Shown here: positions 1 to 41,806 of the stretch, piece after piece
Layout: each line of letters begins with the position of its first letter
Position numbering within the stretch: position 1 is the stretch's first letter
Assembly (NCBI GenBank): GCA_012517475.1
Contig: JAAYUV010000081.1
Coordinates: forward strand, 1 to 41,806
DNA from: Peptococcaceae bacterium
GTDB taxonomy: Bacteria > Bacillota > Desulfitobacteriia > Desulfitobacteriales > Syntrophobotulaceae
Direction: 5' to 3'
Length of the DNA: 41,806 nt
The notes under the pieces: generated by a model
Told to the model about the DNA's origin: nothing
Database searches by the model: none
The model's input: the letters and a program-made list of their open reading frames with translations, nothing else
Program-made: the position numbers and the translations under genes

Positions 1-57
1 AGCACGATAATCGTTTACTTGCTGGCGTCTGATCATGGATTGCTCTTCAAGATTCAT
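1..57 (-). CDS. Partial gene, N-terminus only
   Basis: Nineteen codons read leftward off the window edge, beginning MNLEEQSMIRRQQ. The start is supported by a strong ribosome binding site (GGAGGG, on the minus strand just upstream at 63-70). The visible residues are charged and helical. Too little is present to name a family; an Arg-rich N-terminus like this could open a recombinase, transposase or regulator, but that is a guess. Confidence 0.5.
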   Translation of the reverse strand, partial: MNLEEQSMIRRQQVNDYRA

Positions 58-101
58 GGATAATCCCTCCTTAAGTAGTCTTGAGGGTATTATCCCAGAT
101 C

Positions 102-383
102 TTAACGAGTAGTTCTATGTGCAAAGTTTTTGACAATTACGCTGCAGCTAAGCAATAACGATTTATTGGCGTTTAATTCAAACTCAGCCCCCATGGGCAA
201 TTTGCTGATATTATATTTCGTAACATCCCAAGTTTTAGTATCAATATTAAGTAATACTTGGGAGATATACGGAAATCTAAACCCCTGACAGAATATTTTC
301 ACCTCAAAAAGGATTTTCCTGAGGCGATGTGGAACCTTTATTACAAAGGAATTCCCGCCTCTTGGAAAGAGTTTTTTGGACAA
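102..383 (-). CDS. Hypothetical protein, possibly a broken gene
   Basis: An open frame of 93 codons that can only start at TTG, because an in-frame TAG lies immediately upstream. No good ribosome binding site precedes it. The N-terminus (PRGGNSFVIKVP) resembles a beta-strand-rich cytosolic protein. An ATG in a neighbouring frame at about 395 reads MEIVVVQ before running into this frame, so a single frameshift may have split a slightly longer gene. I do not recognise the family and existence as a gene is uncertain. Confidence 0.25.
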   Translation of the reverse strand: MSKKLFPRGGNSFVIKVPHRLRKILFEVKIFCQGFRFPYISQVLLNIDTKTWDVTKYNISKLPMGAEFELNANKSLLLSCSVIVKNFAHRTTR

Positions 384-444
384 CTACTATTTCCATTTTG
401 AGGTATTGAATTCCTTTTATTTCGTTTAAGAGATCCTGACTTTT

Positions 445-651
445 TCAGGAGAAACTAATTACATTATCCTTATCTTCTATTACCTCAAACTCATCTAAAT
501 CATGCCAGCCTGAAATTTCGCCCGTTTCGTCCTTAATATATAAGCATTTCAATTCATTGTTCCAGTAATCCAAGCTATATGCTTTGTATATTTTGCCGTG
601 AATTATTTCCTCATTAGTATTCCCTTTAAATCTTACTAATGCTGGTTTCAT
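445..651 (-). CDS. Small hypothetical protein (68 aa)
   Basis: A compact acidic protein with a good ribosome binding site (AGAGGAG about 7 bases before the ATG on the minus strand). The sequence pattern is a short beta-barrel-like layout: an N-terminal strand (ALVRFKG), a GKIYKAYSLDYW segment, a central LYIKDETGEISGW segment and a C-terminal LDEFEVIED strand. This layout recurs in small phage- and plasmid-associated proteins of Bacillota, but no function can be assigned. It stands alone, with no partner gene in the same direction. Confidence 0.5.
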   Translation of the reverse strand: MKPALVRFKGNTNEEIIHGKIYKAYSLDYWNNELKCLYIKDETGEISGWHDLDEFEVIEDKDNVISFS

Positions 652-900
652 TCCTATTCTCCTCTTCTTTATTTGTGATACCTCTGTAAAGCCACCAAAA
701 TGCTAGTAATTTGTCAGCTTTAAAACCCGGCACAGTACACATATAGCTTGTCTAATTTTTTCGACCTCGTCTGTTTCTTTGCTAAATACCTTGTCGGCAT
801 TATTCAGAAATTCAGTATTCCAGCGGCTTATGCTCTTCTTGTCTGTCTTGTTTTATGGGTTCATTATTACTCTTTGTGGCTTTCTATGCCTGATCGTAAA
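652..900. other. Intergenic stretch, possible transposase debris
   Basis: No convincing gene lies here. On the plus strand at about 751-903 a short open stretch contains the phrase LFRNSVFQRLMLFLSVL, which vaguely recalls the N-terminal helical part of DDE transposases. It ends at a TAG at 901-903, overlapping the end of the TetR gene. There is no start signal. I record it as possible insertion-sequence debris at low confidence. Confidence 0.2.
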
Positions 901-1578
901 CTAGCATCTACTAATAAGATCGTTCAAGATAAAAAACATGAACTTTCTGGCAAACTGGGAATAATTGTTTTTAAGATTGCCCGGGCCGAAACGATCGATG
1001 CCGAATTGAGTCCAACGGATCATATTACCTATTTGTGAGTTGGCAAAGTATTCAGCAATAAAATCAAAATCCGATGGGTTTATTTTTTTGTCTTTTAGTA
1101 TAATCGATATCTCTTCTTTCAACATCTTTGTATAGAAGTTGAAAAGGTAATATTGCAGACAGTTTTGGTCAGAATAAGAGAAGGCGTCTTTATAGAAGTG
1201 CCTTTTTTTATATATGAATAAACCGACGCCCTGCCAATAATTTATGATGGGGGATTGCTGTTCACTATCGCAGCAGCGCACGTAAACTTTCAAACGATGC
1301 CTCTCATCAGTAATTACTTCTGCACCTGAACCGGGCGGAATCTCACCATTTTTTATCATGTTTTCTATCAACGTATTTAGATCCAGAAAGAAGGCATAAC
1401 ATATCAAATCATTTTTATCTATGAAATAGTTATAAAAAGAACGATTGCTGTATCCGGAATTTTCGACGATGTCTTTTACCAGTATCTTATGAAGTCGTTT
1501 TTTCTCCTGTAGTTTAAATAACGTGTCAACAAAAGCTTGTTTTACGGTATTTGCCCGGGTATGATGCATATTTCCCAT
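901..1578 (-). CDS. TetR/AcrR family transcriptional regulator
   Basis: A 225-residue protein with a TetR-type helix-turn-helix in the first 60 residues: DTLFKLQEKKRLHKILVKDI leads into VENSGYSNRSFYNYFIDKNDL, the classic sequence ending in the FYxYFxxKxxL recognition-helix signature. The rest is the all-helical ligand-binding/dimerisation domain. It is divergent from the flavin oxidoreductase gene beginning at 1878, and about 300 bases of AT-rich, repeat-bearing DNA lies between them. It therefore probably represses that gene and itself in response to a pathway substrate (inference). ATG 1578 has GGGGG close upstream; an ATG three codons further in (1569) is a possible alternative start. Confidence 0.88.
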   Translation of the reverse strand: MGNMHHTRANTVKQAFVDTLFKLQEKKRLHKILVKDIVENSGYSNRSFYNYFIDKNDLICYAFFLDLNTLIENMIKNGEIPPGSGAEVITDERHRLKVYVRCCDSEQQSPIINYWQGVGLFIYKKRHFYKDAFSYSDQNCLQYYLFNFYTKMLKEEISIILKDKKINPSDFDFIAEYFANSQIGNMIRWTQFGIDRFGPGNLKNNYSQFARKFMFFILNDLISRC

Positions 1579-1606
1579 AACGCCCCCTATAGAGAATATT
1601 CAGAAG

Positions 1607-1659
1607 TTCATAAATTCATTATTTTGTGAAGAAAATTCAGAATTTTAGCACTTTATGAA
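1607..1659. promoter_or_regulatory. Candidate TetR operator region
   Basis: The divergent intergenic region contains an inverted repeat, TTCATAAA at 1607-1614 and TTTATGAA at 1652-1659. Nested inside it is a perfect odd-centred palindrome, AAAATTC-A-GAATTTT at 1632-1646. TetR-type regulators usually bind such palindromes between divergent genes, so this is a reasonable operator for the neighbouring regulator. A TATAAT at 1683-1688 could be a -10 element for the rightward gene, but no good -35 is seen. The remaining sequence up to the start at 1878 shows nothing else. Confidence 0.4.
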
Positions 1660-1877
1660 TCGATATGATTAATCACACAATATATAATAATTTTAACATG
1701 AAAATTAAATCCGTATGTAAAAAAGGTTCTGAAAATTAGGGAGCTATAGACAAATTCCTCAGTTAGAATAGAAAGTCGCAATAATAAAAATTCTGGTGTA
1801 GCGGTTCTAGAAAGGCTGACGGGTTCTCAACTTTCATTTAACTTTACAATACAAAAAACGTTAAGGAGGATATGATT

Positions 1878-3842
1878 ATGGCTTTTGAACATCTGTTTCA
1901 ACCGATTAAGATTGGCAACCTCGAAATCAGGAACCGCATCGTCATGGGTCCGACGGCGACACATTTTGAGAATCCAGACGGAACTTTTACCCAGCAGGGC
2001 ATCGACCACTATGCGGCCAGAGCTAAAGGCGGCGCCGGTATTATCATCATCGGCTGCGTGACTGTTGATACCCGAGCCAGATATTTCTGCTCTTCTCCTA
2101 ACGCCTCGGATGATAGGCACATCGAAAACTGGAGACAAATGGCGGATGCTGTTCATAAAGGCGGCGCAAAACTGTTCCCCCAGCTTATGCATCCAGGTCC
2201 CATTGATCCACGTCCGGGCATCTGTGTCAATGCTTCTAGACTCCCCGTTCCGACTCTATTACCGGAGATCTATGGCGATCCGCATGAACTTACCATTACT
2301 GAAATTGAACAGATCATCGATGATTTTGGCGAAGCTGCCAGACGTATGCGAGAAGCCGGTTGCGACGGTGTGGAATTCCATATGGCTCATGGTGCTTATG
2401 CGCTTACGGCATCTTTCGTTTCACCAATCCTGAACAAACGTGCAGATGAATACGGCGGTACCATCGAAGGCCGCATGAAATTTCCGTTAGAATGCATCAA
2501 GGCGATGAAAGCCAAAGCCGGCAACGACTTTCCGATCATTGTCCGTATCTCCGGCGATGAGCTGGATCGTTACGGTAGAACTCTCACGGAAACCTTTTAT
2601 GTCGTCCATATGCTGGAAAAAGCTGGCGTAGCCGCTATCGAAGTCTCCGGAGGCAGTTGCCCCGCAGGCGGCTGGCGGGTTGTCCCGGTCAATGGTCTGC
2701 CCATGGCCATCAATACTGAATACGCCGAAGCGATTAAAAAGAAAACCAAGCTCCCGGTCCTGGTTGTCGGCAACATCAGAACTCCGGAAATGGGTGATTA
2801 CCTGATTGAATCTGGCGTAGCCGATATGATCGTTACCGCGCGCGCTTTCATAGCCGACGCCGAATGGCCGAAAAAAGCAGCCGGAGGCCGCCTCGATGAT
2901 ATCATGACCTGCTGCGGCTGCGTTGGCTGCAACGTCCTGCTGAACAACGGCAAAAGCATCGGTTGTACTATTAATACCGACTGCGGTAAGGAAACCAAGG
3001 ATACCGCAATCATCCCGGTTGAAAAACCTAAAAAAGTCATGGTCATCGGCGGTGGTCCGGCAGGTCTGGAAGCTGCCCGTGTGGCCAGGCTGCGCGGACA
3101 TGACGTCACTATCGTCGAAAAGACAGACAAACTCGGCGGTCAGTTGAACATCGCTGTCATGTCTCCCTCCAAACAGAGCCTGAGCCTAATTACCAAATAC
3201 TTCGCCAATCAGGTGAAAAAACTCGGGGTCAAGATCGAATACAACACTGAAGTTACACCGGAATTTGTTGCGGAACGTAAACCGGATGCTGTTATTGTTG
3301 CTACCGGTGCCCAGCCAATCATCCCGGAAAGTATCCCGGGTTTTGACAAGCCGCATGTAGTGACTGCCTGGGATGTTCTGTCGAGCACGAAGAAAGTCGG
3401 TTGGAACGTTGCCGTTATCGGCGGTGGTCCTATTGGCTGCGAAGTTGCGGAATTCCTCGCCGGGCGCTTCACCCGTCCCTTCACCAAAGGCCGTACTGCC
3501 GTTACCATTATTGAAATGAAAGACCGTTTGGCTGATGGTCTCGACTTCGGCACCATGGCTCACCATGCGGACTTGCTTGGCGAGTTTGGAGTCAATGTCT
3601 ACCTGTCCACGACCGTCAAGGAAATCACAGACGACGGTCTGGTACTTGATGTGAATGGAGAAGAAAAAGTTCTGACCGGAATGGATAATATCATTCTCGC
3701 AATGGGCGCCAAACCTTACGATCCTCTCAGCGAAAAGCTGAAAGGAATAGTTCCCGAAGTCTATGTCATCGGCGACGCCAAGGAAGCGCGTACTGCAATG
3801 GAAGCTACCCATACCGGCGCTGACGTTGGCAGACTCGTTTAA
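1878..3842 (+). CDS. OYE-type NADH:flavin oxidoreductase with Fe-S and FAD/NAD domains (BaiCD/2,4-dienoyl-CoA reductase-like)
   Basis: A 654-residue flavoenzyme of the trimethylamine dehydrogenase / 2,4-dienoyl-CoA reductase / BaiCD family. Residues 1-340 form an FMN-binding TIM barrel. The active-site segment keeps the two histidines (H168 and H171 in FHMAHG) and is followed by the family signature NKRADEYGG. Four cysteines (about 345, 348, 351, 363; C-x2-C-x2-C-x11-C) hold a 4Fe-4S cluster. A GGGPAG Rossmann motif (391-396) binds FAD and a second one, GGGPIG (515-520), binds NAD(P)H. Such enzymes pass hydride from NAD(P)H through FAD and Fe-S to FMN and reduce C=C bonds next to carbonyls, or run in reverse. 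ATG 1878 is chosen over ATG 1872 because AAGGAGG at 1863-1869 is 8 bases from the former and only 2 from the latter. The substrate is unknown. Confidence 0.92.
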   Translation: MAFEHLFQPIKIGNLEIRNRIVMGPTATHFENPDGTFTQQGIDHYAARAKGGAGIIIIGCVTVDTRARYFCSSPNASDDRHIENWRQMADAVHKGGAKLFPQLMHPGPIDPRPGICVNASRLPVPTLLPEIYGDPHELTITEIEQIIDDFGEAARRMREAGCDGVEFHMAHGAYALTASFVSPILNKRADEYGGTIEGRMKFPLECIKAMKAKAGNDFPIIVRISGDELDRYGRTLTETFYVVHMLEKAGVAAIEVSGGSCPAGGWRVVPVNGLPMAINTEYAEAIKKKTKLPVLVVGNIRTPEMGDYLIESGVADMIVTARAFIADAEWPKKAAGGRLDDIMTCCGCVGCNVLLNNGKSIGCTINTDCGKETKDTAIIPVEKPKKVMVIGGGPAGLEAARVARLRGHDVTIVEKTDKLGGQLNIAVMSPSKQSLSLITKYFANQVKKLGVKIEYNTEVTPEFVAERKPDAVIVATGAQPIIPESIPGFDKPHVVTAWDVLSSTKKVGWNVAVIGGGPIGCEVAEFLAGRFTRPFTKGRTAVTIIEMKDRLADGLDFGTMAHHADLLGEFGVNVYLSTTVKEITDDGLVLDVNGEEKVLTGMDNIILAMGAKPYDPLSEKLKGIVPEVYVIGDAKEARTAMEATHTGADVGRLV

Positions 3843-3878
3843 ATATCAGCTGAATTAATAAAAAAGGAGAAGATAGGT

Positions 3879-4240
3879 ATGGGAAAACTGGACGGTAAAA
3901 TTGCCATTGTTACGGGTGCCGGGCAGGGAGTTGGGCGGGGAATCGCTCTGGCCTTTGCTAAAGAAGGAGCAAAATTGGCCTTGCCGAGCCGCACTTTTTC
4001 CCGGGTTGAAAGCGTCAAAAAGGAAATAGAGGACTTAGGCGGAGAGGCTTTTGAATGCAGGAATGGAGCGCGTCCAGCGGTACACCCATAAAAATCGGAG
4101 CGCCGGTGATCCAAAGGGGCGGCCGCGCGGAGGAGGATATCGGTCGGGTGGCGGTATTTCTGGTTAGTGAAGATGCAAGTTATATTTCCGGCTATACTTA
4201 CTGGGTAGACGGCGGTTTTTGCATGGATGCGAGCCGTTGA
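3879..4240 (+). pseudogene. Short-chain dehydrogenase/reductase remnant, internal deletion
   Basis: A good ribosome binding site and ATG open a typical SDR N-terminus: [20 protein letters not shown] holds the TGxxxGxG cofactor motif. After about 58 residues the reading frame leaves the family and stops at 4091. In another frame, from about 4080, the C-terminal end of an SDR reappears (DIGRVAVFLVSEDASYISG, then WVDGGF), ending at 4240. The middle of the gene is missing, including the NNAG segment, the catalytic Ser and the YxxxK motif, so about 130 residues are lost. This is a dead gene, not an active dehydrogenase. It follows the oxidoreductase at 1878 by only 36 bases and was probably once in its operon. 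Confidence 0.8.
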
Positions 4241-5009
4241 TTTAAGAAGCGGAACTTTAAGTATTGGCCACCCTTATCCTCATAACGTGTCAAATGACGA
4301 ACGGATTGGGGGCGGCCAAAGGATAATTAAGGATAAAAGAAGAAAGACAGGAGGTAAGAAAGGAATCGCGAAACTGCTGGAATGGTTTGAAACTCAACTA
4401 AAGAATCTCGGAGTAAAAATATGCTTTAATACGGAAATCACACCATCTTCTCCGGAACTGGCAGACGCAGATGAAATCCTGTTGGCGCTGGGAGCAGACT
4501 CGTGGGTGCCTCCGGTTGAAGGCATGGACTCCCCGATAGCTTTGGATGTTCGCGATGCTCATCTAAAACCAGAACTGGTCAAAGGAAACAGAATTATCGT
4601 TGCCGGCGGCGGTTTGTCGGGCGTAGACTGTGCGTTAGAGCTGGCCATGCAGGGTAGTAAAAAGGTAACCATCGTGGAGATGCTTGATAATATCGCGGTT
4701 GACACGGCTTTCATCAACCAGCAGGCGATCCATGCAAAAATAAAAGAATATGGGGTAAATGTCCTGACAAAACATAAAGTGACACGCATAACTTCAGACG
4801 GTCTCATTGCATTAGACGCAAACAGAAATGAAGTTGCGGTGAAGGGCGATACTGTTGTTACGGCCTTTGGAACCAGAGCTAATAAGGCTTTAGCCGATAA
4901 GATCCAGGAAAAATATCCACACGCCGTGCTCATCGGTGACTGCAATCGCGTTGGCAATATCGGCACATCGATCACTTCAGGATTTACGGCGGCTTATGCC
5001 ATACAATGA
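4227..5009 (+). pseudogene. C-terminal half of a second OYE/enoate-reductase-type oxidoreductase
   Basis: The open frame spans 260 codons, but family similarity only begins near 4346 (KLLEWFETQLKNLGVKI). From there it matches the C-terminal FAD/NAD(P)H domain of the neighbouring oxidoreductase, including an NAD-binding Rossmann motif (IIVAGGGLSGVDCALELA) and the terminal GDCNRVGNIGTSITSGF segment that contacts FAD. The whole TIM barrel, the Fe-S cysteines and the first GxGxxG motif are absent. The roughly 40 codons before 4346 look like non-coding sequence read by chance. A deletion between the SDR remnant and this gene most likely removed its 5' two-thirds. Residual expression as a lone NAD(P)H-binding domain is possible but unlikely. 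Confidence 0.78.
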
Positions 5010-5092
5010 AGATAATCTATATGTAAGGAGGAAATTTTTTGGAATAGATTAAGTACTAAACTCAAAACAACTATTAGTAAGGGGGTTGTCTT

Positions 5093-5830
5093 ATGGGAAA
5101 AGGTTATGCCATAGTTACAGGCGGGAGCAGAGGTATAGGGGCAGGTTTATGTGAAACATTGGCAGAAGAAGGATACGACGTACTGGTAAATTACTCAAGA
5201 AGTAAAGAACGTGCCGAAGAAGTTGCAAAAGGTATTAGTAGTAAATATGGGGTTATGTCAGCAATCTTTAAAGCGGATGTTGAAAGCTATTCATAAGTTC
5301 AAGCAATGCGTGACTTTGCTCTTGAGACCTTCGGAGATAAAATGGCTGTACTTATCAATAATGCTGGAATTTCTAACTTTAAGCCGTTTCTGACATTAAC
5401 TCCACAGGAGTATGAAAATGTAGTCAAGGTGGATTATATAGGTACGTTAAACTGCTGTCATGTTTTAGGACCAATAATGATTAAGCAAAACTCAGGGGTT
5501 GTCATTACTATTGCTTCTACAGCAGCCTTTAGGCCATCTCCTCATGCCGACTATTGCGGTGCAAAGGGTGCTCAAGTAGCCTTCAATAGAGCACTAGCAA
5601 CAGAATGGGGGAAATATAACATCAGGTGTAATGTAATAGCACCAGGCTACATTCAAACGGAAGGAACTGAAGTATTAGGACCCCAAGTCCTTGAAATGGT
5701 TAAAGCCCAATCACCAATGAAAGTAGTAGGTCATATTAGAGATATGCAGCAAGCCCTAACTTATCTTTTAAGAGCGGAAAATATGACAGGAGCAACAATA
5801 TCTCCGAACTGTGGAGTGTTTATGTTTTAG
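5093..5830 (+). pseudogene. Short-chain dehydrogenase interrupted by one in-frame TAA
   Basis: The gene starts from a good site (AAGGGGG before ATG 5093) and reads as a complete classical SDR of 245 codons except for TAA at 5294-5296. The first part holds VTGGSRGIGAG (NAD(P) binding). The second, in exactly the same frame, holds NNAG, the catalytic serine (IASTAAF) and the YCGAKGA active-site Tyr/Lys, then VIAPGYIQTEGTE. The intact paralogue at 14902 has Gln at the stop position (DFDQVRAM against SYS-stop-VQAM), so a single C-to-T change in a Gln codon explains it. Everything else is well preserved, so the mutation looks recent. Internal re-initiation at ATG 5306 would give a protein lacking the cofactor motif. 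Confidence 0.85.
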
Positions 5831-5891
5831 GCTCTTTGTCAATTGTTGGGGTAAGCTTGAAAACGGAGAGTAAATAGACATGTTATTTGAT

Positions 5892-5919
5892 GCCGCTGAC
5901 TGTAATTGTTGGCGGCTTT
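5892..5919 (+). terminator. Weak terminator-like hairpin
   Basis: GCCGCTGAC (5892-5900) pairs with GTTGGCGGC (5908-5916) over nine positions, two of them G-U, around a 7-base loop, and TTTC follows. It sits 62 bases after the interrupted SDR and may end that transcript. The rest of the stretch to the kinase start at 6338 is AT-rich and shows no gene or clear promoter. Confidence 0.4.
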
Positions 5920-6337
5920 CGGTTATGCTTTATGTTTTTCGGCTCAATCAAGTCAATTTTTGGCAGCTGGAGGCAATGGTTATTTGCACAAATCCACTGC
6001 CGATCTTAATCTATCATTAAATAGATATAACAATTTATGGTAAATCAATTATTAGTTTGAAACATAATTCTTTTATATAAAACACAATTCACACAAAGGA
6101 ATTTAAAATAATTTGTAGAAAACTCCTTTTGGAGAATTAAATTGTTATTTCAAAATTATATGGTATATTTATTTAAAAGAATTTTGATATGGGATTAACG
6201 ATCTGAGTAACTGTTATAAATTCAACCCCGCTATGGATAATACTTCTTGTCAAATAGTTAGTTTGTTTAGCTTTATTGATTGCCATTTTATCAACGAGGT
6301 TAATAAATCATGCTATTTTGATTATAGGGAGGTTGAG

Positions 6338-7504
6338 ATGAAAAACGAAAATGAGTTATTAAAACAGCTAATAGCCTTTTCGGATTCTCTTGTTTGGTCT
6401 GACCAGTTAGATGATACTATAGTCCGATTACTTTCTAAAACTGAAATGATCACAGGGGCAAATCGTGCGGTCGTTTATCTTTTAGATTCACAACAAGAGT
6501 CTTTTCGTCTGCTTGCACAGGGAAAGGATAGGGCATTATTCAAAGGGTATGAGGTGTTACCTGCTCAAGCTTATCTTCGTTTACCTTGGATATCCAGAAC
6601 TCTGAAACCAGTCATAATTTACGATATGTTGCATCCCGATACGGAAGACTTTCTTCCTGAGCAATTAATAATAGATGCGGTTAATGGGGCTGCGATTCCC
6701 TTAGTTGCAAGTGAGCGTCTCTTAGGAATGCTTTGCATTACATATACAATTAAACTTGATTGGACCGAGAAACAGATCGATTTTCTAACCAATGTTGGAC
6801 GTATTTTTGGATCGGCAATTTATCATGCCCATATTATCCAGCGCACTCAAGAGTTAGCAGTTTTAAGGGAAAGAACCTTAATTAGCCGCGAACTCCATGA
6901 TGGTTTTTCGCAGGATATATCGTCATTAGGTGTTCGTACAGAAGCTGCAATATTGGCATTGCAGAACAAAGATTATGAGTTATTAGAGGCCGACTTAGAC
7001 TGCATTTTAGAGAGTGTGCATATCATACAAAAAGCTGTTCGTGAAGAAATGCTTGATTTACGCTCTTGCTCAAAGGAAGACCGAAGTTTAATAGTCTTGT
7101 TAAACGAATACCTTGAGCGCTTTATGGAACATTGGCGTATAACAGTTGAATTTGTTTATACAGGTAATATTGATTCAATCATTCTATCAACTTATTCAAA
7201 AATGCAGCTATTACGAGTAACACAGGAAGCGTTGTCCAACGTGCGGTTACATGCAAAGGCTAAAAAAGTTTTAATTAATCTTTCTATAGAGGAGCGAATG
7301 CTTGTTCTCAAGATAAAGGACGACGGGGTGGGGTTTGATCCCTCAAAAATATCATCCTCCCGTCTTGGTTTACATATTATGAAAGAACGTATTGAGCAGG
7401 TTGGCGGGGTATTTGATGTATCATCTGTACATAGGGAGGGTACAAATGTTACTGTGAAAATACCCGCTGTAGTAAGAATGGAGGATTTTTATGAAAAAAA
7501 ATAA
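6338..7504 (+). CDS. NarL-type sensor histidine kinase with GAF domain
   Basis: A 388-residue cytosolic kinase. Residues about 20-165 form a GAF-like sensing domain with no membrane segments. Residues about 175-245 are a HisKA_3 dimerisation domain with the phospho-acceptor H187 in ISRELHDGFSQDIS. The C-terminus is an HATPase_c domain with the N box (QEALSNVRLHA), the G1 box (DDGVGFDP) and the G2 box (GLHIMKERIEQVGG). It overlaps the response regulator gene by 14 bases, so the two form a pair. ATG 6338 is preferred because GGGAGG lies 5 bases upstream; an in-frame ATG at 6233 would add 35 residues without a binding site. The ligand of the GAF domain is unknown, and it probably controls the surrounding cluster (inference). 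Confidence 0.9.
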   Translation: MKNENELLKQLIAFSDSLVWSDQLDDTIVRLLSKTEMITGANRAVVYLLDSQQESFRLLAQGKDRALFKGYEVLPAQAYLRLPWISRTLKPVIIYDMLHPDTEDFLPEQLIIDAVNGAAIPLVASERLLGMLCITYTIKLDWTEKQIDFLTNVGRIFGSAIYHAHIIQRTQELAVLRERTLISRELHDGFSQDISSLGVRTEAAILALQNKDYELLEADLDCILESVHIIQKAVREEMLDLRSCSKEDRSLIVLLNEYLERFMEHWRITVEFVYTGNIDSIILSTYSKMQLLRVTQEALSNVRLHAKAKKVLINLSIEERMLVLKIKDDGVGFDPSKISSSRLGLHIMKERIEQVGGVFDVSSVHREGTNVTVKIPAVVRMEDFYEKK

Positions 7505-8152
7505 ATTTAAAGTTCTTATTGCAGATGATCATACGCTTTTTAGGGAAAGTCTTACAGCACTGGTTGCCCGGTGGGATGATTTTGAGATAATAGGGGATGT
7601 TAGCAGCGGAGACGAAGCAATAGAGTTTTGCAAGACCTCTGTCCCAGATATTGTTCTTATGGACATTTGTATGCCAGGAAAAAGTGGTCTCGATGCTGGA
7701 CGATATATTATACAAATGTGTCCGGGTGTTAAATTGGTAATGCTAACGATGTCCGCTGATGAAAACGATGTTTTCGAGGCATTTCGTGAAGGGGCATGCG
7801 GATATATTCTAAAAGATGTTAGTGGCACAAGTTTACATGGCAATCTTCTTGATGTAGCCCATGGAAAAATTACAATTTCAAGTTCGATTGCTGCAAAGAT
7901 TCTTAGTGAATTTGGTGATCTAGTATACAAATTTTCTCAGCCAAAGCATCTTAAAGACTTCCAAGAACTGACCATCCGAGAACGGGATATTCTGCGCTTA
8001 CTTGTAGAAGGATTATCAAATTGTGAAATAGGTTTGCAATTGCATATCAGCGAGCAAACGGTAAAAAAGATTTAGGGCGTATCATGGAGAAACTTCAATT
8101 AAACAATCGTGTCCAAACGGCCGTTTATGCTGTTCGAAAAGGGTTGATTTAA
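7491..8152 (+). CDS. NarL/LuxR-family response regulator, frameshifted in its DNA-binding helix
   Basis: The receiver domain is complete: acidic pair D12/D13 (IADDH), phospho-acceptor D58 (LMDICMPG) and the lysine of YILKDVSG. A LuxR-type HTH follows (LTIRERDILRLLVEGLSN), but the zero frame stops at TAG 8073-8075, right after SEQTVKKI. The missing end of the HTH is present in the -1 frame to 8152 (RIMEKLQLNNRVQTAVYAV). The switch point is an A6 run (8063-8068) read as GTA AAA AAG, the A_AAA_AAG slippery heptamer. A -1 slip would give TVKKDLGRIMEKL, a normal recognition helix. Either a base was lost (mutation or sequencing error), or two products are made by frameshifting. The zero-frame product of 194 residues should not bind DNA normally. 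It is paired with the upstream kinase. Confidence 0.85.
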
Positions 8153-8211
8153 TAAGAAAATGACGATTAGTTATTATTAATATTAATAGTAATATCAAAA
8201 CAAACTTTAAG

Positions 8212-8239
8212 CAACCGTTCACAACTGTGGGCGGTTTTT
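8212..8239 (+). terminator. Rho-independent terminator after the two-component genes
   Basis: AACCG and CGGTT form the base of a hairpin with an inner CAC/GTG stem, followed directly by TTTTT. It lies 60 bases after the restored end of the response regulator and should end that transcript. Confidence 0.7.
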
Positions 8240-8506
8240 ATGTTTCCTTAATCTACTCCATTTTCTCTTTCTTAAAAAATGAATGAGAAATAAATAGTGA
8301 GATGTTGCTGTGATATCCGTGCTGATAATTTTGATAGTGACAAATTGTATATTTTAATAGGAAAACAATATTGGCGGGGGAATGACATTGAAAGGAGGGA
8401 GCATCCATTTAAGAGATTTATTTCACAATAAAATATAGTCACTGCCCCCTCGCCCAGTGTATTACATTTAATTACTCTGTTCCAAAATTATTTTAACTAA
8501 TTTTAA

Positions 8507-8515
8507 TGGTATAAT
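8507..8515 (+). promoter_or_regulatory. Candidate extended -10 promoter of the MFS gene
   Basis: TGGTATAAT fits an extended -10 element (TGnTATAAT) about 30 bases before the MFS start at 8546. The -35 area is AT-only and weak. A second candidate, TTGATA at 8331 with TTAATA at 8354 (17-base spacing), lies further upstream. The stretch between the terminator and here shows no gene. Confidence 0.4.
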
Positions 8516-8545
8516 CCGATGTTTTTATGTTTAAAGGAGATATTT

Positions 8546-9805
8546 ATGAAAAAGTACAGCTTTGTAAGGCTGATCCTGATCGCCGTAGGCATTTTGGCTA
8601 TTCAGTTTCTGCCTGGTGCTTTTAAAACGATGATCTCCCCGGTTCTTGCTCAGTTGGCGGCTTACCTGAAGGCCGATATCGGTTGGACTAGTTTGGTCGG
8701 GACCGTCCCGTCGCTGACCATGGTACTCGGTAGTTTCATTGCTGGGATATTGGCAAGCAAATACAACAACAAACTGATTTGCTTAATCGGTCTCGGTCTA
8801 TTCTTCATAGGCGGTATCGCACCAATTTTTTGCAGTAATCTAATCATCATCCTTATCTGGCGCGGTGTCTTGGGCGTTGGGGTAGGTCTTGCCCGTTTGT
8901 TTGCGATGTCTTGGATTCCGGTTTTCTTCTCCGGTAGAAGCCGCGATATCATGATGGGCTTTACCAATGCAGCCGGGGGACTAATGAGCAGTCTTGCTTC
9001 GCTGATTGGGGGCTATCTAGGAACGATCAGCTGGCAGGCAGCCTTCTGGGGCTATTCCGCCGTCATCGTCGTAGCACTTTTAGTTCTTTTGCTTGTTCCC
9101 GAACCACTTAAGATTCAAAGAGAGAAGGAAGCTGAAGCTAAAGCCAAAGGCGAAGACATAACAAAAGCTCAGCCTCCCAAAGAAAAGAAGACCATGGCAG
9201 GGGTTCCTGCTGTTACCTGGCATTATGGAGCCCTGCTGTTCTTAGAATACTGCTGCGTCATCGTAATGTACAGCATTATTTCTTCCCATCTAGCTGCATC
9301 GGGTCTGGGCAAATCCATGGAGGCAGGTGTTGCAATCTCCGTTACAGGTTTTGTTATGGCTGTTGTTGCAGTTTGCTTCGTAGGCGTTACTGCGGTTCTA
9401 AAAAGATGGGGTATACCGGTTGCAATGGCGCTGGGCGCTATAGGCTACTTTATAATGTTCAGCGCGCATTCTCTGCCGATGATCTATCTAGGTTTTGGTA
9501 TTGTTGGAGCGGGTATGGGCATCAGCAATCCGACCATTTTCAATTATGTTATTATCGATTGTCATAAAAATATTGAGATGTCGAATGCAATCGTTTTAGC
9601 CGGGTTGACTCTAGGTCAGTTTCTCTCTTCCTTCTACCTAAAAGGCATGGTCATGATCTTCGGTACTAATTATTATGTGATGTTCCTGACCAGCGGTATC
9701 CTGCTTGCCTGCAACATGATATACGGAATTTGCGTAGTTGCCTGGCGAAATAAAGCAGAGAAGGCAGAAATAATGGTCTCAGAACCGGCTTCAGTAAAAG
9801 CCTGA
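8546..9805 (+). CDS. MFS transporter (12 transmembrane segments)
   Basis: A 419-residue permease with about twelve hydrophobic helices in two groups of six. They are separated by a charged cytoplasmic loop rich in Lys and Glu (near residues 195-220). The helix 2-3 loop carries a degenerate MFS signature (GILASKYNNKL), and the RGVLGVGVGLARLFAMSW segment is typical of helix 4-5. ATG 8546 is chosen because AAAGGAG lies 6 bases upstream; the longer frame from 8519 has no such site. It is closely similar throughout to the permease at 11527, so the two are a duplicated pair now separated by an IS110 element. In bile-acid-type clusters such MFS proteins import the substrate (BaiG); a similar uptake or efflux role is inferred here. 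Confidence 0.88.
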   Translation: MKKYSFVRLILIAVGILAIQFLPGAFKTMISPVLAQLAAYLKADIGWTSLVGTVPSLTMVLGSFIAGILASKYNNKLICLIGLGLFFIGGIAPIFCSNLIIILIWRGVLGVGVGLARLFAMSWIPVFFSGRSRDIMMGFTNAAGGLMSSLASLIGGYLGTISWQAAFWGYSAVIVVALLVLLLVPEPLKIQREKEAEAKAKGEDITKAQPPKEKKTMAGVPAVTWHYGALLFLEYCCVIVMYSIISSHLAASGLGKSMEAGVAISVTGFVMAVVAVCFVGVTAVLKRWGIPVAMALGAIGYFIMFSAHSLPMIYLGFGIVGAGMGISNPTIFNYVIIDCHKNIEMSNAIVLAGLTLGQFLSSFYLKGMVMIFGTNYYVMFLTSGILLACNMIYGICVVAWRNKAEKAEIMVSEPASVKA

Positions 9806-9809
9806 GTTT

Positions 9810-9863
9810 GGGACAGGATTACAACAAAAATCCTGATCCCATAACAAAATTGAATAATTTTGT
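9810..9863 (+). repeat. Two consecutive hairpins after the MFS gene
   Basis: GGGACAGGATT (9810-9820) pairs with AATCCTGATCCC (9829-9840) with a single bulge. ACAAAATT (9844-9851) pairs perfectly with AATTTTGT (9856-9863) around a 4-base loop. There is no T run, so these may be a factor-dependent terminator or 3'-end stabilising structures of the MFS transcript. Confidence 0.5.
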
Positions 9864-9980
9864 GAGGTGTAGAAATCTGAAAAAAGACAGTAGAATCAAA
9901 ACTGGTACTAAATCTTAAAAAGGGCGCACTTAAACAGACCTGTTAAGTCAGGTCAAAAAAAGAATCAATATCAATGAGAA

Positions 9981-11228
9981 CTAAGCAGACTCAGGTATTT
10001 TGACAACCGAATAACCCAAACGCTGTAATAGTTTAACTGCATGTTGTTCAGACGAAGCTACGAAGCCTGGTTTGCACTGTGACATTTCGTAGAGTGCCGG
10101 ATTGAACATTTCGCCAGTTGAAAGCATGTGATAAATTGCTGTCAACATCATCCGAGCAATGGCGATTATGGCTCTCTTGTGGCCACGCCGGAGCTTAATG
10201 GACTCATAGCGGGTGCGATAGTGCGTGAAGTCTTTATCCTTAATAGCTGCATTTGCACACTGAACGAGTAAGGGCTTGATATAAACGCCAGCACGACTGA
10301 TACGAACCGATTTCTTCTTGCCGGCGCTCTGATCGTTGGAGGGGGCAAGTCCCGCCCAGGAACAAAGATGCTTGTCAGAATGGAAAGCGGTCATATCGGC
10401 CCCAATTTCAGATAAAATGGCAAGTGCCGAAAATAGAGTTATACCAGGAACAGACTGGATAATCTCCAGAGCACCGGAATAAGGGGCAGCCAACCGCAGA
10501 GCCGTTGCTTCTATCTCAGTGATTAAGCCTTTAATTTTATCCATATGGCTCAAACACAGAACGATTTTACCAGCCTGAACTTTGCTAATGGTGCCGTCAA
10601 TGGCTAAAGCAATTTCGTCTTGTTTCTTAAGCATCGAGCCGTGTAAAAGCGGCCGAAAATCAAAGTCCTGATCATCAGGATGTTTCAACAGATGCGAAAG
10701 AATAGCCAAAGAACTTTTGCCGAAGGTATCGGACACCACACTGGAAAGCATGATATTGGAAACAGTCAGAGAGTTTTGCACCCGGTTCTTTTCGCTGGAC
10801 GCAAAGGAAACCAGTTTGGAACGGTAACGCAGCAGGTCGCGGATTTCGCGAATATCTGCTGGGGGGATGAAACTACCGGGAACCAGTCCATGTTTGTGGA
10901 GGTCTGCAATCCAGATGGAATCCTTTTTGTCAGTCTTCTTGCCGCGGATCGCCTTGACATACTTCGGATGTGCCAGGGTGATCTGGCAGGAAGGTTCAAG
11001 GATATTGTAGACGGGAATCCAATACTTGCCAGTGGACTCCAAGCAAACATGCACACACTGATTATTTGAGAGCCACAGGGCTAAGGCTCTCAGATCTTTG
11101 GTAAAGGTGGAAAAGCGTTTGGTTTGGTAGGTTGTGATGTTCTTGAGATCAGTGGTTGCTATTGTAGCAACGACGAAGGTTTTGTGAACGTCGATGCCAC
11201 AACAGATCGGGTAAACAATTTTAAGCAT
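9981..11228 (-). CDS. IS110-family transposase (DEDD type)
   Basis: A 415-residue recombinase. The N-terminal RuvC-like DEDD domain shows the first acid in CGIDVHK, the second in CLESTGKYW and the third cluster in GKKTDKKDSIWIADL. The C-terminal Transposase_20 domain contains SVPGITLFSALAILSEIG, then SWAGLAPSNDQSAGKKKS, whose region holds the catalytic serine. The length is usual for the family. The ATG at 11228 is preferred because GGGAG lies about 5 bases before it on the minus strand; a longer frame from 11294 has less support. It is about two-thirds identical by eye to the transposase at 28348, so the two elements are related but not recent copies. It appears intact. Confidence 0.93.
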   Translation of the reverse strand: MLKIVYPICCGIDVHKTFVVATIATTDLKNITTYQTKRFSTFTKDLRALALWLSNNQCVHVCLESTGKYWIPVYNILEPSCQITLAHPKYVKAIRGKKTDKKDSIWIADLHKHGLVPGSFIPPADIREIRDLLRYRSKLVSFASSEKNRVQNSLTVSNIMLSSVVSDTFGKSSLAILSHLLKHPDDQDFDFRPLLHGSMLKKQDEIALAIDGTISKVQAGKIVLCLSHMDKIKGLITEIEATALRLAAPYSGALEIIQSVPGITLFSALAILSEIGADMTAFHSDKHLCSWAGLAPSNDQSAGKKKSVRISRAGVYIKPLLVQCANAAIKDKDFTHYRTRYESIKLRRGHKRAIIAIARMMLTAIYHMLSTGEMFNPALYEMSQCKPGFVASSEQHAVKLLQRLGYSVVKIPESA

Positions 11229-11299
11229 AAACACTCCCTCTCTCCGATGGTATAGTGATCGCACAAGCATTGACTGCTCGCCCTCTACAAACAAAGGAG

Positions 11300-11428
11300 T
11301 TGTTTATACAAAGATAAATCTACGTGGTCTATGCCAACACTTATTTGTGCTTGACCGGGCAGAGCGACACATATAATTATGCGGTCTTCCCCAAAGAAGG
11401 GTGGGGTGACGCACTCACCTCCTCGTGC
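11300..11428 (-). ncRNA. Putative IS110 bridge RNA region
   Basis: The non-coding segment upstream of the transposase shares several blocks with the matching segment of the other IS110 element: 11412-11427 (15 of 16 bases), 11367-11386 (18 of 20) and 11337-11353 (17 of 17). The DNA between the blocks differs. IS110 elements are known to express a structured bridge RNA from a non-coding end, with variable loops that pair with target and donor DNA. Conserved blocks around variable stretches fit that model. The exact RNA ends cannot be seen. Confidence 0.5.
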
Positions 11429-11462
11429 TGTGTAGTATACTTGTACGTCCAATTAAAGAATA

Positions 11463-11504
11463 GCGCTCAGGCCACCATTTTCATAACGTTTTGTGCCTGA
11501 GTGC
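11463..11504 (+). promoter_or_regulatory. Leader hairpin upstream of the second MFS gene
   Basis: GCGCTCAGGC (11463-11472) pairs with GCCTGAGTGC (11495-11504), nine Watson-Crick pairs and one G-U, around a 22-base loop. It ends about 22 bases before the MFS start, just outside the IS110 boundary, and could influence translation of that gene. No T run follows, so it is not a standard terminator. Confidence 0.4.
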
Positions 11505-11526
11505 AGCGAAAGGAATGGTAATAATT

Positions 11527-12756
11527 ATGACTAAAAAAATTTCGCCTACAAGACTAGTGTTAATCGCAATCGCGATGCTGAGCATTCAGTTTGTCTGCAG
11601 CAGCAGCAAAACCATGATCTCACCGGTTCTTCATGAAATGGTTAAGTTCTACAAAGCAGACCTCGGCTGGACCAGTTTGGTCGGAACCATACCTTCTCTA
11701 ACGATGGTTCTTGGTGCTTTGGTTTCCGGTGCTCTGGCCAACAAATACAACAACAAATTAATTGCTATATCCGGCGTGATTCTCTTTTTCTTGGGTGGTG
11801 TTCTTCCCGTATTCAGCGACAGCTTCACCGTAATGCTGATCTGGCGCGGTGTTCTCGGATTCGGCGCCGGACTCACCCGTGTCTTTGCGATGTCCTGGAT
11901 CCCGATCTTCTTTAAGGGCAGAAGCCGCGATATTATGATGGGTCTCACCAACTGCCTCGGTGGTCTGTTAAGCAGTGTGGCCTCACTCATCGGCGGCTAT
12001 CTCGGAAAGATCAGCTGGCAGGCAGCGTTCTGGGGCTACGCCTTCGTTCTCATCTGCGCTCTCCTGATTTTTGTCTTCGTTCCTGAACCTACGAGGATTC
12101 AGAAAGAAAGTGATGCTGAGGCCGGTATTGTCAGAGAAGAAGCCAAGAAAGAAAAGCAGAGTATGGCCGGGGTTCCTGCAATTGCCTGGCTTTACTGCGC
12201 AGTTATGTTCCTTGAATTCATGTGCATCACCATTATGTACAGCGTGATCTCGTCCCGTCTCGTCGCAATCGGTTACACATCTGTCCAAGCCGGTGTAGCG
12301 ATCTCCATGACAGGCTATGCTATGGCTGTTGTTTCCTTGATCTTTGGTTTTGTTACCCGTTATGTTAAAAGATGGGGTGTTGTGATCGCCATTGCCCTTG
12401 CCGCGGTTTCCTATTTCGTCCTTGGTTATAGTGGAAACCTTGGAATGATTTATGTGGCCTGTGCAGTTATCGGCGCTGCGATGGGCTTCAGTAACCCAAC
12501 CATCTTCAACTATGTTAATATTGACTGTTCCGGCAATATCCCGATGTCCAACTCTATCGTTCTTGCTGGTTTGACACTCGGAGGTTTCGTGTCCTCTTTC
12601 CTGCTCCAAGCCTTTGTCGGCATGTACGGAAAGAACTATTCCGCAATGTTTAACGCCACCGGCTTTCTGCTGGTCATCATCCTTGCGTTTACCACCTTTG
12701 TTGTTATTTATGCCAACAAGAGAGCTCAGAGATTGGGGCAGGCTTCTACCAACTAA
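11527..12756 (+). CDS. MFS transporter (paralogue of the first)
   Basis: A 409-residue, 12-helix permease that aligns along its whole length with the one at 8546. Shared segments include MISPVL near the N-terminus, GWTSLVGT, the LANKYNNKL loop, RGVLGFGAGL, SGRSRDIMMG/KGRSRDIMMG, ISWQAAFWGY and NPTIFNYV. The central cytoplasmic loop is shorter and Glu/Lys-rich. ATG 11527 is chosen, with AAAGGAATGG upstream; an in-frame ATG at 11515 sits too close to the site. It is followed after 96 bases by the second flavin oxidoreductase in the same direction, and probably supplies its substrate (inference). Having two paralogues suggests uptake plus efflux, or two related substrates. Confidence 0.88.
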   Translation: MTKKISPTRLVLIAIAMLSIQFVCSSSKTMISPVLHEMVKFYKADLGWTSLVGTIPSLTMVLGALVSGALANKYNNKLIAISGVILFFLGGVLPVFSDSFTVMLIWRGVLGFGAGLTRVFAMSWIPIFFKGRSRDIMMGLTNCLGGLLSSVASLIGGYLGKISWQAAFWGYAFVLICALLIFVFVPEPTRIQKESDAEAGIVREEAKKEKQSMAGVPAIAWLYCAVMFLEFMCITIMYSVISSRLVAIGYTSVQAGVAISMTGYAMAVVSLIFGFVTRYVKRWGVVIAIALAAVSYFVLGYSGNLGMIYVACAVIGAAMGFSNPTIFNYVNIDCSGNIPMSNSIVLAGLTLGGFVSSFLLQAFVGMYGKNYSAMFNATGFLLVIILAFTTFVVIYANKRAQRLGQASTN

Positions 12757-12852
12757 TCTGAGGGATAAAGCCTTAACACAAGGACTCGGCACGTATATGA
12801 AGTGTTTTAGTCAAAATAAATATTTAAAACATAAAAGAAAGGAAATGAAACA

Positions 12853-14820
12853 ATGAGTGATTTCAAGTATTTATTTTCTCCGCTGAAGATCGGTTCTATG
12901 GAAATCCCGAACCGGATCATGATGTCTCCTCATGGTGTAACTGGCCTGAAACCTGGTTCTGATGAACAACTTGCCTACTTTGAAGCCCGGGCCAAGGGCG
13001 GTGCCGGTTTTATTGGTATTGCTGGCTGCGCAGTTCACGAAATGAAAGTGTATCAAGGCCTGTTCATGACTTCCCGTGACCCAGCAAACATACCCAAAAT
13101 CAAGAGAATCGTCGATGTCATTCATAAATACGGCGCCAAAGCTTTCATTCATGGTCCCTGGATGAATGGTGCCCCGGATATGCCTCAGACCTCCAAAGTT
13201 ATTCCATCCACAATTTGGGGTGATAACCAGTCCAGAGAAATGTCTATCGACGAAATTAAACAGCTGATAATCGATCATGCTATTTCCGCAGCGAACATGC
13301 GTGAAGCGGGAGCGGATGGTATGGAATTCCCCATTGGCGGCGGTGCCGGTCTCCAGTATTTTGTATCTCCTCTATACAACAAACGTACCGACGAATACGG
13401 TGGTAGCCTGGATAACCGTATTCGCATCATCCTGGAAATTGCTGCGGAAATCAAGAAAGTTGCCGGACGCGATTTTAATATCGGCTTTAAGATCAACCCC
13501 GACGAATCTCTTCTTGGCGGTCCTGGTCTTGAAACCGGTATCGAAATCTGCCGTAAACTGGCAGCCTCCGGTAATATCGATTGGCTCCGTATCGCCGCCC
13601 GCGGCCAAAAACCTCAGATGACGCATTTCCATTATCCCCCGAGCTATATGCCGCAGGGCATCAACAATTATGCTTCATCTGCTGTCCGTGAAGCCGTGGA
13701 TAATATCCCGATCATCACCGGCGGCCGCATGACCACCGCGGAATTTATGGAACAGTCCATTGCCGAAGGCCAATGTGATGCAGTATTTTCCGCCCGTGCT
13801 TTTATCGTGGATCCCGAATGGCCCAACAAAGCGAAACGTGGTGAAACCGAAGAGATCCGCCATTGCATCGGCGATGTGGAAGGCTGTTTCCTCCGTTCCT
13901 GCTTCGGCATGCCCGTGGGCTGTACCTACAACGTTGATATAGGCCATGAAGGTAAAACTCTCGCTCCGGCCGAAAAGAAAAAGAAAGTTGCCATCATCGG
14001 CGGCGGTCCCGCTGGACTGCAGGCCGCTTTGACTGCTGCCAAACGGGGCCATGATGTTATTCTCGTCGAAAAAGAAGATCACCTTGGCGGCCATGTCTGG
14101 CTGGAAGGGCAGCTGCCCGGCCTCACAGACCGGCAGGCACTGCCGACCTGGTATGAACATCAGCTGCGGAAACTCCCCAATGTGGATATCCGCATGGAAA
14201 CCGAAGCAGATGCCAACTACGTATTGTCCCTCGGTGCAGATGCGGTCATCATTGCCACCGGCGCAGAATTCTCTCCCACCGGCATTAGTTATATGCAGAT
14301 GAATGCTGTTGAAGGTTGGGATACTGAAGGTTATGTCTATACGCCTGAAGACGTTATTCTTAAGGGAGCCGAACTGGGCGACCGCGTTCTGATCTTCGAT
14401 GGTATTGGTTATGTAACAGGCCCCGGGGTTGCGGAAATGCTTGCGGATCAGGGCAAAGAAGTCGTCTATGTTAACGTTGATCCGATGATTGGACGCAGCG
14501 TCCAGCTCCTCGGCCAGCACCAGGTTATGGCTCTCCGTCTTAAGGACAAGGTCGAATTCATTCCGAACAACGCGCCTCTGGCTGTTAAAGACCATACTGT
14601 AACTTTGAAGAACATTTTGACCTATGAAATCACAGAAATCGAAGATATTGACAGTGTCGTCATGGTTGCATCAAGACCTTCGCGTGATGAGCTCTATCAT
14701 GCCCTGGTTGGCAAAATCGACGAACTTCACATCATTGCCGATGCCGCTGATTCCCATTGGAATTCCTTCGGTACGGATGATGCAACTAAAGCTGGTCACA
14801 AAGTCGCGCTGGCTCTGTAA
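12853..14820 (+). CDS. Divergent OYE/BaiH-like flavin oxidoreductase with altered Fe-S and active-site motifs
   Basis: A 655-residue paralogue of the enzyme at 1878, with the same order: FMN TIM barrel (1-335), Fe-S segment and FAD Rossmann motif (IIGGGPAGLQAAL, about 381-393), then a second nucleotide fold near residue 510. The signature NKRTDEYGG is kept. Two features are odd. The HxxH active-site pair is replaced (EFPIGGGAG; Pro160 and Gly163). The cluster motif is also changed: the second Cys is Asp341, there is a one-residue insertion, and cysteines stand at 338, 345, 350 and 357 instead of the C-x2-C-x2-C-x11-C pattern. The second NAD site (GIGYVTGPG) is also atypical. It likely acts on a different bond or substrate from its paralogue, or serves as an electron-transfer partner. 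The start has AAAGGA 9 bases upstream. Confidence 0.88.
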   Translation: MSDFKYLFSPLKIGSMEIPNRIMMSPHGVTGLKPGSDEQLAYFEARAKGGAGFIGIAGCAVHEMKVYQGLFMTSRDPANIPKIKRIVDVIHKYGAKAFIHGPWMNGAPDMPQTSKVIPSTIWGDNQSREMSIDEIKQLIIDHAISAANMREAGADGMEFPIGGGAGLQYFVSPLYNKRTDEYGGSLDNRIRIILEIAAEIKKVAGRDFNIGFKINPDESLLGGPGLETGIEICRKLAASGNIDWLRIAARGQKPQMTHFHYPPSYMPQGINNYASSAVREAVDNIPIITGGRMTTAEFMEQSIAEGQCDAVFSARAFIVDPEWPNKAKRGETEEIRHCIGDVEGCFLRSCFGMPVGCTYNVDIGHEGKTLAPAEKKKKVAIIGGGPAGLQAALTAAKRGHDVILVEKEDHLGGHVWLEGQLPGLTDRQALPTWYEHQLRKLPNVDIRMETEADANYVLSLGADAVIIATGAEFSPTGISYMQMNAVEGWDTEGYVYTPEDVILKGAELGDRVLIFDGIGYVTGPGVAEMLADQGKEVVYVNVDPMIGRSVQLLGQHQVMALRLKDKVEFIPNNAPLAVKDHTVTLKNILTYEITEIEDIDSVVMVASRPSRDELYHALVGKIDELHIIADAADSHWNSFGTDDATKAGHKVALAL

Positions 14821-14839
14821 AAGGAAGACTTTGGGGATA

Positions 14840-14862
14840 GGAAGCGGTCATGGACCGCTTCC
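14840..14862 (+). terminator. Perfect 10-bp hairpin between oxidoreductase and SDR
   Basis: GGAAGCGGTC (14840-14849) and GACCGCTTCC (14853-14862) form an uninterrupted stem with a 3-base loop, 20 bases after the oxidoreductase stop. Only TTG follows, so termination would be partial. It may adjust SDR expression relative to the genes before it, or protect the upstream mRNA. Confidence 0.5.
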
Positions 14863-14901
14863 TTGCCATAAATTTCTTTCTGTAAAACCGAGGAGGAATG
14901 A

Positions 14902-15642
14902 ATGATGTCTAAATATGCCATCGTAACCGGTAATGAAAGAGGTATCGGTAAGGCTTTGACAGTAGATCTGGCCAAACAAGGCTATAATGTATTGGTTAAC
15001 TGGTTTGAAAGCAAGGAAGACGGCGAACAAGTTGTCAAAGAATGCGAACAATATGGTGTAAAAGCCCTGCTTCACTACTGCGACGTTCGTGACTTTGATC
15101 AAGTCAGAGCTATGAAGGAGTTTGCCCTGGAAAACTTGGGTAAGGACCTGCAGGTATTTGTAAACAATGCCGGCATGAGTATTGCCGGCAAACTGATCGA
15201 ACAGGATCCTGCCGATTATATGACCGTTATGAATACGGACCTGATCGGTGCGATGCACTGCGCCCATGAATTCGGTCCCGTCCTAAGAGACAACAATTAC
15301 GGCCGTTTTATCATTATCGGTTCCTGCAGCGGTATTCGTTCGACACTGGGTAACTGTGCTTATGGCGTTGCCAAAGCCGGAATCATGGGACTTACCCGTG
15401 GTCTTGCTCAAGAACTTGGCCCCTATGGTGTAACCGTTAATAATATTGCTCCCGGCTACATCAATACCGCAAGATCCGCGGCATTCTGCGGTCCCGAAAT
15501 GATCGCAGGGATTAAAAAGTCCCAGGTTCTTGACATGCTTGGTGTCGAAGAACACATTGTGATTGCCATGAATTACCTGATTAATAATCCTTTCGTATCG
15601 GGACAGACCCTTATGGTAAATGGCGGTTCTCTAATGTTTTAA
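14902..15642 (+). CDS. Short-chain dehydrogenase/reductase (classical SDR)
   Basis: A complete 246-residue SDR of about the usual length. It has the cofactor motif TGNERGIG (9-16), NNAG at 88-91, catalytic Ser near 141-143 (GSCSGI) and the active-site pair Tyr154/Lys158 (YGVAK). It ends in GQTLMVNGG. The family interconverts alcohols and ketones with NAD(P)H. With the OYE-type enzymes next to it, a BaiA-like role (oxidising a hydroxyl to the keto group that activates the neighbouring C=C or C-H bond, or the reverse) is a reasonable inference. AGGAGG at 14891-14896 suits either ATG 14902 or ATG 14905. It is the intact counterpart of the interrupted SDR at 5093. Confidence 0.9.
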   Translation: MMSKYAIVTGNERGIGKALTVDLAKQGYNVLVNWFESKEDGEQVVKECEQYGVKALLHYCDVRDFDQVRAMKEFALENLGKDLQVFVNNAGMSIAGKLIEQDPADYMTVMNTDLIGAMHCAHEFGPVLRDNNYGRFIIIGSCSGIRSTLGNCAYGVAKAGIMGLTRGLAQELGPYGVTVNNIAPGYINTARSAAFCGPEMIAGIKKSQVLDMLGVEEHIVIAMNYLINNPFVSGQTLMVNGGSLMF

Positions 15643-15654
15643 ATGTATCAACAT

Positions 15655-15681
15655 AGAGAGAGGGGGCCGCGTCTCTCTTTT
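15655..15681 (+). terminator. Rho-independent terminator after the SDR
   Basis: AGAGAGA (15655-15661) pairs with TCTCTCT (15672-15678) and runs into a short T tract. It separates the MFS-oxidoreductase-SDR genes from the fix genes, implying a separate promoter for the latter or partial read-through. Confidence 0.65.
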
Positions 15682-15771
15682 GTGCAGACATCTCTTTTTA
15701 TATCTTCGAAGGCTTCTTTGGTTAAAATGCAATACTGAAGTTAAATTGATGAAAAGGTGGTGGCTTTTTAT

Positions 15772-16773
15772 ATGGAAAACATGATCTGGACTTGGTTGGA
15801 ACATGATAACGGAGAGCTTTCAGAGTCCAGCATGGAAATATTGGGTGAGGCCCGCAAACTGGGAAATTCCCTTAAAGGTCAGGTGCATGCCTTCCTGTTG
15901 GGGGAAAATACTGAGGAAGCTGCTGCCAAAGCCGTAATGTATGGTGCAGATGTTATTTATACCGCGACAGACCCCATCTTTCGTGCATATTGTCCTGAAG
16001 CATGCCTTGCAGCTTTTGCGCAACAGGCTGCACGCGCCCCGCGTATCGTATTGATTTCCGGTACGAGGAACGGGGCCAGCCTTGCGCCGCGTATCGCTAC
16101 TCGCTTTCAGTGGGGGTATTTAGCCAATGTTGTTAAAGTTGCTCCGCAGGATGACGGAAGTTTGAAAATTAATACGGAAACCTATCAGGCCAAAGTTAAC
16201 AATACCTATACCTTCACAGCCCGTCAGACTGTCGTGCTGGTGCTTCAGCCCGGCAGTATAGGGGTTGGCAAAGCGGATAAGAAACGTTCCGGTGAAGTTC
16301 GTCCCCTTGAACCAGTGGCAGAAATGACAGATCGTATTGAGATCATTGGCTTTATTAAAGCGGATCCCCGCAGCGTATCCTTAAACGACGCTGAACGAGT
16401 GGTTGCCGGTGGCAATGGTTTCCGTAATCAGGAAGACTTTGAAATTCTTCAAGGCTTTGCCGATGCGCTTGGTGCGGCTGTTGGCAGCTCCAAACCAATA
16501 GCCGATAAAGGCTGGCTTCCTTACAGCCGCCTGGTTGGACAGAGCAGCGGCCGTCGTCTGGCACCGAATCTGTTTGTCAGCGTTGGGGTTTCCGGTGCAA
16601 CTCATTTTGTAGAAGGGATGAAGGATTCCCAACTGATTATTTCCATCAATAAAGATAAGGGTGCCCCCATTATGAAGGAAGCAGATCTGGCAGTAGTCGG
16701 GGATTTATATGAAATCCTTCCGGAAGTTACGCGGCAAATCAGGGCCATGAGAGAGGAGGCGGAAAGAGAATGA
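15772..16773 (+). CDS. fixB: Electron transfer flavoprotein alpha subunit (FixB/EtfA)
   Basis: A 333-residue protein with the N-terminal alpha/beta fold of ETF subunits and the C-terminal FAD-binding domain. The C-terminus holds GWLPYSRLVGQSSGRRLAPNL, then VGVSGATHFVEGM and INKDKGAPIMKEADLAVVGDL, all hallmark EtfA segments contacting FAD. It partners with the EtfB at 18349 to carry electrons, and with FixC and FixX between them forms a membrane-associated quinone oxidoreductase. GSSKPIAD carries Lys where many family members have Arg. ATG 15772 is preferred over the GTG at 15757 because AAGGTGG lies just upstream of it. Its last 4 bases overlap fixC, so the two are translationally coupled. 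Confidence 0.92.
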   Translation: MENMIWTWLEHDNGELSESSMEILGEARKLGNSLKGQVHAFLLGENTEEAAAKAVMYGADVIYTATDPIFRAYCPEACLAAFAQQAARAPRIVLISGTRNGASLAPRIATRFQWGYLANVVKVAPQDDGSLKINTETYQAKVNNTYTFTARQTVVLVLQPGSIGVGKADKKRSGEVRPLEPVAEMTDRIEIIGFIKADPRSVSLNDAERVVAGGNGFRNQEDFEILQGFADALGAAVGSSKPIADKGWLPYSRLVGQSSGRRLAPNLFVSVGVSGATHFVEGMKDSQLIISINKDKGAPIMKEADLAVVGDLYEILPEVTRQIRAMREEAERE

Positions 16774-18062
16774 CAAATAAATTTGATGTAATTGTAGTTG
16801 GAGCAGGTCCCGCCGGTTCCTCTGCTGCCATTATGGCAGCCAAAGCTGGTCTGAAAGTTCTTGTGATCGAACGTGGAGAATATGTCGGTGCGAAAAACAT
16901 GACCGGCGGTATGCTGATGTCACAGATACTGAACGAAGTTGTTCCTGAATTCTGGAAGGAGGCCCCGCTACAACGGCCGGTCGTGTCCCAGCGTATTATG
17001 ATGACATCCGGCGCCCGTTCCATGATGGTGGATATCGGGAATCAGAAGTTTTTGGAACCTCCTTTTAATGGGTTTTCCGTACTGCGCCATGAACTGGACG
17101 CCTGGATGGCTGACAAGGCGCGTGAGGCCGGGGCTATCGTGGTCACGGGGACTGTTGTTGACGATGTGATCCGTGAAGGCAACCGTATTGTCGGGGTAAA
17201 AACACGACGTGAAGATGGCGATGTCTATGGGGATGTGGTAATTCTTGCGGATGGTGTAAATTCCCTGCTCGCCCGCAAGGTAGGACTCAAAAAGCCAGAT
17301 AAAGCACATGATATCGGCCTTGGTGTGAAAGAACTGCTTGCTTTGCCGGCTAAAACAATCAACGAACGTTTTGGCCTAACCGGCAACAGCGGTGCCGCAT
17401 TCATGGCGATTGGTGATTTCGCCCGGGGAATTCCCGGTGGCGGTTTCATTTATACCAATAAAGAAAGCATCTCTATTGGTATGGTGCTCCAGCCCCGGGC
17501 CTTAATCGATCAAAAGGTGACTGCCGATGAAGTCCTGGAACGTTTCAAGGCGGTTCCCGAAGTCGCCCGCTTAATTGAAGGAGCTAAGCTCATTGAATAT
17601 TCCGGTCATTTAATTCCCGAAGGCGGCTACGATTCCATGTCCAAACTGTATGCAGATGGAATCATGGTGGCCGGCGATGCTGCAGGTTTCGTTGTGAATA
17701 CCGGCATCACGCTTCAGGGTATGAACCTGGCCATTGCCTCCGGCAAATGCGCCGGTGAAGCTGCGGTCAAAGCGTGCCGGAAGCAGGACTTTTCAGTTTC
17801 ATCTCTGAGTGAATACGAAACGCTTCTCTCGGAAGGCGTCGCTTTAAATGCGATGAAGACCCACCGCCGCGCCCCCGAATTGATGTCTTCTTCGCGCCTA
17901 TTCAGTGAATATCCGGATATGGTTAACGACCTTTTAGAACAAATCGTGACTATCGGCCCGGGCCCACAGGAACTGGCAATGAAAATTGCTTGGAGAGAAA
18001 TGAAAAAGATCGGTTGGAAGAATCTTATCCATGACGGTCTGACGGGGGTGAAATCGTTATGA
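16770..18062 (+). CDS. fixC: ETF:quinone oxidoreductase-type flavoprotein FixC
   Basis: A 430-residue flavoprotein, the normal FixC length. It opens with the FAD dinucleotide motif VIVVGAGPAGSSAAIMAAKAG and the conserved KNMTGGML segment. The second FAD motif, IMVAGDAAGFVVNTG, is near residue 300. FixC takes electrons from the EtfAB-like FixAB pair and, with FixX, delivers them to the quinone pool; in bifurcating FixABCX complexes NADH oxidation drives both quinone and ferredoxin/flavodoxin reduction. Here the reverse, feeding electrons from substrate oxidation, is equally possible. It overlaps fixB by 4 bases (ATGA) and fixX by 4 bases. Confidence 0.92.
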   Translation: MTNKFDVIVVGAGPAGSSAAIMAAKAGLKVLVIERGEYVGAKNMTGGMLMSQILNEVVPEFWKEAPLQRPVVSQRIMMTSGARSMMVDIGNQKFLEPPFNGFSVLRHELDAWMADKAREAGAIVVTGTVVDDVIREGNRIVGVKTRREDGDVYGDVVILADGVNSLLARKVGLKKPDKAHDIGLGVKELLALPAKTINERFGLTGNSGAAFMAIGDFARGIPGGGFIYTNKESISIGMVLQPRALIDQKVTADEVLERFKAVPEVARLIEGAKLIEYSGHLIPEGGYDSMSKLYADGIMVAGDAAGFVVNTGITLQGMNLAIASGKCAGEAAVKACRKQDFSVSSLSEYETLLSEGVALNAMKTHRRAPELMSSSRLFSEYPDMVNDLLEQIVTIGPGPQELAMKIAWREMKKIGWKNLIHDGLTGVKSL

Positions 18063-18331
18063 GTGATCGAGCAGAAAAATTGTTGACTATCCGTCATCAT
18101 GTCAGCAGGACACCGCATATCGTACTGGATACTGAGAAATGTGCGGCCTGTTTACTGAAGCCTTGTCTTTATTTCTGTCCTGCCGGTTGTTTCAGCCTAG
18201 TGGATAACGAATTAAAATTTCAGTATGAAGGCTGTCTGGAATGCGGTACCTGCCGTGTCATGTGTGCGAATAATGCGTTAAAGTGGGACTATCCTCAGGG
18301 CGGCTACGGCGTCTCCGTACGTCTCGGTTAA
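18059..18331 (+). CDS. fixX: Ferredoxin-like protein FixX
   Basis: A 90-residue Fe-S protein with the FixX layout. The cysteine-rich segment CAACLLKPCLYFCPAGC is followed about 30 residues later by CLECGTCRVMC, and the C-terminal GGYGVSVRLG tail is typical of the family. It docks on FixC and passes electrons toward the quinone site. The start overlaps the fixC stop (ATGA), and fixA follows after 17 bases with its own AAGGAGGT site. Confidence 0.92.
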   Translation: MSDRAEKLLTIRHHVSRTPHIVLDTEKCAACLLKPCLYFCPAGCFSLVDNELKFQYEGCLECGTCRVMCANNALKWDYPQGGYGVSVRLG

Positions 18332-18348
18332 GGAGGTAAAAAGTTATT

Positions 18349-19224
18349 ATGCGTATAGCTATTTGTATAAAACAGGAATTGGACGCAAAGGGTCCTTTCC
18401 AACTGACTAATGAAACAGAAAAGCTTGATACCTCCAGTTTAGTTACTATTGTAGATCCAGCTAGTCAGGCTGCGTTATCGCTGACTAAATCCTTGCTTCC
18501 GCAAGGAAATCATACGATTACTGTAATGACTGTAGGGAATATATCCACAGAACGTGCACTTCGCACCTGCCTTTCCATGGGGGCCACCGATGCAATCCGT
18601 ATTTGGGATAGTTCATTCGAACGCGAAGAGCCGTCAGCTATTGTAGTAGCCCGTTTGTTGGCAGCTGCAACGAAAGAATACGATTTGATCATTTGTGGTT
18701 CGAAGAGCCTTTGCGGGGCACTCGGTTTTGTTGGACCGGCAATTGCTGAATGTCACAATTACCCCCAAATCAGCAGCGTCAGTTGGTGGGAAATCGATCA
18801 TGCAGGTAAAGCTTTAACAGCCCACCGCCGTAAGGAACATGGTGACCGTGAGGTTGTCCGTTGTGCAATGCCCGCTGTGCTTACAGTTGATGATGATGCT
18901 GCTGAAGCACCGTATCCGTCTTTTCCGGCAATGCTTAACGCCGAATATGCTGAAATTCAGGTAATGGATCTAGCTGCTCTTGGCTTAACCAGCCGTGGAA
19001 TCCAAGATAAGAGTTCCGGTCGTTTTGAAAGGTATACACCTCCTCGTCCCCGTACGAAAAAGGCTTCTGGTCCGGATACGTCCAGCATGTCAGCTGCTGA
19101 TATGATGAAAATGCTCAGTGGCGGCGGTGGCGGCAAATCCTCCAACTCTGTTGCCGAAGGCACCACGGAAAAAGTCGTAAAGAAAATGATTGACTTCTTG
19201 AAGAAAAACGAACTGCTTCCCTGA
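18349..19224 (+). CDS. fixA: Electron transfer flavoprotein beta subunit (FixA/EtfB), unusual nucleotide site
   Basis: A 291-residue EtfB-like protein: N-terminal AICIKQELDAKG, central TVMTVGNISTERALRTCLSMGATDAI and C-terminal regions follow the family. The loop that normally reads DGDTAQVGP, where Asp and Thr bind the nucleotide phosphate (AMP or the second FAD), is CGALGFVGP here, so both ligands are missing. A Gly/Ser-rich stretch (SGGGGGKSS, near residue 255) precedes a final helix that may act as a flexible arm onto FixB. Placing fixA last (order B-C-X-A) departs from the usual fixABCX. A decayed piece of a second copy lies at 20807. Confidence 0.9.
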   Translation: MRIAICIKQELDAKGPFQLTNETEKLDTSSLVTIVDPASQAALSLTKSLLPQGNHTITVMTVGNISTERALRTCLSMGATDAIRIWDSSFEREEPSAIVVARLLAAATKEYDLIICGSKSLCGALGFVGPAIAECHNYPQISSVSWWEIDHAGKALTAHRRKEHGDREVVRCAMPAVLTVDDDAAEAPYPSFPAMLNAEYAEIQVMDLAALGLTSRGIQDKSSGRFERYTPPRPRTKKASGPDTSSMSAADMMKMLSGGGGGKSSNSVAEGTTEKVVKKMIDFLKKNELLP

Positions 19225-19312
19225 TGAGCGGCAATGGGACACTTTGAGTTAGGTTGGAGTGGCATTTTGCCATAAAAGGGATGAATATCATGAATATAGG
19301 AGGGTAAAATAT

Positions 19313-19648
19313 ATGATTGTTGCGATTACTTCTTTTAAGACAAAGCCGGGTAAAAGAGATGAATTTATTGAACTGGCCCAAGATTGTATTAAAAGGACGC
19401 ATGCTGAAATAGGCAATGTGATGTACGTTGCACTGCTTTCCCCAGATGATGAAGACACAATTTTTTACGTGGAACAATGGGAGAGCTTGGAAACAGCTTT
19501 AGCTCACCTTCAATCACCGCATTATCTAGCCTTTTCTAAAAAATCTGTCGAATTGCGTCTGGGTGAACCGAAAGTGGAACTATTTAATTCAACGAAATTA
19601 ACTCCAGAAGATTTTAAAAAGATTTACGACCAGATTCCAAAAAATTAA
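19313..19648 (+). CDS. ABM-domain (antibiotic biosynthesis monooxygenase-like) protein
   Basis: A 111-residue protein with a single ferredoxin-like alpha/beta barrel of the ABM family: an N-terminal strand IVAITSFKTKPGKRDEFIEL, then MYVALLSPDDEDTIFYVEQWES and a helix before SPHYLAFSK. Family members dimerise and include cofactor-free monooxygenases, but also many binding or isomerase-like proteins. In an apparently anaerobic cluster, oxygenase activity is doubtful, and a role in binding or tautomerising the substrate is more likely. AGGAGGG 8 bases before ATG 19313 fixes the start. It lies 88 bases after fixA and 55 bases before the next gene, so it is probably co-transcribed. Confidence 0.8.
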   Translation: MIVAITSFKTKPGKRDEFIELAQDCIKRTHAEIGNVMYVALLSPDDEDTIFYVEQWESLETALAHLQSPHYLAFSKKSVELRLGEPKVELFNSTKLTPEDFKKIYDQIPKN

Positions 19649-19703
19649 ATAACTTTTCCGCACATAGGAAGTGTTTATTTGTTTATTAAAGGAGGTCGAT
19701 TCT

Positions 19704-20804
19704 ATGAAAAAGAAGTACAAGTTGATGGTTTGGGGCCCCGGTAGGATGGGGGGGCACTGCATTTGGGAGATTGCCAACTCGAAAGAGTTTGAGCTTGTTG
19801 GGGTCCGCGGCTATCTCGAGAAGGAAATCGGCATCGATGCCGGCGAGCTTGTCGGTATAGCCCCGATGGGCATCAAGATCACCGACGATGTTGAGGCACT
19901 GCTGAAGATCGATTGCGACTGCGTCGTCCATACAGTCCGCGAAAGTCCAACCTACGGTACGGATGATGAAATTCTGAAGATCCTGGCCGCCGGCAAGAAC
20001 GTTGTAACGGTACTGCCTTATCAAAATGCACACCTTTTTCGGGAACCCGAATTCGTTGAAAAACTTGAAGCAGCCTGCCAGGCTGGCTATTCTACCTTCT
20101 ATGCGGGAGGCATTGATCCCGATCTCGTCAGCAACCGTATTCTGCTCTCATTGACCGGGGCCTGCGCGGACGTCAAAACGGTTCATCTTCAGGAACATTG
20201 GGACTGCTCCAGTGCCCAGCCCGGACCGCTGCAGGTCATTGGATTCGGAAAAGCACCGGAAGAAGCAAAAAAGGTAGTCATGGCCTACGCTGTCGCCAGC
20301 AACTTCCAGAAGTCAATAGTTCGCACCGCGGAGAAGGTTTTAGGCGTCAAGTACGACCGGATCGAAGAAAGCCACCATTATATTCCCACACCGGTGGATA
20401 TTCAAAAGCCATTCTTAATTCCCGCGGGCAGCGTGGGCAGGATCACGCACCGCATGCAAGGTTTTGTTGATTCTATCGGACCTGATCCTTTATTTGAACA
20501 CGAGTTCCACTGGCATATAGGTGACAGCATGCTGCCGGAAGGCGTCCGACCCGGTCAGAATTACCTGGCCACTATCGAGGGTCGGCCATCTATAAAGATG
20601 ACGCTCGATTTCAAAGTTTCCAACAAAAATGACGACCGTTTCTTCGAGCTTGGGAATATGAAGGTAGTGCCTACTTATATAGCTACCTTAATTCCTTGTA
20701 TGCAAGCGATTCCCCACATTGTTGCTGCGCCTCCGGGGATCATGCCGTCGTTCGATCCCAGTCTCCATTGGATGCAAGATCTACGCGACAGCGTAGCAAA
20801 ATAG
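19704..20804 (+). CDS. DapB/2,4-diaminopentanoate dehydrogenase-like NAD(P)-dependent oxidoreductase
   Basis: A 366-residue protein with an N-terminal Rossmann fold (LMVWGPGRMGGHCIWEI, glycine-rich cofactor loop) of the dihydrodipicolinate-reductase-like superfamily, followed by a DVEALLKIDCDCVVHT segment and a long C-terminal domain. The nearest family I recognise by pattern is the 2,4-diaminopentanoate dehydrogenase (Ord)-like group, whose members are often unassigned redox enzymes in catabolic clusters. The C-terminal HHYIPTPVDI segment and the His-rich FEHEFHWHIGD segment are candidate substrate-contact regions (inference). AAAGGAGGT 7 bases before ATG 19704 sets the start. It likely works on the same pathway as the flanking SDR and OYE enzymes; the substrate is unknown. 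Confidence 0.75.
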   Translation: MKKKYKLMVWGPGRMGGHCIWEIANSKEFELVGVRGYLEKEIGIDAGELVGIAPMGIKITDDVEALLKIDCDCVVHTVRESPTYGTDDEILKILAAGKNVVTVLPYQNAHLFREPEFVEKLEAACQAGYSTFYAGGIDPDLVSNRILLSLTGACADVKTVHLQEHWDCSSAQPGPLQVIGFGKAPEEAKKVVMAYAVASNFQKSIVRTAEKVLGVKYDRIEESHHYIPTPVDIQKPFLIPAGSVGRITHRMQGFVDSIGPDPLFEHEFHWHIGDSMLPEGVRPGQNYLATIEGRPSIKMTLDFKVSNKNDDRFFELGNMKVVPTYIATLIPCMQAIPHIVAAPPGIMPSFDPSLHWMQDLRDSVAK

Positions 20805-20806
20805 AC

Positions 20807-20930
20807 GGCTTAGTCCCTGACTCAAACCTGCTTGATTCAGGAGATCCTGCTGTAACGGTGATTACAGTAGGAAACGCGTATACAAAGAGTGCGTTTCGCA
20901 CCTGTCTTTACATGGGGAATCTCATATCCA
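20807..20930 (+). pseudogene. Decayed etfB/fixA fragment
   Basis: Immediately after the dehydrogenase stop a short stretch reads GDPAVTVITVGNAYTKSAF and then RTCLYMG. This matches the GNHTITVMTVGNISTERAL and RTCLSMG segment of the intact fixA at 18349 in order and spacing. No start codon, ribosome binding site or remaining domains are present. It is the leftover of a second EtfB gene. A hairpin at 20956-20989 follows. The remaining sequence to 21160 shows only a possible TATAAT at 21057. Confidence 0.75.
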
Positions 20931-20955
20931 TAGCCTACTCCAATATTCTTTATGG

Positions 20956-20989
20956 CTTTAGCGGTTGTCAACTTTGGCAATCGCTAAAG
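20956..20989. repeat. Strong inverted repeat
   Basis: CTTTAGCGGTTG and CAATCGCTAAAG form a 12-bp stem with one G-U pair around a 10-base loop. No T run follows on the plus strand. It may be a terminator remnant or an operator upstream of the large regulator gene. Confidence 0.45.
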
Positions 20990-21160
20990 TTGCAAATAGC
21001 AAATGTTTATTGTATATAAAAAACTTTAAAGGATTTTTGATGTATTAAGAGAAATATATAATCGGCATACTAAGCAAAGCTTTTGTTTTTCTAAACTCAT
21101 GTTTAAGTGATAAACTTTATACGGCATGGTCCTTGCGTAAGTATGAGAGGAAGTATTGCT

Positions 21161-24100
21161 ATGCTTACAGTGAAATTGCTCGGGGAACCGTCGATACAGG
21201 ACGATAACGGTTCATTTTCGGTAAAACGCCGAAAAACGCGCGCGCTGATTTTCTATATAGCAGCGCATCGCCAACCAATCAGCCGTAAAACGCTTATGGG
21301 TTTACTTTGGCCGAATAATGATGATGCATTGGCCCAGCATTCCTTAAGTGTAGTTCTTTACGATTTAAAAAGGAATATCCCCAATTTGCTGGTTGTCAAT
21401 AATCAGATGATTTCTCTGACCAAAACGGTCGAAGTGGATGCCCATGTCTTTGAGCACCTTTTGATGGAGAATGAGAATAACCTGGAATCGATAGATAGGG
21501 CACTTTCACTGTATGATGGCTTTTTGCAAGGCTTTGATTTGCCGGATTCCTCTGAATTTTCTCTGTGGAAAACAGCTGAATCAGAAAAATATAAGGATAT
21601 GGCAATTAGGGCAATGACTAATGCTGCTAATTTTTTAGAGAAAGTTGGGAATTATCATCGAGCATTGGATTACCTCAAAAGAGCTCTGGAGTTGGATCCA
21701 CTTCAGGAAGGAATTTATTGTACTTGCATGAGGCTGCACTATCTTAGCGATAATCGTCCGGGGGCAATTCGGCAGTATCATAAACTTTGCCAGCTTTTAA
21801 AGGAAGAACTCGGTGTACTGCCGATGCCGCAGACTATTGAACTTTATAAAGCGATTATAACAGACTCTTTGGACAATATCCCCGGTTTTAAGACGGTCAG
21901 GGTCAGTGAATATTCAAATACCGGAGAAATACATCGACCACCCCTCCCAAAATCTTCGTCAGTGCTTCCGTTCGTTGGAAGAGAGTCTGAACTGCAATCT
22001 ATCCGCGATGTCATGCAAAATGGCTCACATTTTGTTTTGATAGAGGGTGAACCGGGAATCGGGAAGACGCGTCTTGTGGAGGAGTTTGTTCATAATTCTG
22101 AGTCTATCATTCTTTACGGCTCGATTCGCGAACTTGAAAGTTCATTACCGTATCAGCCTATTAAGGAAGCTTTGAAAGACCTGTTTTTAAGTCCGGACTG
22201 GCCATCAGTCAATATGCTTATCCAATCGGATCTGGCGCCGGTATGGCGCAGAACCTTGGAGTTTTTTATTCCGGAAATAAGTACGAATAATATCCTTTTA
22301 GAAAAAAATATTACAGAAATGCCATCCAGCAGTTTGCTTTGGGAAGCCGTTTATAATTTCTTCCGCGTTATTTCTTCTCGGCACAAAGTTATTTTAATAA
22401 TAGATGATATTCACCTTGCCGGCTCTTCAATGTTAGGGCTTCTTAGTTACCTTCTTAGTCAGAGCAAGGATATTCCTTTATATGTGGTTGCCATCTCGCA
22501 TCCGATTTCTTTTGGTACGGAATTGTTTGACTTGGTCCAGTCACAGAAAAAGTCGGGAGTCTTATATCGTATTAATCTTAAACCCTTGCCGGTGGAAGAT
22601 ATAGTTCTGCTGGCCCAGAGGCTTACTTCCACGTATGCTCGCAACCTTGGCGCTTGGCTGGCAAGGGAATCGGAGGGAAACCCGTATTATTTAAAAGAGA
22701 TCGTCCAGTATCTTTATGAATTCAACTACCTGACTCCGAATGGAAAACTCCGTGCTAGTATCTTTAGTGACGGCGAAATTCTGCCGAATTCTATCCGCGA
22801 CTATATCAATCTACGTCTAAAGCGGGTATCAAATGAAAGCCGTCATGTATTAAATATGGCAGCAGTTATCGGACGTCAATTTGAATTTGATTTGGTTTCT
22901 AAAATAGGGAAATATCAGGAAGATGAAGTTTTGGATTCACTCGATGAGCTGTGCACCATTGGTCTAATCTGCGCCAATGATAAAGGTGAGTATCAGTTCG
23001 ACCATAACCTTACTCGAAATGTTGTCTATAATGAAATAAACGCAAATAGGAGAAAATTGCTCCACTGTCGTATTGCTGCAGAACTGGAAAAAGGAGATCC
23101 AGTTATGAATGCCGGCCGTATTGCGATCCATTACAGGAAGGCAGAGATGCCGGAAAAGGCAGCATATTATGCTTTGATGGCAAGCGACCAGTTGTTTCGC
23201 CAGGGAATTTGGAAGGAAGGGATTGAATTCTCTGAACAGGCTATGCCGTATATTGAGGATAAACAAAAAATGCTCATTCTGAAAAATCAAGCAGTTATGC
23301 TGATTGGAATGCGTTCGATGCAGGCTTCCAATATCTACGAAAAGGTTGCGCGTCTAGCAAAAGAAATAGGTCAGGAAAAGTATTATGAACATTGCCTGGG
23401 ATCTTCTCTTATAGTTGCTGATTCGGATTTCTATGAGATTTTTAGCGGTATGGATCCTGCCTTTTATGACGCCAATGCTCATAGCGAGGCACTATACCAT
23501 CTTAAAAGAGCCGAAGCATTGTTTTCAATTGAAGAAGTTACCAAACAGCAATATCTTTTTGAACATTCTGACGTCAAATTAGCCCTGGGGCTCATCTACA
23601 TTCGCAGGGGCAATTTAGCAGAAGCGGTTCGCTGTTTTAAAGAAGGTCTGGAATATGTCTCAGAGTGTCAACAAAAAGAAACTGCTCTTTGGCGTACTAA
23701 TCAGGTAATCCGTGTCAATCTGGGTGCCGTGCTAAATATGCTTCACGATCCTGAGGCAGAAAGAATAGTAAGAGACGGTCTATATTATGCCGGAAAGGAA
23801 AATATTCAATATACTAAGATGCAGTTCTTAGTTCTGTTGGGTAAAATTGCGTTGTATAATGAGGATTTTGAAAAAGCCAAGCATTATTTGGATTCAGCTA
23901 TGTCTCTGGCCTATAATGCCAGTATGCCGTATATATTACCATACATAATGTCAGATGTGCAGGAATCTTTTGGTATACTTGCTTTGAAGCAGGGAAATAG
24001 AGAACAGGCGTTAAAAGATCTCAGAGCGACTATGGAGCTCGCAGATTCCCAGGAAATGCGCCATCAAGCAGTACGGGTTCGAATCATGCTAAGCAAATTG

Positions 24101-24265
24101 CTCCCTCCGGAAGAAGCTGCTGAAATGCTTTATAAAGCCAGAGAGATTGTACTTGACAGCGGATGCTCATCTATCTGTCTAGAAACTGTTGACAGAAATA
24201 TGGAGGATTTTCTTTTGGGTAAACGAGAGCTTGATTTTTTAAAACTAGAAAACTTCATTATTTAA
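21161..24265 (+). CDS. Large BTAD/AAA ATPase/TPR transcriptional regulator (AfsR/MalT-like)
   Basis: A 1034-residue signal-transduction ATPase. Residues about 1-90 form an OmpR-type winged helix (VKLLGEPSIQ, then KRRKTRALIFYIAAH). Residues 95-240 are a bacterial transcriptional activation domain (BTAD) made of TPR-like helices. An AAA-type NTPase follows, with Walker A GEPGIGKT (296-303) and Walker B ILIIDDIH (D415/D416). The C-terminal half is a long run of TPR-like helices. Such STAND-type regulators switch on pathway genes when a ligand or partner binds the TPR region. ATG 21161 is preferred for its AGAGGAAG site; ATG 21143 is an alternative. Lying at the end of the fix/oxidoreductase cluster, it is probably its activator (inference). 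Confidence 0.85.
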   Translation: MLTVKLLGEPSIQDDNGSFSVKRRKTRALIFYIAAHRQPISRKTLMGLLWPNNDDALAQHSLSVVLYDLKRNIPNLLVVNNQMISLTKTVEVDAHVFEHLLMENENNLESIDRALSLYDGFLQGFDLPDSSEFSLWKTAESEKYKDMAIRAMTNAANFLEKVGNYHRALDYLKRALELDPLQEGIYCTCMRLHYLSDNRPGAIRQYHKLCQLLKEELGVLPMPQTIELYKAIITDSLDNIPGFKTVRVSEYSNTGEIHRPPLPKSSSVLPFVGRESELQSIRDVMQNGSHFVLIEGEPGIGKTRLVEEFVHNSESIILYGSIRELESSLPYQPIKEALKDLFLSPDWPSVNMLIQSDLAPVWRRTLEFFIPEISTNNILLEKNITEMPSSSLLWEAVYNFFRVISSRHKVILIIDDIHLAGSSMLGLLSYLLSQSKDIPLYVVAISHPISFGTELFDLVQSQKKSGVLYRINLKPLPVEDIVLLAQRLTSTYARNLGAWLARESEGNPYYLKEIVQYLYEFNYLTPNGKLRASIFSDGEILPNSIRDYINLRLKRVSNESRHVLNMAAVIGRQFEFDLVSKIGKYQEDEVLDSLDELCTIGLICANDKGEYQFDHNLTRNVVYNEINANRRKLLHCRIAAELEKGDPVMNAGRIAIHYRKAEMPEKAAYYALMASDQLFRQGIWKEGIEFSEQAMPYIEDKQKMLILKNQAVMLIGMRSMQASNIYEKVARLAKEIGQEKYYEHCLGSSLIVADSDFYEIFSGMDPAFYDANAHSEALYHLKRAEALFSIEEVTKQQYLFEHSDVKLALGLIYIRRGNLAEAVRCFKEGLEYVSECQQKETALWRTNQVIRVNLGAVLNMLHDPEAERIVRDGLYYAGKENIQYTKMQFLVLLGKIALYNEDFEKAKHYLDSAMSLAYNASMPYILPYIMSDVQESFGILALKQGNREQALKDLRATMELADSQEMRHQAVRVRIMLSKLLPPEEAAEMLYKAREIVLDSGCSSICLETVDRNMEDFLLGKRELDFLKLENFII

Positions 24266-24295
24266 AAATTCAAAAGCCCTGATTTGATTAGTTTT

Positions 24296-24322
24296 AAAGG
24301 TGTCTAGAACAGGCATCTTTTT
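24296..24322 (+). terminator. Rho-independent terminator after the large regulator
   Basis: AAAGGTGTC (24296-24304) pairs with GGCATCTTT (24312-24320), with two G-U pairs and a 7-base loop, and a T-rich tail follows. It ends the metabolic cluster. The AT-rich 24323-24504 region beyond shows no gene and is probably the left flank of the insertion element. Confidence 0.65.
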
Positions 24323-24504
24323 CTTATTATATACAAATTTGATTTCACTGCACAAACGCAATAAAAATGCCTATTTGAACCTCGACAGCTTCACTTAATA
24401 ACCATTTTAAGGAAAATATTAAAGGTACTATCCTATTTTGAGCCGGTATTTACTTGAAAAATACCTTTTCTGCACCTATTACCTTTGGTTTTTTATTACC
24501 CCTT

Positions 24505-26135
24505 TCAGCTAAAAACGGGTACAGGTATCCCGTTCGGCGGCTCATTGGAATATTTTGGTTTATAGCCGCCTTGCAGGTATTTGATAAACCGCTTGATGTT
24601 CTGTACCGTTACTTTTAATCCACACACTACTGTGCTTTTCACTTTTCCACGGACATTAAGCTTGTTAAGTCCTGCACGCTTCAACGCGGAATTGCTCCCT
24701 TCGATTCCTGTACGTTTGCTGGTGTTCTCTTTCCTGTTTGAATTCATCTTTTCGCGTTCCCGGCCGGTATTCACTGCTTTGAGGCTGATGCGGACGACGC
24801 AATCCTTGGCTTGCTTTTTGCTGTAGCATTGTTCACGAAACTCACAGTTGGCACAGGCTTCATGAGGAAAGTGAGCTGCCGTTTGTCCTCCGCTGACCCC
24901 GGCATGAGTGGGAATGTGTCCTCCCGGACATTTATTGATCACATTGGTAGTTTCATTTATGTCAAATTCCGTTACGGGAATATTTTCTTTGTAGGCTCCG
25001 TTCCGCTCATGTTGGTGAGATGGATTTCTATTCCGTTTTCCGCAGCGGTTTGATGGACATCCTCAGAGTGGAAGCCGCCGTCCACATACATGTCGCTGCA
25101 GCCTGTGTTTTCGCGTATTCCCTTGAGACGGCCCTGCAGGATTTCCACATCGCTTACGTTGTTGGGTACAACCGTATAATCGGTTATGAGCTGAAAGGTG
25201 TTTTCCTTGTGGCAGGTTTCGGATATTTCCAGCACATAACCGCTTTGGCTCATATTCCCTTTTCTGCGTAAGGTGGCATCTTCATCATATGCTGACTGAA
25301 GAGATCCTGAGGGTATTTCCTTCTTGGGCTTGGGAATAAGTTTTTCGCTTCCGTCTTCGGTTGTGGATTGTTCGGCCAGAAAACGTTTGAGAATCCTCAC
25401 TTCTTCCGACTCCTGCATTCCAGGCTGCACTTCAAGTATTAAAAGTGCTTCCCTGCAGAGGTTTAATAGCAGTGTGAGCTTGCTGTCTCCTTCCTGTGCT
25501 TTGGCACGGTAGAGGACATCAGTTTTGAAATCCGGCTCTAGCGCTTTGGCAAGTGAGTCTGTGAGTTTCTCCTTTGGTATCGCTTTGACTGCTTTGTTTA
25601 GTATATCATAAGCCAGAGACATCCTTCCGGCTTTCTTGATGTTGCTCATGAAGAGCGTGTTGTCTGTCCTTTGCTCTTCCAGCGATATTCCGGCTTTTGC
25701 GGCAAAATCGTGAAGCAGCTTGATGAACTGGCCGAATAAGAGATCTTCCTTGCCGGGGTTCTCCAGGCAGTACTGATAGATTCTTTCCCTGAAATAGTAA
25801 AGGGTTCTTTCGGCCAGGTTCATTTCCCCAAGCGTCCGGATACCCACGGCATAGTTTACAAGGTAATCGAAGTAGAAATCGTCCAGAAGCTCCAAATCGC
25901 TGCAGCATTTCATATGTTTGATATATTCGAGGGACAGCAGGATGTTTACAGGAAAGTTGGGTTTGCCGGTGGTACCATACAGGACGGCAAAGGGTTCTTC
26001 ATCTATCTTACAAAATACGTGCTCGTAGAATATTGGCGTCCAGGATTTTTCCAGCTTTTCACGGATTTTCGCGTTCATCCACTGGGTGCTGTCCGACAGG
26101 GTTTGCTGTTTGTGGCTGTGGTTGGCTCTGAACAT
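24505..26135 (-). mobile_element. IS1182-type transposase, broken by one frameshift
   Basis: The first frame (26135 down to 24972, 387 codons) opens with the DUF772-type N-terminal domain of IS1182/IS5-like DDE transposases and carries two catalytic aspartates: D158 (RTDNTLF) and the YVDGGFHSED motif. It stops just after KKIFP. The rest continues in another frame down to 24505 (VTEFDINETTNVINK, then a cysteine-rich CANCEFREQC segment and the catalytic Glu in IEGSNSALKRAG). Adding one A to the run at 24983-24986 rejoins them as KKNIPVTEF. The element is therefore inactive unless frameshifting or a sequencing error is involved. A TATGCTA/TAGCATA inverted repeat (26148-26189) lies upstream. Exact element ends are not clear. 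Confidence 0.82.
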
Positions 26136-26326
26136 TTATATTCCACCTATGCTATTTTTGTTATTTTTTTCTATATTCAGCATAGCATAAACCCGGGTTC
26201 GACAGTTGATAGGCAAAAATAGACCTTTTTGAAGAGGTCGATCCTTATAGATCAAGGCTTTCGGGATTCAGAGACATGTAAAAAAGCGAAAATCCATAGG
26301 CACACGTTTAGTGGTATTAGCTCTTG

Positions 26327-26773
26327 TCATATAAGCAGAATCATCCAACCTTGCCCTGTGGTATCAAAAAGCATGGCTTCTTCCAGCCGTATAGTATAAT
26401 TGCTGCCATTTTCCGTTTCTAGGTCGCAGGATTTGCTGGTGCCTGACTGTGTACTCATAACCCTTTTCACTGTTCCGGTAATCTTTTGAGTACCGGCCTT
26501 ATCGGCCATCAAAGCCAAGCCAATTACCCGGTCGATATGAGTAGCCTGATCGTATTCTATCTCTTTGGTAGGGAAACCTTCTTCTTTAAAAAAGATGTTC
26601 CCCATGTGCCGGAATTTCCGTTCCGAACCATCTTGCAGATAAACGAGAATGTTATAGGCCTGACCGAAGTGGGGAACCAAATGCCGAAATGTACCTTTCA
26701 GCTTGAGAGAATTGAGATATTCTGTCATCTCACGGATGGGTTCTTCCTGGGTCAGGGTAAGCCCCGAAAGCAT
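26327..26773 (-). CDS. Hypothetical protein, possibly 5'-truncated
   Basis: 148 codons from ATG 26773. The same frame stays open upstream to about 26826, beside an AAGGAG, but offers only an ATT there, so the true start may be lost or non-standard. The product is soluble and beta-rich (AYNILVYLQDGSERKFRHMGN), with a C-terminal domain ending in LEEAMLFDTTGQGW. I do not recognise the family. It lies between the IS1182 element and the PadR gene, reads the same way as PadR, and could be a leftover gene of the disrupted locus. Confidence 0.45.
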   Translation of the reverse strand: MLSGLTLTQEEPIREMTEYLNSLKLKGTFRHLVPHFGQAYNILVYLQDGSERKFRHMGNIFFKEEGFPTKEIEYDQATHIDRVIGLALMADKAGTQKITGTVKRVMSTQSGTSKSCDLETENGSNYTIRLEEAMLFDTTGQGWMILLI

Positions 26774-26914
26774 AGCGGAAGGATAGGATGAAAAAACTTG
26801 GATGCTTTCAACCTCGGCTAAAATACTCCTTACCTCAAATTATCAATAATTGGAATGTTGCTGTCGGACGAAAACCGCATCATCAATTTGTTTTCATGTA
26901 TTCGTAAACTTATT

Positions 26915-27229
26915 CTAAATCTTGATTCCTAAAGCAGAAACGCTATTGATGATCTCTCTCCACTCGGCTAACATTTGGTCCAGATATTCCAAACCAGTTG
27001 GCGTAATGCCGTAGTATTTCCGCGCAGGGCCGTTCAGGGATTTTTTTTGCGTTATTTGGGTATGGCCCGTTGCGTTTAACCGGCGAAGAATAGTATAGAT
27101 TGATCCCTCATAAACATCAGGGAAAACCTGTCTTATCGATTTCATAAGCTCGTATCCGTAAAGTTCTTCATCTTTCAGCTTATACAGGATGCACATTTCA
27201 AGCACCCCTTTTTTCATTTGGGCATCCAT
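26915..27229 (-). CDS. PadR-family transcriptional regulator
   Basis: A 104-residue winged-helix repressor. The N-terminal helix MKKGVLEMCILYKLKDEELYGYEL and the recognition region VYEGSIYTILRRLNATGHTQ are standard for PadR (subfamily 2, without a long C-terminal domain). AGGAGG 8 bases before the ATG supports the start. It is the second gene after the DUF1700-RDD membrane protein in the same direction, separated by 12 bases. PadR plus DUF1700-type membrane proteins is a recurring regulator-membrane pair in Bacillota, often tied to envelope stress or drug response. Confidence 0.9.
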   Translation of the reverse strand: MDAQMKKGVLEMCILYKLKDEELYGYELMKSIRQVFPDVYEGSIYTILRRLNATGHTQITQKKSLNGPARKYYGITPTGLEYLDQMLAEWREIINSVSALGIKI

Positions 27230-27241
27230 TATACCGGCCTC

Positions 27242-28044
27242 CTAAGCCTCTACCACAATGGTGTCAGCCAGCATGTCATGGAGCGCTTTATGCTCTTTAG
27301 TCAACAAAATCGTAAATATCGAAATCAGAGGTACAACAGGAATAGAATTTATCAGGATTTTCCCCAAAAGTTCACGACTGAAAATACCGCCTTTAGTCAC
27401 CGGGCCTGTCTTTGAGCGGCGCACCTTGATGTGTATGAGCTTTTTGCCGACAGTCTGTCCCTTAAAAATAAGGGTTGCTAACAACGAATAAAGCAAATAA
27501 AAGACAAGAGCTAATAAAGCGGCGGCAATTGAAACCGGAGATGGCTTTCTGGCATCCTCCTGGACGATTTTCCGCCCGGCCTCCGGTACCGTTGGCACAC
27601 CATCCGGACTATAGGGAACGCTTTCAACAGTAATAAATTCCTGATAGGATGTATAACTGGAATAAACCAATGCTCCGGGAAAAGGAGAAGGATACATTAC
27701 AAACAGGAAGTAGGAAAGCAGGGTACTTCCTAAAATACACGCTACAACAAAGGCCGGTAATACGGCAATCACCGCATCAATAAAGTAAGCGCACAGACGG
27801 CGGCCGGGGTTGGCAAGGTGTTTATCCGGTTGACCCGTTTCAATTTCCGCTTGTTCGTCAAGCAAAGCCTTGGCCAAAAAGGCGGGCGAGCCGAGTCCCC
27901 CTGATATTTCATCATCGGTTTTTCCGTCCTCTCTACCTGACACAAAAAACTTTCGTAATCAGATAAAATATCCTTTAACATCTCCGGCGCAAGCTTTCCC
28001 TCAAGGTTCTCCTTCAGCTCACGCAGGTATTCAGATTGTTTCAT
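27242..28044 (-). CDS. DUF1700-RDD membrane protein, frameshifted
   Basis: Two overlapping frames make one protein of about 267 residues. The first (from ATG 28044) gives a DUF1700-type N-terminus, MKQSEYLRELKENLEGKL then EMLKDILSDYESF. The second continues with GREDGKTDDEISGGLGSP, a region typical of DUF1700, then an RDD domain with at least three hydrophobic helices, GQTVGKKLIHIKVRR and a terminal HKALHDMLADTIVV. The frames meet at a 6-base homopolymer (A6 at 27944-27949 on the plus strand, T6 on the coding strand), read AGT TTT TTG. This is the T_TTT_TTG slippery heptamer, and a -1 slip restores ESFLVSGRE. Loss of a base, a sequencing error, or real frameshifting could be responsible. It is translated just upstream of PadR. 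Confidence 0.8.
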
Positions 28045-28158
28045 TTATATATCCATTCCTTTCGCTTCGCTCAAGGCACAAAACGTAATGAAATATGTTG
28101 GCCTCAAGCGTTTTTTTATTTAATCTATAAGTCATAGGGATAACAGTTAACTACAAAT

Positions 28159-28290
28159 CACGTGGAGGTGAGTGGGCTGCTCCAATTGTGAGTGACCGCA
28201 TTTTTATATGTGTAGATTGCCTTTCCAAGCACAAATAAGTGTGACTCCGAGCACGCAGACTTATCCTTGTATAAACATTACTCGTTTATT
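28159..28290 (+). ncRNA. Putative IS110 bridge RNA region
   Basis: This leader shares three blocks with the first IS110 copy: 28159-28174, 28194-28213 and 28226-28242, the last identical over 17 bases (CAAGCACAAATAAGTGT). A later GTATAAACA and GTCAATGCT are also shared. The sequence between the blocks has diverged, as expected for target- and donor-recognition loops of a bridge RNA. The ends are approximate. Confidence 0.5.
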
Positions 28291-28347
28291 GCCAGGCAGT
28301 CAGTCAATGCTGTCTATCCCTGTAATTCTTTGAAAGGAGTTTTCCCT

Positions 28348-29589
28348 ATGGCTTTGAAAATCGTTTACCAAATCTGTTGTGGCATCGATGTCCACAAAAC
28401 CTTCGTTGTTGCTTGTATTGCATCTACCAACAACGGTGTTACCACTTACAAACGCCATCGCTTTTCGACCTATACGAAAGGGCTGAAAGAGCTGTCACAG
28501 TGGCTTGGTGATAACAACTGCAAGGATGTTTGTATGGAATCTACCGGGAAATACTGGATTCCCGTGTTTAATGTTCTTGAAGATTCCTGCAACATCACTC
28601 TGGCACATCCCAAATATGTCAAGGCTATCCGTGGTAAGAAGACTGATAAAAAAGACGCTAAATGGATTGCCGATTTATTTAAGCACGACCTTATAGCGGG
28701 AAGCTTTATGCCTCCTCTTGCCATCAGGCAGCTTCGTGACCTTATGCGCTACCGCTTTAAACTGACTAACTTCATGTCAAGCGAGAAAAACCGTCTTCAA
28801 AACTGTTTAACCGTATCCAATATTCAGCTTGGAAATGTTGTTTCTGATACCTTTGGCAAGAGTTCCATGAACATCATTAACAGGCTTTTGGAAAATCCTT
28901 TGGATAACAGCTTTGATATAGAACCTCTTATTCACGGTTCTATGAAAGATAAACTCCCAGAGCTGGAGCTTGCCATTGACGGTTTTATCACGTCTGAACA
29001 AGCTGAAAAACTTAAGGTAATCAAGCAGCACTACGAGGATCTTGAATCACGTAAAGCTGACCTTGAAAAAATTATTCTTTCTCTTTCCGCACCCTACGCT
29101 GAGGAAATCAATCTGATCTTGACTGTTCCGTCTTTTAAGAACATCTTTTCGGCCATAGCAGTAGTCTCCGAAATAGGTGTCAATATGGACGTGTTTCCGA
29201 CAGCTAAGCATCTATGCTCCTGGGCAGGGCTTACACCTACGAATAACGAAAGTGCCGGAAAGAAAAAGTCAGTAAGGATTTCAAGAGCTGGCTGTTACAT
29301 AAAGCCGCTTTTGGTACAGTGCGCAACCGCTGTAGTTAAAAGCGAAAAGCATCCTGAAATCCGCAACCGCTATTTGAGGCTTAAAAAACGTCGTGGTCAT
29401 AAAAGAGCGATCATTGCCATTGCAAGAATGCTCCTTACTGCTATTTACAATATCCTCAAAAAGAAAGAACCGTATAATCCTGAGTTGTATAGAAAATCAG
29501 ATGTTCTTCCAGTGAACCGTGAAATTACGGTAGAGCAAGCAATTATATTAGCAAAAAGTCAAGGTTACCGTATTAGAGCAGCGTCTTAA
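28348..29589 (+). CDS. IS110-family transposase (DEDD type)
   Basis: A 413-residue recombinase with the DEDD signature residues in CGIDVHKTF, CMESTGKYW and GKKTDKKDAKWIADL, and a Transposase_20 domain with TVPSFKNIFSAIAVVSEIG and the SWAGLTPTNNESAGKKKS region. AAAGGAG 8 bases before ATG 28348 sets the start; the longer open frame from 28267 overlaps the putative bridge RNA and is not supported. It aligns over its full length with the transposase at 9981-11228. It appears intact. Confidence 0.93.
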   Translation: MALKIVYQICCGIDVHKTFVVACIASTNNGVTTYKRHRFSTYTKGLKELSQWLGDNNCKDVCMESTGKYWIPVFNVLEDSCNITLAHPKYVKAIRGKKTDKKDAKWIADLFKHDLIAGSFMPPLAIRQLRDLMRYRFKLTNFMSSEKNRLQNCLTVSNIQLGNVVSDTFGKSSMNIINRLLENPLDNSFDIEPLIHGSMKDKLPELELAIDGFITSEQAEKLKVIKQHYEDLESRKADLEKIILSLSAPYAEEINLILTVPSFKNIFSAIAVVSEIGVNMDVFPTAKHLCSWAGLTPTNNESAGKKKSVRISRAGCYIKPLLVQCATAVVKSEKHPEIRNRYLRLKKRRGHKRAIIAIARMLLTAIYNILKKKEPYNPELYRKSDVLPVNREITVEQAIILAKSQGYRIRAAS

Positions 29590-29670
29590 TTTCTTGTTAA
29601 TCCTTATCTTTTTTAAGTCATCACCAGATGGCTTGTATTGCTATGCCCTTTTACTTTGCAGGTACTTCTA

Positions 29671-29905
29671 ACTAATTATTTCAGACTTAATCCCTCCGCT
29701 ACTAATTATTAAATAGTATAGGCTACCTTTATTATACCGACTTACTATTCGATAAACAATAGCGGAAAAGAAAATATTCTTCCTTCTAGCATTAAATAAG
29801 TTACTGTCTGGGTCTTGAGGGAACGACCGGTTTTTATTGGCGACAAAACAGCGGCAAAACGGTTGATATGCGAAAATGACTGACAAATATGGGTAGTCGC
29901 TTTCC
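29671..29905. other. Intergenic region, nothing recognised
   Basis: AT-rich sequence between the IS110 end and the small HTH gene. A 72-codon minus-strand frame covers most of it but lacks a ribosome binding site and resembles no family; I do not count it as a gene. Confidence 0.5.
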
Positions 29906-30226
29906 TTATTTTACTGTCTTTGCTTTTAGCCGGTTTATAACCGGCTTGAGTCCGGAGCTTTTTTTCTTGCTCTTTTTCGAGAGTCGCCCATTTTCCACAG
30001 ACACTACGGAGTTATACAAATTATGCAAAGCCAAGCTCACTGAAGCAAGGTTATATTTTATTTCAACAGGAACGGAATTACTGTCCTTCATAAAATCCTC
30101 AACATCTCGTTCGTTAACTTTTGCCAAGTTTGAGATTGTTTTCGGGCTGATGCCAAGTGACTGTGTTAGGATATCAATTACTGCTTTGACCCTTTCGTCG
30201 GGTGTGATTTCGGGTACAAGATTCAT
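29906..30226 (-). CDS. Small HTH-type DNA-binding protein
   Basis: A 106-residue protein. Residues about 10-50 suggest a helix-turn-helix (ERVKAVIDILTQSLGISPKT then ISNLAKVNERDVEDFM), and the C-terminus is very basic (KKSKKKSSG), which fits DNA binding. ATG 30226 is preferred to the TTG at 30232. The ribosome binding site is weak. No partner gene is evident, though a small lipoprotein gene lies just upstream in the same direction. The function beyond a likely regulatory role is unknown. Confidence 0.6.
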   Translation of the reverse strand: MNLVPEITPDERVKAVIDILTQSLGISPKTISNLAKVNERDVEDFMKDSNSVPVEIKYNLASVSLALHNLYNSVVSVENGRLSKKSKKKSSGLKPVINRLKAKTVK

Positions 30227-30281
30227 GGCCAATAAATTTGATTGTAATGTATGCCGGTTCTCCGAAGGAATATTGTTTATA

Positions 30282-30488
30282 TTAATCGAAAATTAACTGC
30301 TGGATAGTCTCCTCCATTGTTAATGGATGGTCAGGAATATATACGTCGTTGATTTTCTCTACTTCTTGACTTTCCTCAAAAGAAGATTTCAAAGGGTCAC
30401 CTGAAGGATAACTATCTGTTTTACCCGGTGAGCAAGCCGGTAAAAAAAGCGGTATGCATAAAAATAATAATAAAACTATTTTTTTCAT
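30282..30488 (-). CDS. Small predicted lipoprotein
   Basis: A 68-residue protein beginning with a lipoprotein signal peptide: MKKIVLLLFLCIPLFLPAC, with the lipobox LPAC and Cys19 as the lipidation site. The mature part, about 50 residues, is acidic and Ser/Pro-rich with no recognisable domain. AAGGAA lies about 9 bases before the start. Lipid anchoring to the outer face of the membrane is the only prediction that can be supported. The 30489-30740 stretch beyond shows no gene. Confidence 0.7.
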   Translation of the reverse strand: MKKIVLLLFLCIPLFLPACSPGKTDSYPSGDPLKSSFEESQEVEKINDVYIPDHPLTMEETIQQLIFD

Positions 30489-30743
30489 AGTAATAATTCC
30501 TTATTGTTTTCATATCATACTTAACACTAATCGACCAACCTGATATCACAAATATTATACTATAAATTGCAAATAGAATATTTCTTACAAGCTGACATTG
30601 AAATAAAAATTTCCATGGACCTTGTAAAACAGATGACTAAACCAACAATGATTAAGCAACCGGTAATACCAAAGTAGGAATCGAGACTGCTGGTTGTCAA
30701 ATTAATTTGTTTTTTTATAAAAAAGGGATGTAATAAATTATGT

Positions 30744-30890
30744 TTGATAATATCTCCGGTGATGAGCGGTGTTATTTCCTTTACTGTGCTTGCTGGACTG
30801 GGCCTCTACTGGATCGTTGGAAATATTTATCAGATTATTCAACAAGTGTTTATGAATCAATTTGTTATTAAAAAGCATTTAAATCCGTAA
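30744..30890 (+). pseudogene. C-terminal fragment of a YidC/OxaA membrane insertase
   Basis: The plus-strand frame reads ISPVMSGVISFTVLAG, then LGLYWIVGNIYQIIQQVF, ending in HLNP and a TAA. This is the last transmembrane segment and tail of YidC (the GLYWIVGN motif). The rest of the gene is absent and there is no start site, so it is debris from recombination. Confidence 0.78.
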
Positions 30891-30941
30891 GGGAAAAATC
30901 AAATTCTGAAAGAAAGGACAGGTTCCGGTGGACGGCAATCT

Positions 30942-31104
30942 GCAAAGACACATTACCGCTCCTTCGGTTTCGTAATGAAATATGAAGGGAAGCTATGCTT
31001 CTGCACCAATAATCAAAAAGATGTCTATAGGCAGTTGAAAGCTAACCCTAAATTTGAAATATGCTTTTCTGAGCGCCGCTATGGCGTCCAGGTATTAGTC
31101 GGAG
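30942..31104 (+). pseudogene. Fragment of a pyridoxamine-5'-phosphate-oxidase-like flavoprotein
   Basis: The frame reads YRSFGFVMKYEGKLCFCTNN, then QKDVYRQLKANPKFEICF, a typical internal block of PNPOx-like FMN-binding proteins. The frame then runs into the start of the next gene in another frame (31117). An ATG at 30975 would give only a 74-residue product lacking the rest of the split barrel. Probably a remnant. Confidence 0.65.
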
Positions 31105-31116
31105 TGGAGGAATATT

Positions 31117-31875
31117 ATGATTTTAGGAAAATGGTTTTTATGGTTTATAACTTACGGCTTTTTAGGATGGGTATACGAATCTGCCGTATGCTCTATTGAA
31201 GAAAGAAGGCTGGTTAACCGCGGGTTTTTAAATGGGCCCGTATGTCCGGTGTATGGGTTCGGAGCGTTAGCTACCATCTTTTTACTGTATCAAAGAACGG
31301 ATAATGTATTGGTTTTGTTCTTTGCCGGCATGCTTATTACCTGCACGGTTGAATATATTACGGCTGTTTTGCTTGAAAAGCTGTTTGAGGCGAAGTGGTG
31401 GGACTACTCCAATCACCGTTTCAACCTTCAGGGCCGGGTCAGCCTTCTGGGGGCCGTGGTGTTCGGCGTCCTGTCGGTGCTCCTCGTCAAGCACATCCAT
31501 CCGGTTGCCAGCGGGTTGATAGACCAATTGCCCGATTGGGCGCTTGTTGCTTCCGCCATTTTTCTTTTCCTCGCTATGATGCTTGATTTATATGTAACCG
31601 TGCGCCATCTGCTTCTTCTCAACGGCAGATTGAAGGAAATTCAATCCGCGTTTAATCACTTTATGGAACAATATACGAAGCGAACCGGCGAACTGAAGAA
31701 TGCACTGTTTGATAAATTTGAAGAGAGCGAGTATTACAGCGAACGTATCAAAAAGTTATTCAGCCTGAACCGGTTTCAGAGCAGAAGGATTGCCCGCGCT
31801 TTTCCTAAATTAAAGTCTCTGAAATATAACGATGCTTGGCAAAAGCTGAAAAGCATGTTGCTCAATAACAACTAA
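31117..31875 (+). CDS. CmpB-like putative ABC transporter permease (DUF1113-type membrane protein)
   Basis: A 252-residue protein with about five hydrophobic helices in residues 1-175 and a charged cytosolic C-terminal tail of about 80 residues. The N-terminal WFITYGFLGWVYESAVCSIEERRLVNRGFLNGP pattern (short helix, W-E, then NRGFLxGPxCPxYG) is the hallmark of the CmpB-type integral membrane family, annotated as putative ABC permeases but without a proven function. GGAGTGGAGG lies 7 bases before the ATG. The following 31876-32114 stretch shows no convincing gene. Confidence 0.75.
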   Translation: MILGKWFLWFITYGFLGWVYESAVCSIEERRLVNRGFLNGPVCPVYGFGALATIFLLYQRTDNVLVLFFAGMLITCTVEYITAVLLEKLFEAKWWDYSNHRFNLQGRVSLLGAVVFGVLSVLLVKHIHPVASGLIDQLPDWALVASAIFLFLAMMLDLYVTVRHLLLLNGRLKEIQSAFNHFMEQYTKRTGELKNALFDKFEESEYYSERIKKLFSLNRFQSRRIARAFPKLKSLKYNDAWQKLKSMLLNNN

Positions 31876-32114
31876 AAAATTGTATATCATGAGGGATAAG
31901 TCGCCCAGAATATCATCGTAAAAGGTATCCGCATGGACAAAGGTTTCTTTGAAATACAATAAGCGCTGTAACATTGAAAACAAAATTGATGAACTCAAAG
32001 TGGGTCTGGGTTTCGAAACAAAACAATTAGATTATTGACTTTGAACTGGGCAGAAAAAACTAAGGAACAAAATACCAGTTTAAGGTTTGACAAACCATGG
32101 TCAAGGGCTAATGG

Positions 32115-32411
32115 CTAAATATTCTTCATGTACCGTTTCAATTCCTCATAGAAATTTTCATGAGTGCCGGCCAGTATCACAACAACTGTTGAATCACCTT
32201 CTTCAATGATTGTATAGGCCAGCTCATAATTTGTTCTGTTATAATAAATATCATAACAAAAGACACCTGAAAGATCGCCCGTTTTAGGTTCGCCCATATA
32301 AGGATCCTTAAGGATTTCCTCAACGGCTTTTTGGAAAGCTGCTTTGAGTGGTTTTTCTTTTAGCTTTTTTAAAAAACGGGCAGCAGGAGGCAGAATAAGC
32401 AGCTTATACAT
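32115..32411 (-). CDS. RelE/ParE-type toxin
   Basis: A 98-residue basic protein with the RelE/ParE fold order: an N-terminal strand YKLLILPPAARFLKKL, a helix with FQKAVEEILKDPY, a central LSGVFCYDIYYNRTNYELAY sheet and a C-terminal VVVILAGTHENFYEELKRY segment. RelE-type toxins cleave ribosome-bound mRNA and ParE types poison gyrase; which applies is not clear. Its ATG overlaps the antitoxin stop by one base (TAATG), a classic coupled toxin-antitoxin arrangement. Confidence 0.85.
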   Translation of the reverse strand: MYKLLILPPAARFLKKLKEKPLKAAFQKAVEEILKDPYMGEPKTGDLSGVFCYDIYYNRTNYELAYTIIEEGDSTVVVILAGTHENFYEELKRYMKNI

Positions 32412-32752
32412 TATTCGTCCTCCGCACCAAAAACATCTTCGTATGTGGAAAATCCGGCTTTACCGTCGGCAGCAAGGCGGGCTTCGTCAAGCAGGCGTTC
32501 AACGGCAGGACGGACTTTACGCCGCAGTTCCTTGAACCTTTCAAGAAGCTCCGTTCCGGAAAGGCCTTGAGATATTAAGTCAGCAAGGATTTGTTCATCA
32601 AATTCGCCGGAGTTCTCCCGGACAGGACGGATAACAAGAGCATTATTTTGGAGATAACACTCAACTTCCTTTTCAATGCCGAGGCTGTTAAAAAATTCTA
32701 TAGGAATGGTTATCTGGCGCTTCTGTGATACGGAAATACGTTTTTTCAACAT
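32411..32752 (-). CDS. AbrB/SpoVT-domain antitoxin
   Basis: A 113-residue protein with an N-terminal swapped-hairpin AbrB fold (KRISVSQKRQITIPIEFFNS, then LGIEKEVECYLQNNALVIRP) that binds DNA, and a helical C-terminal region that would wrap the toxin. It is upstream of the toxin in the same operon. The start at 32752 has GGGAGGT 6 bases upstream; a longer frame to 32785 is not needed. It presumably represses its own operon. The unusual combination of AbrB antitoxin with RelE-type toxin is known in several systems. Confidence 0.85.
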   Translation of the reverse strand: MLKKRISVSQKRQITIPIEFFNSLGIEKEVECYLQNNALVIRPVRENSGEFDEQILADLISQGLSGTELLERFKELRRKVRPAVERLLDEARLAADGKAGFSTYEDVFGAEDE

Positions 32753-32785
32753 AGGATTACCTCCCGGTGGAGCTGTTTGTAACAT

Positions 32786-33391
32786 AATTCTTCACCCTTT
32801 CTTAGTATATGCTGAGTAATAATATAATATGCAAATTTTCTTTGATTTAATTATAGCAAAGAAACAAAGAAAAAGGTGCAAAGAATTGCACAATCCCATT
32901 CCACTCTTATTGTTCTTCTATCCAATCCTTGCAGCAATAGGAGGATTAATACTTATACTGGTCAGAAAAAACAGTAAGCATATCGAGGTTGTAGTATCGC
33001 CCAAAAGAAAATCCATAGCTCGCAGCCGCTTGGGGCAAGGGCGAGATTATGTTTGGCAGAATATGGGTATGTTACCGTGGACGGGGGGAGGAAACAGCTG
33101 CCAATTTGATAAGTACAAAATATTTATGCAGGATTTACCAAAATAAAAAAGAATTTTTAATAGCAACATGCTGAAAGATTAGAGAGGTGCAGACAATGCC
33201 GTCAATCAACAATGAAATAGAGAAAAAAGTATTGGCGTAGGCCGGCTCCTTAACACATCAGGGCTAGAACTTGTGGGCCTTTTGGATGATGCTGTGGAGT
33301 TTCTGGTGGTCAATGATGAAACCAACCTGACCCCAAAGCTTCTCAATTTGCCAAGCAGAAAAATCTTTTTGCCTGTATTTCCAATAAAATC
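32786..33391. other. Intergenic stretch with no supported gene
   Basis: A 105-codon plus-strand frame (32829-33146) with one hydrophobic segment lacks a ribosome binding site and is probably chance. A good site before ATG 33196 (MPSINNEIEKKVLA) runs into TAG at 33238, so it looks like a truncated gene start. The rest up to 33391 is probably more gene debris, since the piece that follows is a broken hsdR. Confidence 0.4.
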
Positions 33392-33799
33392 AGGGCGCTG
33401 ACACCCCCGGCCGACGTCTCGGACATCATGGGAGAAATTGAGGAAGTTCTTGACCGGTCTATTGCCAGCGAAGGATATATCATCCACGAAGATCCTGCCG
33501 GTTACAATGCGAAGGTAGACCTGAGCCAGATTGAAGTTGAAAAATTGAAGGGTTTAATCAACGCCAAACTAAACAAGCTCGTGCGCCTCAACAAAAGCAG
33601 GATTGATTTTGCAGAAAGGTTCCAGAAACTGATTGACGAGTACAACAGCGGCGCCCTGAATGTTGAACTGATGTTTGACAAGCAGCAGGCCGTTGAAACT
33701 GTTAGGAAGCAGGCGGAGATCCTGGTGGATAAATGGGCGGTACCGGAAATAACAAAACCTTTGTTTGGGCTTGCTAAGGTTGCGAAAAAAAGGGAATAA
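33392..33799 (+). pseudogene. C-terminal fragment of type I restriction enzyme subunit HsdR
   Basis: The frame reads RALTPPADVSDIMGEIEEVL, then DRSIASEGYIIHE, and later LNKLVRLNKSRIDFAERFQKLIDEYNSG. This is the C-terminal helical region of HsdR that contacts the methylase subunits. The motor and nuclease domains are missing and the frame has no start signal before 33428. A truncated 123-residue product from ATG 33428 is possible but would lack activity. It marks a lost type I restriction system. Confidence 0.75.
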
Positions 33800-33828
33800 A
33801 TTTACTATGGAGCATAGGAGGTCTATAT

Positions 33829-34227
33829 ATGAATAATGAAAGGCTTAAGGAAAAGATCCAAGAATATCGTAAAGCGGTCATAAAACTTAAAGAGGCTTTG
33901 GACGAGGATATATCCAACCCTCTGGTCTATGATGGAGTTATTCAGCGTTTTGAATTCACTTATGAACTGGCCTGGAAGTTAATGAGACTCTATCTTGAAT
34001 ACGAAGGGACAGCAACCGCCACCTCCCCGCGGTCGGCCTTTAAAGAAGCGTTTGCGGCAGGGATGATTGCTGACGGGGATGTCTGGATCGACATGATTAA
34101 TGCCCGTAATCTTACTGTCCACACATATAACGAGCAAATGGCAAAAGAGATCTACGACAGGGTTAAAGAGAAATACTATCCCGTATTTGCCGCCTTTGCA
34201 GGCAGGATGGAGGAGGTACTCCAATGA
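33829..34227 (+). CDS. HepT-like toxin / nucleotidyltransferase substrate-binding protein
   Basis: A 132-residue all-helical protein of the HepT/HI0074 family with the diagnostic RxxxxHxY motif (RNLTVHTY, R93, H98, Y100), which in HepT acts as an RNase or is the site of AMP attachment by its partner. The YELAWKLMRLYLEYEG segment and the basic C-terminus are typical. AGGAGG before ATG 33829 gives a clear start. It overlaps the next gene by 4 bases (ATGA), forming a type VII toxin-antitoxin pair in which the nucleotidyltransferase modifies HepT. Confidence 0.88.
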   Translation: MNNERLKEKIQEYRKAVIKLKEALDEDISNPLVYDGVIQRFEFTYELAWKLMRLYLEYEGTATATSPRSAFKEAFAAGMIADGDVWIDMINARNLTVHTYNEQMAKEIYDRVKEKYYPVFAAFAGRMEEVLQ

Positions 34228-34562
34228 ATTTTGGGCTGCCGGAACATATTATGCAAGAGATAATTAAAGAACTGCAAAAGAGAGAAAATGTAGCCCGGGC
34301 CGTTATCTTCGGCTCCCGGGCCCGGGGGGATTACAAATACAATTCCGATATCGACCTGGCCGTCTATTGCGAGGGGGAACTGCCACCCGGGCTATGGCCG
34401 GATCTGGACGAGGCGGCGGGGATCTACAAGATCGATGTCATAGACATGAACGGCCCCTTGGATGAAAAGTTGCGCCAAAGAATTGAAGAGCAGGGTGTGG
34501 AGATTTACCGTCAGAATTGTCATACTCTCCGCCTTAGCGATCCATCGGCTAGAGAAGGTTGA
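34224..34562 (+). CDS. MntA-like nucleotidyltransferase (antitoxin)
   Basis: A 112-residue minimal nucleotidyltransferase with the GSRARGDYKYNSDIDLAVY motif: G30-S31 begins the nucleotide-binding loop, and D42 and D44 coordinate the metal. In the type VII system this enzyme adenylylates the HepT toxin and thereby neutralises it. Translation is coupled to the upstream hepT gene through overlapping ATGA. The C-terminal part (DVIDMNGPLDEKLRQRIEEQG) is as expected. Confidence 0.88.
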   Translation: MNFGLPEHIMQEIIKELQKRENVARAVIFGSRARGDYKYNSDIDLAVYCEGELPPGLWPDLDEAAGIYKIDVIDMNGPLDEKLRQRIEEQGVEIYRQNCHTLRLSDPSAREG

Positions 34563-34720
34563 CGTGTAAATATCTTTTTCATGCCTCCAAAGCACCTATA
34601 ATTAGAATAAGAATGTACATTAACCTATTTTGTTGAAATTGACAACTTAATGGGATCAAGTGGGTTATTTTTAATGTTATAGAAGCCTACGATCAAGAAT
34701 TTGACAGAACTAAACTAGTA

Positions 34721-34762
34721 GGGTTGAGACAAATTCATCACAGAATTTCTCTCAACCCTTTT
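34721..34762 (+). terminator. Rho-independent terminator
   Basis: GGGTTGAGA (34721-34729) pairs perfectly with TCTCAACCC (34750-34758), followed by TTTT. It is 159 bases after the mntA stop and immediately before the mosaic open frame, so that frame has no obvious promoter of its own. Confidence 0.75.
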
Positions 34763-34764
34763 GC

Positions 34765-35478
34765 TTGCTTGTAGACTATCCAATTGAAAAAATGAATCTG
34801 TTGGGTTATTTGGATGATTTAGTGTTAATTCCGTTAGGCGTTGCATTAGCAATTAAAATGATACCTCCAAAAGTAATGGAAGAATGCAGAATACAGGTAG
34901 AAGATGTTTTTAAGGACGGCAAACCAAAGAATTGGATAGCGGGAGCAATAATTGTTTCGATATGGGTAGTGATAGTTTGCATAGTTATTTTTAAAGTAGT
35001 TTTACGGGATATAGCCATAAGTGAAACTTTCTACATGTATGGTTTGTTGTTCATTGGAAGCTTTATTGCTGCTGCAATATCAGGTGCGGCAGGTTTTGGT
35101 GGTGCATTGCTGTTACTTCCACTCTTGTCAAAAACAATTGGTACAACAATGGCTGTTCCGGTTCTTACAATAGCACAGTTAATTGGGAATCTGTCCCGTG
35201 CGTTTTTGGGGTTTAAACAAATTAAATGGAAACCTGTCATTGAAGAGTTATCTTCTACAATGGAAACGGTGAACATCAGTAATAATACAATTTCGGATAG
35301 TATAAAAGAGATATCTGGCAATTTAGACTTGCAAGCCAATACTATTTTCAACTTAAATTCCTTGGCGAATTCTTTAAAAACTCTTCAACTGATTTGGATA
35401 TTATGGTTAACAAATTTATTGTTTGTGAAGACTGTGATGATTAAATATGTTTTAGGAGAATGGAAATGGGTTATTTAG
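34765..35478 (+). pseudogene. Mosaic open frame of three gene fragments
   Basis: One uninterrupted frame, but three unrelated pieces. Residues 1-75 look like the C-terminus of a DUF1232 (YkvA-type) membrane protein (LLGYLDDLVLIPLGVALAIK). Residues about 85-155 are the start of a TauE/SafE (TSUP) permease (YGLLFIGSFIAAAISGAAGF). From about 160 it matches the C-terminus of a chemotaxis methyl-accepting protein (ELSSTMETVNISNNTISDSI, then LQANTIFNLNSLA). A neighbouring frame then continues (EFFKNSSTDLDIMVNKFIV). There is no ribosome binding site at the start and a terminator lies just before. It is most likely recombination debris rather than a working protein. Confidence 0.65.
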
Positions 35479-36815
35479 GTTTAATAGCTAAGACTAATAA
35501 GTTAAACCACAATTTTCAAAAGAGCAGAAATGAGATCTTGAATATTCGTGAGAGGAGATTTAGGGCACTACTTAAGTATGCTTATTATAATTCTGAATTT
35601 TATCATGAGTATTATGATAGTTATGGCATTCGTGACCGAGATATAGAGGAAGTTCAAATAAATAAACTTCCATGTATCGATAAAAAACTGTTTATAGAGA
35701 ATTTTAACAGAATAGTGACCGACAAGCGATTAAGCTTGGAATGTATAGAGCGTTTTCTCATGAGGGAGAAAGGTAGGGATAAAAAATACCTGGGTGAATA
35801 TACAATTGTTCACTCTTCAGGAAGTACTGGCAAGCCAACATGCTTCATTTATGATCGTTCTTCATGGGAAACAATACTCGCTTCAGGATTCAGAGCATGT
35901 AAAGGGGAAGTAAGGCTGAAGGAAGCTATCTCAAAAGGTTTAAGAGGATTTAGAGTATTATATATAGCTGCAACGGAAGGACGATTTGGAGGAGCTATGG
36001 CAGCACATTCCGGAATAAAAGGCTTTGGATTTCATCCTTTATTGTTAAATATCAATCTGCCACTGGAGATCTGGATAGATAAAATTAATGATTTTAACCC
36101 GGATGTAATCATTGGTTATCCATCTGCGGTCAAGATACTTTGTGATTTGATATCTGAAAATAAGATTAAGATAAACGCTTTTAGAATAATTACCGGAGGC
36201 GAACCGCTAATAGCGGAGCAAAGAAAGTATTTCCAGTCTGTTTTACATACGGATATCTTTAATATCTACGGAGCCTCCGAGTCAATAATATTAGGCTTGG
36301 AGAGAGATGCATATCAAGGATTTTATATATTTGATGACATTAATTATCTTGAGATAGACGAAGAAAGCACTTTTATTACGCCGTTATATAACTACTCACA
36401 GCCTCTTATCCGTTACAAACTTACTGATAAGCTGATGAGTACAGAAAGAATGGAAAACGAAACACTTCCATTTAGTAAAATAAGAGAAGTTATGGGGAGA
36501 AATGAGGAAATCATGTGGTTCTTGAATGATAATGGAGAAAAGGATTTTCTACACCCCTTGATCATAAATACATTAGAGGCAGAGGGAATAATTAAATACC
36601 AGTTTGTTCAACGTTCAAATAAATGCTTTGAAATAAGAGTAGAATCAAGAAAAAATACGGACTCTGATACCATTGAAATTAAGTTACGCAAACAAATGGA
36701 TAATATTTTAAAAGAAAAGAATTTAACCTGCCTTAACTATCAAATAAAGCAGGTGGATACGATACCTATCAATGCCTCAACCGGGAAAAGTAAAATTGTT
36801 ATAAAAGAATATTAG
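35466..36815 (+). CDS. PaaK-like phenylacetate-CoA ligase / adenylate-forming enzyme
   Basis: A 449-residue protein of the phenylacetate-CoA-ligase (PaaK) group. The AMP-binding P-loop is VHSSGSTGKPTCFIYD, near residue 117. The A5-type motif IYGASES is near 275, and the C-terminal small domain ends with PINASTGKSKIVIKE. PaaK-like enzymes activate carboxylic acids as acyl-AMP and often transfer them to CoA; stand-alone relatives also occur in polysaccharide and natural-product clusters. ATG 35466 is used because AGGAG at 35454-35458 is 7 bases upstream. ATG 35460, which is possible but only 1 base away, is less likely. The substrate is unknown. No partner gene of the pathway is present here. 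Confidence 0.75.
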   Translation: MGYLGLIAKTNKLNHNFQKSRNEILNIRERRFRALLKYAYYNSEFYHEYYDSYGIRDRDIEEVQINKLPCIDKKLFIENFNRIVTDKRLSLECIERFLMREKGRDKKYLGEYTIVHSSGSTGKPTCFIYDRSSWETILASGFRACKGEVRLKEAISKGLRGFRVLYIAATEGRFGGAMAAHSGIKGFGFHPLLLNINLPLEIWIDKINDFNPDVIIGYPSAVKILCDLISENKIKINAFRIITGGEPLIAEQRKYFQSVLHTDIFNIYGASESIILGLERDAYQGFYIFDDINYLEIDEESTFITPLYNYSQPLIRYKLTDKLMSTERMENETLPFSKIREVMGRNEEIMWFLNDNGEKDFLHPLIINTLEAEGIIKYQFVQRSNKCFEIRVESRKNTDSDTIEIKLRKQMDNILKEKNLTCLNYQIKQVDTIPINASTGKSKIVIKEY

Positions 36816-36921
36816 TATTTTGCCAATAATAATCAAATATCATCAGGTTAAATATGTAAATTTTCATTTTATTTATAGAGTAAGCTGCTCAACTTCTAAA
36901 CAGAATAATCGTTAATTTATA

Positions 36922-37012
36922 AACACTTGAACAATCTTTCATATATGTATTGACATTTTACTCGTAAAGGCATATATTTATTATATAACACATGAATATA
37001 TGTTCAAGTGTT
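36922..37012 (+). promoter_or_regulatory. Promoter flanked by a 12-bp inverted repeat (ArsR/SmtB-type operators)
   Basis: A near-consensus promoter, TTGACA (36950-36955) and TATATT (36973-36978) with 17-base spacing, is enclosed by the perfect inverted repeat AACACTTGAACA (36922-36933) and TGTTCAAGTGTT (37001-37012). The right copy also lies inside a local palindrome, AACACATGAA-6-TTCAAGTGTT (36987-37012), matching 9 of 10 pairs. A weaker palindrome with the same 6-base spacing sits at 36922-36947. Such TGAA-n6-TTCA sites are bound by ArsR/SmtB-type sensors, here presumably the CadC-like protein encoded at 38571. Confidence 0.75.
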
Positions 37013-37037
37013 AAAATTAACAATGGAGATGAATAGT

Positions 37038-37241
37038 ATGAAGGCATTTGTTAATAAGAATGTTTGTATCTTCTGTGGTATGTGTGGTGGAGCCTGTCCG
37101 AATATTTTTTTCGCTGATTACGACAGTAAATCTGTAGCATTAGATATAGAACTTACAGGAGAACTACTTGTTATGGCAAGACATGCAGAATCAATATGTC
37201 CAGTTGGAGCAATAGTAATAAAGGATGTTCTACAAAAATAG
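37038..37241 (+). CDS. Small 4Fe-4S ferredoxin
   Basis: A 67-residue ferredoxin with a single complete cluster motif, CIFCGMCGGACP (C-x2-C-x2-C-x3-C-P), and a later ESICPVGAI segment that supplies the distal Cys-Pro of this single-cluster type. ATG 37038 is preferred for GGAG 9 bases upstream; earlier ATGs at 37023 and 37029 lie in the same frame. It is the first gene after the metal-responsive promoter. Its presence in a cadmium resistance operon is uncommon; it may serve a general electron-transfer role (inference). Confidence 0.85.
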   Translation: MKAFVNKNVCIFCGMCGGACPNIFFADYDSKSVALDIELTGELLVMARHAESICPVGAIVIKDVLQK

Positions 37242-37317
37242 GGTATGACATTTAGTAAGTTATGTACTTTTACTAATATAGAATTACACTCTAACAGGTT
37301 AAAGTATTTTATATGAT

Positions 37318-37340
37318 TATATGAATATTAATTCGTGTGT
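37318..37340 (+). promoter_or_regulatory. Third candidate ArsR-type operator
   Basis: TATATGAA-TATTAA-TTCGTGTGT lies just before lspA with the same GAA-6-TTC spacing as the two sites around the main promoter. It may be a second regulatory point between ferredoxin and lspA. The 37242-37317 stretch shows nothing else. Confidence 0.4.
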
Positions 37341-37375
37341 TCGAGTTATTATCAAAAAAGTATTGGAGGTGTGAA

Positions 37376-37840
37376 ATGAATTATTTTATTATTATAGCTT
37401 TGCTAGTGGCTGTAGACCAGGTGTTTAAGTATCTAGCAGAGTTTTATCTCAAACCCATAAGTACATTCCCAATCATTAAGGATGTATTTCACTTAACCTA
37501 TGGGCAAAATACTGGAGCAGCATTTAGTATTTTACAAGGTAAGCAAGCATTCCTTATTATCATTACCTCTATTGTTACAATAGCAATGGCGGTTTATCTA
37601 ATTAAGAGTTTAAAAAAACAAAACCGTCTATTACTTATATCCCTTACCCTTATTATATCTGGGGCTTTGGGGAACCTTATTGACAGGGTACGACTAAACT
37701 ATGTAGTTGACTTTTTAGATTTTACATTGATTAATTACCCTATTTTTAATACGGCAGATATTTTCGTTGTTTCAGGCTCTACATTGCTAGCCTATTTTAT
37801 GTTATTTGCTAATCCGAACAATTCACAAAAGGAGGGTTAG
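37376..37840 (+). CDS. lspA: Lipoprotein signal peptidase (signal peptidase II)
   Basis: A 154-residue integral membrane aspartyl protease with four hydrophobic helices. It carries the family motifs QNTGAAFSI, GNLIDRVRLNYVVDFLDF and FNTADIFVV, the last two holding the catalytic aspartates. It cleaves the signal peptide of prolipoproteins at the lipidated Cys. GGAGGT 5 bases before ATG 37376 fixes the start. An lspA copy beside cadC/cadA is a known arrangement in cadmium resistance islands of Gram-positive bacteria, so this is likely an accessory copy, separate from the housekeeping gene. It sits 2 bases before the next gene. Confidence 0.92.
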   Translation: MNYFIIIALLVAVDQVFKYLAEFYLKPISTFPIIKDVFHLTYGQNTGAAFSILQGKQAFLIIITSIVTIAMAVYLIKSLKKQNRLLLISLTLIISGALGNLIDRVRLNYVVDFLDFTLINYPIFNTADIFVVSGSTLLAYFMLFANPNNSQKEG

Positions 37841-37842
37841 AC

Positions 37843-38499
37843 ATGACAAAAAATACAAGATTTATCCCAGCTTTAAAATTTGATTGGCTTACCCGCTTCT
37901 TTGATCCTGTAATGAAGCTTACAATGTCGGAAAAAAAGTTTAAGAAAGCTTTATTACTACAGGCGGATATTAAGGATAATGAAACTATCCTTGATTTTGG
38001 CTGCGGTACTGCGACGCTAACCATTATGGCTAAAAAAGAAGCCCCGAAAGCAACCATTTATGGTGCGGACGTTGATCCAAATGTACTCAAAATTGCGAAG
38101 AATAAAGTGGAAAATAGTGGTTGTGAGATATCTTTAAGACCCTACGATGGTATTTCACTACCCTATAAAGGTCAAACATTTGATAAGGTGCTATCAAGTC
38201 TTGTGTTCCATCATTTGACTAGAAGCCAAAAGGAAATAGTGCTAAAAGAAATATATCGGATATTAAAGTTTGGTGGAGAACTGCATATTGCTGACTTTGG
38301 CAGAGCCAAGAACATTTTTATGCGGGGGATGTTTTTAATTATCCAAATCTTTGATGGTTTTATCAATACCTCGGACAATATAAAGGGGTTACTCCCTGAA
38401 ATTATCAGAGAAGCCGGTTTTGATAAAGTTATTGAGCATAAGCGAATAATGACCATGTTTGGTACTATTTCGTTATACAGAGCCATCAAACTATTATAA
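37843..38499 (+). CDS. Class I SAM-dependent methyltransferase
   Basis: A 218-residue methyltransferase with the SAM motif ILDFGCGTATLTIMAKK (motif I, near residue 48), an acidic residue after strand 2 (YGADVDPNVL) and LSSLVFHHL and ELHIADFG (motifs IV-V). The fold is that of the UbiE/Methyltransf_11 type. It follows lspA by 2 bases with AAAGGAGGG, in the metal resistance operon. Methylation of a metal, metalloid or small thiol is conceivable, but it lacks the cysteine pattern of ArsM, so the target is unknown. Confidence 0.8.
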   Translation: MTKNTRFIPALKFDWLTRFFDPVMKLTMSEKKFKKALLLQADIKDNETILDFGCGTATLTIMAKKEAPKATIYGADVDPNVLKIAKNKVENSGCEISLRPYDGISLPYKGQTFDKVLSSLVFHHLTRSQKEIVLKEIYRILKFGGELHIADFGRAKNIFMRGMFLIIQIFDGFINTSDNIKGLLPEIIREAGFDKVIEHKRIMTMFGTISLYRAIKLL

Positions 38500-38570
38500 T
38501 CTCACTTATATCACATTTTTCAGATAAAACATTTTGGTGTTGATTATACACAAAAGGAGGGAAATAGTTC

Positions 38571-38948
38571 ATGCAGGATAATAAAATTGACTTTGAAAGA
38601 TGCGATTGTACTGTTATTCACGAAGACATTGTAAACTCAGTAAGAGATAGTATGCCGCATGAAGAAAGCTTATATGATTTAGCGGAGATATTTAAGGTCT
38701 TTGGTGATACTACAAGAATTAAAATACTTTATGCCCTATTTGCTTCAGAGATGTGTGTTTGCGATATTGCAGTATTGCTTAACATGACTCAGTCTGCAAT
38801 ATCCCATCAGTTGCGTGTCTTGAAACAAGCAAGGTTAGTGAAGTATAGAAAAGAAGGCAAAATAGTTTATTATTCATTGGATGATGACCATATTAAACAA
38901 ATCTTTGATCAAGGTTTAATTCATATTACAGAAAAAAATAAAATATAG
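38571..38948 (+). CDS. cadC: CadC-type ArsR/SmtB metal-sensing repressor
   Basis: A 125-residue winged-helix repressor with the CadC metal-site layout: two N-terminal cysteines (RCDCTVIH) and the metal-binding MCVCD motif in the first helix of the HTH, giving Cys pairs like those that bind Cd, Pb or Zn. The DNA-binding part reads MTQSAISHQLRVLKQARLVKY. GGAGGG lies 8 bases before the ATG. It is separated from the ATPase by 11 bases, and it should bind the palindromes at 36922-37012 and release them when metal is bound. Confidence 0.92.
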   Translation: MQDNKIDFERCDCTVIHEDIVNSVRDSMPHEESLYDLAEIFKVFGDTTRIKILYALFASEMCVCDIAVLLNMTQSAISHQLRVLKQARLVKYRKEGKIVYYSLDDDHIKQIFDQGLIHITEKNKI

Positions 38949-38959
38949 GGGGGATTACC

Positions 38960-41569
38960 ATGGCATCAAAAGTTAAGAAGGAATTGATATTGGAAGGTTT
39001 AGACTGTGCTAATTGCTCAGCTAAGATTGAATCTGAAGCTAACCAAATAGCTGGAGTAAATGCTTCGATGAACTTTATGACTAAGACACTTACTATCGAA
39101 ACTGAAAATGGACAGGAGATAGAAAGAATATTAGCGCAAATTAATACTATCGTTAATAAGCATGAACCGGATGTTATAGTAAGGGAAAAAACAATAAACA
39201 AAAGCGGAAAGAAATCATTAATACTTGTGGGTTTAGGATGTGCAAATTGTGCTGCAAAGATGGAAACACAGATTAAAAATCTTACAGGTGTAAAGAATGC
39301 AACCGTGGATTTCGTGTCTAAGAAATTAATCATTGAAGCAAATAGTAAGCAGGATCTAAAGAGAATTATTGAAGAAGCTACAGCCATAGTGAAAAGAATT
39401 GAACCAGATGTAAAAGTAGTCGATGAAGAACAAAAAGGAGAAAGCGATAATAAAAGAATTTTTATACTTGAAGGACTTGGATGTGCGAATTGTGCATCAA
39501 AAATAGAATCAGAAGTTAAAAAATTAGAGGGGGTTAAGGTTGCTTCAGTAGATTTCGTTTCAAAAAAGCTTACTATGGAAACTGATACTAATATTAATTT
39601 TCAAAAGTTAAATGAAGACATTGTCAGCATAGTAAAAAAAATTGAACCGGATGTTAGAGTTATAAGCGCTGAAGAAATTATTAAAGAAAAAGTAAAAGAG
39701 AATGACGGCAAAGAGGAAGATAATAATAAGAAAGAAATAATTAGGCTTGGTATAAGTGGAGCTTTTTTCGCTATAGGCTTAGCATTAAATTTGCCAAGCT
39801 GGATGGAACTTACCGTATTTTTAATAAGCTATATTATATCTGGAGGGAAAATTGTACTAAAGGCTTTGAAGAATATCACCAGAGGCCAAGTGTTTGATGA
39901 AAACTTCCTTATGAGTGTTGCTACAATTGGCGCATTTTTCATCGGAGAATATCCGGAAGGTGTAGCTGTTATGCTGTTTTTCCAGGTAGGAGAGTTTTTT
40001 CAAGAATTAGCTGTAAATCGTTCCAGAAAGTCAATAAGTGCGCTGATGGATATAAGGCCTGACTTTGCTAATCTTAAAGCTGGGGATGACATAAAAAGGG
40101 TATCCCCCGAAGAAGTAAGCATAGGCGATATTATTGTCGTAAAACCGGGTGAAAAAGTTCCACTAGATGGCAAAGTAGTAGAAGGAAGCTCAATGGTTGA
40201 TACATCTGCTTTAACAGGTGAATCCGTTCCAAGAGAGATAGAAGCAGGCAATGAGGTTTTAAGCGGTTTTATTAATAAAAACGGTGTTCTAACTATTGAA
40301 GTTACTAAAGAATTTGGCGAATCAACTGTGGCTAAGATTTTGGATTTAGTTCAGAATGCCAGCAGCAGAAAAGCTCCAACTGAAAACTTTATAACAAAGT
40401 TTGCCAGATACTACACACCGGTAGTTGTAGTTATTGCATTACTACTTGCAATCGTACCACCCCTTGTTGTTCAAGGGGCAACATTTTCAGATTGGGTATA
40501 TAGAGCGTTAGTATTCTTAGTTATTTCATGCCCATGTGCGCTGGTAGTATCTATTCCTCTTGGCTTCTTTGGCGGAATTGGTGGTGCATCCCGAAGTGGT
40601 GTATTAGTAAAGGGAAGTAACTATTTGGAAGCGTTAAATAATGTGGAAACAGTTATCTTTGATAAAACTGGTACTTTAACAAAAGGCGTATTTAATGTAA
40701 CGGAAATAAATCCTCAAAATAATTATACCAAAGAAGAGCTGCTAGAATACGCAGCATATGCGGAGAGCTATTCAAATCACCCAATAGCAATTTCGATTTT
40801 AAAAGCCTACGAAAAAGAAGTTGATAAGAGCAAAATTGAAAGCTATGACGAAATATCCGGACATGGTATAAAAGTTAAGGTTGAAGGCAAAGAAATCCTT
40901 GCGGGTAATATTAAATTAATGAACAAAGAAAATATTAAAGTTAGTAAAGTTGAATCTGTAGGAACTGTAGTACATGTAGCATTAAATAATGTGTACGCAG
41001 GTTATATTGTGATTTCAGATGAGGTTAAAGATGATTCAGCAGGTGCTATTAAGGCATTGAAAGCTCTTGGCGTGAAAAAGACTGTTATGCTTACAGGAGA
41101 TGCAAAATCTGTTGGTGAAAAGGTAGGTAAGCAGTTAGGATTAGATGAAGTATATGCAGAGTTATTACCTACTGAAAAAGTTGAAAAACTTGAATTGATT
41201 GATAAACAAAAGTCACCGAAAGGGAAGCTTGTCTTTGTAGGTGATGGTATAAATGATGCACCGGTACTTGCAAGAGCTGACATCGGAATGGCAATGGGAG
41301 GCTTAGGATCGGACGCAGCCATTGAAGCTGCTGATGTGGTAATTATGACCGATGAACCATCTAAGATAGCTACAGGTATAAAAATTGCAAAGAGAACACG
41401 AAAAATTGTATGGCAGAATATAATACTTGCTATGGGAGTTAAACTTATATTCTTAATCCTGGGCGCTACTGGTGTAGCTTCATTGTGGGAAGCGGTATTT
41501 GCTGATGTTGGGGTAACAGTTATTGCCGTAATAAATGCTATGAGAGTAATGAAAGTCAAGAATTTATAG
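38960..41569 (+). CDS. cadA: CadA-type P1B heavy-metal ATPase with three HMA domains
   Basis: An 869-residue P-type ATPase that exports Cd, Zn or Pb. Three consecutive heavy-metal-associated domains occupy the first 235 residues, with GxxCxxC motifs at C16/C19, C94/C97 and C175/C178. The spacing and the shared IEPDV ends show tandem duplication. The core follows: TGES (actuator), the transmembrane CPC motif at 524-526, the phosphorylation site DKTGTLT (D568), and GDGINDAP in the hinge. Usual CadA proteins have one or two such domains. The acidic linker between the third domain and the first helix (KENDGKEEDNNKKE) is long. GGGGGG lies before ATG 38960. It is regulated by the upstream CadC. Confidence 0.93.
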   Translation: MASKVKKELILEGLDCANCSAKIESEANQIAGVNASMNFMTKTLTIETENGQEIERILAQINTIVNKHEPDVIVREKTINKSGKKSLILVGLGCANCAAKMETQIKNLTGVKNATVDFVSKKLIIEANSKQDLKRIIEEATAIVKRIEPDVKVVDEEQKGESDNKRIFILEGLGCANCASKIESEVKKLEGVKVASVDFVSKKLTMETDTNINFQKLNEDIVSIVKKIEPDVRVISAEEIIKEKVKENDGKEEDNNKKEIIRLGISGAFFAIGLALNLPSWMELTVFLISYIISGGKIVLKALKNITRGQVFDENFLMSVATIGAFFIGEYPEGVAVMLFFQVGEFFQELAVNRSRKSISALMDIRPDFANLKAGDDIKRVSPEEVSIGDIIVVKPGEKVPLDGKVVEGSSMVDTSALTGESVPREIEAGNEVLSGFINKNGVLTIEVTKEFGESTVAKILDLVQNASSRKAPTENFITKFARYYTPVVVVIALLLAIVPPLVVQGATFSDWVYRALVFLVISCPCALVVSIPLGFFGGIGGASRSGVLVKGSNYLEALNNVETVIFDKTGTLTKGVFNVTEINPQNNYTKEELLEYAAYAESYSNHPIAISILKAYEKEVDKSKIESYDEISGHGIKVKVEGKEILAGNIKLMNKENIKVSKVESVGTVVHVALNNVYAGYIVISDEVKDDSAGAIKALKALGVKKTVMLTGDAKSVGEKVGKQLGLDEVYAELLPTEKVEKLELIDKQKSPKGKLVFVGDGINDAPVLARADIGMAMGGLGSDAAIEAADVVIMTDEPSKIATGIKIAKRTRKIVWQNIILAMGVKLIFLILGATGVASLWEAVFADVGVTVIAVINAMRVMKVKNL

Positions 41570-41806
41570 CATTAAGTATAAACTTTAGCTACAGATATAG
41601 GGTTATACCATAAATAGCTATCCTTATATAAGGCAGTCAAAACATCGCCAAAGAGATAAAAAAGCTATATCCTGAAATATTCATATAAAAAATCTGTTGA
41701 GCTTTAAAACCTTAGTGCAATAAGAATTAATAAGCCTTTAGCATATCACCCATTAAGTGAAATGAAAGCATGGAAAAAGAGCCCAAACTTTGGTATTGTA
41801 ATGGTG
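41570..41806. other. Terminal stretch, no gene recognised
   Basis: AT-rich sequence after cadA. One short open segment (SQNIAKEIKKLYPEIFI) and another near the end (KAWKKSPNFGIVMV) could be parts of a gene entering from outside the window, but neither has a start site or a recognisable motif. No clear terminator hairpin follows cadA. Confidence 0.4.

What the first reader, a model, noticed from the sequence alone, without database searches (positions are those of the whole stretch)
11300..11428. Two diverged IS110 elements share conserved non-coding blocks consistent with bridge RNAs
Upstream of both transposases (here and at 28159-28290) three blocks of 16-20 bases are nearly identical and similarly spaced, while intervening stretches differ. 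Coding-frame constraint cannot explain it. IS110 bridge RNAs have this pattern: conserved scaffold and variable guide loops. The pair gives a natural comparison of target-guide loops.
Basis: partly seen in the sequence, partly recalled or inferred. Interest (0 to 1): 0.55.

Follow-up and report, generated by a model that had tools for sequence, protein, structure and literature searches.

The report
Jumping genes guided to gene starts
Two jumping genes in this bacterium appear to carry a small guide RNA whose letters match the ribosome-binding site and start codon of bacterial genes, so that they land just in front of genes, and the guide's two arms sit in the opposite order from the best-studied relative.

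Summary
Both non-coding regions fit one structured RNA on the transposase strand (187 and 135 bits; both were in the training set), supported by covariation in 60 RNAs. It is very probably a bridge/seek RNA of the IS110 family. The two bases match the RNA in 61 of 77 insertions against 11.0 after shuffling. Uninserted sites in two families show that they are host DNA. Targeting of translation starts is in print for IS900; I found no guide RNA reported for it. Less expected is the guide order: top-strand match then bottom-strand match, as published for IS1111, although the RNA lies upstream of the transposase as in IS110. No transcript or activity was tested.

The parts
28049..29687 (+). Element B, 1639 bp, from first base after the left core to the right core CT
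   Evidence: junctions placed by register with relatives and two uninserted-site families
9874..11522 (-). Element A, 1649 bp, right core TT at 9874-9875
   Evidence: same register
28141..28318 (+). Bridge RNA of B (structured core)
   Evidence: covariance model R1, 187.2 bits; B was in the training alignment
11259..11445 (-). Bridge RNA of A (structured core)
   Evidence: covariance model R1, 134.7 bits; A was in the training alignment
28160..28172 (+). B target loop, 5' guide ACGTGGAGGTGAG; contains GGAGG, complementary to the CCTCC of the right flank
   Evidence: register to the core not resolved
28196..28210 (+). B target loop, 3' guide CCGCAT-TT-TT-ATATG: start codon, N1N2, core, handshake bases
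28173..28195 (+). B variable stretch = mainly hairpin P2 of the target loop (stem, not guide)
   Evidence: helix 3; segment identity
28227..28241 (+). B donor loop, 5' side AAGCACAAATAAGTG
   Evidence: 14 of 14 columns identical to A; donor pairing not shown
28253..28269 (+). B donor loop, 3' guide; AGACT equals the right end AGACT
11414..11426 (-). A target loop, 5' guide ACGAGGAGGTGAG
11370..11384 (-). A target loop, 3' guide CCGCAT-AA-TT-ATATG; N1N2 and core equal the left flank
11385..11413 (-). A variable stretch = mainly hairpin P2
   Evidence: helix 3; A lacks two of its six pairs in the alignment
11338..11352 (-). A donor loop, 5' side
11309..11325 (-). A donor loop, 3' guide; AGATT equals its own right end AGATT
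28348..29589 (+). B transposase, 413 aa
   Evidence: Pfam PF01548 + PF02371
9981..11228 (-). A transposase (ATG at 11228 read by eye)
   Evidence: Pfam PF01548 + PF02371 on 9981-11234; sequence
28042..28048 (+). B left flank CAT-TT-AT: start codon of a 91-codon frame on the minus strand, N1N2, core
29688..29703 (+). B right flank with CCCTCC (Shine-Dalgarno GGAGGG on the minus strand)
11523..11529 (-). A left flank CAT-AA-TT: start codon of an MFS-like gene (409 codons, plus strand; name recalled, not searched), N1N2, core
9858..9873 (-). A right flank with ACCTC (Shine-Dalgarno GAGGTG on the plus strand, 9864-9869)
28068..28117 (+). Inverted repeat and T tract at the B left end; transcription terminator inferred only
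   Evidence: read by eye; the terminator scan did not call it
11464..11505 (-). Inverted repeat at the A left end
   Evidence: read by eye; the terminator scan did not call it

Best explanation
A and B are IS110-family insertion sequences. The left-end non-coding region makes a bridge/seek RNA from the transposase strand. Its target loop reads a translation start on both DNA strands. The 3' guide (CAU N1 N2 + core, then AUAU) pairs with the gene strand over the start codon, two bases and a 2-bp core. The 5' guide (GGAGG) pairs with the opposite strand at the Shine-Dalgarno complement. The donor loop's 3' guide pairs with the element's own right end. The recombinase joins circle and target at the core (donor CT in most copies; target mostly TT, some AT or CT), placing the element antisense to the gene, between Shine-Dalgarno and start codon. 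Shown by sequence: RNA structure, matching of guides to target and donor ends, the core, host origin of the matched bases in two cases. Inferred: transcription, RNA-protein binding, catalysis, and pairing by the 5' guide.
For: Structure: 60 sequences, 32 pairs, 91.8% of cells paired; 327 cells changed on both sides against 91.2 after shuffling and 33-73 in slid versions. Target guide: N1N2 equal in 61 of 77 against 11.0 shuffled (P<=0.00005); distinct guide/flank combinations 28 of 43 against 4.3; in the 73 copies of fixed left-end length, 57 of 73. Donor guide: 5-mer equal to the right end in 71 of 74 against 20.7 shuffled. CAT at the start-codon place in 74 of 77. Open frame of at least 60 codons in 58 of 75 against 101 of 357 control ATGs. 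Shine-Dalgarno match of 5+ nt in 52 of 72 right flanks against 58 of 703 control windows and 99 of 1055 other CATNN[ACT]TT sites. Uninserted sites: GGAGGGATAAAATATG on an Enterococcus plasmid and GGAGGTACAAGTTATG in two other genomes of the L018 host's genus; the latter holds the unusual AAC that L018's guide holds. The model finds the RNA upstream of the transposase in 10 of 17 loci not used to build it.
Against: No transcript or recombination data. Single-sequence folding of B is no better than shuffled (z -0.02). Sequences are related, so shuffles overstate significance for structure and donor guide. The 5' guide barely varies, so its pairing rests on complementarity and enrichment; the Shine-Dalgarno distance from the core spreads (peak 4 nt) and fits no single register. 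In 16 of 77 insertions N1N2 does not match; B's core differs from its guide at one base (AT against TT). In 4 of 77 copies (L008, L018, L108, L110) I let the left end be one base longer so that CAT fits, and all 4 then match. A lacks a standard pair at 7 of the 32 pairs.
Confidence: 0.92

Rival explanations
1. The matched flank bases are part of the element (an unrecognised left end), so the match with the RNA is internal repetition, not guide-target pairing.
For: The bases next to the left core are similar in many copies.
Against: Uninserted sites carry these bases without the element: the Enterococcus plasmid site (host A where the guide of L127 has T, guide read by eye) and the L018 site (host AAC). 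Copies with the same guide in one genome differ in flank: in Parablautia Q6255 5 of 6 listed copies match and one has AT for GT; in Lachnospiraceae 3-2 4 of 5 match and one has CT for TT.
Confidence: 0.03
2. The blocks are DNA sites for the transposase (or an ordinary leader of the transposase mRNA), and target choice is by protein.
For: No RNA has been seen; B alone folds no better than shuffled.
Against: Changes on both sides with pairing kept in five of six helices; N1N2 in the flank follows the RNA even between near-identical proteins (B guide TT; L018, 94% identical, guide AAC in an AAC target).
Confidence: 0.04
3. Only the start-codon side is read; the Shine-Dalgarno enrichment is a by-product of start codons having one.
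For: Variable spacing of the motif to the core; 20 of 72 right flanks lack a 5-nt match; the GGAGG guide does not vary enough to covary.
Against: Other CATNN[ACT]TT sites in the same flanks have the motif in 99 of 1055, own-guide matches in 10 of 109, so reading CATNNNTT alone should not pick gene starts this often; exact GGAGG is kept in 51 of 60 RNAs.
Confidence: 0.2

Closest known systems
IS621 bridge RNA (IS110 family; PMC11208160, PMC11208158)
   Same: Left-end RNA on the transposase strand; two loops with two guides each; 2-bp core with CT in the donor and nearly invariant T; handshake bases after the core.
   Different: [quoted passage not shown] Here the 3' side matches the bottom strand on the left-end side, the 5' side the top strand on the right-end side. 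IS621 targets REP elements; this clade targets translation starts.
seekRNA of IS1111 elements (ISEc11, ISPa11, ISKpn4; PMC11187229)
   Same: Top-strand match precedes the bottom-strand match.
   Different: IS1111 RNA usually lies downstream of the transposase, with subterminal inverted repeats and 330-350 aa transposases; here it is upstream, with no inverted repeat above chance between the outer 40 bp of A or of B and a 413 aa transposase in B.
ISEc21 (IS110 type, PMC11187229)
   Same: Upstream non-coding RNA.
   Different: Top-strand match lies 3' of the bottom-strand match, the reverse of what is seen here.
IS900 of Mycobacterium avium subsp. paratuberculosis
   Same: IS110 family; published target motif CATGNNNNNNTCTCCTT, which I read as a start codon and a Shine-Dalgarno complement; Doran 1997 title 'IS900 targets translation initiation signals' (seen only as a reference).
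   Different: IS900 has an antisense hed frame spanning the element; here the only antisense open stretch of 100 aa or more is 140 aa in A, and none in B. The name IS900 does not occur in PMC11208160 or PMC11187229.

Membership tests
IS110 family, IS110 group | DEDD_Tnp_IS110 and Transposase_20 domains | tested here: met
   both proteins
IS110 family, IS110 group | Long non-coding region upstream of the transposase carrying the RNA | tested here: met
IS110 family, IS110 group | Two-base core, CT in donor, T nearly invariant | tested here: met
   right core CT in 71 of 75 (A has TT), left core second base T in 75 of 77; uninserted sites
Bridge RNA (IS621 kind) | Conserved secondary structure with target and donor loops matching target and donor | tested here: met
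   donor loop's 5' side not shown to match
Bridge RNA (IS621 kind) | 5' guide pairs with bottom strand on the left-end side, 3' guide with top strand | tested here: not met
   3' guide N1N2 equals the plus strand of the left flank in 61 of 77; 5' guide GGAGG is complementary to the plus strand of the right flank
Bridge RNA (IS621 kind) | Expressed RNA bound by the recombinase | not testable with these tools
   no RNA data
IS1111 group | Top-strand match before bottom-strand match | tested here: met
   the 5' half rests on complementarity and enrichment only
IS1111 group | RNA downstream of the transposase; subterminal inverted repeats; 330-350 aa transposase | tested here: not met
IS900-like targeting | Insertion between Shine-Dalgarno and start codon | tested here: met
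   the IS900 side is from passages only

The most novel reading that the evidence does not exclude
A third bridge-RNA architecture: an RNA upstream of the transposase with the IS1111 order of strand matches, in long-transposase IS110 elements, whose target loop is hard-wired to a landing site found at most genes (Shine-Dalgarno plus start codon) and fine-tuned by two or three freely changing bases. The left end carries AAAGGA on the gene strand and may replace the displaced ribosome-binding site. A clade only about 36% identical (L028-L033) seems to place its bottom-strand match on the 3' side too (by eye).
Probability: 0.6. Interest if true: 0.68.

Novelty: new variant of a known kind. Interest (0 to 1): 0.6.

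Why it matters
It would give a mechanism for the targeting of translation starts known from IS900, and a natural set of 19 guide versions aimed at one type of site, with uninserted sites to check them. The mixed architecture (IS110 position, IS1111 guide order) bears on how the two groups arose, and would mean that guide order cannot be assumed from RNA position when bridge recombinases are re-aimed.

Tried and rejected
Rfam had no match to the window at gathering scores. ARAGORN found no tRNA. The promoter and terminator scan found nothing at B and, at A, no terminator and two promoter-like sites on the strand opposite to the element (shuffles 0.9). Folding single sequences was uninformative for B (z -0.02; its reverse strand z -0.13); A gave z -2.39. 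My first boundary search missed many right ends and was replaced; it still misplaced L095 and L108, for which fitting right ends were found later. I first took the core to be the TT next to the left end in both junctions; the Enterococcus uninserted site showed donor CT and target TT. RNA strand: 231 G-U against 53 A-C cells, but only 63 against 53 when pairs whose commonest form is G-U are left out, so strand is supported mainly by guide geometry. An antisense hed-like gene was looked for and not found. A Lactococcus uninserted site was not found. Uninserted sites for A and B themselves were not found in 25 genomes (own genome included) of the family. Phage records: 10 matches, all under 60% identity. 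Among the counterparts of the L018 site, L137 and L138 fit exactly, L136 has one extra A, L139, L140 and L142 differ at several bases, and L141 gave no alignment.

Rows dropped: of 80 chosen elements plus 5 plasmid ones, 6 were skipped for not fitting the pattern (L063, L127-L131) and 2 were cut at the contig end (L101, L121), leaving 77. The Shine-Dalgarno test used 72 of 77 (missing or misplaced right ends, an N run). The structure alignment used 60 of 66 distinct RNAs; left out were L067, two of L068, L073, L074 and L077, five of which are about 20 bases longer. The elements were preselected for at least 57% identity and for the AAGCAC block, so conservation of that block is not independent evidence.

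Full report
Observation. The two left-end regions share blocks as described. The longest exact shared word is 17 bases against at most 11 in 200 shuffles, and no reading frame is open. Both proteins carry the IS110 domains and are 59% identical. Searched with B, the best solved relatives are the IS621 and ISCro4 transposases (E 5e-13 and 6.7e-11).

Relatives. One scan of genome contigs confirmed 201 relatives, of which the best 80 were kept. The own genome holds six protein matches, some partial, and four RNA-model hits, three of them in the training set. Plasmids added Enterococcus, Lactococcus and Roseburia copies.

RNA structure. On 60 RNAs a 32-pair, 6-helix structure that I named after looking at RNAalifold and at covarying columns forms in 91.8% of cells, with 327 double-changed cells against 91.2 in shuffles and 33-73 in slid versions. 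Five of six helices have pairs changed on both sides; the helix closing the target loop (columns 12-15 with 78-81) has none and its outer pairs are broken in 17 and 14 of 60. RNAalifold itself finds three of these helices (4-7/189-192, 38-43/55-60, 82-91/172-179) and one not in my structure (19-21/28-30). The stretches that differ between A and B fall mainly in these stems. Between A and B alone, 4 of 32 pairs change on both sides and stay paired; A lacks a standard pair at 7 and B at 1. The window hits score 187.2 and 134.7 bits, but both sequences were in the training set. Ten of 17 loci outside it had a strong hit (E 5.2e-18 or better); the misses are L027-L029 and L031-L033, more distant elements, and L006, a partial copy.

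Element ends and core. On an Enterococcus faecalis plasmid the uninserted site (81 of 87 matching plasmid records cover at least 80% of the joined flanks in one place; two were read: L133 GGAGGGATAAAATATG, L132 GGAGGGGTAAAATATG) becomes CATAT-TT-left end and right end-CT-TATCCCTCC. So the core is 2 bp on the transposase strand, the left junction keeps the target core, the right junction the donor core. Across relatives the right core is CT in 71 of 75 and the left core TT in 68 of 77. This places A at 9874-11522 and B at 28049-29687.

Target guide. The segment 3' of hairpin P2 reads [C/T/A]AT N1N2-core-AUAU and matches the plus strand of the left flank. N1N2 are equal in 61 of 77 against 11.0 after shuffling; with distinct guide/flank combinations, 28 of 43 against 4.3. 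In 4 of the 77 I allowed a left end one base longer; without them the count is 57 of 73, and CAT stands in 70 of 73. The guide of L018 is AA-C; uninserted counterparts in two other genomes of the genus (L137, L138) read GGAGGTACAAGTTATG, that is AA-C on the other strand; a third counterpart, in the same genome (L136), has one extra A, and more distant ones differ further. In the Enterococcus copy the host base A stands where the guide has T. So in both cases the flank bases are host DNA. A matches its guide at N1N2 and core (AA-TT); B matches at N1N2 (TT) and differs at the first core base. The bases after the core in the guide follow the element's left end: ATA with ATA in 54 and ATG with ATG in 14 of 77; the other 9 differ at the third base. 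This is as expected of the handshake guides described for IS621 (PMC11208158, passages).

Gene starts. CAT stands at the start-codon place in 74 of 77 and opens a frame of at least 60 codons in 58 of 75, against 101 of 357 control ATGs. The right flank holds a Shine-Dalgarno match of 5 or more nt in 52 of 72 against 58 of 703 control windows, and against 99 of 1055 other CATNN[ACT]TT sites in the same flanks. The 5' guide carries GGAGG in 51 of 60 RNAs. Its register is not resolved: of 61 flanks with a match of 4 or more nt, 16 have it 4 nt from the core and 55 between 0 and 7 nt.

Donor guide. The 5-mer before and including the core in the donor loop's 3' guide equals the right end in 71 of 74 against 20.7 shuffled; for two of the three misses a fitting right end exists nearby. 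A has AGATT in both places, B AGACT. The 5' side of the donor loop is conserved, but I did not show that it matches the left end.

Guide order. [quoted passage not shown] sections 12 and 43 read). ISEc21 has the bottom match first, the IS1111 elements tested have the top match first (PMC11187229, parts 1-5 of 9 read). Here the bottom match is 3', and the GGAGG complement of the top strand is 5'. This is the IS1111 order with the IS110 position. The half that rests on the 3' guide is strong; the half that rests on the 5' guide is complementarity plus enrichment.

Known and new. A target motif of start codon plus Shine-Dalgarno complement is in print for IS900 (PMC8141618, passages). Searches for IS110 with Shine-Dalgarno (5 papers, passages of two looked at), IS110 family with ribosome binding site, start codon and 'inserted between' (0 papers), IS110 with ribosome binding site and target specificity (1 paper), bridge RNA, seekRNA and bridge recombinase (69 papers, 30 listed) showed, in the listings, no report of a guide RNA aimed at translation starts; most subscription journals and all preprints are outside the library. 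Figure 6 and Extended Data Figure 10 of PMC11208160 were not visible, so the guide order of other long IS110 elements may already be drawn there.

Inferred, not shown: that the RNA is made and bound; that the left end's AAAGGA on the gene strand restores translation; that the inverted repeat with T tract insulates the element.

Noticed in passing
G000 C111:49506-50759 (L004, L008, L155): A third copy in the same genome (RNA 170.8 bits) has its transposase in two open pieces, covering query residues 2-226 and 285-409, so part is missing.
   Followed up: partly
G000 C45:3323-4751 (L003, L157): A more distant copy (50% protein identity; RNA 87.6 bits) with a TA-type core by eye; its flank CATATTAAAC recurs in its RNA as TATATTAAAC.
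   Followed up: partly
L028, L029, L031, L032, L033: Elements about 36% identical have a different upstream region (no model hit) in which a segment such as TGTTATAGAC (L031) or AGAGTAGAC (L032) repeats the left flank (by eye).
   Followed up: partly
8519-12756: Element A sits between two transporter-like genes that look like paralogues (71% DNA identity over 108 bp; the MFS name is recalled).
   Followed up: no
24505-26135, minus strand: Two adjacent open frames look like pieces of another transposase-like gene (recalled resemblance, not searched).
   Followed up: no
left-flank targets of L056, L066, L073, L079, L080, L096, L113, L116: In these copies the CAT opens a frame of only 3 to 12 codons, so the element may follow sequence rather than true gene starts, or the genes have decayed.
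   Followed up: partly
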